Notes under the pieces: generated by a model
The model's database searches: none
What the model saw: the letters and a program-made list of their open reading frames with translations, nothing else
Told to the model about the DNA's origin: nothing
Shown here: piece by piece, positions 1-45,251 of the stretch
Numbering within the stretch: the stretch's first letter is position 1
Layout of the letters: each line of letters begins with the position of its first letter
NCBI GenBank assembly: GCA_035536535.1
Contig: DATLNZ010000018.1
Coordinates: forward strand, 1 to 45,251
Source of the DNA: Actinomycetota bacterium
GTDB lineage: Bacteria; Actinomycetota; JAICYB01
Length of the DNA stretch: 45,251 bases
Direction of reading: 5' to 3'
Program-made: the position numbers and the translations under genes

Positions 1-2206
1 GGATGTTGATCGCTGCCGCCTGGGTCATTCCGACGACAGAGGGAACCCCGTCCGGCTCACTCTCCTCGGTCTCCTCCTCTTCCTCGTCCTCCGACTCGTC
101 ACTGGACTGGAAGGAGAAGACGCTTTCCGGCGGAAGAGGAAACTTCTCGGCAGGAATTCCCGTGAGAGCCTTGGTCATGTAGTACTGCCAGATCATCGCG
201 GGGAAGCTCCCTCCGACGATCTTAAAGGGGTAGCCGTTCTTCGGGATCATCTCCTCGGTCGGCCTGTCCAGGGCGTTGCCCACCCAGACGACTGTGGTCA
301 GCTGGGGCACGGTCCCGGCGAACCAGGCGTCGCGCCACTGCTGGGACGTCCCCGTCTTGCCCGCGGCTTCGCGCCCCAGTTTTGCCTTCACTCCGGTTCC
401 CCGGTTGATGACCTCCTTGAGCACGTGGATGACCGCGCGCGCTACGCCGGGGGCCACGGCCTTTCGCTTCTCGGGGTCGGCCTGGTACAGCACCTTGCCC
501 TTCGCGTCGGTGATCTTCACGACGGCCGTCGGCCGCACGTGGACGCCGTCGTTGGCGAAGGTCGCGTAAGCCGACGCCATGTCCAGTGGCGAGACCTCCT
601 TGGCCCCCAGCGCGATGGCGGGCACCGAGTCCGGTGGTACGCAGGCGTCGCGCTTGTTGTAATCCGGCCCGCACTTCTGCCGCAGCTGGTCGGGTGTCGG
701 GAACCCGATGCCCATACGGCGCGAGACGTCGGCCACCCGGGCGGACCCCTTCAGCACGTCACCCTCGCCGACCCCGTCGATCTCCAGGTGCGCATAGGCC
801 GCGTTGACCGAGTCGACGGTGGCATCGATCAGGTTCACGTGCCCCGACGACCCCTCGTAGTTGCCGACCTTCCACGTCTGTCCGGCGTACTTGTGCGAAA
901 AAGGCCGGCCGCTGTAGGACCGCTTCAGGGACACTCCGCGCTCCAGGGCCGCGGCCAGAACGAACGGCTTAAACGACGAGCCCGGCTGCCGGCCGCTTCC
1001 GCCTCCGTACTCCCCGAGCGCGATGTTCAGCTTGGCGAGCTTGCATACGTAGGTTTGGGGGTTCTGCTCGCAGTTGTCGGGGTAGTAGTCGCGGCCCCCG
1101 ACGACGGCACGCACATAGCCGCTGGAAGGCTCGACAGAGACGAGCGAGGCCGACAGCTTCTCCAGCTTGTCGGGCAGCACTGTGGCCACTGCCTCCTCGG
1201 CGGCCTCCTGGGCCCTCGGGTCCAAGGTCGTGTAGACCCGCAGGCCGCCCTGGTACAGGCGCTGGGCCCGCTCCTGGAAGGTCGAGCCGAGCACGTCGAA
1301 CCGTTCGTCGAGCACCGGGGTCTTCGTGCTGCGCAGGGCGCCGAGCTGGCGCAGGACCATGTCCACGAAGTAGGGGTACTTCCACTCGTCTTCGGTGCGG
1401 TCCACGATCCGAAGCGGCTGACCCGCGCCCGCGTCTCGCTGCTCCGGCGTGATGTGTTCGAGCTCGACCATCTTGTCGAGCACGACGTTTCGCCTGGTCT
1501 GGGCGATCTCGCGGCGCTGCTCGCGCCGGTCGGGCGGGTCGGTGTTGCTGAAGTCGTAACGCCCGGGCTCGTGGATCAGGCCGGCCAGGAACGCCCCCTC
1601 CTCCAGCGTGAGCTGGGACGCGGCCTTGCGGAAGTAGGACTCGGCCGCGGTCTGGATCCCGTAGACGCCGCGTCCGAAGTAGATCGTATTGAGGTACATC
1701 TCCAGAATCCGCTCCTTGGAGTACGTCTCCTCCAGCTTCATGGTGACCCTGGCCTCGGCCATCTTGCGCTGGATGGTGCGCTGCGCCTCGGGGAAGTACA
1801 GGTTCTTGACCAGCTGCTGGGAGATGGTGGAGCCACCCTGGACGCTCGACCCCTCGGCGCTCGCGGAGCTGACATTGGACACCAGCGCGCGGCTGATGGA
1901 CTTGGCATCCAGACCGCGGTGCAGCCAGAAGCGCTCGTCCTCGATGGAGATGACGGCGTTGCGGACGTGCTCGGGGATCGCGTCCAAAGTGATGATGTTG
2001 CGGTCGATTTCACCGTGCAGGTTGGCGATCAGCGTGGAGCCATCGGCCGCGTAGATCTTGGTGGACGCGATGTCGAGCCGGCTCAAGGCCTCTTTGGTCG
2101 TGAGAGGCTGGAGCTTTGCGCAGGACGAAGCCAGCATCGCCAGGGAAACGACGGCGCAGGCGGTCACGAGCGGCCGCCCCGGCCGCCTGATTCTGGGGAA
2201 CGTCAC
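1..2206 (-). CDS. Class A penicillin-binding protein (PBP1A-like, PASTA), 3' end cut by window
   Basis: Bifunctional peptidoglycan synthase: it polymerises glycan from lipid II and cross-links stem peptides outside the membrane. Translating from GTG at 2206 gives about 735 residues before the window edge. The GT51 glycosyltransferase domain shows EDERFWLHRG, GGSTISQQLVKNLYF and RKMAEAR. The transpeptidase domain shows SSFK (nucleophile Ser, in GSSFKPF), SVN and GKTGTS. Towards the C-terminus comes a strongly acidic linker (SEDEEEETEESEPDG), then the start of a PASTA repeat (VPSVVGMTQAAA) that runs off the window. The N-terminal hydrophobic stretch ends in LASSCAKL, which resembles a lipobox imperfectly, so it could be a membrane anchor or a lipoprotein signal. 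It is transcribed divergently from tyrS, with only 44 bp between the two starts. TAGCAG lies exactly 6 nt before the GTG, a near match to the local leaderless pattern. The family is certain; the start is likely. Confidence 0.93.
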   Translation of the reverse strand, partial: MTFPRIRRPGRPLVTACAVVSLAMLASSCAKLQPLTTKEALSRLDIASTKIYAADGSTLIANLHGEIDRNIITLDAIPEHVRNAVISIEDERFWLHRGLDAKSISRALVSNVSSASAEGSSVQGGSTISQQLVKNLYFPEAQRTIQRKMAEARVTMKLEETYSKERILEMYLNTIYFGRGVYGIQTAAESYFRKAASQLTLEEGAFLAGLIHEPGRYDFSNTDPPDRREQRREIAQTRRNVVLDKMVELEHITPEQRDAGAGQPLRIVDRTEDEWKYPYFVDMVLRQLGALRSTKTPVLDERFDVLGSTFQERAQRLYQGGLRVYTTLDPRAQEAAEEAVATVLPDKLEKLSASLVSVEPSSGYVRAVVGGRDYYPDNCEQNPQTYVCKLAKLNIALGEYGGGSGRQPGSSFKPFVLAAALERGVSLKRSYSGRPFSHKYAGQTWKVGNYEGSSGHVNLIDATVDSVNAAYAHLEIDGVGEGDVLKGSARVADVSRRMGIGFPTPDQLRQKCGPDYNKRDACVPPDSVPAIALGAKEVSPLDMASAYATFANDGVHVRPTAVVKITDAKGKVLYQADPEKRKAVAPGVARAVIHVLKEVINRGTGVKAKLGREAAGKTGTSQQWRDAWFAGTVPQLTTVVWVGNALDRPTEEMIPKNGYPFKIVGGSFPAMIWQYYMTKALTGIPAEKFPLPPESVFSFQSSDESEDEEEEETEESEPDGVPSVVGMTQAAAINI

Positions 2207-2208
2207 CC

Positions 2209-2214
2209 TATACT
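2209..2214 (+). promoter_or_regulatory. Candidate -10 element (TATACT) of tyrS
   Basis: TATACT matches the bacterial -10 consensus at five of six positions and lies 36 nt before the tyrS GTG. A weak -35-like CTGATT sits 16 nt upstream. The tyrS ribosome-binding site AAAGGA is at 2238-2243, 7 nt before the start. Confidence 0.5.
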
Positions 2215-2250
2215 GCTAGCACACAACCGGCCCCCACAAAGGACTTCCGC

Positions 2251-3459
2251 GTGTCGTTCCTGCCCGCCGAGCAGCAGCTTCAGGCGCTTTCACGCCACGC
2301 GAGGGTCGCCCCGGAGGAAGAATTCCGCGAGAAGCTCGCTCTGGGACGGCCCCTGCGGGTAAAGCTCGGGCTGGATCCTACGGCGGGTGACGTCCACCTG
2401 GGGTGGACGGTGGTGCTGCGCAGACTGAGGGCTTTTCAGGATCTCGGACACACGGCAGTCCTGATCCTCGGGGACTTCACCGCCCGCATCGGCGACCCCA
2501 GCGGGCAGAACAAGACGCGGCCGATGCTGTCCGCCTCGGAGGTCCGGGAGTTCGCGGGCGTCCTGGTGGGCCAGGTCCGCCGCATCCTGTCCGACGAGCG
2601 CCTCGAGGTTCGTTACAACTCCGAGTGGCTGGAGAAGCTGGGGGTCGGCGGGGTACTGGCGCTGACGAGCCACCAGACCGTCGCCCGGATGCTGGAGCGC
2701 GACGACTTCTCGCAGCGCTACGCGGCTCAGTCACCGATCACGATCACGGAGTTCCTGTACCCGCTGCTGCAGGGGTACGACTCGGTGGCGGTTCAGGCCG
2801 ACGTGGAGATGGGAGGAAACGACCAGACGTTCAACCTGCTGGTGGGCAGGCACATCCAGCCCGCATACGCCCAGCCGCCCCAGGTGATCCTGACCATGCC
2901 GCTGCTTGAGGGCACCGACGGCGTTGGCAAGATGTCGCAGAGTAAGGGCAACTACATCGGGATCGAGGAACCGCCGGACGAGATGTTCGGCAAGCTCATG
3001 CGCGTCCCGGACCCGTTGATGATCAAGTACCTGGAGCTCGTGACGGACCTGCCGGGGCAGGAGGTCGAGCAGGTGTCCAGTGGTGTCGCGTCCGGGGAGG
3101 TGCGTCCCGAGGCGGCGAAGCGGCGGCTCGCGCACTCGGTCGTCCGGATGTACCACGGCGCGGAAGCCGCCGATGCCGCGCTGGAACGCTTCGACACCGT
3201 GTTCCGCCACCACGCGATGCCGCAGGACATCCCCGAGCGCCCCCTTCCGGACGACTGCGTGCAGGACGGTGAGGTGTTCGTCCCCAGGCTGCTGCGAGAG
3301 GTCGGCTTCGCCGAGTCCACGGCGGCGGGCAGGCGCCTGATCGCACAGGGCGGCGTCCGGGTCGACGACAAGCCGCTGGAGGCCGAGTCCGTGCCCGCCG
3401 ACAGCCTGCGGGGCCGGGTCCTGCAGAAGGGCCGCCGGCAGTTCGTCCGCCTGGTGTAG
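2251..3459 (+). CDS. tyrS: Tyrosyl-tRNA synthetase (TyrS) with variant class I signatures
   Basis: Charges tRNA-Tyr with tyrosine in the cytoplasm. At 402 residues it has the expected length. It has the class I catalytic fold with LGLDPTAGDVHLGW at residues 39-52, LILGDFTARIGDPSG, the tyrosine-pocket region QADVEMGGNDQTFN, the second signature KMSQSKGNYIG at about 227-237, and a C-terminal S4 RNA-binding domain (GFAESTAAGRRLIAQGGVRVD). Both ATP-binding signatures deviate: the HIGH-type motif reads H49-L-G-W52, with Trp in place of the last His, and the KMSKS motif reads KMSQS. The rest of the fold is intact and this is the only tyrS in the window, so it is probably functional. GTG start, with AAAGGA 7 nt upstream. 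The next gene follows after 1 nt. Its place beside a TPR gene matches the actinobacterial tyrS neighbourhood. Confidence 0.95.
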   Translation: MSFLPAEQQLQALSRHARVAPEEEFREKLALGRPLRVKLGLDPTAGDVHLGWTVVLRRLRAFQDLGHTAVLILGDFTARIGDPSGQNKTRPMLSASEVREFAGVLVGQVRRILSDERLEVRYNSEWLEKLGVGGVLALTSHQTVARMLERDDFSQRYAAQSPITITEFLYPLLQGYDSVAVQADVEMGGNDQTFNLLVGRHIQPAYAQPPQVILTMPLLEGTDGVGKMSQSKGNYIGIEEPPDEMFGKLMRVPDPLMIKYLELVTDLPGQEVEQVSSGVASGEVRPEAAKRRLAHSVVRMYHGAEAADAALERFDTVFRHHAMPQDIPERPLPDDCVQDGEVFVPRLLREVGFAESTAAGRRLIAQGGVRVDDKPLEAESVPADSLRGRVLQKGRRQFVRLV

Positions 3460-3460
3460 C

Positions 3461-4180
3461 GTGCCGACCCCCAGGCCCCCGCAGCGGCCGATGCGCCCCC
3501 CGCACCACCGGCCCCCGCCCTCGCGCAAGGAGGTTGAGCTGCCGCCGGAGGTCGCCCTGGAGCTGGACCAGGTGGCGCGGTTCGGAAAGTCGGGCGAGGC
3601 CAAGGACCTGCTCGTCGAGGGCAGCCGGTTCTACGAGGAGGAGTCGTTCTCCCACGCGCTGGGACCGGCGCTGCGCGCAAAGGGCCTGGCGCCCAGGTCG
3701 GCTTCGGTCAGGGAGCTGCTCGGGCTCGTGTACTACAGGCTCGGCCGCTGGAGGGAGGCCGCGCGGGAGCTCTCGGCCTACAAACGCATGAGTGACCGGC
3801 GCGACGAGGACCACATCTACGCCGACTGCGAGCGGGCACTCGGCAAGCCGGAGCGCGCGCTGGAAATCCTGGAGGGCATCGGCCAGTGGGACCTCGGCGA
3901 GGAGCTGTCGGTAGAGGGACTGCTGGTCGCCGCGGGGGCCCTTTCGGACCTCGAGCGCCACGGCGAGGCCGTGATCACTCTCATGCGCGGACCCACGGAC
4001 CCGCATCCGGTCCGGGAGTACCACTTGCGCCTGTGGTACGCGCTGGGCGACGCGCTGGAGCGGGCGGGACGCCGTCCGGAGGCCCGGCAGTGGTGGGACC
4101 TGGTCTACGCGGAGGACCCGGACTTCTTCGACGTCGCGTCCCGGAGGCTCGGGTCGAGGCAGCCGACAGACGGCGGCTGA
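3461..4180 (+). CDS. Tetratricopeptide-repeat protein
   Basis: A 239-residue soluble protein. It has a Pro/Arg-rich N-terminus (MPTPRPPQRPMRPPHHRPPP) followed by helical TPR-like units, for example EAKDLLVEGSRFYEEESFSH, LLGLVYYRLGRWREAARELS, ALGKPERALEILEGI and LWYALGDALERAGRRPEARQ. TPRs usually act as protein-binding scaffolds; no catalytic motif is visible. The GTG start lies 1 nt after the tyrS stop codon, so translation is probably coupled to tyrS. A TPR gene directly downstream of tyrS is typical of the actinobacterial tyrS-to-tlyA block. It converges on the hydrolase gene at 4187 with 6 nt between the stops, and no clear terminator is visible there. The partner protein is unknown. Confidence 0.85.
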   Translation: MPTPRPPQRPMRPPHHRPPPSRKEVELPPEVALELDQVARFGKSGEAKDLLVEGSRFYEEESFSHALGPALRAKGLAPRSASVRELLGLVYYRLGRWREAARELSAYKRMSDRRDEDHIYADCERALGKPERALEILEGIGQWDLGEELSVEGLLVAAGALSDLERHGEAVITLMRGPTDPHPVREYHLRLWYALGDALERAGRRPEARQWWDLVYAEDPDFFDVASRRLGSRQPTDGG

Positions 4181-4186
4181 GGCCGT

Positions 4187-5131
4187 TCAGTTGTCCTTCT
4201 GCGGGTCCGTCAGGACGTGCTTGCGGTAGTAGCGCATGTAGCCCTGCACGCTGTTGGACATCGACGACAGATCGTCCGCTGCCTCGGCGTAGGCGCCGCC
4301 CTTCGGAAAGTCACCGACGACCCCGGACAGAGCCTCGGTCATCTCGTCGAGGCCCGCGCCTCGCAGCGCCAGCGGGCGCAGGACCCCGTCCCACGTGCGC
4401 AGGTCCTGCGCGGCCCGATCCAGGGACGGCTCGGCCGCCGGGCCGAAGTGCGTAAAGCAGATTGTCGTCGCGCGCAATGCCGCGATCCTGTTGATCGAGT
4501 CCAGTGCCGCCTCCAGGTCGAACTCGGGCGGGGGAGTGGCCGGCTTCTGGAACGACTCCCCAAGGCAGACCCCCGCAGAGTCGCCGATGAACGCGGCGCC
4601 GGAGTCCGGCTCGTAGAGCGTGATCTCGTGGCTGGCGTGTCCGGGGGTGTACAGCACTCTCAGCTCCCGGTCGCCCAGCGGGATGACGTCGCCGTCGCCG
4701 ATGGCGCGGATGCGCTCCTCCGGGACGGGGTCGGGAAGCCCGTAGAGGGTTTCAAGCGAGTCACCGAACAACCTGCGGGCGCTGGACACCAGCCTCGACG
4801 GGTCGGCTACGTGCCGGGCCCCCACGTCGTGGACCCAGATCGTGGCTCCGGGGTACAGGCGCGCGACGTGGCCGACACCTCCGCCGTGATCCAGGTGGAT
4901 GTGGGTGAGGACGATGTGGCGCGGCTCGAACCTGCGCTCCTGGAGCCGCCTGCGCACCGTCTCGAAGACGGTGGTGGGCCCCGTCTCGACCAGGACCGGC
5001 TCCGCCGCGTGGACGAGGTAGCTGCAGGACAGGTTGGGCGCCCCGAACAGGTCTACGTCCAGGACCTCGATGCCCTCCGGCGGCGGGAGCCGCACGGACG
5101 CCGACCGTCCCGCGTCCAGTGACTCGCTCAC
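4187..5131 (-). CDS. Metallo-beta-lactamase-fold hydrolase
   Basis: 314-residue member of the MBL superfamily, with an intact binuclear zinc site: H77-x-H79-x-D81-H82 (LTHIHLDHGGG), the downstream ligands in YTPGHASHE and FIGDSAG, and the last His in CFTHFGP. The segment after about residue 235 is helical, as in glyoxalase II-like and RNase Z-like relatives. The substrate cannot be told from sequence; the layout resembles glyoxalase II-like hydrolases rather than true beta-lactamases. No signal peptide, so it is cytoplasmic. The start is GTG, with TACAGT exactly 6 nt upstream, so the mRNA is probably leaderless. It lies 69 nt downstream of the pilin-like operon on the same strand but appears to have its own promoter. 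Confidence 0.88.
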   Translation of the reverse strand: MSESLDAGRSASVRLPPPEGIEVLDVDLFGAPNLSCSYLVHAAEPVLVETGPTTVFETVRRRLQERRFEPRHIVLTHIHLDHGGGVGHVARLYPGATIWVHDVGARHVADPSRLVSSARRLFGDSLETLYGLPDPVPEERIRAIGDGDVIPLGDRELRVLYTPGHASHEITLYEPDSGAAFIGDSAGVCLGESFQKPATPPPEFDLEAALDSINRIAALRATTICFTHFGPAAEPSLDRAAQDLRTWDGVLRPLALRGAGLDEMTEALSGVVGDFPKGGAYAEAADDLSSMSNSVQGYMRYYRKHVLTDPQKDN

Positions 5132-5143
5132 AAACCCACTGTA
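5132..5143 (-). promoter_or_regulatory. Leaderless -10 element (TACAGT-N6-GTG) of the MBL hydrolase
   Basis: On the minus strand TACAGT (5143-5138) is followed by six bases and then the GTG start. This is the spacing at which transcription would begin on the first base of the start codon. The same geometry recurs at six other genes in this window. Confidence 0.6.
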
Positions 5144-5200
5144 CGCAAAGGCTCCGTCAGGTCGCGAAGGGCTGCCGGCGTTGAGGACGGAAGGAAAGCC

Positions 5201-6574
5201 CTAGGCAGGAGGGGCCGGTGGCAGCTCGCGCCACACCAGCGGGATGACGCTGAAGTGAGCGGCCGACCCCTGGGTGAAGTTGAAGCCTGCGGGCGGGGCC
5301 GAGGCCAATGTGGGAGCCCGCATGATGGTCAGCTTGTTCTTCAGCGAGATCGAGTCGGCGTAGATGCTTCCGGTCATCGTCGTGTAGTTCTTCACGTCCA
5401 CCCCGCCCCCGGTGAACAGCAGCATCTCTACGCCCGGTCCGAAGGTGGAAGGGGTCGAGACGGAAATCGCATCGCCGGCATTCGACTGCGACACCACGAT
5501 CATCTGCCAGGGCCCTCCCGAAGCCGTGATGGTGCCGCCGAGATCCACTTTGCCGCTAGTCACTATCGTCAGCGGCCCGGTGACGGTGGCGCCCTTGGTA
5601 AGGGCGACGACCCCGCCCGAGTCTGGGACGTAGATGGTCCCCTTCAGGTTGGTCCGGTTCAGGTCGAGATAGGCGGATGCGAGAGCCGCGCTGGCGAACG
5701 TCATGGGTGCGGGTGAGTAGTTCGCGGCGTTCCAGGTGAACACCGGCTTGTCCAGCACGGGCGGCGGAAGGACCGAGGGGTTGTTCGCGGAGACGGCGCC
5801 TCCGACGGTGTAGTTGGTGGGCAGCGAGATGCTCCCCTTGGCCCTGACGTCGCGCCCGACCGACACTCCATTCTCCAGCAGCACATTACCTTGCGCGCTC
5901 GATCCTGCCGCCAGGACAGACCCCGAGACCTTTCCGTTCTGGCGGATCGACACATTACCGCCGGCCCACACCACGCCCGAGTACACCGACCCGTCTTTCG
6001 TATCGATCGAACCGGTCGAGATCACGTTCTCGGCGTTGATGTTGTTCTGAGTCTGGTCGAGGTTCTCTGCGTAGATGTCGCCCTGGACGGTGCCCGTGTT
6101 CCTCACCGTCACGATGCCCTGCGACCCGGACGCGAACAGCGTGAAGTTGAAGCCGCTCCGAGGCACCAGCTTCACGGATACTTCGACATTGCGGACGATT
6201 CGCCCGCTGGCGGCTGGCGCGAAACCCCATGACCGAATGACCCGCTGGTTGTTTGTGCAGGGGTCACCGGCCGCCGGGTCGATGCGGGTCTGGTAGCGAG
6301 CAACTGCCCTGGTGCCGTCCTGGAGCACTTGCGGAGCCGACACCGAAGAGTCGCAGCCCGTCTGCTGCTCGAGCCGGCGCATCGCGGCGTTGGCGCCAGC
6401 CTCGGCCGCCTGGATGGCCTGGACGCGCAGGCGGTCGTCAGTGGTCACCCGGTTGGTGTGGTCCGCGTTGCGCAGCACGACGAAAGCAAGCCCGGACACA
6501 ACCATCATGATGAGGATGACGGCGACCAGCGCGATCCCGTCCTCGCCGCGCACGCGGCTGAAGCTCCTGCTCAT
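5201..6574 (-). CDS. PilX-like prepilin with beta-helix-like C-terminal domain
   Basis: 457-residue minor pilin-like protein. The type III signal reads GEDG followed by IALVAVILIMMVVSGLAFVV. It lacks Glu at mature position 5, as PilX-type minor pilins often do. A conserved pilin helix follows (QAIQAAEAGANAAMRRLEQQ). Residues from about 150 onward are Gly/Val/Thr-rich with repeated short beta-strand units, such as GTVQGDIYAEN, GSVYSGVVWAGGNVSI, GKVSGSVLAAG and GVSVGRDVRAKG. This suggests a right-handed beta-helix resembling polymer-forming or bactofilin-like repeats. It is the last gene of a three-gene prepilin operon; its ATG overlaps the upstream stop codon (ATGA). No pilus assembly ATPase, platform protein or prepilin peptidase lies in the window. 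It is probably exported through a type IV pilus or pseudopilus system encoded elsewhere. Confidence 0.75.
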   Translation of the reverse strand: MSRSFSRVRGEDGIALVAVILIMMVVSGLAFVVLRNADHTNRVTTDDRLRVQAIQAAEAGANAAMRRLEQQTGCDSSVSAPQVLQDGTRAVARYQTRIDPAAGDPCTNNQRVIRSWGFAPAASGRIVRNVEVSVKLVPRSGFNFTLFASGSQGIVTVRNTGTVQGDIYAENLDQTQNNINAENVISTGSIDTKDGSVYSGVVWAGGNVSIRQNGKVSGSVLAAGSSAQGNVLLENGVSVGRDVRAKGSISLPTNYTVGGAVSANNPSVLPPPVLDKPVFTWNAANYSPAPMTFASAALASAYLDLNRTNLKGTIYVPDSGGVVALTKGATVTGPLTIVTSGKVDLGGTITASGGPWQMIVVSQSNAGDAISVSTPSTFGPGVEMLLFTGGGVDVKNYTTMTGSIYADSISLKNKLTIMRAPTLASAPPAGFNFTQGSAAHFSVIPLVWRELPPAPPA

Positions 6575-7113
6575 GGGCAGTTGGACTTGGACGGGAAGTT
6601 TCGCGGCCGGATCGACGTGTACATGTTCAGTGGGGTGCCTGACTGCGGGGCCGCAAGTACCTGCAGGTCCACGTTCACCCGGAGCAGCGTGCTCTGGGTG
6701 TCGCAGGCGAACACACGCCGCGTGGTGCTGTTGGCCACCCGTTGCAGGATCGTCCTCGGCGTTGCCCAGGTCGCGGCGACGGGGTCGTAGACGGAGCGCG
6801 TGAGCTCAGTTCCGGAGTGCGAGTACCGGACGGTGTGGAAGGTGCCGGTCGGCGTCTGGGCCCCCACCTCCAGGCAGCTTCCGGAGGGCGCGCACCAGTT
6901 GATGTGGTCGGCGCCGCGGATGTCCCGCGTGAGCTGCTGGAATGCCAGACGGGCGTCGTCCAGGGACTGGCTCTGCGATGACACGAAGCGCTCTCCCTTT
7001 GTCATGGACATCAGGCCGGCGCCGGCCAGGACGGAGACGGCGAGGCCGATGGCCGCCGCAACCAGCAGCTCCACCAGCGTTATGCCGCGGTCGTCGCTGA
7101 GGTTCAGGCGCAT
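6571..7113 (-). CDS. PilW-like type IV prepilin
   Basis: 180-residue prepilin-like protein. The N-terminus reads MRLNLSDDRG followed by ITLVELLVAAAIGLAV, a textbook prepilin-peptidase site with Glu at mature position 5. The mature domain has paired cysteines (CAPSGSC) and PilW-like segments (SLDDARLAFQQLTRDIRGAD). It probably acts as a minor pilin in priming or decorating a type IV pilus-like filament. The start at 7113 was chosen because a short basic leader precedes the cleavage site and GGAG lies 4 nt upstream; ATG at 7128 is also possible. It overlaps the end of the upstream pilV-like gene by 10 nt and the start of the pilX-like gene by 4 nt, so the three are very likely co-translated. 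Confidence 0.8.
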   Translation of the reverse strand: MRLNLSDDRGITLVELLVAAAIGLAVSVLAGAGLMSMTKGERFVSSQSQSLDDARLAFQQLTRDIRGADHINWCAPSGSCLEVGAQTPTGTFHTVRYSHSGTELTRSVYDPVAATWATPRTILQRVANSTTRRVFACDTQSTLLRVNVDLQVLAAPQSGTPLNMYTSIRPRNFPSKSNCP

Positions 7114-8903
7114 GTCACTCCCGCGCATCCAGTGGCCGAGATCGACCCCATGGTCATGTCCACGATCGAGTCGGTGACTGTGACGCCGGGGAGGCCGAGG
7201 CCGGGGGAGACGTCGATGCTCAGCCGCGCCCGGATGCTCATCGCCGTGTACTGAGCGGTCCACCTGCGCTCGCCGTTGGGTCCGACGACCCCGTTGAGGG
7301 AGTCCTTCGCGGGCGTGAAGGCGTCGACGGTGTACTCGAAGCGCAGGGTCGTGAGACCGCTGACGATGCTGCCGGACAGAGTCTGGGAGTAGCCGGCGAA
7401 ACCCGCGGCCGACGGCGAGATCGTCTTGTTGCAGGTGGCCCCGACGCGTGAGTCGCAAGCACCGGCGGGCAAGGCGGCCAGGGGGTCGTGCAGGCGCAGG
7501 ACGATGCCGCTGGGGACCGAGACCGACGGAGCAGCTGAGGGCGTGCCTTCCCCGGCGGTGGTGGCCGCGGAGTAGGAGAAGGCGTCGGCGGAGACGAGCC
7601 CGCCGGGCAGCACGCCGGCGATCCGCATGAACGTGGTGGCACCCGCGGTACCCGAGGCTCTCGAGAGGATCTCGCGTGACGCAGAGACCGTGTTGGAGTC
7701 GATGCTCTGAGAGACCGACGGTGACCCCAGCGCCAGGACGTCCATCGACTGGGCCGTCAGTCCGGCGGCGCCGATGTTCTGGACCGCGGTCAGGTTGCTC
7801 GGGCCGCCACCGGTGCCCGACTCGTACGGCAGTGCGTCGTCCGGAGCAGGCGAACCGTCGCCGACGGCGTTGCTGGCGTCCGCCAGGCACGACACGGGAG
7901 ACGAGATCGACGACTGCGCGATCATCAGGTCGACGTCGTCGAGCTGGGTTATCTGAGTGGCCGGAAGCCCGGACCAGGAGTCCGTCTTCTCGTCCGGGAC
8001 CTGGCTGGTCGAGCTGGGGTCGTCGTCGGCCGAGGCAACAACGGGGCGCTCCTCCCCGTACGTGTTGCCGGACCCCTGCAGATAGGAGGACTTGCCCGCG
8101 CACGAAACGTTGGAGGTGACGCGGTGCTTGATCGCTCCGTTGGTTTCAGGCATCCCGATGATGACGGGACCCGCGCTCGTCGCGTTGGCGTTCAAAGCCT
8201 GAGCAAGGCTCCCGCTGGCCAGCCGGACTGACGCCGAACCTCCGAGGGCTGCGGCCGTGGCGGACATCGGGACGGTGATGGAACCGGCCGGAACCAGTCC
8301 GCTTTCGGAGACGAGGGTCTGCGCTCGAACTTGATTCTCAGCGGCGCCCTGGGTCCCGCGGGGGTCCCAGGAGACGCGACCGAGGACTCTCTTGTAATCG
8401 GTGACCCCGTCGGCATTGTCGTCGACGGCCGTGACGTAGATGTACCGCGTCAAGGTGCTGGCTCCCCGGTTGATCGTCGCCTGGTGGGGGTTGAACGGGT
8501 GTCCTGCGCCCTGGGTGGCCCAGACGATGGGCTCCGTGCGGTTGGCGGCGGTATCGACCAGGTACCGGTACGAGCCGGACTGGTTGACGATCAACGGGTC
8601 CGTGGCGATCGTGGGGTCCTGTCCCGCGGGGGCAAGGCCGAGGTTGTCATAGGACAGGCTGCGGGCGAACTCCAGGACCCGCGTCAGCTCCTGGGTGGCA
8701 ACCTCCCGCTGCTTGCCGCGAAGGACGCCCTTCATCCCGCTAGCCAGCGAGGACATGAGCAGGACCATGACCGCCGAAAGGATCATCATCGCCACGACGA
8801 CCTCGACAATCGACAGCCCCGCTTCCGGGTGGCGGTCCCGGAGCCGGGCGCCCAGGCGTGCGCACAGGCCGGTGCGTCTCCTTGTTTCATGCGGTCTATG
8901 CAT
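7104..8903 (-). CDS. PilV-like prepilin with large C-terminal domain
   Basis: A 599-residue protein. Its long basic leader ends RHPEAG, followed by LSIVEVVVAMMILSAVMVLL: a prepilin-peptidase site with Glu5 and a hydrophobic helix. The large exported domain is Ser/Thr/Ala-rich, with scattered cysteines that could form disulfides (VSCAGKSSY, PVSCLADAS, CDSRVGATCNKT). At this size it is far longer than classical PilV (usually under 200 residues), so an added adhesin-like or structural domain is likely. AGGAGG (8915-8920) is 11 nt before ATG at 8903 and 8 nt before an in-frame TTG at 8906, which may be the true start. It is the first gene of the prepilin operon. The function of the C-terminal domain is not recognised. 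Confidence 0.75.
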   Translation of the reverse strand: MHRPHETRRRTGLCARLGARLRDRHPEAGLSIVEVVVAMMILSAVMVLLMSSLASGMKGVLRGKQREVATQELTRVLEFARSLSYDNLGLAPAGQDPTIATDPLIVNQSGSYRYLVDTAANRTEPIVWATQGAGHPFNPHQATINRGASTLTRYIYVTAVDDNADGVTDYKRVLGRVSWDPRGTQGAAENQVRAQTLVSESGLVPAGSITVPMSATAAALGGSASVRLASGSLAQALNANATSAGPVIIGMPETNGAIKHRVTSNVSCAGKSSYLQGSGNTYGEERPVVASADDDPSSTSQVPDEKTDSWSGLPATQITQLDDVDLMIAQSSISSPVSCLADASNAVGDGSPAPDDALPYESGTGGGPSNLTAVQNIGAAGLTAQSMDVLALGSPSVSQSIDSNTVSASREILSRASGTAGATTFMRIAGVLPGGLVSADAFSYSAATTAGEGTPSAAPSVSVPSGIVLRLHDPLAALPAGACDSRVGATCNKTISPSAAGFAGYSQTLSGSIVSGLTTLRFEYTVDAFTPAKDSLNGVVGPNGERRWTAQYTAMSIRARLSIDVSPGLGLPGVTVTDSIVDMTMGSISATGCAGVTCA

Positions 8904-9158
8904 CAATGGGAGTTCCTCCTACTGTTAACAACGCCCCAGCCAAGCACGACGAGACCGCCTAGGTGTGCTGGGAGAGTGACGAATAAGAACTAGTTCGTTC
9001 CGGTCCAGCGTCGATCTCCGGACCTCGCCCTAGGCGAAGCGGCGCAGCCCATCATGGCCCGGAAGGCGTCACCGCGCCGTTACGAGACCACCCGCGCCGG
9101 CGTGAACGGCGCAGGTCAGAGCCGCGGCGCGGGGCGGGGAGCCCGGAAAGGCGGGGCC
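8904..9158. other. Non-coding gap with upstream region of the prepilin operon
   Basis: 255 bp between the end of the transporter operon and the pilV-like start, both on the minus strand. It holds the pilV-like RBS (AGGAGG, 8915-8920), the AT-richer segment around 8975-9000 with the perfect 10-bp palindrome GAACTAGTTC (8987-8996), and a 5-bp-arm inverted repeat TCGCC-CTA-GGCGA near 9025. The palindrome could be an operator half-pair. No TANNNT element with good spacing and no T-rich terminator was seen, so the promoter position is unknown. Confidence 0.4.
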
Positions 9159-9653
9159 TCAGGGTTTGCAGATGCGGCAGGGGGCCAGCCCGCGGTCCCT
9201 CGCCTCGCCGGACGAAACCACGTCGGCCCCCTCACGTCCGGAGGCGAGCCTGCAGTCCGGTCGGTGGTAGCTGGAGGAGCCGGCCACCACCAGTCCGTTT
9301 CGAGACGCTTTGGGTGCTGCCCGGCCCGCGGGCGTGACGGCCACCGGGGCGGCGGCCTGGACCCGCTCCAGGACCTCCCCCAACTCCCGAAGGCGCTCCT
9401 CGAGGGCCACCCGGTCGCGCTTGGTGCTCTGGATGAAGATGATGCTCAGGCCGACCAGGATCAGGGACAGGCCCCCGACACCCCCGGAGATCAGGTACGG
9501 GATCTGCCCGGGAGTGTGGTCCAGGTTCGCGGCCCCGTTCCAGGCGACGAAGATGAACAAAAAGCCGAGCCCGATCAGTGCCATGGCCAGATAGGTCGTG
9601 ATCTTGAAAGCGTCCCGGGCCACGCCGGACGAAAGATCCTGAAGTCGCCGCAT
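9159..9653 (-). CDS. Small two-helix membrane protein with Ada-like Cys/His tail
   Basis: 164-residue protein. Two membrane helices come early (ITTYLAMALIGLGFLFIFVA and YLISGGVGGLSLILVGLSII). A short coiled-coil-like stretch follows (ALEERLRELGEVLERVQ), then a C-terminal tail with the pattern YHRPDC...GLAPCRICKP. The H-x2-D-C...C-x2-C spacing resembles the small metal-binding module of the Ada N-terminus type, which occurs as a C-terminal appendage in many bacterial proteins. The start at 9653 was chosen because GGAGGG lies a few nt upstream and the start is 13 nt after the livF stop. As the last gene of the liv-type operon it may help or regulate the transporter, but that is inferred from position only. 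Confidence 0.7.
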   Translation of the reverse strand: MRRLQDLSSGVARDAFKITTYLAMALIGLGFLFIFVAWNGAANLDHTPGQIPYLISGGVGGLSLILVGLSIIFIQSTKRDRVALEERLRELGEVLERVQAAAPVAVTPAGRAAPKASRNGLVVAGSSSYHRPDCRLASGREGADVVSSGEARDRGLAPCRICKP

Positions 9654-9666
9654 CAGCCCTCCGAGG

Positions 9667-10383
9667 TCATGCCGGCGCGCCCATGTACGCCTCGCGCAGG
9701 GCCGTCCCTTCCCGGACCTCCTGCCCACGGGCCTGGTACACCAGCGTGCCCTTCTCTATGACGAAAGCGCGGTCGGCAATCTTCAGTGCTCCGATGTTCT
9801 GCTCCACGAGGATGACCGTCACGCCCGACTCGTTGATCTGCTTGATGATGTCGAAGACCAGCTTGACGATGACGGGGGCAAGCCCCAGGGAGGCCTCGTC
9901 GATCAGCAGCAGGCGGGGGTCTCCCATCATCGCCCGCGCGATCGCCAGCATCTGCTGCTCGCCTCCTGACAGGGTTCCCGCCATCTGCTCGCGCCGTTCG
10001 CGCAGCCGCGGGAAGTAGTCGTAGGCCATGTCCGTCTGCCGCTGGACGAAGGCCTTGTCGCGCCGCTTGGTCCAGCCGCCGATCATCATGTTTTTGTCCA
10101 CGGTCAGCCCCGGGAATACACGGCGTCCCTCGGGTGACAGAACGACCCGCCGGCCCACCATGTGCTTGGCGTCCTTGCCCGTGACCTCCTCGCCGTCGAA
10201 GACGACTTTGCCCCCCGTGGGCTTGAGCAGGCCCGCGAGGCACATCATCGTCGTCGTCTTCCCGGCGCCGTTCAGACCCAGCAGGACCCCCGTCTCGCCC
10301 TCCTCGACCTCGAAGTCCAGCCCGTAGAGGACGGCAAGGTCGCCGTAGCCGGCGGTGAGGCCGGACACCTCAAGCAGCGCCAT
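9667..10383 (-). CDS. livF: Branched-chain amino acid-type ABC transporter ATPase LivF
   Basis: 238-residue cytoplasmic ATPase that pairs with LivG to energise uptake. It has Walker A (GLNGAGKTT), the signature LSGGEQQMLAIARAMM, Walker B (LLLIDEASLGLAP) and the switch-region His replaced by Gln in ILVEQNIG, as is usual for LivF (VEQN). Length and the LivF-specific MALLEVSGLTAGYGDLAVLY start fit the family. It overlaps the upstream livG by 14 nt. It is the fifth transporter gene of an operon transcribed from about 15870 leftwards. The family handles Leu/Ile/Val, and close relatives transport amides or other small amino compounds, so the substrate is not fixed by this sequence. Confidence 0.93.
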   Translation of the reverse strand: MALLEVSGLTAGYGDLAVLYGLDFEVEEGETGVLLGLNGAGKTTTMMCLAGLLKPTGGKVVFDGEEVTGKDAKHMVGRRVVLSPEGRRVFPGLTVDKNMMIGGWTKRRDKAFVQRQTDMAYDYFPRLRERREQMAGTLSGGEQQMLAIARAMMGDPRLLLIDEASLGLAPVIVKLVFDIIKQINESGVTVILVEQNIGALKIADRAFVIEKGTLVYQARGQEVREGTALREAYMGAPA

Positions 10384-11155
10384 GTGAGTCCTCCACGTCG
10401 CCCCCCAGGTACGCCGCGACCACCTCTGGGTGCGAACGGACCGCCTCGGGTTCGCCGTCCACTAGAAGCTGGCCGAAGTTCAGCACGTAGATGTAGTCAC
10501 ACACGCGGACGACCAGCGGCACGTGGTGCTCGATCATCACGATCGTCAGGCCGAGCTCGCGACGCATCTCCAGGAGCCTGTCGCCGAACGCATAAGACTC
10601 CTCGGGACCGACCCCCGCCGACGGCTCGTCGAGCAGCAGCAGGTCGGGGTCCGTGGCCAGGACCGCCGCCACCTCCACCATCTTCAGCGTCCCGTAGGGC
10701 ATCCCGGGCAGCAGGGCGTCGCGAAGATGGGCCAGAGACATGAAATCCAGCACCTGCATGGCCCGGTCCACCAGGGCCCTTTCCTGCGCGAACGAAAGGG
10801 GGGCCCCGACGATGCCCGGAATGGCTCCGTACTCGATGGCCATGTGCTGGGCCAAAAGCATGTTCTCTAGGACCGTCATCGACTTCACGAGTCCAACGGT
10901 CTGGAAGGTCCGTCCGATTCCGAGCGCGGCACGCTTGTGGGGGGGCAGCTCGGAGACGTCCTCCCCGCGATAGCTGATCCGTCCCGAGGTCTGCTTGTAA
11001 AACCCGGTGATGCAGTTGAACAGCGTCGTCTTGCCCGCGCCGTTGGGGCCGATCAGCCCCACGATCTCCCATTCGTTGACGGTGAGGTTGACGCTGTCCA
11101 GCGCCTGGACGCCCCCGAACCGGATGGAGACCTCGTTGACCTCAAGGACGGACAT
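10370..11155 (-). CDS. livG: Branched-chain amino acid-type ABC transporter ATPase LivG
   Basis: 261-residue ATPase partner of LivF. It has Walker A (GLIGPNGAGKTTLFN), Walker B (LLLLDEPSAGVGPEES) and a switch His (MIEHHVPLV). The ABC signature is atypical: the LSGGQ position reads MPYGTLKMVEVA, a YG-type variant of the kind seen in many LivG proteins, which keeps only part of the consensus. The start is ATG at 11155, inside the 3' end of livM (14-nt overlap). It should form a LivG-LivF heterodimer under the LivH-LivM membrane pair. Confidence 0.93.
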   Translation of the reverse strand: MSVLEVNEVSIRFGGVQALDSVNLTVNEWEIVGLIGPNGAGKTTLFNCITGFYKQTSGRISYRGEDVSELPPHKRAALGIGRTFQTVGLVKSMTVLENMLLAQHMAIEYGAIPGIVGAPLSFAQERALVDRAMQVLDFMSLAHLRDALLPGMPYGTLKMVEVAAVLATDPDLLLLDEPSAGVGPEESYAFGDRLLEMRRELGLTIVMIEHHVPLVVRVCDYIYVLNFGQLLVDGEPEAVRSHPEVVAAYLGGDVEDSHGAA

Positions 11156-12281
11156 CGGCCCCCCCGGCGAAAGTCGGCTTGCCCTCGTGCATGGCGGCCA
11201 GGCGGAACCGGTCGCCCTGGAACCACCGAACGATGGGACGGATCTGCTGTCCGATCCCGCCCGGGAACTGAATGAGCGTGAGGATCAGAAGAAGGGACCC
11301 GACTGCCGGAACGAGCAGTGCCGGCTCCTTCGCCACGTCCAGAATCCACCTGAACGCGCCGCCGATGAGGGGCTTGGTCGCCAGCCAGTCCAGGGCCGTC
11401 ACCAGGTACTTGTCCAGCAGGGCGAAGAACACCGAGCCGAAGATCACGCCCAGCCGTGAGCCGAGTCCCCCGACCACCGTCATGAGAACGAACTCCAGCG
11501 CGAGGAAAAAGCTGAACGGCGTCGCTGTGACGTCCTTGACCAGGTGGCCCAGCAATCCGCCGGCAAGTCCCGCCACCATCCCCGAAAGCACGAAGGCCAG
11601 GAGCTTGTAGGCCATGACGTTGATGCCCATCGATGCAGCCACCCTCTCGGAATCCCGGACCGCCTGCACCGCGCGTCCCGCCTTTGTCTGGATGAACCGC
11701 CAGTCCAGATAAGCGATCACTGCCAGGAAGGCGAGGCAAAGGTACGCATACGTGTTGTCGGACTCGAGCCAAGTCGGGCGCGGTGCCGCCAGCCCCGCCC
11801 CGCCTCCGGTGAAGGGGCGGAACAGGAAGATGGTCCTTTCGGCAACGGCTCCGTATGCCAGCGTCACCAGCGCGAGGTACAGCCCCCTGACGCGCAGCGC
11901 AGCGCCCCCCAGGACGAGAGCGGCAAGCCCGCCGGAAAGTGCGGCCGCGGGAAGAGCCATGGCGAAGTCCAGCTTCAGCGTGGTCACGACGAAAGCGGTT
12001 GTAAAGGCCCCGATCCCGACAAAGGCCTGGTGCCCGAGGGAGATCTGCCCGGCGTGGCCAAGCAGCAGGTTCATGGACAACCCGACCATGGCGAAGATCG
12101 CCGCGTACGAGATGTGGCTCGCGTTGAAGTCCGGAACAACGGCGGTCAGGACAAGTAGGCCTGCCACGAGGGCGGCGAGCAGAGCCCGTCGGACGATCCA
12201 TCCGGTGCGGCTCGGCCGCCACGTCCGGCCCGCGGGCTCGATGACATGGATCTCGGCCGTCTGATCGACGTCCACAGCCAT
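11142..12281 (-). CDS. livM: Branched-chain amino acid-type ABC transporter permease LivM
   Basis: 379-residue polytopic permease. A cytoplasmic N-terminus of about 30 residues is followed by some nine or ten membrane helices. The typical LivM signatures are present: SMNLLLGHAGQISLGHQAFVG, a loop with RAVQAVRDSERVAASMGIN (the EAA-like coupling motif), and GGLGSRLGVIFGSVFFALLD near the end. The ATG at 12281 was chosen because GGAGG lies just upstream and because the ATG interlocks with the livH stop as TGATG, a coupled start. An open frame continues further upstream, but it is antisense-like sequence inside livH and is not part of the protein. It pairs with LivH to form the pore. Confidence 0.93.
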   Translation of the reverse strand: MAVDVDQTAEIHVIEPAGRTWRPSRTGWIVRRALLAALVAGLLVLTAVVPDFNASHISYAAIFAMVGLSMNLLLGHAGQISLGHQAFVGIGAFTTAFVVTTLKLDFAMALPAAALSGGLAALVLGGAALRVRGLYLALVTLAYGAVAERTIFLFRPFTGGGAGLAAPRPTWLESDNTYAYLCLAFLAVIAYLDWRFIQTKAGRAVQAVRDSERVAASMGINVMAYKLLAFVLSGMVAGLAGGLLGHLVKDVTATPFSFFLALEFVLMTVVGGLGSRLGVIFGSVFFALLDKYLVTALDWLATKPLIGGAFRWILDVAKEPALLVPAVGSLLLILTLIQFPGGIGQQIRPIVRWFQGDRFRLAAMHEGKPTFAGGADVRP

Positions 12282-13135
12282 CAGGCCTCCTTCCCCAGAA
12301 GCCCTTGGGGCCTGATGAAAAGGACCACCATCAGGGCGATGAACACCCCGAGCAGGTCCGCGCCCGCGATCTCGGGGAACAGGTATCCGAAGAACGACTC
12401 GACGAGCCCGACCACGAAACCTCCGGCCACCGCCCCCGGGATGCTGGTGATCCCACCCAGGACGGCCGCCGTGAACCCCGGGATCAGTCGCCGCGACGTC
12501 ATGAATCCCGGAGTGAACGCGTCGATCGGAGCGAACAGCATGCCTGCGATCGCGCCGAACAGTGCCGCCATGCCCCACGTGAGCATCGACATCCTGCGCG
12601 TGTCCAGGCCGGCTATCCGCGCGGCGAACGGCTCCTGGGACGTAGCGAGAAGAGCCGTGCCGATCGGGCGCGTGAAGAAGAAGCCCAGCAGCGCAAGGAC
12701 GACCACCAGACCGATCACGATGAGGATCTCCTGGCGGGCCACGTTGGTCCCGAAAGAGAATGCGGGGCCCTTCCACATAGGCGCAATCGACCTGGCCTTC
12801 GCCTCACCGAGAATGATCTGGACGGCGATCGAGAACAGGGCGACGCCGGCGGTGGCCACGAGCAGCGTCACGGGCGGGCCGCCCGACAGCGGCCGGACCA
12901 CGAGAAACTCCGTACCGAGCCCGAAGAGAACCCCGACGATGACGCCTGCCAGGGCCGCGAGAAGCCACCCGTGCCCTCGTTCGAGCACCGCCCAGGCCGC
13001 GAAGGTGGCGACGGTGCCGAATTCTCCCTGCGCGAAGTTGAACTGCCTGCTTGCCTTGTAGACGATCACGATGCCGAGCGCCATCAGGCCGTAGCCAGCG
13101 CCGACGATCAGACCTATGACCAGTGAGGAGAACAT
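12281..13135 (-). CDS. livH: Branched-chain amino acid-type ABC transporter permease LivH
   Basis: 284-residue polytopic permease with eight or so membrane helices. Signatures include GAGYGLMALGIVIVYKASRQ and NFAQGEFGTVATFAAW at the N-terminus (typical of LivH), and a coupling loop ATSQEPFAARIAGLDTRRM that should contact the ATPases. GGITSIPGAVAGGFVVGLVE near the C-terminus is also diagnostic. ATG start; 71 nt separate it from the upstream livK stop. Its stop interlocks with the livM start (TGATG). Confidence 0.93.
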   Translation of the reverse strand: MFSSLVIGLIVGAGYGLMALGIVIVYKASRQFNFAQGEFGTVATFAAWAVLERGHGWLLAALAGVIVGVLFGLGTEFLVVRPLSGGPPVTLLVATAGVALFSIAVQIILGEAKARSIAPMWKGPAFSFGTNVARQEILIVIGLVVVLALLGFFFTRPIGTALLATSQEPFAARIAGLDTRRMSMLTWGMAALFGAIAGMLFAPIDAFTPGFMTSRRLIPGFTAAVLGGITSIPGAVAGGFVVGLVESFFGYLFPEIAGADLLGVFIALMVVLFIRPQGLLGKEA

Positions 13136-13206
13136 CCAGCAGACCTCGCCTCGAACCGCCCCGGAAGGCGCAATCCTACAGCGTCACCCGCTGCCCACGG
13201 CCCGGC

Positions 13207-14619
13207 TCAAAACCCGCTTGCGAAGGCCTTCTCGGTCTTGTAGGTCCTCGAGGTGCAGTCCGCCCTCAGGAGGTGGACCTGGCTCGAGCCGAAGTGGTTG
13301 GTCGGCGAGTTCTGGATGGGCGGAAAGACACCGGACTGCACCGCCGCCTTCTCGCTGGACAGGATGAACGACCCCCTCGACACATCCGGGCCTGCCGCCT
13401 CGAACAACTTGTGCAGGGTCTTGTTGAGCCCCCAGAGAGCGATGCCGAGGTCATCGCCGGCGGATCCGTTCTTTTCGCGATACGCCTTGTTGTAGGACGG
13501 GTCCAAAGAGTCGATCACGTCGGTGCCGGGGAACGGGGAGAAGAACCTCCCCTTTTCCATGGCGTTTCCGCTGGTGGGACAGCCGGTGCCCAGCACGTCG
13601 TTGAGTCCCTTGCTGATGCCGACGCCGACCCACCACGGTCGGTAGCCTCCGGTCCGCGCGGTCAGCTGGATGTAGTGGAGGGGCGCGGTGAGGATATAAA
13701 CCACCTCGGCCCCCGAACTCTGCAGGGCCGTAGCCGTCTGCTGATACTCAGAGGCGGAGGGGTTCTTGGACATCTTTCGCTCAAGCACCAGCTTCTTGGA
13801 CCCCATCGCCTTGACGAACGAGTCGCGCGCGTCCTGGAAGTTCGGCGTGTTGGTGTAGACCATCGCGACCTTGTCCTGGAAGCCGGACAGGTCCGGGTGC
13901 CGCTGGACCAACTGCCAGAGCAGCGGGCCCTGCTGGGCGTAGGACATCGACACGGCGAAGTAGTTCTTGAGGTTGCGCAGCCCGATCTCGGTCGTGCCAG
14001 CGGACAGGTACGGAATGCCCTTGCTCGCGGCATAGCGGGCGCATGCCTGGATCTGGTCGGTGCCTCCGGCTCCGACCAGCAAAAAGACCTTGTCCTGCTC
14101 CGCGAGCTTGCGGCACCGGTCTACGGCCGTCGTGGGGTTGTAGTCGTCGTTTTCAAAGAAGATCTTCACGGTCCGGCCGTGCACTTTGGGCGCCCCGGAC
14201 CATGTCCAGTAGATGTCGCGGCCCTTGGCAAACGCCGAGGCCGGGAACGGAGCGGCACCGGTGACGGGCGCGTGGATCCCGATGCGGATCTCTGTCTCGC
14301 TGATACCGGTCTTGTCGCCGGCCTTCACGTTGCCCGCAGCCGGACCGCCTCCGCCTGCGGCTCCGCCCGCACGACCTGCCGCGGCCCCGGCTGCGCCGGC
14401 TGCGCCTCCGGCGGCCCCGCCGGCGGCTCCCGCGGCCGCACCGGCATCGCCCGCAGCGCCGGCCCCGGCTTCCCCGGAGGCCTCCTCTCCTGCGGCGCCC
14501 GCGGCCAGCCCCGACTCGCCCGACGTCAGCCCCTGGTGCACGCCCGGCTTCTGGCCGCAAGCGGCGAGCACCATCAGCACCGCAAACGCCAGGGCCTGGA
14601 CCCGCAGGTTCTTCTTCAA
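13207..14619 (-). CDS. livK: Branched-chain amino acid-type substrate-binding lipoprotein LivK
   Basis: 470-residue extracytoplasmic receptor that delivers substrate to LivHM. TTG start, chosen because it yields a clean lipoprotein signal (VQALAFAVLMVLAAC, lipidated Cys at 21) and because the TTG interlocks with the upstream stop as TTGA. A linker of about 50 residues made almost only of Ala, Gly and acidic residues follows. The periplasmic-binding-protein type 1 domain then runs from about residue 85 (ETEIRIGIHAPVTG) to the end, with FFENDDYNPTTAVDRCRKLA and LVGAGGTDQIQACARYAASK as in the LivK/AmiC superfamily. The linker probably spaces the receptor from the membrane or wall. The ligand cannot be predicted. 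Confidence 0.9.
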   Translation of the reverse strand: MKKNLRVQALAFAVLMVLAACGQKPGVHQGLTSGESGLAAGAAGEEASGEAGAGAAGDAGAAAGAAGGAAGGAAGAAGAAAGRAGGAAGGGGPAAGNVKAGDKTGISETEIRIGIHAPVTGAAPFPASAFAKGRDIYWTWSGAPKVHGRTVKIFFENDDYNPTTAVDRCRKLAEQDKVFLLVGAGGTDQIQACARYAASKGIPYLSAGTTEIGLRNLKNYFAVSMSYAQQGPLLWQLVQRHPDLSGFQDKVAMVYTNTPNFQDARDSFVKAMGSKKLVLERKMSKNPSASEYQQTATALQSSGAEVVYILTAPLHYIQLTARTGGYRPWWVGVGISKGLNDVLGTGCPTSGNAMEKGRFFSPFPGTDVIDSLDPSYNKAYREKNGSAGDDLGIALWGLNKTLHKLFEAAGPDVSRGSFILSSEKAAVQSGVFPPIQNSPTNHFGSSQVHLLRADCTSRTYKTEKAFASGF

Positions 14620-15809
14620 GGTCTCGGGACCCCTCGGGTCGGTCGTCTTTCCATCAGCTTGCTGACGGGGCCCGCGCGCCGGGCTGAGGCCTCCACCGGG
14701 GCAGCGGCGGTGACCCCCAGCGCGAGCATGTAAAGCGTGCCCAGACCGAGCGGAAGAGCCAGCCACACCCACCAGGGAGTGCGGCCGATCGACCTGGCGA
14801 CCCTGACCCCCGACAGCCCTCGCGGCTCCTCCTTGGGCGCGGCAACGGAGAAGGTGGGAGCGGAGTCCCCCGCGCTTCCCAGGGACACCGCGTCTCCGGC
14901 CAACGAGGAGTCACCGAACGCCGTGCCTGAATCGCCGGCGGCCAGTTCGGCCTCGGCGGCGGCAATGAGCTCGTCGAGAGGGCTGGACCCGCCCTCGAAG
15001 GTGATCGCGGCCGTCATCGCGTCGGGGGCAACCCCCGGTCCCCGGATCGCGGCCTGGAAGTTCGCGGGAGCTCCGGGAGCGGGCAGGAAAGCGACCCCGT
15101 AGTTCTCGCGGCCCTTGGCCCACTCTGCCGCCATCGGCAGCAGGTCGGCGCGGTAGATGAGGATGTCCCTGGTCCGCTCGCGGTTCTGCGAAGGATCGAA
15201 CTCGGTTCGGGTTCCGTGTCCGATCTTTTTGATCCCAGCCGTAGCCGCGCAGTCGGTGCTCGGCCTGGAGTCGAACGGGCCCGCGTCGGCGCCGGCCCAA
15301 TCTGACGTCACGAGGCACAGACGGATCCCCGGTTCCTCAGCGTTGAAGCCCACCGTCCCGGTCTCGGCGCTTGCCTCGACCTGAAACTCGAATCCCACGT
15401 CCTTGACCACCGCGTCGAACGGGATGGAGGTGAGATCGATCTTGGCGAAGCCGTACGCGTCGTCGGCCCCGTTAAAGCGCGCGACGTAGACGTAGTTGTC
15501 CTTTCGGGGGTAGCCGGGAGTGCCGCCGGTGATCTGCCCGGGGTTCAGGCACGTCCGGGGGTCGGGAGACGGCACCTGGCAGGCGACGCCCGCAGCGGCC
15601 GCCCCGCCTGTTCGCGTGGGGTCCTCAGTGCGGGTGTAGTAGCCGGCTTCGGAGATGGATGCCGAGGCGACCTCGGCCGTGGCTCGGGAGGCCGGCAGGA
15701 GCAGGATCAGCATCGGGGCTAGGAGCACCAGGACGAAACCACGACGCCCTCGCGGCGAACTCAGCCTCAATGCCACTGTCCACCTCTTCCCGGGGTCTTT
15801 GCGGCTCAT
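14616..15809 (-). CDS. Secreted, C-terminally membrane-anchored protein (DNRLRE/CBM96-like)
   Basis: 397-residue exported protein. A signal peptide (GFVLVLLAPMLILLLPASRA) precedes an ectodomain of about 230 residues whose segment GFAKIDLTSIPFDAVVKDVG resembles the LRFDLSSIP-type strand of DNRLRE/CBM96 beta-sandwich domains. Cysteines occur in CQVPSPDPRTC and later. An acidic Ala/Gly/Ser-rich stalk follows, then a single C-terminal membrane helix (WWVWLALPLGLGTLYMLALG) with a basic tail. The protein is therefore likely tethered to the cell surface. Its stop interlocks with the TTG of livK (TTGA), so it is the first gene of the liv operon; an accessory role in substrate capture is inferred from this alone. 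GTG at 15776, with a better RBS (GAGG, 6 nt), is an alternative start. Confidence 0.7.
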   Translation of the reverse strand: MSRKDPGKRWTVALRLSSPRGRRGFVLVLLAPMLILLLPASRATAEVASASISEAGYYTRTEDPTRTGGAAAAGVACQVPSPDPRTCLNPGQITGGTPGYPRKDNYVYVARFNGADDAYGFAKIDLTSIPFDAVVKDVGFEFQVEASAETGTVGFNAEEPGIRLCLVTSDWAGADAGPFDSRPSTDCAATAGIKKIGHGTRTEFDPSQNRERTRDILIYRADLLPMAAEWAKGRENYGVAFLPAPGAPANFQAAIRGPGVAPDAMTAAITFEGGSSPLDELIAAAEAELAAGDSGTAFGDSSLAGDAVSLGSAGDSAPTFSVAAPKEEPRGLSGVRVARSIGRTPWWVWLALPLGLGTLYMLALGVTAAAPVEASARRAGPVSKLMERRPTRGVPRP

Positions 15810-15871
15810 GTCTTCATGGTCTCAACGCGCCCCGAGGCTTCCGGGTTCTGGCCAGGGGCCCAGTCTACTCC

Positions 15872-15877
15872 CGACAT
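15872..15877 (-). promoter_or_regulatory. Candidate -10 element (TAGACT) of the liv operon
   Basis: On the minus strand TAGACT lies 62 nt before the ATG of the first operon gene and 18 nt past the sodA stop. It matches the TANNNT form used across the window. No convincing -35 is visible. Confidence 0.35.
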
Positions 15878-15894
15878 GCTCCCGTCCCGGCAGG

Positions 15895-16500
15895 TCACCG
15901 CGCCTGCGCGAGCCTGCGGCCGACCTCCTGCCAGTTGACGGTGTTCCACCAGGCCGCGATGTAGTCCGGGCGCTTGTTCTGGTACTTGAGGTAGTAGGCG
16001 TGCTCCCACACGTCCAGGCCCAGCAGGGGCGTCAGCCCCTCCATGAGCGGCGAGTCCTGGTTCGGCCTCGCGACGACCTCCAGGCCCCCGTTGCGGACGA
16101 CCAGCCAGGCCCAGCCGCTGCCGAACTGGTTGGTGGCCGCCTCCGTGAACTTCTCCTTGAACGTGTCAAACGATCCGAAGGCCGAGTCGATCGCGGAGGA
16201 CACGTCGCCTGAGGGGTTGCCGCCGCCCCCTGGGCCGATGACCGTCCAGAAAAGAGAGTGGTTGGCGTGGCCACCTCCGTGGTTGCGCACGGGGCCCTTG
16301 ATGTTGTCGGGGACCGACTCGAACTCGCGCAAAAGCGCCTCTACGTCCTTGTTCTCCAGGTCCGTCCCCTTGATCGCCGCGTTCAGCTTGTCCACGTAGG
16401 TCTGGTGGTGCTTGGTGTGGTGGATCTTCATCGTCTCGGCGTCGATGTGCGGCTCGAGGGCCTCATACGGGTAGGGCAGGTCGGGCAGGGTGTGTGCCAC
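15895..16500 (-). CDS. sodA: Superoxide dismutase, Mn type
   Basis: Converts superoxide to oxygen and hydrogen peroxide. At 201 residues it is the usual length. The metal ligands are all present: H27 ([11 protein letters not shown]), H81 ([10 protein letters not shown]), D163 and H167 ([14 protein letters not shown]). RPNQDSPLM, with Gln in the second shell from this position, favours manganese over iron. No signal peptide, so it is cytoplasmic or released without a Sec signal. GTG start with the strong RBS AGGAGGAG just upstream. Transcribed alone or with the upstream DUF1015 gene on the same strand (81 nt gap); a -10-like TATCCT in that gap suggests its own promoter. Confidence 0.96.
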
Positions 16501-16506
16501 GTCGTC

Positions 16507-16545
16507 TCCTCCTGTCGGTCGTGACCGGGTTGGAGTGAAAGGATA
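16507..16545 (-). promoter_or_regulatory. sodA promoter -10 (TATCCT) and strong RBS
   Basis: TATCCT lies at 16545-16540 on the minus strand and the purine-rich AGGAGGAG at about 16513-16506, giving a leader of roughly 30 nt before the GTG start at 16500. The -35 region is poorly matched. Confidence 0.45.
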
Positions 16546-16581
16546 GTCACGCCACCGAGGCGCGCGTCCCGGAACCCGGGA

Positions 16582-17811
16582 TCAAGCCGGGGGAGCGGGA
16601 TCCTCCTGGCGGAGAGACCGCATGACGATCCCGTCCTTGGGCTTCGGGTGGAAGTAGGTGGACTTCTCCGGCATCTGGGCCCCCGTTTCGGCCAGGCGCC
16701 ATACGCGGTCCACCGACACGGGCTGTATCAGAAACCCACACACGGCCCGCCCCGACCGGACCTCCTCCGCGACCTCTGGCGGCCGCGGCGTGAACGAAAG
16801 GTGGTCCTGGGCCGATGTGGCCCCGAGCGGGTGCAGGGCGAGGCGGCGCAGGATCGAGGCGGGTATCTCGTCGGGCTCGGGCTCCCGTGAAACGAGCCTG
16901 AAGGCACCGGCGCTGGTGAAGGCGATAAAGACGCCGGGGCGATCGTCGTCCCACAGCTCAAGGCCGATCCGGTCCGGGTCGGGGTCGTCGAGCTTCTCGA
17001 CATCGAACGCCCGCTCCAGGACCGGGAGCACGTCGGACGTGCCGGCCGAGCGGACGATGCGGTGGTAGGGCAGGATGCACACCGCCTCCTCCGCCGCGTC
17101 CACCAGCAGGGCCATGATCTGGTCGGCTGGACCGCCCGCACCGTGCCCGTCCCGGTAGTCCCTGGCGGTCTGAAAGCGGTGGTGGCCGTCGGCGATCATC
17201 ACAGGGCAGTCCCTCAGCGCGGCAGCCACCTCGCGATGGAATCCGGGGTCCCGGGCGGGCCAGACGGTGTGACGCGTGCCCTCATCGTCGGTGAAGTCGG
17301 CCGCCGGAGACTCACCCGCCCAGTGCCGGAGGCGGTGCGAGATCCCGCCGCGGGAGTAGAGCGCGTAGATGGGGGAGATGTTCACCGGCAGGGCCTCCAT
17401 CAGCGCCAGGCGGTCCGCCTTGGGCCCGGCCATGGTGTTCTCGTGGGCCAGCACAGGGTCGTCCAGACGGATCGTCGCGACCAGGCCCCACACGCGACGA
17501 AACCGCCGGGACGGGTCTTGGAAAGCCTGGCGGTACACGTACAGGGCCGGCTCGGCGTCCTGCCTGAGGACTCCTTCCCACAGCCACGAGTCGAAAAAGG
17601 CGGCCGCCCGGCTGTAGGCGTTCTCGCCCGGCCCGTCCCCGGGCTCCCGGCGTCCCGAGATGATGCGAACGACGTTGTAGGGGTGGCGGTCGTAGAGCGC
17701 GACCCGGTCGGCGTCCGATATCACGTCGTAGGGGGGACACGTCACCGCCCCGGCGTCGGGGACGCGAGTCGGGTCGAACAGAATCCCGCGGAAGGGAAGC
17801 ACGGTCGCCAT
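16582..17811 (-). CDS. DUF1015 family protein
   Basis: 409-residue cytoplasmic protein of the DUF1015 family. Family features are FRGILFDPTRVPDAG and TCPPYDVISDADR near the N-terminus, AHENTMAGPKADRLALMEAL (residues about 126-145), and the hallmark MIADGHHRFQTARDYRD around residue 215. The family is widespread and is thought to include nucleotide-utilising kinases or ParB-fold enzymes; the conserved His/Asp motif suggests catalysis, but the reaction is not settled from this sequence. The ATG at 17811 lies 8 nt after TAAGAT, so the transcript would have almost no leader. Upstream gene 17867-18286 is on the same strand, separated by a GC palindrome. Confidence 0.88.
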   Translation of the reverse strand: MATVLPFRGILFDPTRVPDAGAVTCPPYDVISDADRVALYDRHPYNVVRIISGRREPGDGPGENAYSRAAAFFDSWLWEGVLRQDAEPALYVYRQAFQDPSRRFRRVWGLVATIRLDDPVLAHENTMAGPKADRLALMEALPVNISPIYALYSRGGISHRLRHWAGESPAADFTDDEGTRHTVWPARDPGFHREVAAALRDCPVMIADGHHRFQTARDYRDGHGAGGPADQIMALLVDAAEEAVCILPYHRIVRSAGTSDVLPVLERAFDVEKLDDPDPDRIGLELWDDDRPGVFIAFTSAGAFRLVSREPEPDEIPASILRRLALHPLGATSAQDHLSFTPRPPEVAEEVRSGRAVCGFLIQPVSVDRVWRLAETGAQMPEKSTYFHPKPKDGIVMRSLRQEDPAPPA

Positions 17812-17819
17812 GCGGGGCG

Positions 17820-17825
17820 ATCTTA
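17820..17825 (-). promoter_or_regulatory. Candidate -10 element (TAAGAT) of the DUF1015 gene
   Basis: TAAGAT (minus strand, 17825-17820) followed by 8 nt and the ATG. It fits TANNNT with a near-leaderless start. Confidence 0.45.
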
Positions 17826-17830
17826 CGCCA

Positions 17831-17846
17831 GGGCCCCCGGGGGCCC
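17831..17846. terminator. Perfect 16-bp G/C palindrome, possible terminator
   Basis: GGGCCCCCGGGGGCCC reads identically on both strands. It sits about 20 nt past the stop of the 139-residue gene (minus strand) and directly before the DUF1015 -10 element. RNA from it could fold into a very stable hairpin, but there is no U-tract, so termination is only plausible. Confidence 0.35.
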
Positions 17847-17866
17847 GGGCCGGGGGCGCCTGAAGC

Positions 17867-18286
17867 TCAGACGGTGACGGTGGTCAGGTTCAGCTCCTCC
17901 AGGACGCGAGTCGCCCGCTCGTCGCCCTCGGCAGCCGCGGATCGCATCTCGTCGTGCAGCTTCACGAGCGCCGCGAGGTAGTCGGCGTAGCGCATCCCCC
18001 GGGCCCCCGAAGCGGTCTTGAACTTCTGTGCCGCAGCCGGGTCCAGACCCCGGATCAGCAACTCCGTTGTCGGTCCGTCGTCGATGCGGTGGACCTCGAC
18101 GTCCCGAAGCCGGCCCGCGCCGCGGACCACACGCCTCAGATGCTCGTTCGGGATCCTTCCGACGGCCTCCTCCAGATCCTCCTCCGGGACGTCGTGGGCG
18201 GCGTCGATCAGCTCCCTGACGATGCCCTCGTCGCCGGCCTTGATGACAAAGCGGGTGACCTTCTTCCTGCGCTCTTGTTCCGGCAT
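17867..18286 (-). CDS. Conserved-looking 139-residue protein of unknown function
   Basis: Small soluble protein with an acidic helix-rich body. It starts MPEQERRKKVTRFVIKAG, has IVRELIDAAHDVPEEDLEEA and a basic patch NEHLRRVVRGAGRLRDV, then ends in helices (YADYLAALVKLHDEMRSAAA). No enzymatic motif, membrane segment or signal peptide. The start at 18286 is well supported by AAGGAGGT 4 nt upstream. The frame is open further upstream but passes through promoter-like DNA. It is transcribed divergently from the TPR gene at 18418. I do not recognise the family. Confidence 0.65.
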   Translation of the reverse strand: MPEQERRKKVTRFVIKAGDEGIVRELIDAAHDVPEEDLEEAVGRIPNEHLRRVVRGAGRLRDVEVHRIDDGPTTELLIRGLDPAAAQKFKTASGARGMRYADYLAALVKLHDEMRSAAAEGDERATRVLEELNLTTVTV

Positions 18287-18315
18287 GGTACCTCCTTGGT
18301 CGTTCTCTGAGATCA

Positions 18316-18343
18316 TGATTACAGAACCAATGCTGGATGTCAA
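18316..18343 (-). promoter_or_regulatory. Candidate promoter of the 139-residue gene (TTGACA)
   Basis: A perfect -35 hexamer TTGACA (18343-18338) is followed after 16 nt by an AT-rich TAATCA (18321-18316); TGTAAT overlaps it with 14-nt spacing. The -35 is the best in the window; the -10 is weak. The leader would be about 25 nt. Confidence 0.45.
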
Positions 18344-18402
18344 GGTCCGGTCGGTCCGACGAGCGTTAGCCCTGCTCGGGCTGATCGGGCAGGCGTCGGC
18401 CA

Positions 18403-18408
18403 TACACT
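18403..18408 (+). promoter_or_regulatory. Candidate -10 element (TACACT) of the TPR-HAD operon
   Basis: TACACT followed by 9 nt and the ATG at 18418, giving a leader of two or three nucleotides. CTGATC lies 16 nt upstream as a weak -35. Confidence 0.45.
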
Positions 18409-18417
18409 GGACCGGCC

Positions 18418-18930
18418 ATGGCCGAACCCGTCTACGAGTGGTTCCAGCAGGGGATGGCTCTGCTGCGCAGCGGAGACTCCCACGCAGCGGCAACGGTGCT
18501 GGAGCGCGCGGTTGCCGCCGAGCCGGACAAGACGTCCGTTCGTGAGGCCCTGGCCCGGGCTTACTACGGCGCCGAACGGTTTGACGACGCGCTCGAGCAG
18601 TTTTTGACCGTCCTGGAGATGTCGCCCGTCAACGATTACGCGATCTTCGGCACGGGGCTTTGCCTGGGCCGGCTCGGGCGCCTGGACGAGGCGGTCGGGC
18701 ACCTGAAGATGGCCGCGGTGATGCGACCGGACAACGACGACTACGTGTCCGCCGTCCGTCGCTGGGAGACCCGCCGGTCCTACCGCGCCGACGTCAGGCA
18801 GCGGATGGACGCCGCCCGGCAGCGGCGCGACCAGATGCGCGAGCAGTCCGGGGAACAGGAACCCGCCGAGCCGGACTTCGGTCCGGACCCCGGCGACGAG
18901 CTGGGCGAGCGGGCCGGCGGGGCCGATTGA
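18418..18930 (+). CDS. Tetratricopeptide-repeat protein upstream of the HAD phosphatase
   Basis: 170-residue soluble protein. Three TPR units are visible: WFQQGMALLRSGDSHAAATV, SVREALARAYYGAERFDDAL and AIFGTGLCLGRLGRLDEAVG. A charged helical tail follows (RQRMDAARQRRDQMREQSG), ending in an acidic Gly/Pro-rich stretch. Likely a scaffold; no enzyme motif. Its TGA interlocks with the TTG of the HAD gene. The TPR-HAD-small basic protein-tlyA order matches the M. tuberculosis Rv1691-Rv1694 arrangement (from general knowledge). Confidence 0.85.
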   Translation: MAEPVYEWFQQGMALLRSGDSHAAATVLERAVAAEPDKTSVREALARAYYGAERFDDALEQFLTVLEMSPVNDYAIFGTGLCLGRLGRLDEAVGHLKMAAVMRPDNDDYVSAVRRWETRRSYRADVRQRMDAARQRRDQMREQSGEQEPAEPDFGPDPGDELGERAGGAD

Positions 18931-19961
18931 TCCTCGCCGACGCCTACGAAGCGTTTCTCCTGGACCTGGACGGGGTCGTCTGGCGGGGGGAGACGCCGAT
19001 CCCGGGGGCCGCACGCGTGGTGGCGGAGCTGCGCGACAGGGGCCGCCGGGTGGTGTTCGTCACGAACAACTCCTCGCGCACCGCCCGCGACTTCGCCATG
19101 AAGCTGTTCCGCATGCAGATCCCGATGGAGAGCGGGGACGTCGTCACGTCCGGGCACGCCGTCGTCGCCGAGCTGCGCAGGCTCGGCCTGGAGCGCGGAG
19201 AAAGGGTGCACGTGTGCGGCGGCGACGGGCTGATCAGGCAACTGGCCCACGACGGATTTTCGCCGGTTAAAGAGACCGACGACGTCGCTGCGGTCGTGGT
19301 CGGATGGAACCCCGAAGGGGTGTTCGACGACATCCGCAAGGCGGCGGACCTAGTGCGGGCGGGCCTGCCGTTCATTGCCTCCAATGCGGACCCGACCTAC
19401 CCGGCAGAGGGGCAGTTGCTCCCGGGGACGGGCGCCATAGTCGCCGCGATCGAAGTGGCGTCCGGCAAAAAGGCGACCGTGGTCGGCAAGCCGCGTCCGG
19501 AGCTGTTCCGGCTTGCGCTGGCCCGCGCCGCCGTCCCCGCCTCGAAAGCGCTTTTCTGCGGAGACCGTGCCTCCACCGACGTCGAGGGGGCCCGGGCCGC
19601 GGGCATTCCCGCCGCGCTCGTGCTGACGGGCGTCACGACCGAGGGGGAGCTTGCGGGCCTGCCGCACCTGCCGCAGCACGTCCTGGACGGCCTGCCGGAC
19701 CTGCTGCTGGACCTGCCGGAGACGGGGGAGGGGCAGGACCGCCTTCGGCTCGACGTCGGCCGCGAGGGCAAGAGGGTAATCGTCCGGGGCGCCCACGTCC
19801 CGGCCGCGTCAGACCGGCAGGCAGCACGGATCGTGCTCCGCAAGCTGCTGCTCGAGGCCGTCCAAGGAGCGACGGCCGTGGAGTCGTCCGAGCCCCTGCG
19901 TCCCTACTTGGAGAGGCTCGGAGCCCGGGTCGAAGCTCAGCTGCGCCTGCCGGCGGTGTAG
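18927..19961 (+). CDS. HAD superfamily (IIA) phosphatase, Rv1692-like
   Basis: 344-residue phosphatase. HAD motif I is FLLDLDGVVWRG (nucleophile D13, acid D15), motif II FVTNNSSRT, motif III Lys in GKPRPELF, and motif IV FCGDRASTDVEGARAAGIP. A cap domain lies between motifs II and III, as in the NagD/p-nitrophenylphosphatase branch. A C-terminal extension of about 100 residues beyond the core (from GELAGLPHLP on) also occurs in the mycobacterial homologue Rv1692, reported to be a glycerol-3-phosphate phosphatase; this activity is transferred by synteny and family, not shown here. TTG start interlocked with the upstream stop (TTGA) and 12 residues before motif I. Its end lies 1 nt from the convergent rhomboid stop. 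Confidence 0.9.
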   Translation: MILADAYEAFLLDLDGVVWRGETPIPGAARVVAELRDRGRRVVFVTNNSSRTARDFAMKLFRMQIPMESGDVVTSGHAVVAELRRLGLERGERVHVCGGDGLIRQLAHDGFSPVKETDDVAAVVVGWNPEGVFDDIRKAADLVRAGLPFIASNADPTYPAEGQLLPGTGAIVAAIEVASGKKATVVGKPRPELFRLALARAAVPASKALFCGDRASTDVEGARAAGIPAALVLTGVTTEGELAGLPHLPQHVLDGLPDLLLDLPETGEGQDRLRLDVGREGKRVIVRGAHVPAASDRQAARIVLRKLLLEAVQGATAVESSEPLRPYLERLGARVEAQLRLPAV

Positions 19962-19962
19962 G

Positions 19963-20682
19963 TCACCAGGGCAGACGGTCCAGCTGGGGCTCGACGACTA
20001 CAGGCTTCGGCGGGTTCATCGCCTTCACGATGAGGTAGCCGGCGACGAAGCCGCCGACGTGCGCGAAGAAGGCCACTCCGCCGCCCTGCTGGGCCCCCAG
20101 CCCCGCGACGCCCGAGAAGACCTGCAGGACGAACCACATGACGAGCAGGAACTTCGCCGACACCTGCACGGGCCAGAAAAGGAAGATCGGGACGAGCGAC
20201 GTGACGCGGGCCCGCGGAAACATCACCAGATAGCCCCCGAGCACCCCGGCCACGGCTCCGGACGCACCCACGATCGGGATTACCGAAGCGCTGTCGACCA
20301 GGATGTGGGAGGCGGCCGCGGCGACACCGGTCACGAGGTAGAAGACCAGGTACCGCACGTGCCCGAGCCTGTCCTCGACGTTGTTGCCGAAGACCCACAG
20401 GTAGAGCATGTTCCCGCCCAGGTGCAGGAGGCTTCCGTGCATGAACATGGACGTGACGATGCTCGTCAGCGACGTCCGCTGCGGGAATCGCTGCTCCAGC
20501 TGCGTTGACAGGAAGTCGCATCGGCTCGCGACGTCGCAGGGGATCGCGCCGAACTGGTGGACGGTCTCCTCGCTCACGCCGAACTTGAGGAACGCCCAGA
20601 TGTTCACGGCGATGAGCCCCCAGGTGACGAGCGGCGTCCGCCGGGTCGGGTTGTGGTCGCGGATCGGGATCAGCATCGTCAT
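19963..20682 (-). CDS. Rhomboid family intramembrane serine protease
   Basis: 239-residue polytopic membrane protein with six or seven helices. The rhomboid catalytic dyad is present: Ser in VGASGAVAGVLGGY and His in FFAHVGGFVAGYL. The L1-loop region (FMHGSLLHLGGNMLYLWVFG) with HxxxN is the standard family signature. It probably cleaves single-pass membrane proteins within the bilayer; substrates are unknown. ATG at 20682 (MTMLIPIRD), with ATG at 20676 as the alternative. The open frame continues upstream but runs through the divergent gene. It is the only minus-strand gene inside the tlyA block. Confidence 0.9.
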   Translation of the reverse strand: MTMLIPIRDHNPTRRTPLVTWGLIAVNIWAFLKFGVSEETVHQFGAIPCDVASRCDFLSTQLEQRFPQRTSLTSIVTSMFMHGSLLHLGGNMLYLWVFGNNVEDRLGHVRYLVFYLVTGVAAAASHILVDSASVIPIVGASGAVAGVLGGYLVMFPRARVTSLVPIFLFWPVQVSAKFLLVMWFVLQVFSGVAGLGAQQGGGVAFFAHVGGFVAGYLIVKAMNPPKPVVVEPQLDRLPW

Positions 20683-20694
20683 GTCGGGGGGCCA

Positions 20695-20702
20695 AGTATC
20701 CT
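20695..20702. promoter_or_regulatory. Overlapping divergent -10 elements (AGTATCCT / AGGATACT)
   Basis: On the plus strand TATCCT (20697-20702) fits TANNNT for the short basic gene starting at 20740. On the minus strand the same bases read AGGATACT, with GATACT as a weaker -10 for the rhomboid gene, 12 nt before its ATG. Both could not be occupied at once. Confidence 0.4.
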
Positions 20703-20739
20703 CGATCTCCCGGAAACCGCCACAAAGGATCGTCCGGAA

Positions 20740-20979
20740 ATGCAAGACGAAACAGCCAGGACACAGCGTGCCAGTCCCCGCCGGGCCGCCCAGCGGCTGG
20801 TCCGGGAGTTGGAAGGCCGTGGAGAGGTCAGGGCGCGGGACGTCGCCGGGTCGGTGCGCAGCCGGGTGTCGCGGTCCGTGCGGGCAAGGTCCGAACTCGT
20901 GCAGCTCGTGCGCAAGGAGGTCCGCAGCCGAATGAGGTCCAGGCGGACCGGCGGGGGTCCGGGGGCCGAAAGCCACTGA
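20740..20979 (+). CDS. Short basic protein upstream of tlyA (Rv1693 position)
   Basis: 79 residues, strongly basic and helical (RAAQRLVRELEGRGEVRARD, SELVQLVRKEVRSRMRSRRT), no membrane segment. A short basic gene directly before tlyA is typical of Actinomycetota (Rv1693 in M. tuberculosis). The charge could allow RNA or ribosome binding, but this is only a guess. AAAGGA (20725-20730) is 10 nt before the ATG. Its TGA interlocks with the inferred CTG start of tlyA (CTGA). Confidence 0.65.
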   Translation: MQDETARTQRASPRRAAQRLVRELEGRGEVRARDVAGSVRSRVSRSVRARSELVQLVRKEVRSRMRSRRTGGGPGAESH

Positions 20980-21704
20980 CCCGCAGGCGGCTGGACTCCG
21001 AGCTCGTCCGGCGCGGCATGGCCGGGTCGCGGGAGCGGGCGCGTGAGGCCGTGCTCTCCGGGCGCGTGCTGGTCTCCGGCTCGGTGGCGGAGAAGCCTGC
21101 ACGTCTGGTCGATGACTCCGAGCCGATCCATGTCACCGGCGACCTTCCGCGCTACGTTTCGCGCGGAGGGCTGAAGCTTGAGGGGGCATTGGACGCGTTC
21201 GTGATCGATGTGTCCGGCATGCGGTGCCTGGACCTAGGGGCATCCACCGGCGGGTTCACGGACTGTCTTCTGAAGGCGGGCGCCTCAGAGGTGGTAGCCG
21301 TGGACGTCGGCCGCGGCCAGCTCGCGTGGGAGCTGAGAAACCACCCGAGCGTGAAGTCCATGGAACGCACCGATGTCCGCGACCTGGATGACCTGGGCGA
21401 GTTCGGGCTGGTGACGGTGGACCTGTCGTTCATCTCGCTGCGCACCGTCATGCCGGCGGTTTCCCGTCTCGCGGGACGGGCGCCGGTGCTCGCCCTGGTG
21501 AAGCCGCAGTTCGAGGTCGGCAGGGCGCGCGTCGGGTCCGGCGGCGTGGTGCGGGACCGCTCGCTGCACGACGAGGCGGTCCGGGCGGTCGTGGAAGCAG
21601 CCGCCGCCACGGGACTGCACCACCACGGGACGAAGGAGTCCGTGCTGCCAGGGGCCGAGGGCAACTTGGAGTACTTCGTCCTGCTGCGCAGGAGCGGATC
21701 GTGA
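20976..21704 (+). CDS. tlyA: TlyA-type 2'-O-methyltransferase (rRNA)
   Basis: TlyA enzymes methylate ribose 2'-OH groups of 16S (C1409) and 23S (C1920) rRNA and so affect capreomycin sensitivity. The protein has an N-terminal S4 domain (residues about 1-60: RRRLDSELVRRGM, SGRVLVSG) and a SAM-dependent FtsJ-like domain (CLDLGASTGGFTDCLLKAGA, VTVDLSFISLR, LVKPQFEVG). A start at ATG 21018 would delete the first part of the S4 domain. The family begins with RLDxxLVxRG, encoded upstream from 20976 with a CTG as first codon interlocked with the previous stop (CTGA), so I infer a CTG start. Overlaps nadK by 4 nt (GTGA). Confidence 0.9.
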   Translation: MTRRRLDSELVRRGMAGSRERAREAVLSGRVLVSGSVAEKPARLVDDSEPIHVTGDLPRYVSRGGLKLEGALDAFVIDVSGMRCLDLGASTGGFTDCLLKAGASEVVAVDVGRGQLAWELRNHPSVKSMERTDVRDLDDLGEFGLVTVDLSFISLRTVMPAVSRLAGRAPVLALVKPQFEVGRARVGSGGVVRDRSLHDEAVRAVVEAAAATGLHHHGTKESVLPGAEGNLEYFVLLRRSGS

Positions 21705-22510
21705 AGCGGGTGGGGATCCTTCACCATCACGCCCGGCCGCGCTCCGCCGAGCTTTCGGCCGAGGTGGCGGCGTGGCTGGAGCAGCGGGGGCACGAGGCGG
21801 TGGCCGGGCCGCAGACGGCCGACGGCCTGGACCTGCTCGTGGTTCTCGGAGGAGACGGCACGATGCTTCACGGGATCAGGCTGGTCGGCAGCTCCGGCGT
21901 CCCGGTGCTGGGGGTGAACCTGGGGCGCCTGGGTTTTCTGACGGAGGCCGCGGCCGACGAGGCCGTGGACGCGGTGGAGCGCACTCTCAACGGCGACTGC
22001 TTTATCGACGAACGCTCGACGGTGGAGGCGTGGATCGAGCGCGGTTCCGGCGCCCGGGAGCTGCTGGGCGAGGCGATCAACGAGGTGTCGGTGGAAAGGG
22101 CGGTGGGCGGAAAGCTGATCTACATGGCCTTGACCATCGCGGGCCAGCCGTTCACGAGGTTCGGCGCCGACGGGCTGATAGTGGCCACACCGACCGGGTC
22201 CACCGCGTACGCGTTCTCGATGCGGGGGCCCGTGGTCGCCACGGGATTGAGGTCACTGGTCGTCGTGGCAGTGGGGGCGCACAACCTGTTCGACCGCCCG
22301 CTGGTGCTGTCCCCGGACCAGGACGTCGAGGTGGCCCTGGAGGCCCGGGGGACCGGCGTCGTGGTCACCGACGGAAGGCCGGGGGCCGAGATCGGGGAGG
22401 GCGACGTCCTGCACGCGCGGGTCGGACCGTCGGTGGTGAGGCTCGTCCGGCTGAGCCCCGACAGTTTCTTCACGAGGGTCGCCAGGCGCTTCGGCCTCCC
22501 CCAGGCCTAG
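21701..22510 (+). CDS. nadK: NAD kinase
   Basis: Phosphorylates NAD to NADP, using ATP or polyphosphate. 269 residues, as usual. Conserved motifs: GGDGTMLHG (residues 50-58), GVNLGRLGFLTE, the NAD-contacting AINEVSVER, and GLIVATPTGSTAYAFS. The GTG start overlaps the tlyA stop (GTGA), so the pair is translationally coupled. The neighbourhood (tlyA-nadK-recN) is the standard actinobacterial one, except that a minus-strand gene has been inserted between nadK and recN. Its stop overlaps that gene's stop by 4 nt. Confidence 0.95.
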   Translation: MKRVGILHHHARPRSAELSAEVAAWLEQRGHEAVAGPQTADGLDLLVVLGGDGTMLHGIRLVGSSGVPVLGVNLGRLGFLTEAAADEAVDAVERTLNGDCFIDERSTVEAWIERGSGARELLGEAINEVSVERAVGGKLIYMALTIAGQPFTRFGADGLIVATPTGSTAYAFSMRGPVVATGLRSLVVVAVGAHNLFDRPLVLSPDQDVEVALEARGTGVVVTDGRPGAEIGEGDVLHARVGPSVVRLVRLSPDSFFTRVARRFGLPQA

Positions 22511-24039
22511 CGCGGCAGCGACTGGGGCTCGATCAGGGTCCGCTCCACCACGAAGTTGCCGCCGAGGCCCCGCAGCGTGACGTAATCGATCGAGGCGAGG
22601 GTCGAGCCGGAGAACGTCAGGATCTGGGCTTCGTACGGGCGGTCCGCTTCGACGGCGAACGACCCCAGTCCGGTCGCGCCGGTCGACCCGACGGTCAGGG
22701 TCCTGACGGTCCCTTTCCGAGCGGAGCTTCTGCGGTGGACGTGTCCGGCCACCACCAGGGGCACGTCGTCCACCCGCGACGCCAGGAGGCGGTCGTGCAC
22801 GGCCACCACGTCGGGGAGCTGTCCTGCGACTACTTCCGCGACCTCGCGAGCCTTGGCGGTCTTGGCGGCCCTGGCTTCGGATGAGGAGACGTCGTTGCGG
22901 GCGGTGAACGTGGGGTCGGCGAAGCCCATCACCCGCACCTCGCCGACCTGCGCGACGGTTCCGTCCAGCACCTGGACCCCCGGCACCGCCGCGAGGGAAG
23001 CGCGGTTGTCAGGAGAGTCGTGATTGCCGGGGACGAACAGGTACGGCTTGCCGACCCGTGCTATGAGGTCGCCGATCCGCGCCTCGACGGGAGACCCGAA
23101 CGACGTCAGATCGCCGGTGTCCAGCACGGCCTCCACGCGGAAGCCCGCGGCGAGCCTTTCCACCATCTCCAGGGCCACGGGGTTGGAGTGGACGTCGCTC
23201 ACGTGCAGGATCCTGGTCTGGCCGACGGTGGTGGACTCGTCGGTGGACGTCGCCTCGTACAGCTGCGCGACCCGGTCCCCGAGAACGCGCAGCCGCTTCC
23301 TCACGTCGCCGATGCCTTCAAAGTGACGGCGCGCGGCCTCCAGGACCCGCGGCGCCTCCTCGATGGGGCCCTCGAAAGTCGCCCTGGCGAAAGCAGACTC
23401 GTCAAAGGTCCTCCAGGACCCCCCGAGGACGAGGGCCGCCGCGAGGACCCCTCCCGCCGCGCCGGCGGCCATCATCCACGGGCGGCGGCCCGGCACGAGG
23501 GCGCCGAGCAGGATCCCGGCGGCCAGCGAGGCGAGCACAGCCCGGACGGCGAAGTCACGAAGAAGCAAACCGAGATCGCGGGTCACCTGCTCCCGAAGGC
23601 GTCGCTGCCGGGAGGAGTCGCGGAGGACCTCCTGCAGGTCCTCCAGGTCCACCCGCTCCACCAGGAGGGACAGCCGCAGGGGCGGACGGTGCGTGGGGGC
23701 CGAGATCCTGCCCAGCGGGGGCAGGCGCAGGTCGGTCCTCGGGGAGCCGAGGCGCCCCCGCACCTCCACCGTGCCCGGGCCGACCGGACCTCTTGCGGCG
23801 GGGGCGACTCCGACCGCGACGAGTCCCGCGGCCGCACCGAGAACCACCACGACCGCAACACGGACGACAGGATGCATCCGGCGGGCCGGGGACGCCGGTG
23901 GCTCTTGCCCGGCCGGAGCGTGCGGCGTCGGCCCTTCCACGTTCGGACCCTGAGGCGGCGGCTGTTCCACCCGCCGAGATTGCCGCACCAATGCGGTCCG
24001 TGTCTCGAGGCCTCCGCCGTCGGCCCCCGTCCTTACCAT
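22507..24039 (-). CDS. Membrane-anchored metallophosphoesterase
   Basis: About 510 residues. A proline-rich cytoplasmic start (EQPPPQGPNVEGPTP) precedes a helix (VVRVAVVVVLGAAAGLVAVG), a soluble stretch, then a helical pair (VRAVLASLAAGILLGALVPG and the next). A calcineurin-like phosphoesterase domain follows, with DVHSN (metal ligands D, H), DTGDLTSF, VPGNHDSP, VAVHDRLL and AGHVHRRS. All core metal ligands are present, so it is probably active on a phosphodiester or phosphomonoester at the outer face or in the envelope; the substrate is not known. The start is uncertain: ATG at 24039, used here, or ATG at 23877 just before the first helix. Opposite in direction to the genes on both sides, as if inserted into the tlyA-nadK-recN block. 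Confidence 0.82.
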   Translation of the reverse strand: MVRTGADGGGLETRTALVRQSRRVEQPPPQGPNVEGPTPHAPAGQEPPASPARRMHPVVRVAVVVVLGAAAGLVAVGVAPAARGPVGPGTVEVRGRLGSPRTDLRLPPLGRISAPTHRPPLRLSLLVERVDLEDLQEVLRDSSRQRRLREQVTRDLGLLLRDFAVRAVLASLAAGILLGALVPGRRPWMMAAGAAGGVLAAALVLGGSWRTFDESAFARATFEGPIEEAPRVLEAARRHFEGIGDVRKRLRVLGDRVAQLYEATSTDESTTVGQTRILHVSDVHSNPVALEMVERLAAGFRVEAVLDTGDLTSFGSPVEARIGDLIARVGKPYLFVPGNHDSPDNRASLAAVPGVQVLDGTVAQVGEVRVMGFADPTFTARNDVSSSEARAAKTAKAREVAEVVAGQLPDVVAVHDRLLASRVDDVPLVVAGHVHRRSSARKGTVRTLTVGSTGATGLGSFAVEADRPYEAQILTFSGSTLASIDYVTLRGLGGNFVVERTLIEPQSLPR

Positions 24040-24045
24040 CGGCGG
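24034..24045 (+). promoter_or_regulatory. Leaderless -10 element (TACCAT-N6-ATG) of recN
   Basis: TACCAT (24034-24039) followed by exactly 6 nt and the recN ATG. Confidence 0.6.
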
Positions 24046-25722
24046 ATGCTGCAGGAGCTTCACGTCCGCGACCTGGGAGTGATCGCCGAGGCGTCCGTCT
24101 CGTTCGGTCCTGGACTCAACGTGATCACCGGCGAGACGGGGGCCGGCAAGACGCTGCTGATGACCTGCCTCGGGCTGCTGGCCGGCGCCCGTGCCGATCC
24201 GCGACTCGTCGCCGCCGGGGCCGACCAGGCGCTGGTTCAGGCGGTGATGTCGGCTGCCGCCGGGGGACCCGACACCGAGGGCGGCGAGCTGATCGTGGCG
24301 CGCCGGATATCCCCCGACGGCAAGTCCCGCGCCTGGCTGGACGGCCGGCTGGTACCGGCATCCGTGCTTGCGGATGCAGTGGGCGAGCTGGTGGAGGTGC
24401 ACTCGCAGGGATCGGGGTTCGCGCTCGCTCGTCCGGCAGTCCAGATGCAGGCGCTGGACTCCCTGGCCGGGACGGGTGACCTGTTGCGTGAGTACCGGGC
24501 GGTGCTGTCGCGCCTGCGGGAGTCCATGGACGAGCTGCGCGACATACGCGAGGGGGAGCGGCTGCGCGCCCGCGAGCAGGAGTTCCTGTCGTTCCAAGTC
24601 CGCGAGATCGACGCGGCCGCCCTCGACGACGGTGAGGACGAGGCGGTGCGCATAGAGCTGGGACGGCTGGAGAACGCCGAGAGGTTGACCCTGGACGGCC
24701 AGCGCGTCGTGTCGCTGACGGGCTCGGACGGGGCCGCGGCACATCTGACGGAGGCGGCGAAGGTCCTGCGCGACGCGTCGGCCCTCGACCCGTCCGTTCA
24801 GGACGTGGCGGAGCGGATGTCCGCGCTCGGTGACGAGGTGTCGGAGGCCGCGAGGGAAGTCCGGGCGTGGGCCGAGGGCATCGAGCCGGACCCCGCCCGT
24901 CTGGAGTCGCTGCGCGACAGGGCCGCGCTGATCTCGAGCCTGGGACGCAAGTACGGGGCGACCGTGGCCGACATCAAGGCGGCGGCCGAGTCCGCGCGGC
25001 GGGAGCTCGCGTCGCTGGAGTCCGCGGATGCCAGGACGGCCGGCCTGGACGAGTCGGTGGTCCGGCTGGAGTCGGAACTCGGTGCGCTGGGGGCCGAGCT
25101 GTCAAAGAGGCGTGCCGCAGCGGCTGCCGACCTGACGGCCATGGTCAACGGCGAGCTGGGCGCCCTGGCGCTGGGGGGATGTTCGTTCGAGGCGTCCTGC
25201 GAGGCGTCTGGCACCCACTCCGACAGGGGAGCCGACCGGGTGGAGTTCCGATTCTCCTCCGACTCGCGCAGGCCGCCCGAGCCCATCGGAAAGGTGGCGT
25301 CCGGAGGCGAGCTGTCGAGGGCGATGATCGCGGTGACCCTGGCGCTGGCTTCCGCCCACCACGTTCCCGTGCTGGTGTTCGACGAGGCCGACCAGGGGGT
25401 CGGGGGAGCGGCAGCTCTGGAGGTGGCGCGGAGGCTGGCGCGCCTGGGGCGCACGCATCAGGTCCTGGTCGTCTCGCACCTGCCGCAGATCGCGGCCTAC
25501 GCCGACTGCCACGTCGCGGTCCGCAGGCACGAATCGGGGGTTCGCGTGGAGACGCTGCAGGACGACGGCCGCATCGCGGAGATCTCCCGGATGCTCGCGG
25601 GCCTGGACTCATCGGACAGGGCGCGCGCCCACGCCGAAGAACTGGTCTCCATGGCGCGGCGGGAGCGCGACGGGCGGCCGGCGGCCAAGCCCCGTTCGCG
25701 ACGGGCGGCCGCGACCGCCTGA
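24046..25722 (+). CDS. recN: DNA repair ATPase RecN
   Basis: SMC-like ATPase recruited to double-strand breaks. 558 residues. Walker A GETGAGKT (29-36), long coiled-coil arms between about 150 and 360 (MDELRDIREGERLRAREQEF; AESARRELASLESADARTAG), ABC-type signature VASGGELSRAMIA, Walker B VLVFDEADQGVGG and the switch His in VVSHLPQIA. C-terminal tail basic (AKPRSRRAAATA). Start at ATG 24046: the family begins MLxELxIxxLAVI, and a leaderless -10 element lies exactly 6 nt upstream. The frame is open much further upstream but that is antisense to the phosphoesterase. Confidence 0.96.
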   Translation: MLQELHVRDLGVIAEASVSFGPGLNVITGETGAGKTLLMTCLGLLAGARADPRLVAAGADQALVQAVMSAAAGGPDTEGGELIVARRISPDGKSRAWLDGRLVPASVLADAVGELVEVHSQGSGFALARPAVQMQALDSLAGTGDLLREYRAVLSRLRESMDELRDIREGERLRAREQEFLSFQVREIDAAALDDGEDEAVRIELGRLENAERLTLDGQRVVSLTGSDGAAAHLTEAAKVLRDASALDPSVQDVAERMSALGDEVSEAAREVRAWAEGIEPDPARLESLRDRAALISSLGRKYGATVADIKAAAESARRELASLESADARTAGLDESVVRLESELGALGAELSKRRAAAAADLTAMVNGELGALALGGCSFEASCEASGTHSDRGADRVEFRFSSDSRRPPEPIGKVASGGELSRAMIAVTLALASAHHVPVLVFDEADQGVGGAAALEVARRLARLGRTHQVLVVSHLPQIAAYADCHVAVRRHESGVRVETLQDDGRIAEISRMLAGLDSSDRARAHAEELVSMARRERDGRPAAKPRSRRAAATA

Positions 25723-25744
25723 CCTCCGCAGCCCCCAGGCTTGA

Positions 25745-25750
25745 TACCGT
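25745..25750 (+). promoter_or_regulatory. Candidate -10 element (TACCGT) of the steA operon
   Basis: TTGATACCGTGG directly after recN; TACCGT fits TANNNT and lies 24 nt before the steA ATG. It may drive the six envelope genes 25775-33975. Confidence 0.4.
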
Positions 25751-25774
25751 GGACGGGCCCTCCGGGGCGCGCAC

Positions 25775-27010
25775 ATGGGAATCCGCCTGCTCAGCCGCCG
25801 GTCCTCCGCCGCCCGGCGACCCTTGAACGGGTCCGGGACGGGCACCGGCCTGTCCGGAACCGCGCGAATGGACCGCAGGACCAAGGATCTCGTCCGGCGG
25901 GTGAAGCCCGGCAACATCGCGATCATCGACCATGACGACCTGGACCGGGTGGCGGCTGAAAGCCTCCTGGACCACGGGGTCGCCGCTGTGGTCAACGCGC
26001 GGCCCTCGATCTCCGGACGCTACCCCAACCTCGGCCCCCTGATCCTGGTGCACGCGCACATCCCGGTCCTGGACGCGGTCGGTCCGGGAGTGTTCGACGA
26101 GGTGTCGGAGGGCGACGTCGTCCGCCTCGAAGGCGACAAGCTGCTGGTGGACGACCGGGTCGTCGCGCAGGGAGTGCTGCTGGACGAGGCGTCTGTCCTT
26201 CAGAAGATGGAGGCGGCGAAGGCCCAGTTGTCGGCCACCGTCGAGAGGTTCGCCGAGAACACTCTGGACTACGTCCGGCGCGAGCAGGACATCCTTGTCG
26301 AGGGGGTCCGGATTCCGCTGCGCACGCGGTTCAAGGGCCGCCACGCGCTGGTGGTCACGCGCGGCCACCACTACAAGGAGGACCTGCGCGCCCTGCGCGG
26401 CTATATCAAGGAAATGCGTCCGGTCATCGTGGCCGTCGACGGGGCCGCCGACGCCTGCCTCGCCGAGGGAATCAAGCCGGACGTGATCGTCGGCGACGTC
26501 GACTCGGCGTCGGCCGCGGCCCTTCGCAGCGGTGCCGAGCTGCTCGTCCACCCGCAGGGCGAGTGGCGCAGGCGCCACGCCGAGGGGCAGGCCTCCGACG
26601 AGCCCGAAGAGGTGAAGACGGTCCGGAACCTCGGACTGAGCTGCCACGTCATCACGGCCCCCGGAACAAGCGAGGACGTCGCGCTTCTGCTGGCACACGA
26701 GCAGGGGGCCGAGCTTGTCGTGGCGGTGGGATCCCACACGTCCACGATCGAGTTTCTGGACAAAGGACGCGCGGGCATGGCCTCGACATTCCTGGCCAGG
26801 CTCCGGCTCGGGCCGTCGCTGGTGGACGCCAAGGGGGTGTCGCTTCTGTACCGCACCCGTGTGCGGCGGCAGGACCTCCTGCTGCTGGTTGTCGCCGCGG
26901 TCGTGACGATGGCGATAGTCAACTACTTCTCCCCCCCGGCCAGGCTGTTCTGGGGGATCGTCTGGGAGCAGCTGATCGACTTCGTGTTCCGGCTGCGCGG
27001 GCTGTTTTGA
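25775..27010 (+). CDS. steA: Putative cytokinetic ring protein SteA
   Basis: 411 residues. Family features: MDRRTKDLVRRVKPGNIAII near the start, PSISGRYPNLGP, and a thiamine-pyrophosphokinase-like fold (TRGHHYKEDLRALRG, AVDGAADACLAEGIKPDVIV, VGDVDSAS). A C-terminal membrane helix (LLLLVVAAVVTMAIVNYFS) anchors it. In Corynebacterium SteA localises to the division ring and works with SteB in coordinating peptidoglycan hydrolysis during daughter-cell separation; activity as a kinase is not expected. An N-terminal Arg/Ser/Gly-rich extension of about 30 residues precedes the core; the start could lie at ATG 25868 instead. It leads an interlocked cassette of envelope genes. Confidence 0.9.
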   Translation: MGIRLLSRRSSAARRPLNGSGTGTGLSGTARMDRRTKDLVRRVKPGNIAIIDHDDLDRVAAESLLDHGVAAVVNARPSISGRYPNLGPLILVHAHIPVLDAVGPGVFDEVSEGDVVRLEGDKLLVDDRVVAQGVLLDEASVLQKMEAAKAQLSATVERFAENTLDYVRREQDILVEGVRIPLRTRFKGRHALVVTRGHHYKEDLRALRGYIKEMRPVIVAVDGAADACLAEGIKPDVIVGDVDSASAAALRSGAELLVHPQGEWRRRHAEGQASDEPEEVKTVRNLGLSCHVITAPGTSEDVALLLAHEQGAELVVAVGSHTSTIEFLDKGRAGMASTFLARLRLGPSLVDAKGVSLLYRTRVRRQDLLLLVVAAVVTMAIVNYFSPPARLFWGIVWEQLIDFVFRLRGLF

Positions 27011-27933
27011 TCGACTTCCGCTACCACATCGTCTCGATCGTCGCCGTCTTCCTGGCCCTGGGTCTGGGCATCCTGATGGGGACAACCGTCCTGGACCGCG
27101 TGGCCGTCGACGCGCTCCGCGCGCAGGTCGACAACCTGCGGTCGGACGCCCGGGAGTCCAGACGGGACATAACGGCCCTGCGGACAGAAGTGGATCGCCA
27201 GCGCACGTTCGCCGACCAGGTGAGCCCCTGGGTGCGCCACGACCAGCTCGCCGGCAAGCCCGTGGTGTTTGTGTCCGACAACGGCGGGGCGCGCTGGGAC
27301 GACTCGGTCAGGGACGCCATCGCCCAGACCGGGGCACGGCCCGTCGGAGCCATGACCCTCACCGCCAAGTGGAAGTTGGACGCTGCGTCGGCCAGGCAGC
27401 TGCAGTCGGCGACGGCGCCGCTCGGAGCCGCCATGCCTCGCGACAAGCCGGACGAGTCGCCGGACGAGCGCCGGCAGGCGGAGGACGCGCTGACGACGCT
27501 CGGCTCCCAAATCTTCGCCCCGGAAGGGCAGGCCCTTCTGCGGGAGCTCGTACAGAGCGGGTTCGTGGAGGTCGCCGATGCCGACCTCCAGCAGGCCTGG
27601 CCTCCCGCCGGTGCATTGGTGGTGGCCTTCACCGGACCGGACCCGGGGCGGGGCACGGCCTCCTCCAGCCCCGGGTGGGTAGCTTCGCTGGCGCGGGCCA
27701 CGGCCACGGCAACGCCGACCCTCGTGGTCTCACCTGGCGCGGATGCCGGCACCGGCGACGTGACTATCCTGCGCAACCTCCCGGAAACGCCGGCAACGCT
27801 GGTCACCTTCGACGCGGGTTCGCTTTCGTTCGGCCGCCTCGGCTCGGTGCTGGCGCTGGAGTCGGCCGCCGCCGGGCGCGGTGGTCACTTCGGCGTCGAG
27901 CGAGGCAGGCGGCTGCTCCCCGAGCGTCGCTGA
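27007..27933 (+). CDS. MctB/SteB-like membrane protein (copper transporter family)
   Basis: 308 residues. The N-terminus reads IDFRYHIVSIVAVFLALGLG, the characteristic family start, with a single membrane helix ending GILMGTTVL. A coiled coil follows (VDALRAQVDNLRSDARESRR) and then an outer globular domain. M. tuberculosis MctB (Rv1698) has been linked to copper tolerance; the corynebacterial relative SteB partners SteA at the septum. Here linkage to steA favours a division role. TTG start, interlocked with the steA stop (TTGA), exactly at the family start. No copper-binding Cys/Met cluster was noticed. Confidence 0.88.
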   Translation: MIDFRYHIVSIVAVFLALGLGILMGTTVLDRVAVDALRAQVDNLRSDARESRRDITALRTEVDRQRTFADQVSPWVRHDQLAGKPVVFVSDNGGARWDDSVRDAIAQTGARPVGAMTLTAKWKLDAASARQLQSATAPLGAAMPRDKPDESPDERRQAEDALTTLGSQIFAPEGQALLRELVQSGFVEVADADLQQAWPPAGALVVAFTGPDPGRGTASSSPGWVASLARATATATPTLVVSPGADAGTGDVTILRNLPETPATLVTFDAGSLSFGRLGSVLALESAAAGRGGHFGVERGRRLLPERR

Positions 27934-27936
27934 CCA

Positions 27937-29553
27937 GTGGGCCCCGGTCTCCCCGGACAGCCGGTCGCGGCAGAGGAGTCCGAAGCCGGGCTGCTGCGGT
28001 CCTCGGCGTCCATCTCGCTGATCACCGCCGCGGCACGTGTGGCCGGCTTCGCGCGGTGGATCGTGCTCGGGGCGACGGTCGGAGCCACTTACCTCGGCAA
28101 CACCTACCAGACGGCCAACTGGGTGCCGAACATCCTGTTCGAGCTGGCCGCGGGAGGGGTCCTGACGGCGGTGTTCGTCCCGACGTTCGTCGCGGAACTT
28201 GAGCATGGACGGGAGCGGGGGACCGAGGTCGCGGCCAGCATCGCCAACGGACTGCTGTTGCTGTCGCTTCCCCTCGTGGCCGGGGCGATCATCTTCGGAC
28301 GTCCGATCATGCGCGGGCTCACCGTCGGGGTTGCCGACCCGGCCGTGCGTGCCGCGGAAATCGAGCTGGGAGCCTGGTTTCTGCGCTTTTTCGCCCCGCA
28401 GATCCCGCTCTACCTCCTCGGGATGGTCATGACTGGGATCCTGCACGCCCACCGGAAGTTCGTGGCCCCGGCGGCAGCTCCGTTGTTCTCAAGCCTCGTC
28501 GTGATCGCCACGTACCTCGTCTTCCACTCGATGGGACCGCGAGCCGACATCGGCACCGCGACGCGGGAGCAGTTGTACGTCCTGGCCGGCGGAACGACCG
28601 CCGGCGTGGTGGCACTGACCTTCTCGCAGCTCCCGTCGGTTCTCCGGCTGGGTATCAGGTGGCGGCCGGTGCTGAGACTGCGGGACCCTTCCGTGCGCAG
28701 GGCGATGAGAGCCGGAGGATGGGGAATGGCCTTCTTCGCGGTCACCCAGGCCGGTCTGCTGGTCACCCTGATCCTGGCCAACCGGGTCCGCGGGGGCGTG
28801 GTGGCGTACCAGGTCGGCTACGCGCTGTTCATGCTGCCTGTCGCCCTGATTGGGCTGCCGGTGGCGATCTCGCTGTACCCGTCGATGTCCCGCAGCATTG
28901 TCCGACGTGACGAGCAGGGATACGCCAGGGTGCTGTCGCTCGGATGGAGGACCACGGCCCTGCTGGCCGCTCCCGCCGCGGCCGGGCTGGCGGTGCTCGC
29001 TCGTCCGCTGGCGCAGGCACTCGAGACCGCGGGGGCCGCCCGCACCGGGTCCGCTCTTGTCGCCGCTGCGTCGGGAGCGCTGGCTCTGGGACTGCCGGCG
29101 TACGCACTCAACGAGATCCTCGCCCGCGCCTTTTACGCCCGGCGGCAGACGGCTCCGCCCGTCGCCGTCAACGCGGTCGCCATCGGCCTTTACGCATTCG
29201 CCGCCTGCACAATCACGGCTGTTGCGCGCCCCCGTGGAGCCGACGCCGTCGCCGTGATGGGCTGGGCTCACTCGGCCGGGCAGTGGGCCGGCGTGGCGGT
29301 CGGCGTTCTGCTCCTTGCGCGGTCCGCGAGGGTGTGGCGTCCTGCGGGCGACCTCGTGTCGACCGCTGCGAGCGCGGCGCGGGCGGCGGTGATGGCGGCC
29401 TGCGTGTGGTTGGTGGTCCACGCCCTGCGCGCGGTTCCTCCGGCCCCGAGGGTGGCGGCTGGAGTGCTGGCCGGTGCGGCGGTGTTCGGCGTGGCCTGCC
29501 TGTTCTCGCGGGACGCCCGTCTGGCGATGAGCGGGATCCGCAACCGCCGGTGA
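27937..29553 (+). CDS. murJ: MurJ-like lipid II flippase (MOP superfamily)
   Basis: 538 residues with about 14 membrane helices. MurJ-like features: SLITAAARVAGFARWIVLGA near the start, NTYQTANWVPNILFELAAGG with PNILFELAAGGVL (the PNxxRxLxxEG-like motif in variant form), and VAISLYPSMSRSIVRRDEQG. In bacteria these export lipid-linked precursors for peptidoglycan; the actinobacterial relatives also include MviN-like proteins with regulatory domains, absent here. GTG start 3 nt after the mctB-like stop. It is followed at once by GT4 (GTGA overlap). Whether the cargo is lipid II or another lipid-linked glycan made by this cassette cannot be told. Confidence 0.88.
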   Translation: MGPGLPGQPVAAEESEAGLLRSSASISLITAAARVAGFARWIVLGATVGATYLGNTYQTANWVPNILFELAAGGVLTAVFVPTFVAELEHGRERGTEVAASIANGLLLLSLPLVAGAIIFGRPIMRGLTVGVADPAVRAAEIELGAWFLRFFAPQIPLYLLGMVMTGILHAHRKFVAPAAAPLFSSLVVIATYLVFHSMGPRADIGTATREQLYVLAGGTTAGVVALTFSQLPSVLRLGIRWRPVLRLRDPSVRRAMRAGGWGMAFFAVTQAGLLVTLILANRVRGGVVAYQVGYALFMLPVALIGLPVAISLYPSMSRSIVRRDEQGYARVLSLGWRTTALLAAPAAAGLAVLARPLAQALETAGAARTGSALVAAASGALALGLPAYALNEILARAFYARRQTAPPVAVNAVAIGLYAFAACTITAVARPRGADAVAVMGWAHSAGQWAGVAVGVLLLARSARVWRPAGDLVSTAASAARAAVMAACVWLVVHALRAVPPAPRVAAGVLAGAAVFGVACLFSRDARLAMSGIRNRR

Positions 29554-30536
29554 GCGCGCGATCAGTGGTCCACGTGCTGGGGCCGTCGACCGGGGGCATC
29601 CGACGCCACGTCCGCTACCTCGCGCACAACCCGCCCCCGGGCTTCACGACACTGCGGGTCTGCGGGCCGGGGTCTTTGGAGCAGTACTTCGATGGCCTGC
29701 CTTTCGCGCCACTCACGGCCGATGGCATCGCAGATGCCGACGTCGTCCACGCCCACGGCGTGACCGCCGGCAGAGTCGCCCTGCGTCGCCGGCGCCCCCC
29801 GGTGGTTCTGACGCTTCACGTCTACGACGTCGCGGGGGGCCGTCCGGCGCCGGCGCGTGCCGCGCTGCGCATGCTGGCGCCGGCGATTGTCCGGCGGGCC
29901 GATGCGGTCATAGCCGTCAGTGTCGAGATAGCGGCGCGTGTCCCGGGGGCCGTGGTCATTCCGCCCGCCGCCGAGCCGCGCGGAGCCCCCCGCCGCGACA
30001 GACGTGAAGTGCGGGCGGAGCTGGGAGCCGCCGATGACGAGGTCGTGGTGATGTCCATAGCCCGGCTGCATCGCGACAAGTCGCTTCATGTGCTGATCGA
30101 GGCAGCCCGGCTCGCGGGGCTCACGTGCTGGGTCGCCGGCGACGGTCCTCTTCGCGCGGAGCTGGAGCGGCTTGCGCAGGGGACGCGCGTCCGGTTGCTC
30201 GGCTACCGCGACGACGTGTCGGACCTGCTGGGCGCGGCGGACCTGTTCGCCCTGACCTCGCTGGGAGAGGGCTACCCTGTCGTCGTCGTGGAGGCACTGC
30301 AGGCAGGGCTTCCCGTCGTGGCCACTGACGTGGGGGCCGTCCGGGAGATGGTCGGGGACGCCGGCGAGATCGTCGACCCCGGAGATGCGACGGCTCTGGC
30401 TTCGTCGCTAAGCAGGATCGCGGGTAACGATGAGGTCCGGGCCGGACTGATGCGGCGCGCCGGGGCGAGGTCGCTGCCGCAGCCGGAGGAGCTGGTGCGT
30501 CGCGTGGGTGAGGTCTACCAAAGGGTGATGTCGTGA
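29550..30536 (+). CDS. GT4 family glycosyltransferase
   Basis: 328 residues with two Rossmann domains. N-terminal VHVLGPSTGGIRRHVRYLAH, then VVHAHGVTAG; the C-terminal donor domain has MSIARLHRDKSLHVLIEA, GDGPLRAELERLA and the EGYPVVVVEALQAGLPVVAT box (E-x7-E retaining motif). Retaining GT-B fold; donor and acceptor unknown. GTG start interlocked with the murJ stop, and its stop with the next gene, so it is tightly linked to the flippase and the alkaline-phosphatase-fold protein. Probably adds a sugar to a lipid-linked intermediate at the cytoplasmic face. Confidence 0.9.
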   Translation: MSARSVVHVLGPSTGGIRRHVRYLAHNPPPGFTTLRVCGPGSLEQYFDGLPFAPLTADGIADADVVHAHGVTAGRVALRRRRPPVVLTLHVYDVAGGRPAPARAALRMLAPAIVRRADAVIAVSVEIAARVPGAVVIPPAAEPRGAPRRDRREVRAELGAADDEVVVMSIARLHRDKSLHVLIEAARLAGLTCWVAGDGPLRAELERLAQGTRVRLLGYRDDVSDLLGAADLFALTSLGEGYPVVVVEALQAGLPVVATDVGAVREMVGDAGEIVDPGDATALASSLSRIAGNDEVRAGLMRRAGARSLPQPEELVRRVGEVYQRVMS

Positions 30537-32827
30537 ACAGGCCCGTTTCCGGGAGAGCCCGGCGGCGGTCGATCGTCGTGCGGGTGGCGGCCGTGTCCGT
30601 CGCAGCCGCTCTCGGCCTCGTGCCCGATGCCGCCGTCGCGTCGGGGACGGAACCCGAGCGCATAGTCCTTTTTGCCATGCCCGCCGTCACGTGGGACGAC
30701 ATCCGTCCCGCCCGGATGCCCGCGCTCCAGAGCGTCATCTCCCGGGGCGCGGTGGCCGCCATCTCGGTGCGCAGCGCCGCCAGCCGTACCGACCCGGTGA
30801 GGGGTTACATGACTCTGGGGTCCGGCAACCGCGCCTACTCCGACGACGCCGAGCCGCAGGCCCACTTGGCGTTTTCGGCCGATGCGCCGTTCGAGTCGGG
30901 GACGGCCGAACATGCGCTCCGGCGACGGATCGGCCCGACCGGCGCCGAGGCGCCGGAGCCGGCGGACGCCTCGTCCCCCGGACTCGTCCACCTGGGCCTG
31001 CCGTGGCTGGACAAGCAGGCCGCGAGGAGCAACTACGGTACGGCCGTCGGCTCGCTCGGCGAGACCCTTCGTCATGCGGGCGTCCGGAGAGCGGTGGTGA
31101 GCGCCGCCGACACGGCCGTCGACCCCCGCGCGTCCGCCTCACGCCGTCGCGAGGCCGTGCTGGGAATGGTGGACCGGACGGGGCGGGTCGAGGACGGCAC
31201 GGTCTCGGGGCTGTTGCGGACCGATCCGGACGCTCCGTTCGGCGTCTCCACCGACGCGGCGGCCTTTGAAGCCGCCGCCCGAACCGCACTGTCCAGGTCA
31301 AGGGTGGTGCTGCTCGAGCCCGGGGAGACCCTGCGCGCCGACCAGTTCCTGGCCTACGCGAACCCGGACCGCAGGCAGCAACTCGTGACGGGGGCGCTTG
31401 AACGGTCCGACGTGATCCTGTCGAAGATCCTGCCGGCGCTGACCCCGCGCGACCGGCTCTACATCGTGGTTCCGTCCGGGCCCTCGCTGGCCGCGACCGA
31501 GCACCTGACACCGCTCGTCGCCGCCGGCGCCGGTGTCCGACGTGGCTGGCTGACGTCCGCGACCACCCGGCAGCCCGGCATGGCGACGCTGTCGGACGTC
31601 GCCCCCACGGTCCTGGATGCGTTCGGGCTTCGCGCACCAGGCTCCATGACCGGCACCGTCATCTCCTCGATCCGCACCCAGCGGGGAGGCCGGGTGGCGG
31701 ACCTGGCGGCGCTGGACCGCGAATCGGTGTTCCGGGAGCACTTCGCCGCGCAGGCGGTGTACGCGTTTATCACGATGCTGACGCTCCTGTCCCTTCTGTC
31801 GTTTGTCGTCTTTCTGTCGAGATCGCGTGCCTGGAGCAGGCTGCTGACGCCCCTCGCCCTGGCGGTGCTGGCGGTGCCGCCGGCTGCGCTGGTCTGGCGA
31901 GCCGTGGACGCCGACCGTCTGGGCATGACGGGGGCGCACCTGGTGCTGTGGGGCCTGGTAGCCGTGCTCGCTGCGGCCGCGGCTGCCGTCCCCGGCCCCA
32001 GGTGGGCCGGGGGAGTGGCACTGCTGCTGCTGTCGGCCGTCATGCTGTCCGTGGACCTGGCGGCAGGGTCGCCGCTGCAGCTCAACGGGATATTCGGCTT
32101 CTCGCCGATCGTCGCCGGACGCTTTTACGGGATCGGCAACCTGGGCTACGCGATCTTGATGGCCAGCGGGATCCTCGGCCTCACCGGCCTGGTGGAGCTT
32201 CGCGGACTGCCCAGGGCGCCCGCGATCATCGCGGTGGGGCTTGCCGTCCTGGTCCTCGTAGACGGCCTGCCACAGCTGGGGGCAGACTTCGGGGGAGTCC
32301 TCGGGGGAGTCCCCGCCGTGCTTCTGACCTACATGCTCGCGAGGGGCCACCGGGTGAGATGGCCGGTGCTGCTCGCGGCCGGCGCCGCAGCCGTCGCCGT
32401 GGCGTCCGGACTGGCGCTGCTGGACCTGTCCCGGCCCCCGGAGGTGCGGACGCACCTGGGCCGCTTCGCCGCGCGGGTCGCGTCCGGGGGCCTTCCGGCG
32501 CTGGTGACGGTTGTGCGCAGGAAAGCGCAGGCGAACCTGGGAGTCCTCGGCGTCAGTTCATGGACCTACACGATCCCCCTGACGCTGGGCGTCCTGGCAC
32601 TGATGCTCGCGCGGCCGGTCGGGGTGCTGCGAGACGTTCTGCCACGGCACCCGGTCCTGAGGGCCGGGCTCATCGGCGCGATGGCCGCGGGAGTCGGAGG
32701 GTACGCAGTGAACGACTCGGGCATCGCAATCCCGGCGATGGTCCTCGGGCACGTCGTCCCGCTGCTTGTTTTGCTTGCCGTGCAGACTCTTGCACCGAGG
32801 CCCGCCGCCGCTGCGAAAGCCGCGTGA
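30533..32827 (+). CDS. Polytopic membrane protein with alkaline-phosphatase-fold ectodomain
   Basis: 764 residues. A signal-type helix (VRVAAVSVAAALGLVPDAAV) is followed by an outer domain (about 40-390) of alkaline phosphatase/sulfatase fold: VTWDDIRPARMPALQSVI, SRTDPVRGYMTLGSGNRA, and the late strand YIVVPSGPSLAATEHLTPLV with TTRQPGMATLSDVAPTVLDA. The helices from about 405 onward (AFITMLTLLSLLSFVVFLS and at least eight more) form a membrane domain containing GRFYGIGNLGYAIL and GADFGGVLGGVPAVLL. The expected metal ligands are missing: M49-P50 sits where family members have Asp-Gly, and residues 312-318 read VVPSGPS where DHG is expected. H324 remains. It may be inactive or act by another mechanism. 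Interlocked with both neighbours (GTGA). Confidence 0.8.
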   Translation: MNRPVSGRARRRSIVVRVAAVSVAAALGLVPDAAVASGTEPERIVLFAMPAVTWDDIRPARMPALQSVISRGAVAAISVRSAASRTDPVRGYMTLGSGNRAYSDDAEPQAHLAFSADAPFESGTAEHALRRRIGPTGAEAPEPADASSPGLVHLGLPWLDKQAARSNYGTAVGSLGETLRHAGVRRAVVSAADTAVDPRASASRRREAVLGMVDRTGRVEDGTVSGLLRTDPDAPFGVSTDAAAFEAAARTALSRSRVVLLEPGETLRADQFLAYANPDRRQQLVTGALERSDVILSKILPALTPRDRLYIVVPSGPSLAATEHLTPLVAAGAGVRRGWLTSATTRQPGMATLSDVAPTVLDAFGLRAPGSMTGTVISSIRTQRGGRVADLAALDRESVFREHFAAQAVYAFITMLTLLSLLSFVVFLSRSRAWSRLLTPLALAVLAVPPAALVWRAVDADRLGMTGAHLVLWGLVAVLAAAAAAVPGPRWAGGVALLLLSAVMLSVDLAAGSPLQLNGIFGFSPIVAGRFYGIGNLGYAILMASGILGLTGLVELRGLPRAPAIIAVGLAVLVLVDGLPQLGADFGGVLGGVPAVLLTYMLARGHRVRWPVLLAAGAAAVAVASGLALLDLSRPPEVRTHLGRFAARVASGGLPALVTVVRRKAQANLGVLGVSSWTYTIPLTLGVLALMLARPVGVLRDVLPRHPVLRAGLIGAMAAGVGGYAVNDSGIAIPAMVLGHVVPLLVLLAVQTLAPRPAAAAKAA

Positions 32828-33975
32828 CGGCGGCAGTCGCGGTAGCCGCCGCCGCTGCGTCCTGGATCGCCTGCCGGCTGCTGTTTTCCCGTCCACCGGC
32901 TGCTCTGACGGGGGCCAGGCATCTGCGAGTCAACTACCGGGGCAGTGCCATTCCGGGTTCGCTGGGCGTCCTGCTCATCGCCGCTCTGGGCGTGGGCGCC
33001 GCGGGGGCCGCGGTTCTTGATGCGGCGGGTGTCACGGCCACGGGCGCGGCGACCACCGCGGCCGCAGGCGTCGCACTGGGGCTACTGGGCTACGTGGACG
33101 ACGTGTGGGGGAACCGCCGCGCCGGCGGCTTCGGCGGGCACCTGCGCGCGCTGGCCCGCGGCGAGCTGACCACCGGGATGCTCAAGGCGGCCGGAGGAGG
33201 AGTCGTGGGACTGGGTTGCGCGTGGGCCTCCGGTCTGCGCGGCGCCCACCTTCTGGCGGGAGGAGCGATCGTGGCGCTGTCCGCGAACCTGGTCAACCTG
33301 CTGGATCTGCGGCCCGGACGCGCGTGCAAGTTCTGGCTGGTGTCGTGGGCGGCGCTTCTGCTCGCTGGAGTGGCCCCCGGGGCTTTGACCGTCTCAGCCG
33401 CCCTGGCCGGTGGGGTCGGGGCCTTTCTGCCCGTGGACCTGCGGGAGCGCGGAATGCTCGGCGACTCCGGCGCCAACCTCGCGGGGGCTGCCTGGGGGGC
33501 CGCTGCCGTTGCCTCCATCGGCTCCCGCGGGCGCCTGCTGTGCCTGTTCGTGCTCGTCGGGTTGACGGCCGCGTCGGAGGTGGTCTCCTTTAGCCGGCTC
33601 ATCGAGCGCATTCCCCTTTTGCGCGGCTTCGACGCACTGGGGAGGAGGAACCCTCAGGGCCCGGGACACCCGGAGGCCGAAGCCCCGTCCGCCGAAGCGG
33701 AGCCGTTCCAGGGGAGCGAACGAGATCAGGCAGATCATGTGAGCCCTGAAGTAGATCGTGATGCCGACGAAAGTCACCGTATGGAACAGCGCCGCCATCC
33801 ACACGTACAGCCTCCCGACGCGGCCGCGTACGAGCATCAGCAGGGCGGTCAGTTCGAACACGATGATCCCCAACTGCATCAGATGAAGCAGCCGGGGGAA
33901 CTGCAGGAGCGGGTCGGCGAACATCGTCCCTCGCCGGGTGATGGCGGAGATGAGGATGGAACTGGTTATCCATGA
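32824..33975 (+). CDS. MraY/WecA-like polyprenyl-phosphate phosphoglycosyltransferase
   Basis: 383 residues if read to the first stop. Polytopic, with the family's acidic motifs: YVDD (D92-D93), NLVNLLD (N155-D161) and MLGDSGANLAG (D214). These bind Mg and substrate in MraY/WecA/TagO-type enzymes, which put a sugar-1-phosphate onto undecaprenyl phosphate. The family domain ends near residue 275 (LIERIPLLRGFDALGRR, genome ~33650); the remaining ~108 residues are a Gln/Glu/His-rich tail that is antisense to the HTTM gene and looks non-native. Start: GTG interlocked with the previous stop. The true C-terminus may be near 33650-33750; see findings. Confidence 0.75.
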   Translation: MTAAVAVAAAAASWIACRLLFSRPPAALTGARHLRVNYRGSAIPGSLGVLLIAALGVGAAGAAVLDAAGVTATGAATTAAAGVALGLLGYVDDVWGNRRAGGFGGHLRALARGELTTGMLKAAGGGVVGLGCAWASGLRGAHLLAGGAIVALSANLVNLLDLRPGRACKFWLVSWAALLLAGVAPGALTVSAALAGGVGAFLPVDLRERGMLGDSGANLAGAAWGAAAVASIGSRGRLLCLFVLVGLTAASEVVSFSRLIERIPLLRGFDALGRRNPQGPGHPEAEAPSAEAEPFQGSERDQADHVSPEVDRDADESHRMEQRRHPHVQPPDAAAYEHQQGGQFEHDDPQLHQMKQPGELQERVGEHRPSPGDGGDEDGTGYP

Positions 33976-34533
33976 GGGCCCCGACACGAGCATCTTGGTC
34001 ACGCCGGCCAGGAAGTACGTGAGGGCGACCGCCACCTGCACCATCCGCATTGCCCATCCGGCGGCTGCCGAGGTCCCGTCTTCAGCCGTCCACGCCACGG
34101 TGGGCAGGACCGCTAGAGCGACCAGCAGGGCGACGCGGTCGTGGTCCACCTTGCCGTACGAAAAGCCGATCAGGCACCAGTAGCCGTAGAGCAGGGCCAC
34201 GGCGGGGCCGGCCAGCCGGCGCGCCCGGCCGGCGGCGGCAACCAGCGGAATCGATAGCAGGGACACCAGTACCAGCGCCATCCCCACGCGGGTGGGAGCC
34301 GGGATTCCAAGCGCCCTGCCGATCCACAGAGGCGCGTACCACGAGGCAGGAAGAAGTCCGTGGTCGGCCGGAAACCGCGTGAGCACCACGTCCAGTGGCA
34401 CGTACAGGTAGATCAGGACGCGGAACAGCTGCAGGCGCCGCAGGGGGACGGGGTCGTACCAGAACCGGATCCACGCGGAGGTCCCGGCGGAACCGCCCGC
34501 CGGTGGGGCCTCTGGGTCGCGCGCCGCGGTCAC
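33394..34533 (-). CDS. HTTM domain protein (vitamin K-dependent carboxylase-like)
   Basis: 379 residues if read to the first stop. Polytopic membrane protein with the HTTM pattern: RLQLFRVLIYLYVPLDVVLT at the start, MRMVQVAVALTYFLAGVTKM (a family hallmark with K), and PSWITSSILISAITRRG. It ends natively near LERLRFGGRGFG (genome about 33690). HTTM proteins are related to vitamin K-dependent gamma-carboxylase, but most bacterial ones have unknown reactions. The last ~100 codons run antisense into the phosphoglycosyltransferase gene and look non-native. The GTG at 34533 interlocks with the upstream partner's stop (GTGA). Confidence 0.75.
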   Translation of the reverse strand: MTAARDPEAPPAGGSAGTSAWIRFWYDPVPLRRLQLFRVLIYLYVPLDVVLTRFPADHGLLPASWYAPLWIGRALGIPAPTRVGMALVLVSLLSIPLVAAAGRARRLAGPAVALLYGYWCLIGFSYGKVDHDRVALLVALAVLPTVAWTAEDGTSAAAGWAMRMVQVAVALTYFLAGVTKMLVSGPSWITSSILISAITRRGTMFADPLLQFPRLLHLMQLGIIVFELTALLMLVRGRVGRLYVWMAALFHTVTFVGITIYFRAHMICLISFAPLERLRFGGRGFGLRVSRALRVPPPQCVEAAQKGNALDEPAKGDHLRRGRQPDEHEQAQQAPAGADGGNGSGPPGSPREVGAGVAEHSALPQVHGQKGPDPTGQGG

Positions 34534-35030
34534 CGGGGCGGCCAATGCGCCACCTCCGTCACGACCCACCTGATCCCCGGCGGAGGCGCCGCCCTGGCCC
34601 GACGCCCGGCGGCCCGGGGGCCCGGCTGCAGCCGCCCCTCCGACAGCGGCGCCTTTCTGCTGAGCAGATACAGGCGGACGATGCGCCTGTCCGCGGGCGC
34701 CCCGCGGTTGTAGACCCGGATCAGGTCGCCGAGAAGCTCCGGGTGCGCCTGGACCCGCGCCACCTGTCCCTCGACCTCGGCCCGCCGCAGATGAAAGTTC
34801 TCAAAGCCCAGCCGCACGCCACGGCGTCCGTCGCTGAAGTCGGCATTCAGGGCGAGGACCCAGACCGCTCCCCGGGTCCCCTTCGGGAACATGCGCATCT
34901 GCGCGAACGGCCAGGCGTCGTCGGACCAGAAAAGGGTCCCGGCGATCAGTCCGACGGACATGAACACGGCGGCGGCGTCCCGTGCCAGGCGGGACATGGT
35001 CTTTCGCGGGAGGGTGGCTGCGTCAGTCAC
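34530..35030 (-). CDS. Single-helix envelope protein, HTTM partner
   Basis: 166 residues. N-terminal signal anchor (AAAVFMSVGLIAGTLFWSDD), then an outer domain beginning WPFAQMRMFPKGTRGAVWVL, a layout typical of the small proteins encoded next to HTTM genes (DUF5819-like in general form; family not confirmed). Basic Pro-rich C-terminus. GTG start 9 nt after TAAGAT, with GGAG close to the start. Its stop interlocks with the HTTM start. Transcribed divergently from pyrG. Confidence 0.7.
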   Translation of the reverse strand: MTDAATLPRKTMSRLARDAAAVFMSVGLIAGTLFWSDDAWPFAQMRMFPKGTRGAVWVLALNADFSDGRRGVRLGFENFHLRRAEVEGQVARVQAHPELLGDLIRVYNRGAPADRRIVRLYLLSRKAPLSEGRLQPGPRAAGRRARAAPPPGIRWVVTEVAHWPPR

Positions 35031-35039
35031 TGCTCCGCA

Positions 35040-35045
35040 ATCTTA
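35040..35045 (-). promoter_or_regulatory. Candidate -10 element (TAAGAT) of the HTTM pair
   Basis: TAAGAT on the minus strand with 9 nt to the GTG at 35030; nearly leaderless. Confidence 0.4.
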
Positions 35046-35106
35046 CGGGGCGCGGAAGTACGTCCCGGATGCTGTCGGCGCCGCTGGATAGGCTCCCGCC
35101 GCGTGT

Positions 35107-37768
<2,662 letters not shown>

Positions 37769-37774
37769 GCAGCG

Positions 37775-37784
37775 AGGCTATTCT
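37775..37784. promoter_or_regulatory. Overlapping divergent -10 elements (TAGCCT and TATTCT)
   Basis: On the minus strand TAGCCT (37780-37775) is 6 nt before the methyltransferase GTG. On the plus strand TATTCT (37779-37784) would drive the NUDIX gene with a leader of about 40 nt to the small upstream frame. The two hexamers share two base pairs, so use of one should block the other. Confidence 0.5.
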
Positions 37785-37830
37785 CGCCCCACGCCGGCCG
37801 GCACACGCGTCCGGGGCCGAGGGGAGGGTC

Positions 37831-37863
37831 ATGAAGCTCGAGCGGGCACAGAAGGCGGCGTGA
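37831..37863 (+). CDS. 10-codon upstream open frame coupled to the NUDIX gene
   Basis: MKLERAQKAA. It has the best RBS of the region (GGGGAGGG ending 3 nt before ATG) and its TGA interlocks with the NUDIX GTG (GTGA). The NUDIX GTG itself has no separate RBS, so ribosomes may reach it by terminating here and restarting. Whether the peptide matters is unknown. Confidence 0.35.
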   Translation: MKLERAQKAA

Positions 37864-38480
37864 CAGACCTTCTACGCCTGGCCCGTGAGCTTCAGTCCCT
37901 GGCTCAGACCGGCTTGCGCTACGCCGCCGACCACTACGCCACCGAGCGGTACGAGGCCGTCCGTCGGATAGCGGCGCAGCTGCTGGCCGGGGCCACCGGT
38001 CCGGACGTGCAGCGCCTGCAGGACCTGTACGAGTCCCAGACGGGCGACGCCACCCCCAAGGTCGACGTGCGCGCGGCGGTGTTCGACGACCTGGGACGCA
38101 TTCTTCTCGTCCGCGAGACCTCCGACGCCGGACGCTGGACCCTGCCGGGAGGCTGGGCGAACGTCAACGACACGCCGTCGGAGTCGGTGGTGCGGGAGGT
38201 CGTGGAGGAGACGGGTTTCGTGGTCGAGGCGGCCAAGCTGCTGATGGTGCAGGACCGCGACCGCCACAACCCACCCGGCGTGTTCCACAGCTACAAGCTC
38301 TTCTTCTCGTGCACCCTCACCGGTGGATCTGCCCGCGGCAGCCACGAGACGAGCGATCCTGCATTCTTCGCACGCGACTCCATCCCGCATGACCTGTCGC
38401 TCGGCCGGACGACCCCAACCCAGATCCGCAGGTGCTTTGAGCATCTCGATGACCCGGACCTGCCGACGGACTTCGACTGA
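37860..38480 (+). CDS. NUDIX hydrolase with N-terminal NUDIX_N_2-like region
   Basis: 206 residues. N-terminal TDLLRLARELQSLAQTGLRY, as in ADP-ribose pyrophosphatase-like proteins with an extra N-terminal domain, then ATPKVDVRAAVFDDLGRIL, and the NUDIX box GGWANVNDTPSESVVREVVEETGF. In the box the first Glu of GX5E is Asp (D); the REVxEExG core is intact. Likely hydrolyses a nucleoside diphosphate derivative such as ADP-ribose; substrate not known. The M. tuberculosis gene after pyrG (Rv1700) is also NUDIX. GTG start interlocked with a 10-codon upstream frame. Confidence 0.9.
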   Translation: MTDLLRLARELQSLAQTGLRYAADHYATERYEAVRRIAAQLLAGATGPDVQRLQDLYESQTGDATPKVDVRAAVFDDLGRILLVRETSDAGRWTLPGGWANVNDTPSESVVREVVEETGFVVEAAKLLMVQDRDRHNPPGVFHSYKLFFSCTLTGGSARGSHETSDPAFFARDSIPHDLSLGRTTPTQIRRCFEHLDDPDLPTDFD

Positions 38481-38498
38481 TCTGCCGGGCCGGCGCGT

Positions 38499-38510
38499 TA
38501 GGCTCGGACG
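38499..38510 (+). promoter_or_regulatory. Leaderless -10 element (TAGGCT-N6-ATG) of ald
   Basis: TAGGCT (38499-38504), six bases, ATG at 38511. Confidence 0.62.
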
Positions 38511-39620
38511 ATGCGCATCGGCGTTCCTACCGAGGTCATGGAAAGCGAGTACCGCGTCGCGCTGACGCCGGCGGGGGCCAGAGAGCTGTCCGGAGCCGGG
38601 CACGAGGTGCTGATACAGCAGGGGGCCGGCACCGGCTCGGTGCTCCCGGACTCCGCATACGAGCGTGCGGGGGGCAGGATCGTGCCCACGGCCGCGGACG
38701 CCTGGTCGGCAGACCTGGTCCTCAAGGTGAAAGAGCCGCTGCAGTCGGAGTTCGATCACCTGCGCTCCGGGCAGATCGTTTTCACCTACCTGCACCTGGC
38801 GGCCCACCGGGAGCTCACCCAGCGGCTGGTGGACAGCCGCGCGATCGGGATCGCCTACGAGACCGTGGCCGTGGACGGCCGCCTGCCCCTGCTGGCCCCG
38901 ATGAGCGAGATCGCCGGCAGGATGGCCCCCCACGTGGGCGCGCACTACCTGGAGAAGGAGCATGGAGCCGGGATCCTGCTCGGCGGCGTGTCCGGGGTGC
39001 GTCCGGCGCGCGTGGTCGTCCTCGGCGCGGGCACGGCCGGCCGCAACGCCGCCTTTTTGGCGGCCGGGATGGAGGCCGAGGTCCTGCTGTTCGACAAGAA
39101 CATCGACCGGCTGCGCGAGGTCGACTTCATCCACCGCGGGCGCATCATGACCCTGTACTCTAACCGCGAGTCGGTGGAGCAGGCCCTTCGCGAAGCGGAC
39201 CTGGTGATTGGAGCAGTGCTCGTCCCGGGGGCCAAGGCGCCGGTGGTCGTCCCCGAGTCGTCGGTAAAGGAGATGAAGCCGGGCAGCGTGCTGGTCGACC
39301 TGTCGATCGACCAGGGCGGGTGCATCGAAACGGCCCATGTCACCACCCACACCGACCCGATCTACGAACTCCACGGGGTGGTCCACTACTGCGTCGGCAA
39401 CGTACCGGGAGCCGTCCCGAACACGTCCACCTACGCCTTGACCAACGCAACGCTGCCGTTCGTCGAAGCCATAGCCAACTCAGGGCTTCTCGAAGCGATC
39501 AGGGCGAGCGATCCGCTGATGCAGGGCGTCAACGTCTATGACGGCGCGATCACGAATGCGGGCGTCGCTGAGGCCCACGACCTGCCTTACGCGCGCGTGG
39601 ACGAGGTCCTCCGCGGGTGA
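38511..39620 (+). CDS. ald: Alanine dehydrogenase
   Basis: Interconverts alanine and pyruvate plus ammonia, using NAD. 369 residues, typical. MRIGVPTEVMESEYRVALTP start; catalytic Lys in LVLKVKEPLQSE and His in YLHLAAHREL; NAD-binding GAGTAGRNAAFLAAGMEAEV; VDLSIDQGGCIETAHVTTH and the conserved GNVPGAVPNTSTYALTNATL. Leaderless -10 element at exact spacing. It heads a run with xerD (GTGA overlap), dksA-like and deoB. Its role could be alanine catabolism or supply of alanine for peptidoglycan. Confidence 0.96.
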   Translation: MRIGVPTEVMESEYRVALTPAGARELSGAGHEVLIQQGAGTGSVLPDSAYERAGGRIVPTAADAWSADLVLKVKEPLQSEFDHLRSGQIVFTYLHLAAHRELTQRLVDSRAIGIAYETVAVDGRLPLLAPMSEIAGRMAPHVGAHYLEKEHGAGILLGGVSGVRPARVVVLGAGTAGRNAAFLAAGMEAEVLLFDKNIDRLREVDFIHRGRIMTLYSNRESVEQALREADLVIGAVLVPGAKAPVVVPESSVKEMKPGSVLVDLSIDQGGCIETAHVTTHTDPIYELHGVVHYCVGNVPGAVPNTSTYALTNATLPFVEAIANSGLLEAIRASDPLMQGVNVYDGAITNAGVAEAHDLPYARVDEVLRG

Positions 39621-40609
39621 CGCGAAGCGCTGCGGCGCAACCACAGTCTCCGAAGCAGGCGGTTCCGCCGGCCCTGGCCGCCGCCGCAAGCGACTTCGAG
39701 GACTACCTCCGCATCGAAAGGGGAGCGGCGGTTGCGACCGTCAAGGCCTACCGGCGGGTGGTCCGGGCATACGTCGCGCGGCTGGCCGCAGCCGGGATCA
39801 ACACGCCCTCGCAGGTGCGGCCGCGCGACGTGACCGACGCCCTGCAGGCGGTGTCAGACTCCGGCGTGGGGGCGTCCACATTGCATCGGGCGCTGGCCGC
39901 CATCCGCCACTTCCACCGTTTCTGCCTGCGCGAGAAGCTGGCGCCCTCCAATCCCGCGACCCTGGTGGACGGCCCCCGCAGGGGCCTTGCCCTGCCCAGG
40001 GCACTGCCGGCCGAATTCGTGACCGCGCTGATCGAGTCGGCCTCCGGCGGTTCGCCGGCGCAGCTGCGCGACCGGGCGATCCTTGAGCTGCTGTACTCGT
40101 CCGGGTTGCGCGTTTCCGAGCTCGTCGGGCTCGATCTGGACGACGTGGACCTGGAAGACCGGATCGTGCGGTGCCTGGGCAAGGGCGGCAAGGAGCGCCT
40201 GGTCCCGCTGGGCCGTCCGGCCGCCGAAGCCGTCGCTCGCTGGGTCCGGGAGGGACGTCCGGCGATGGTGCGGCGCGGACGGGGGAGCGCGGCCGTGTTT
40301 GTGTCCGCCCGCGGGCAGCGGCTGTCCCGTCAGAGCGCGTGGAAGACGGTGAAGACCCATGCCGCGAAGGTCGACCCCGAGGCCCGGGTCTTCCCCCACG
40401 CCCTGCGACACTCGTTCGCCACCCATCTGGTGGCCGGGGGAGCCGATCTGCGCGTCGTCCAGGAAGCTCTGGGTCACGCTAGGCTGTCCACGACCCAGGT
40501 CTACACACTCGTCAGCAGGGAGACCCTCAAGGACGTGTACGAGTCCGCACACCCTCGCGGCCGGAGGTCCGGCCCCCGAGCCCGCGCCGAGCGGCCGCCC
40601 GCAGACTGA
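39617..40609 (+). CDS. xerD: Tyrosine recombinase XerD-type
   Basis: Resolves chromosome dimers at dif. 330 residues. The N-terminal SAM-like DNA-binding domain runs from about 22-115. The catalytic residues are all present: R165 (GLRVSEL), K192 (GKGGKER), H261 and R264 (HALRHSFATH), H287 (LGHARLS) and nucleophile Y296 (TQVYTLV). An extended basic N-terminus of about 20 residues and a basic C-terminus (RGRRSGPRARAER) are added. GTG start interlocked with the ald stop. The same gene lies near pyrG in M. tuberculosis (Rv1701). No att-like repeats were seen around it, so there is no sign of a mobile element. Confidence 0.94.
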   Translation: MTRSAAAQPQSPKQAVPPALAAAASDFEDYLRIERGAAVATVKAYRRVVRAYVARLAAAGINTPSQVRPRDVTDALQAVSDSGVGASTLHRALAAIRHFHRFCLREKLAPSNPATLVDGPRRGLALPRALPAEFVTALIESASGGSPAQLRDRAILELLYSSGLRVSELVGLDLDDVDLEDRIVRCLGKGGKERLVPLGRPAAEAVARWVREGRPAMVRRGRGSAAVFVSARGQRLSRQSAWKTVKTHAAKVDPEARVFPHALRHSFATHLVAGGADLRVVQEALGHARLSTTQVYTLVSRETLKDVYESAHPRGRRSGPRARAERPPAD

Positions 40610-40627
40610 CCTCAGCAGGAGAAACAC

Positions 40628-40978
40628 GTGAACCCGGACACAACGCAGGATCTTCGCCGCCGCCTCGAACAGGAGCGGTTGGACCTTCTCCACCAGCTCG
40701 AGGAGTACGGCGTGGACCCCGAAACGGGGGCCCCGCGAGAAGTGGAGTTCGAGCACGGGTTCGCCGACAGCGGTCAGTCCACGGCCGAGAAGGCCAACCT
40801 GCTGTCTCTGGCGGAGAGCAGCCTCGAGACGCTCCACGAGGTGGACGCGGCCCTCAAGCGGATAGAGGCGGGAACGTTCGGCACGTGTGAGTCGTGCGGA
40901 AACCAAATCCCCCCCGAGCGCATGGAGGCCAGGCCGCACGCGCGGCTGTGCATGAGCTGCATGCAGAAGCGCGGGTAG
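40628..40978 (+). CDS. DksA/TraR family zinc-finger protein
   Basis: 116 residues. Helical coiled-coil region (RRRLEQERLDLLHQLEEYG and AEKANLLSLAESSLETLHEV), then a C4 zinc finger with C87, C90, C108 and C111 (C-x2-C-x17-C-x2-C). The E. coli DksA coiled-coil tip has DxxDxA; here the loop FADSGQSTAE lacks it, so regulation of RNA polymerase may differ or may not occur. GTG start with RBS AGGAGA (40617-40622). 18 nt after xerD; its end overlaps the phosphopentomutase frame. Confidence 0.88.
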   Translation: MNPDTTQDLRRRLEQERLDLLHQLEEYGVDPETGAPREVEFEHGFADSGQSTAEKANLLSLAESSLETLHEVDAALKRIEAGTFGTCESCGNQIPPERMEARPHARLCMSCMQKRG

Positions 40979-42171
40979 GACGGGGGAGCGGCATCCACAC
41001 CGCGCGCCGCGTTGTCCTTTTCGTGATCGACGGCCTCGGGGTCGGCGAGCTTCCCGATGCGCCCGCCTACGGGGACCAGGGCTCCAACACTCTGCTGCAC
41101 GCGGCGCAGCAGGGGCGGCTGAGGGCTCGCAATCTCGACCGGCTTGGCCTCGGCCGCGTCCAGCCGGCCCCCGGACTTGGAGAGGAGCCGTCCGGCGCCT
41201 ACGGCCGGATGACGGAGGTCTCTGCCGGCAAGGACAGCATGACCGGACACTGGGAACTGGCAGGGATCATCACCCAGACCCCATACGAGACATTCCCCAA
41301 CGGGTTCGGCTCCGGCGTCCTCCAGGAGCTGTCGCGGTCAATCGGCGTGCCCGTCATCGGCAACGTCGTGTCGCCCGGCATCGAAGCCATGAACCGGTTC
41401 GGCGAGGAGTCCTGGCGCACGGGGTCGCCGATCGTCTACACCTCCGCCGACAGCGTGTTCCAGATGGCGGCCCACATAGACCTGGTCCCCGCAGACCTGC
41501 TGTACGGGTGGTGCGAGATCGCACGGGTCATCCTCGGCGACCGGGTCGGCAGGGTGATCGCCCGCCCGTTCACCGGGGAGCCGGGTTCGTTCCGGCGCAT
41601 CGAGACCGGCCGGCGTGACTTCCCGGTCCATCTGCCGCCGGGCTCGCTTCTTCACATCCTGTGCGACGCCGGCATCCCCACCGTCGGTATCGGCAAGGTT
41701 TGCGACATGTTCCCCGGCCATCCGTTCGACGCGGTGGAAGGTCCGGGATCAAACGACACGATCGTGCTGGAGGCGACTGAGTGGCTCAAGCGGGAGAGTC
41801 GCGGCCTCGTGTTCGCAAACGCAGGCGAGCTGGACTCCAAGTACGCCCACCGCAACGACCCGCAGGGATGGTGCTCGGCCTTTGAGCACCTCGACGACCG
41901 GCTGGGGCTGCTGCTTGCGTGCCTGGAGGACGACGACGCGGTGTTCATCACCGGCGACCACGGCAACGACCCGACGACACCGTCCACCGACCACTCCCGG
42001 GAGTACGTCCCGATCCTGGCCACGTCCGGGGCCGGCTGGCGCAGAGGCGGCCCACCTGCCGACCTGGGGGTGCGGTCCTCCTTTGCCGACGTCGGGGCGA
42101 CCATCGCCGAGCTGCTTCTCGGGACCCCCACCTCCCTGCCCGGCGAGTCGTTCTCGTCGCTCGTGCCCTGA
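40948..42171 (+). CDS. deoB: Phosphopentomutase
   Basis: Converts ribose-1-phosphate (or deoxyribose-1-P) to the 5-phosphate in nucleoside breakdown. Alkaline-phosphatase-fold enzyme with Mn sites: FVIDGLGVGELPDAPAYGD near the N-terminus, GKDSMTGHWE (nucleophile Thr in the SMTGHWE motif), and late metal-binding FITGDHGNDPTTPSTDHSRE (DHGND, H). FANAGELDSKYAHRNDPQGW replaces the more usual NLVDFD...YGHR motif. The family normally starts just before RRVVLFVIDG (41008 on), but no ATG, GTG or TTG is in frame there; the GTG at 40948, in the end of dksA, gives a 20-residue extension. ATC at 40993, with GGGGGAG upstream, is another candidate. See findings. Confidence 0.85.
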   Translation: MHELHAEARVGRGSGIHTARRVVLFVIDGLGVGELPDAPAYGDQGSNTLLHAAQQGRLRARNLDRLGLGRVQPAPGLGEEPSGAYGRMTEVSAGKDSMTGHWELAGIITQTPYETFPNGFGSGVLQELSRSIGVPVIGNVVSPGIEAMNRFGEESWRTGSPIVYTSADSVFQMAAHIDLVPADLLYGWCEIARVILGDRVGRVIARPFTGEPGSFRRIETGRRDFPVHLPPGSLLHILCDAGIPTVGIGKVCDMFPGHPFDAVEGPGSNDTIVLEATEWLKRESRGLVFANAGELDSKYAHRNDPQGWCSAFEHLDDRLGLLLACLEDDDAVFITGDHGNDPTTPSTDHSREYVPILATSGAGWRRGGPPADLGVRSSFADVGATIAELLLGTPTSLPGESFSSLVP

Positions 42172-42203
42172 TCAACTCCTACTGGCGACCTGGGGACGGA
42201 GGC

Positions 42204-42215
42204 TAGGCTCAACCG
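42204..42215 (+). promoter_or_regulatory. Leaderless -10 element (TAGGCT-N6-ATG) of the M50 gene
   Basis: TAGGCT (42204-42209), six bases, ATG at 42216; same hexamer as the ald promoter. Confidence 0.62.
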
Positions 42216-42851
42216 ATGTTCGGCCGGATCTCGCTCATCGAAACCGCCCTCGTCATCAGCGTGCTGCTGATCAGCCTGGTCATCCACGAGTTCGCCCACG
42301 CGTGGACGGCGCTGAAGCTCGGGGACCCGACGGCGAAGCTGGCGGGAAGGCTGACGCTCAACCCGATCCGGCATCTGGACCCCGTGGGGTCGGTGATCCT
42401 GCCGGCGGCCATGATCCTGTCGGGGGCCGGCTACTTCGGATACGCCCGTCCGGTTCCGGTGAACAGATTCATGCTCCGAGGCGAGGACCGGGGGTTCGCG
42501 CTGGTGGCGCTCGCCGGCCCCGCCTCCAACGTCGTCCTCGCGACGCTGGCGGTCCTGGCCATCAGGCTGGTGAACCCCAACCGGGCAGGGGGTCTTGCTC
42601 AGTTCCTGTTCGTCTTCATTCAGGTGAACCTGTTCCTGGCGGCGTTTAACCTGGTCCCCATCCCGCCCCTGGACGGATCGCGGCTGCTGCGCGTCGTGCT
42701 CCCGTCCGGCGGGGTCCAGTTTTTGGACCGAATCGAGCCCTACGGGTTCGTGATACTTCTCGGTCTCCTGTTCCTGCTGCCGAACCAGTTCTTCAAGCTC
42801 GTCAACGCGATCCAGTCGCTTTTGGTCGTCCTTATCCCCGGTTTCGGCTGA
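42216..42851 (+). CDS. Site-2 protease (M50) family membrane peptidase
   Basis: 211 residues with about six helices. Zinc-binding HEFAH (SLVIHEFAHAWTAL) and the second metal motif NLVPIPPLDGS. The first family landmark GDPTAKLAGRLTLNPIRHLD follows the HExxH. Short type without PDZ domain, similar to bacterial FtsH-associated or SpoIVFB-like relatives. It may cleave membrane regulators, but no candidate substrate such as an anti-sigma factor is visible. Leaderless start. In actinobacterial gene order it commonly stands before scpA. Confidence 0.9.
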   Translation: MFGRISLIETALVISVLLISLVIHEFAHAWTALKLGDPTAKLAGRLTLNPIRHLDPVGSVILPAAMILSGAGYFGYARPVPVNRFMLRGEDRGFALVALAGPASNVVLATLAVLAIRLVNPNRAGGLAQFLFVFIQVNLFLAAFNLVPIPPLDGSRLLRVVLPSGGVQFLDRIEPYGFVILLGLLFLLPNQFFKLVNAIQSLLVVLIPGFG

Positions 42852-42882
42852 CCAGGTCGTTGAGCGGGTCGGCTCCGCCGCC

Positions 42883-42894
42883 TATGCTTCGCCG
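42883..42894 (+). promoter_or_regulatory. Leaderless -10 element (TATGCT-N6-ATG) of scpA
   Basis: TATGCT (42883-42888), six bases, ATG at 42895. Confidence 0.62.
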
Positions 42895-43641
42895 ATGGAC
42901 GAACCCCTGATCGGGCCCCAACCCGCCGGCTTTCAGGTCTCGCTCGAAGTGTTCGAGGGGCCCTTTCAGCTGCTGCTGGCCCTCATAGGCGAGCGCCGGG
43001 TGGACGTCTGCGACGTCCCGATCGCACAGCTCACCGAGGACTATCTCGCCCACCTGTCCCGCATGGAGCACATGGACCTGGAGGTGACGACCGAGTTTTT
43101 GGTCGTGGCGGCGACGCTGCTGCAGCTCAAGGCGCGCGCGCTCATCCCGGTGCCGGCGGAGCAGGCTCAGATTCGAGTGGACGACGACGCGGAGCGGGAC
43201 CTGCTCATCGCACGGCTTCTGGAGATCAGGACCTTCCAGGGTGCGGGAGAGGTTCTGCGGGACCTGCTGGCTCACGGCGACCGCCGCCACCCGGCGGCCC
43301 CCGCGCCGGACGACCCGTCCCTGCGCCAGCTCCCGGTCCTGTCCGGGATGCAGGCGGCGGACCTGGCCCGGACGCTGGTGGGGATCATCCGCGACGCCGT
43401 CCGCGAGGTGGACGTGTCACTTTTGGTGTCCGACGAGGTGTCGGCTCAGCAGGCAGCAGCGGAGCTGGAGGCGAGGCTCGAGCGGGGGCCATTCACCTTC
43501 GCCGACGTCGCGCGCGGCCGCAGCCTCGCCTGGGCGGTGGCGCTGTTTCTGGCCATGCTGGAACTCGGGATGCGCGGCGAGGTCGTCCTCGGCCAGCAGG
43601 ACAGGCTGGGCGACATCGAGATCAGGCCGGTGGCGGCGTGA
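42895..43641 (+). CDS. scpA: Segregation and condensation protein A
   Basis: Kleisin subunit of the SMC-ScpAB complex, which helps compact and segregate the chromosome. 248 residues. N-terminal FEGPFQLLLALIGERRVDVC (variant of the FEGPLDLLLxLI signature), LTEDYLAHLSRMEHMDLEVT, ATLLQLKARALIP; C-terminal winged-helix region contacts SMC. Leaderless start; overlaps scpB by GTGA. With scpB and rluB this is the standard order of Gram-positive bacteria and Actinomycetota. The smc gene is not in the window. Confidence 0.95.
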   Translation: MDEPLIGPQPAGFQVSLEVFEGPFQLLLALIGERRVDVCDVPIAQLTEDYLAHLSRMEHMDLEVTTEFLVVAATLLQLKARALIPVPAEQAQIRVDDDAERDLLIARLLEIRTFQGAGEVLRDLLAHGDRRHPAAPAPDDPSLRQLPVLSGMQAADLARTLVGIIRDAVREVDVSLLVSDEVSAQQAAAELEARLERGPFTFADVARGRSLAWAVALFLAMLELGMRGEVVLGQQDRLGDIEIRPVAA

Positions 43642-44282
43642 ACGGCGCCGGCTCCAACGGCGGCATCGCAGCCGTGGGCCCGGGACTGGTCGAGGCCATC
43701 CTGTTTGCGGCGGGGGAGCCGGTCCGGCCGGTGGACATCGCGGCCGCATTCGGGGTGGACGTCCAAGTGGTGCTCGACGCGGTCGACGAGCTTCGCCGGT
43801 CCTACGAGTGCGGCCCCCGGGGCCTTGAGGTGCGGGCGGTGGGCGACGCGCTGCGCGTCTACACCCGGGCGGAGCTGGCGGAGCCGGTCGGCCATTTCGC
43901 CAACAGGTCCCGCGTCGGACGGCTGTCCAAGGCCGCGCTCGAGACCCTTTCCATCGTCGCGTACCGGCAGCCCGTCACCCGCGGAGAGCTCGCCCGGATC
44001 AGGGGCGTCAACGTGGACTCCGCACTGCGCACCCTCCAGGAAAGGGGGCTGGTCGACGAGGTCGGACGCGACCCCGGTCCTGGCCGTCCCCCCGTGTACG
44101 GCACGACCCCGTTGTTCCTCGAGAAGATCGGCCTGTCATCGCTGGCCGACCTTCCGCCGCTCGCGTCGTTCGCGCCCGATCCGTCCGTGGCCGCCGATAT
44201 CGAGAAGGCGCTCGCTCCGCGTCCGCTGGACTTCGCGGCGCGTCTGGACCTCGACGGGGGAGACGAATCGGACCCCCGGTGA
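43638..44282 (+). CDS. scpB: Segregation and condensation protein B
   Basis: Kleisin-associated dimerising protein of the SMC complex. 214 residues. Two winged-helix domains: LVEAILFAAGEPVRPVDIAA at the start and LSKAALETLSIVAYRQPVTR with GVNVDSALRTLQERGLVDEV, then the typical GRPPVYGTTPLFLEKIGL. GTG start interlocked with scpA; the end interlocks with rluB (GTGATG). Confidence 0.95.
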   Translation: MNGAGSNGGIAAVGPGLVEAILFAAGEPVRPVDIAAAFGVDVQVVLDAVDELRRSYECGPRGLEVRAVGDALRVYTRAELAEPVGHFANRSRVGRLSKAALETLSIVAYRQPVTRGELARIRGVNVDSALRTLQERGLVDEVGRDPGPGRPPVYGTTPLFLEKIGLSSLADLPPLASFAPDPSVAADIEKALAPRPLDFAARLDLDGGDESDPR

Positions 44283-45022
44283 TGTCCGGGGCCTCAGCGG
44301 GGGAGCGGCTTCAGAAGGTCCTGGCCCAGGCGGGCCTGGGCTCCCGCCGCCACTGCGAGCAGCTCATCGCCGAAGGCCGCGTCCGCGTCAACGGGCGCCC
44401 GGCCGAGCTGGGGGCCAGGGCCGACCCGCTCACCGACCTCGTCGAGGTCGACGGAGTCCCCGTCGCAGTGTCGCCGAAGATAGTCCACTACGCGCTGCAC
44501 AAGCCGGCCGGCTGCCTGACCACCGCGAGCGACCCCCAAGGGCGTCCGACGATCATGCCGCTGCTCCCGTCCGAACCGCGCGTGTTCGCGGTCGGAAGGC
44601 TGGACATGGACACCTCCGGGCTGCTGCTGGTCACCAACGACGGCGACTTCGCACAGAAGGTGTCCCACCCGCGGTTCGGGGTGCCGAAGACGTACCTGGC
44701 CGAGGTCTCCGGACACGCCGGGTCCGGCCACGTCGCGAAGCTGCGGGCGGGAGTCGAGCTCGAAGACGGCAGGGCGACGGCGGAGCGCGTCCGCTTGTCC
44801 GGCATCAAAGGCGGTCACAGCCTCGTGGAGCTCACGGTGCGGGAGGGACGAAACCGCCTGGTCCGCCGTCTGCTGGAAGCAGTGGGCCTGCCGGTGGTGT
44901 CGCTGGTGAGGACGTCCATCGGGCCGTGCCGGCTCGGCCGCCTCAAGGCCGGCACCTACAGGCCTCTGTCGGCGGCGGAGGTACACGAGCTGCTGTCGTC
45001 GGCGCCGGCGTCCGTAGACTGA
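44279..45022 (+). CDS. rluB: 23S rRNA pseudouridine synthase RluB-like
   Basis: Converts a uridine of 23S rRNA to pseudouridine in large-subunit maturation. 247 residues: N-terminal S4 domain (ERLQKVLAQAGLGSRRHCEQ; VRVNGRPAELG), then the synthase domain with HKPAGCLTT, catalytic Asp109 in VGRLDMDTSGLLLVTND and REGRNRLVRRLLEAVGLPV near the end. Start GTG at 44279 (or ATG at 44282), interlocked with the scpB stop. The RluB assignment, rather than RluE/F, is by scpAB linkage. Confidence 0.93.
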   Translation: MMSGASAGERLQKVLAQAGLGSRRHCEQLIAEGRVRVNGRPAELGARADPLTDLVEVDGVPVAVSPKIVHYALHKPAGCLTTASDPQGRPTIMPLLPSEPRVFAVGRLDMDTSGLLLVTNDGDFAQKVSHPRFGVPKTYLAEVSGHAGSGHVAKLRAGVELEDGRATAERVRLSGIKGGHSLVELTVREGRNRLVRRLLEAVGLPVVSLVRTSIGPCRLGRLKAGTYRPLSAAEVHELLSSAPASVD

Positions 45023-45026
45023 CCCG
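45015..45026 (+). promoter_or_regulatory. Leaderless -10 element (TAGACT-N6-ATG) of aroH
   Basis: TAGACT (45015-45020) overlaps the last codons of rluB; six bases separate it from the ATG at 45027. Confidence 0.6.
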
Positions 45027-45251
45027 ATGCCCCGGCTGTACGCGGTTCGCGGCGCCACGTCCCTGGACGAGGACAGCAGAGCGCAGGTCCTGTCCCGGAC
45101 CCAGGAGCTTCTGTCCGAGCTGATGTCCTCCAACGGGATCCGGCCGCCCGACCTGGTCAGCATCCTTTTCACCGCGACCGGCGACCTGCACTCCGAGTTC
45201 CCGGCCGCAGCGGCCAGGGTGATGGGCTTGGACGGAGTCCCGCTGCTGTGC
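45027..45251 (+). CDS. aroH: Chorismate mutase, AroH type, cut by window end
   Basis: First 75 residues. MPRLYAVRGATSLDEDSRAQ matches the start of monofunctional AroH chorismate mutases (xVRGAxxxxxN/D), followed by LSELMSSNGIRPPDLVSILF and FTATGDLHSEFPAAAARVMG, with the family's active-site FTxTxDLxxxFPA. It converts chorismate to prephenate for Phe/Tyr synthesis. Order rluB-aroH is known from other Actinomycetota. Leaderless start. Confidence 0.88.
   Translation, partial: MPRLYAVRGATSLDEDSRAQVLSRTQELLSELMSSNGIRPPDLVSILFTATGDLHSEFPAAAARVMGLDGVPLLC

Follow-up and report, generated by a model that had tools for sequence, protein, structure and literature searches.

What are SteA and SteB, two factors of cell separation, doing in a gene cluster that also encodes proteins resembling those of lipid-linked saccharide synthesis? 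In Corynebacterium and Mycobacterium, SteA-SteB controls RipA-type NlpC/P60 hydrolases at the septum (PMC6705760; PMC12977500), and TapA has been described with the SteAB-RipA system (PMC12338722). In the window, that is, the whole stretch of 45,251 nucleotides of an Actinomycetota bacterium analyzed here, steA and steB are followed by genes for a MurJ-like flippase (MurJL), a GT4 glycosyltransferase, a membrane protein with a predicted AlkP fold (AlkP-TM), and an MraY-like protein (MraYL) (Table 1). The first-pass annotation had read the group as a possible division-site glycan pathway, apart from core peptidoglycan synthesis.

Table 1. Features of the six-gene cassette in the window.
Feature	Coordinates	Strand	Evidence
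SteA, TPK-like cytoplasmic domain and C-terminal TM	25775..27010	+	NF040608, PF12555, PDB 9hmy
SteB/MctB, single TM, coiled coil, and extracytoplasmic domain	27007..27933	+	PF11382, 8au6
MurJL, MOP-type flippase, SteAB-linked clade	27937..29553	+	PF03023, TIGR01695 below cut-off, tree
GT4 glycosyltransferase	29550..30536	+	PF13692/PF00534; same slot in relatives
AlkP-TM, predicted degenerate AlkP-fold domain (~40-380) and polytopic membrane domain (~385-755)	30533..32827	+	Fold match, conservation
MraYL, polyprenyl-phosphate sugar-1-phosphate transferase-like, homologous part only	32824..33650	+	Alignment, 5jnq profile match, SteA co-occurrence
Remainder of MraYL ORF, without homology, antisense to HTTM-type ORF	33651..33975	+	Relatives end at ...DxLGR

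All six plus-strand ORFs were recovered in the order and with the interlocking that the first-pass annotation had described: a TTGA overlap at 27007, where the TTG start codon of SteB overlaps the SteA stop, a spacing of 3 nt between SteB and MurJL, and GTGA overlaps at 29550, 30533, and 32824. Conservation of this order had been put forward as a check, and the arrangement recN-SteA-SteB-MurJL-GT4-AlkP-MraYL-pyrG was indeed found again, both in Acidimicrobiia and in further deep Actinomycetota. Tens of additional genomes share the identical order, far beyond chance, and on this synteny chance or artefact was rejected as its source; the flanking genes are likewise conserved (tlyA-nadK-recN ... 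pyrG-xerD-scpAB).

The SteA and MctB/SteB identities held up. SteA belongs to the NF040608 equivalog family (432 bits, cut-off 150), showing both its TPK-like domain and its C-terminal TM, and was matched by PF12555 in the Pfam search and by the SteA PDB chains 9hmy and 9hmz (E 6e-63 for 9hmy). SteB, which adjoins SteA, belongs to PF11382 (MctB; 175 bits over residues 1-300, cut-off 25.6) and matches the CgSteB structure 8au6 (E 2.6e-5); because of this match and the SteA partner, the "copper transporter" label of MctB was dropped for SteB. The steA and steB orthologues share their order and setting (recN-steA-steB-...-pyrG) with the SteAB-RipA system, and as for the RipA-type hydrolase, a family search of the genome found only a RipC-like coiled-coil NlpC/P60 protein; the difference is that SteAB is here also followed by MraYL, the glycosyltransferase, MurJL, and AlkP-TM. 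CgSteA gains stability from UDP and GDP, and carbohydrate binding is predicted for a conserved pocket in it (PMC12977500).

With respect to the MraY-like gene, annotated at 32824-33975, the start and the motifs DD, NLVNLLD, and GDSG were confirmed, but the end should be near 33650, as in all relatives; judged from the alignment, the last ~108 residues of the ORF are probably not a functional part. D92 D93, N155 N158 D161, and G213 D214 are invariant among 19 aligned sequences, and alignment with the genome's own MraY and WecA showed the catalytic DD, Asn/Asp, and GDxG motifs of the PNPT superfamily, shared with MraY, WecA, and TagO. A profile search matched MraYL to MraY 5jnq (E 2.7e-4), while no Pfam match of the window's MraYL exceeded the cut-off (PF00953, 20.8 vs 27 bits). 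In contrast to MraY, WecA, and TagO, MraYL is shorter (~275 aa), carries the signature NLLDLRPGRAxK where the others have DGLDGLA, and lacks the C-terminal HHH or HIHH substrate loop in the alignment with the genome's own MraY and WecA. It is thus not MraY or WecA proper, and with this His loop lost its activity is not certain.

MurJL is a MOP-type protein homologous to the lipid II flippase MurJ over most of its length (PF03023, 229 bits), and scored 216 bits against the TIGR01695 equivalog, below the cut-off of 235.55. Since a different MurJL passes that cut-off with 267 bits, the cut-off alone cannot split MurJL from MurJ, and it was discarded as a test. In a midpoint-rooted tree, all 29 of 29 syntenic MurJL copies were monophyletic (support 1.0) and separate from canonical MurJ, beside which MurJL is a second copy in this genome. 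MurJL is an old paralogous clade, not orthologous to canonical MurJ. The cavity arginines of E. coli MurJ do not tell MurJL apart from the canonical MurJ of this genome. The neighboring glycosyltransferase has both the GT4 N-domain (PF13439) and the Glycos_transf_1 C-domain (PF13692 and PF00534) in the Pfam search.

AlkP-TM was matched by no Pfam or NCBIfam model in profile searches, and its AlkP fold is a structure-based prediction: Foldseek related it to phosphopentomutase and iPGM (E 1e-4, prob 1.0), with further matches including YejM and TM-scores, by target, of up to 0.51. Profile comparison with the window's own phosphopentomutase gave a weak probability (28.8). The first-pass annotation had envisaged an AlkP-type enzyme handling an outer-face product, which is unsupported because the fold is kept with hardly any canonical metal ligand; across the family, D, D..H, DH, and H are nearly all missing, with the first metal-ligand Asp kept in a minority of the members read and DHG in none of them. 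It is the C-terminal membrane domain, not the AlkP domain, that carries the conserved charged residues, with R530, H641, R663-K664, and D728 invariant in the family alignment. YejM/PbgA, LtaS, and EptA likewise join an AlkP fold outside the cytoplasm to a membrane domain, and eukaryotic GPI-ethanolamine-phosphate transferases have a similar architecture. AlkP-TM differs from YejM/PbgA, LtaS, and EptA in its AlkP domain being first, in lacking DHG and most metal ligands, and in concentrating its conservation in a following membrane domain of ~10-12 helices, for the model of which (pLDDT 93) no PDB match was found; a RodA-like match (6pl6, TM 0.38-0.41, E 0.84) was too weak.

The strongest evidence comes from beyond the window. 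Among 150 Actinomycetota genomes, SteA was found in 70, MraYL in 66, and both together in 64 (odds ratio 416, from a Fisher test that ignores shared ancestry); at the family level, 22 families contain both, with SteA in 24 and MraYL in 23. The pairs on the same contig were all co-directional (59/59) and 0.9-14 kb apart. SteA and AlkP-TM also occur together in 64 of the 150 genomes, 42 of them with unlinked loci, and the odds ratio, likewise blind to ancestry, was 273 once linked genomes were excluded; because the loci are mostly unlinked, neighborhood inheritance cannot explain this association. The exceptions are two genomes with a divergent MraYL (G107 and G128) and two with AlkP-TM (G027 and G133), each without SteA. 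In Clostridia, SteA and MraYL were found in the identical 18 of 99 genomes, and AlkP-TM in 17 of the 99, all among those 18, at least 26 kb away or on other contigs. The clostridial order is SteA-SteB-GT2-MraYL, with spo0A upstream, MraYL still adjoining SteA-SteB there with most remaining neighbors not the same. GT2 also replaces GT4 in several actinomycete lineages. The conserved unit is SteA-SteB-MraYL plus AlkP-TM, not all six genes, with the glycosyltransferase and flippase variable. One family, f25, inferred to be mycobacteria-like, has kept SteA with MraYL and AlkP-TM absent; together with the work in Corynebacterium and Mycobacterium, which needed no such pathway, this indicates that SteAB can work alone. 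No relevant paper turned up in literature searches for a connection of SteA or MctB with MraY, MurJ, or a glycosyltransferase, and the SteAB distribution section of the 2026 paper PMC12977500 mentions clostridial spo0A-steA-steB, with MraYL, the glycosyltransferase, MurJL, and AlkP-TM not mentioned in that section.

SteA and SteB thus travel with MraYL and AlkP-TM across two phyla, suggesting that cell separation may depend on a dedicated lipid-sugar pathway. We consider it rather likely that the cassette encodes a lipid-glycan pathway functionally tied to SteAB, and infer its chemistry, order of steps, septal site, and coupling as follows. The cassette would be a SteAB module for cell separation that has been enlarged by a lipid-linked saccharide pathway of its own. 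On the inner face, MraYL would load polyprenyl phosphate with the sugar-1-phosphate of a UDP-sugar; GT4, or GT2 where the lineage has that type, would add a sugar; MurJL would flip the lipid-linked product; and AlkP-TM would receive or sense it at the outer face via its conserved membrane domain. SteA-SteB would be coupled to this pathway, the nucleotide pocket of SteA possibly reading the UDP-sugar substrate or the UDP/UMP by-product, although nucleotide-sugar sensing by SteA is proposed only tentatively. As a nearly obligate partner whose reaction would use up UDP-sugar and polyprenyl phosphate, MraYL offers a direct and testable proposal for the ligand of the UDP/GDP pocket in SteA, which, like SteB, is a drug-relevant cell-separation factor. 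Many actinomycetes would have a second lipid-carrier route in addition to lipid II, as would Clostridia, where it lies next to spo0A, and the pathway would involve a membrane-protein family, AlkP-TM, whose membrane domain matched nothing in Pfam, NCBIfam, or the PDB. A bolder and rather doubtful proposal is that ancestral SteAB was the regulatory arm of a SteA/SteB/MraYL/AlkP-TM module by which Actinomycetota and Clostridia make and use a lipid-linked saccharide at the division site. The membrane domain of AlkP-TM would then be a new glycan-transfer or glycan-sensing fold and SteA a nucleotide-sugar sensor, and Mycobacteriales would have kept the regulator alone.

MraYL, the glycosyltransferase, and MurJL might instead make a whole-cell secondary wall or surface glycan, SteAB co-occurring through a shared wall type without direct septal coupling. 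This reading keeps some weight, though we think it unlikely: the MraYL superfamily starts teichoic-acid and O-antigen type glycans, GT4 and GT2 vary by lineage, as in surface glycans, and the mycobacteria-like family, which has its own arabinogalactan, lacks MraYL and AlkP-TM; yet one or two glycosyltransferase genes are too few for an elaborate polymer, no known type of polymerase or ligase was recognized in the cassette, and MraYL adjoins SteA-SteB in Clostridia despite the altered surroundings. Somewhat less probable is a signal generator, in which MraYL, by turning over UDP-sugar and polyprenyl phosphate, would report precursor supply and SteA would read the nucleotide, the lipid product being minor. 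The nucleotide stabilization and pocket of CgSteA would fit, as would strict SteA-MraYL co-occurrence with a variable glycosyltransferase and flippase; a sensor alone, however, would make the latter two superfluous, Mycobacteriales SteA functions without MraYL, and the nucleotide results for MtSteA in PMC12977500 are inconclusive.

The dedicated pathway also has to be weighed against core peptidoglycan synthesis, with MurJL as a plain lipid II flippase and MraYL as a spare MraY. The match of MurJL to MurJ over most of its length and its R18/R24-type arginines agree with this improbable reading, but family searches of the genome found mraY in the dcw cluster, wecA, and a canonical murJ (at C154) as separate genes, MurJL forms its own clade, and MraYL shares 24% identity with the MraY of this genome and has lost the HHH loop. 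Given these separate genes, the MurJL clade, and the near-perfect co-occurrence of MraYL with SteA in two phyla, the main tests that could have refuted a group separate from the core peptidoglycan pathway speak in its favor. Mere persistence of an old conserved region, with no functional tie to SteAB, accords with the conserved flanking genes and is very improbable, bare neighborhood conservation being rejected on the co-occurrence of AlkP-TM with SteA mainly from unlinked loci, while SteA, MraYL, and AlkP-TM are variable, lost and kept together, and SteA-SteB-GT2-MraYL is kept in Clostridia in a partly different setting.

Translation of the cassette region yielded six plus-strand open reading frames at exactly the positions proposed in the first-pass annotation, with TTGA/GTGA overlaps at 27007, 29550, 30533, and 32824. 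In the table, MurJL denotes the MurJ-like flippase of SteAB loci, MraYL the MraY-like transferase, and AlkP-TM a degenerate AlkP-fold domain joined to a polytopic membrane domain.

Features of the cassette and its downstream flank
Feature	Position	Strand	Match or setting
SteA	25775-27010	+	432 bits, NF040608 equivalog (cut-off 150); recent SteA crystal structures
SteB/MctB	27007-27933	+	above PF11382 cut-off; CgSteB structure 8au6
MurJL	27937-29553	+	PF03023, 229 bits
GT4	29550-30536	+	GT4 (Pfam)
AlkP-TM	30533-32827	+	no Pfam match
MraYL	32824-33975	+	no Pfam match
HTTM-type gene	33394-34569	-	PF05090, weak
Small protein, 166 aa	34530-35030	-	no Pfam match; adjoins HTTM-type gene
UPF0020/RlmKL-like methyltransferase	36731-37768	-	between pyrG and ald

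SteA and SteB of Corynebacterium and Mycobacterium form a septal complex controlling RipA/RipC-type hydrolases (PMC6705760, PMC12977500); the window's genome encodes a coiled-coil NlpC/P60 protein of RipC type. SteA (TapA) additionally activates MtrB at the septum (PMC12338722). According to PMC12977500, CgSteA is stabilized by GDP and UDP, but not by ADP or triphosphates, carbohydrate binding is predicted for its pocket, and SteAB lies downstream of Spo0A in Clostridia; the sections of that paper covered here name no MraY-like or AlkP-like partner of SteAB, and absence from the open literature searched is not proof of novelty.

The first-pass annotation had allowed that the flippase could equally be the main MurJ. 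Searches of the window's own genome with PF03023 returned two MurJ proteins, MurJL and a copy at C154 that passes TIGR01695 (290 bits), and with PF00953 three proteins: MraY at C152, a WecA type at C33, and MraYL itself, below the cut-off at 20.8 bits. As judged by reading of translations, the C152 gene lies within the dcw cluster, the C33 gene adjoins glyA and ATP synthase genes, and the C154 gene is close to pcnA-type nucleotidyltransferase and trxB-type genes. Thus, both the flippase and the transferase of the window have counterparts elsewhere in the genome. In a midpoint-rooted FastTree phylogeny of 60 MurJ proteins, all 29 SteAB-locus copies (drawn from Acidimicrobiia, the window's family, Micrococcales, and Streptosporangiales) formed a single clade (support 1.0) to which neither the C154 protein nor the other canonical copies belong; on this placement, MurJL is an old paralogue of canonical MurJ.

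Among 19 MraYL sequences, D92-D93, H106, K121, N155, N158, D161, and G213-D214 are invariant, as is a P164-G165-R166..K169 signature, and a profile search retrieved MraY (5jnq, E 2.7e-4). The catalytic motifs coincide in alignment with those of the genome's own MraY and WecA (24% and 19% identity, respectively), but the C-terminal HHH/HIHH loop of these proteins is lacking. MraYL is best read as a polyprenyl-phosphate sugar-1-phosphate transferase, presumably active, that uses a different substrate.

Conserved order and co-occurrence, which the first-pass annotation had proposed to look for, were both found. Neighbourhood searches (tblastn and profiles) showed the order recN-SteA-SteB-MurJL-GT4-AlkP-MraYL-pyrG in the window's family and several others. 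Named loci from a species-genome scan were largely from Acidimicrobiia, Microthrixaceae (with MraYL between recN and SteA), and Aquicultor (without MurJL); the scan also gave Nocardiopsis, Cellulomonas, and Clostridia loci, whose AlkP-TM gene lies elsewhere. The order is SteA-SteB-MraYL-MurJ-GT4 in Thermobifida, Nocardiopsis, Rhizohabitans, Actinotalea, and Cellulomonas, SteA-SteB-GT2-MraYL-pyrG in many other actinomycetes, and SteA-SteB-GT2-MraYL in Clostridia (Peptoclostridium, Tepidibacter, and Alkaliphilus), with spo0A directly upstream in Tepidibacter. In two loci (L221 in genome G092, L217 in G131), the AlkP, GT4, and MurJ portions are inverted inside the SteAB-pyrG interval, with SteA, SteB, and MraYL unchanged in direction; in three (L113, L121, L212), AlkP-TM is tandemly duplicated within the SteAB locus.

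Among 150 Actinomycetota genomes, SteA was found in 70 and MraYL in 66; 64 genomes carry the two together, which gives an odds ratio of 416 (Fisher p 1e-32, ignoring shared ancestry). By family, the corresponding counts were 24, 23, and 22. All 59 same-contig pairs are co-directional and separated by 0.9-14 kb. In 99 Clostridia, the two occur in exactly the same 18 genomes. AlkP-TM, searched with its membrane domain alone, was present in 66 of the 150 actinomycetes, of which 64 also have SteA. On a 15-kb criterion, 42 of these 64 genomes carry the gene unlinked to SteA; the distance in G124 is only 16 kb, and contig breaks may account for a few cases. Excluding the linked genomes still leaves an odds ratio of 273, in a test that ignores shared ancestry. 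The 17 clostridial genomes with AlkP-TM all fall among the 18, the gene always being at least 26 kb from SteA or on another contig. Inheritance as a neighbourhood cannot be the source of this unlinked co-occurrence. Family f25, which keeps SteA without MraYL or AlkP-TM, appears to be mycobacteria-like. Two large genomes without SteA above cut-off (G128 and G107, perhaps Streptomyces-like) have, downstream of recN, a divergent MraYL and then GT4 (L214, L215), possibly a remnant with an altered role.

The AlphaFold model of AlkP-TM (pLDDT 76, pTM 0.76) has an N-terminal domain matching phosphopentomutase, iPGM, and YejM of the AlkP superfamily. The family members read lack the DHG and His ligands, and most of them also lack the first Asp. 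Residual activity is possible, since YejM, also with non-canonical ligands, has been reported as a phosphatase (PMC7576196). The invariant charged residues (R530, H641, R663-K664, and D728) all lie within the membrane domain, which, modelled alone, was predicted confidently (pLDDT 93, pTM 0.92), belongs to no Pfam or NCBIfam family, and has no significant match in the PDB. Its likeness to RodA (6pl6) is weak and falls short of significance (TM up to 0.41, E 0.84), but is of interest for a domain proposed to handle glycan. In other lineages, homologues adjoin or lie near the parA-parB segment (L050, L052, L053, L054), another chromosome-segregation or cell-cycle context. At L057 and L058, homologues immediately follow a gene that reads as murA-like in translation.

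Most likely, MraYL, the glycosyltransferase, MurJL, and AlkP-TM constitute a lipid-sugar pathway coupled to SteAB. From family chemistry, MraYL would charge polyprenyl phosphate with a sugar-1-phosphate, GT4 or GT2 would extend the lipid-linked sugar, MurJL, where present, would flip the product, and AlkP-TM would receive or sense it outside. The coupling, suggested by co-occurrence, may operate via the SteA nucleotide pocket, and a septal site would follow by analogy with SteAB of other species. The earlier proposal of a septal lipid-glycan cassette thus stands in part: its conserved core is redefined, and the enzymatic role given to the AlkP-fold protein is withdrawn because the canonical ligands are missing.

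At its 3′ end, the window MraYL frame overruns the family end (~33650) by 108 residues that lack homology and lie antisense to the convergent HTTM-type frame. The two frames stay open antisense to each other over ~580 bases, and neither stops close to where its family homology ends; close relatives have a short MraYL at this place. The HTTM-type gene and its small neighbour lie between MraYL and pyrG, a place where the pair was not seen in relatives.
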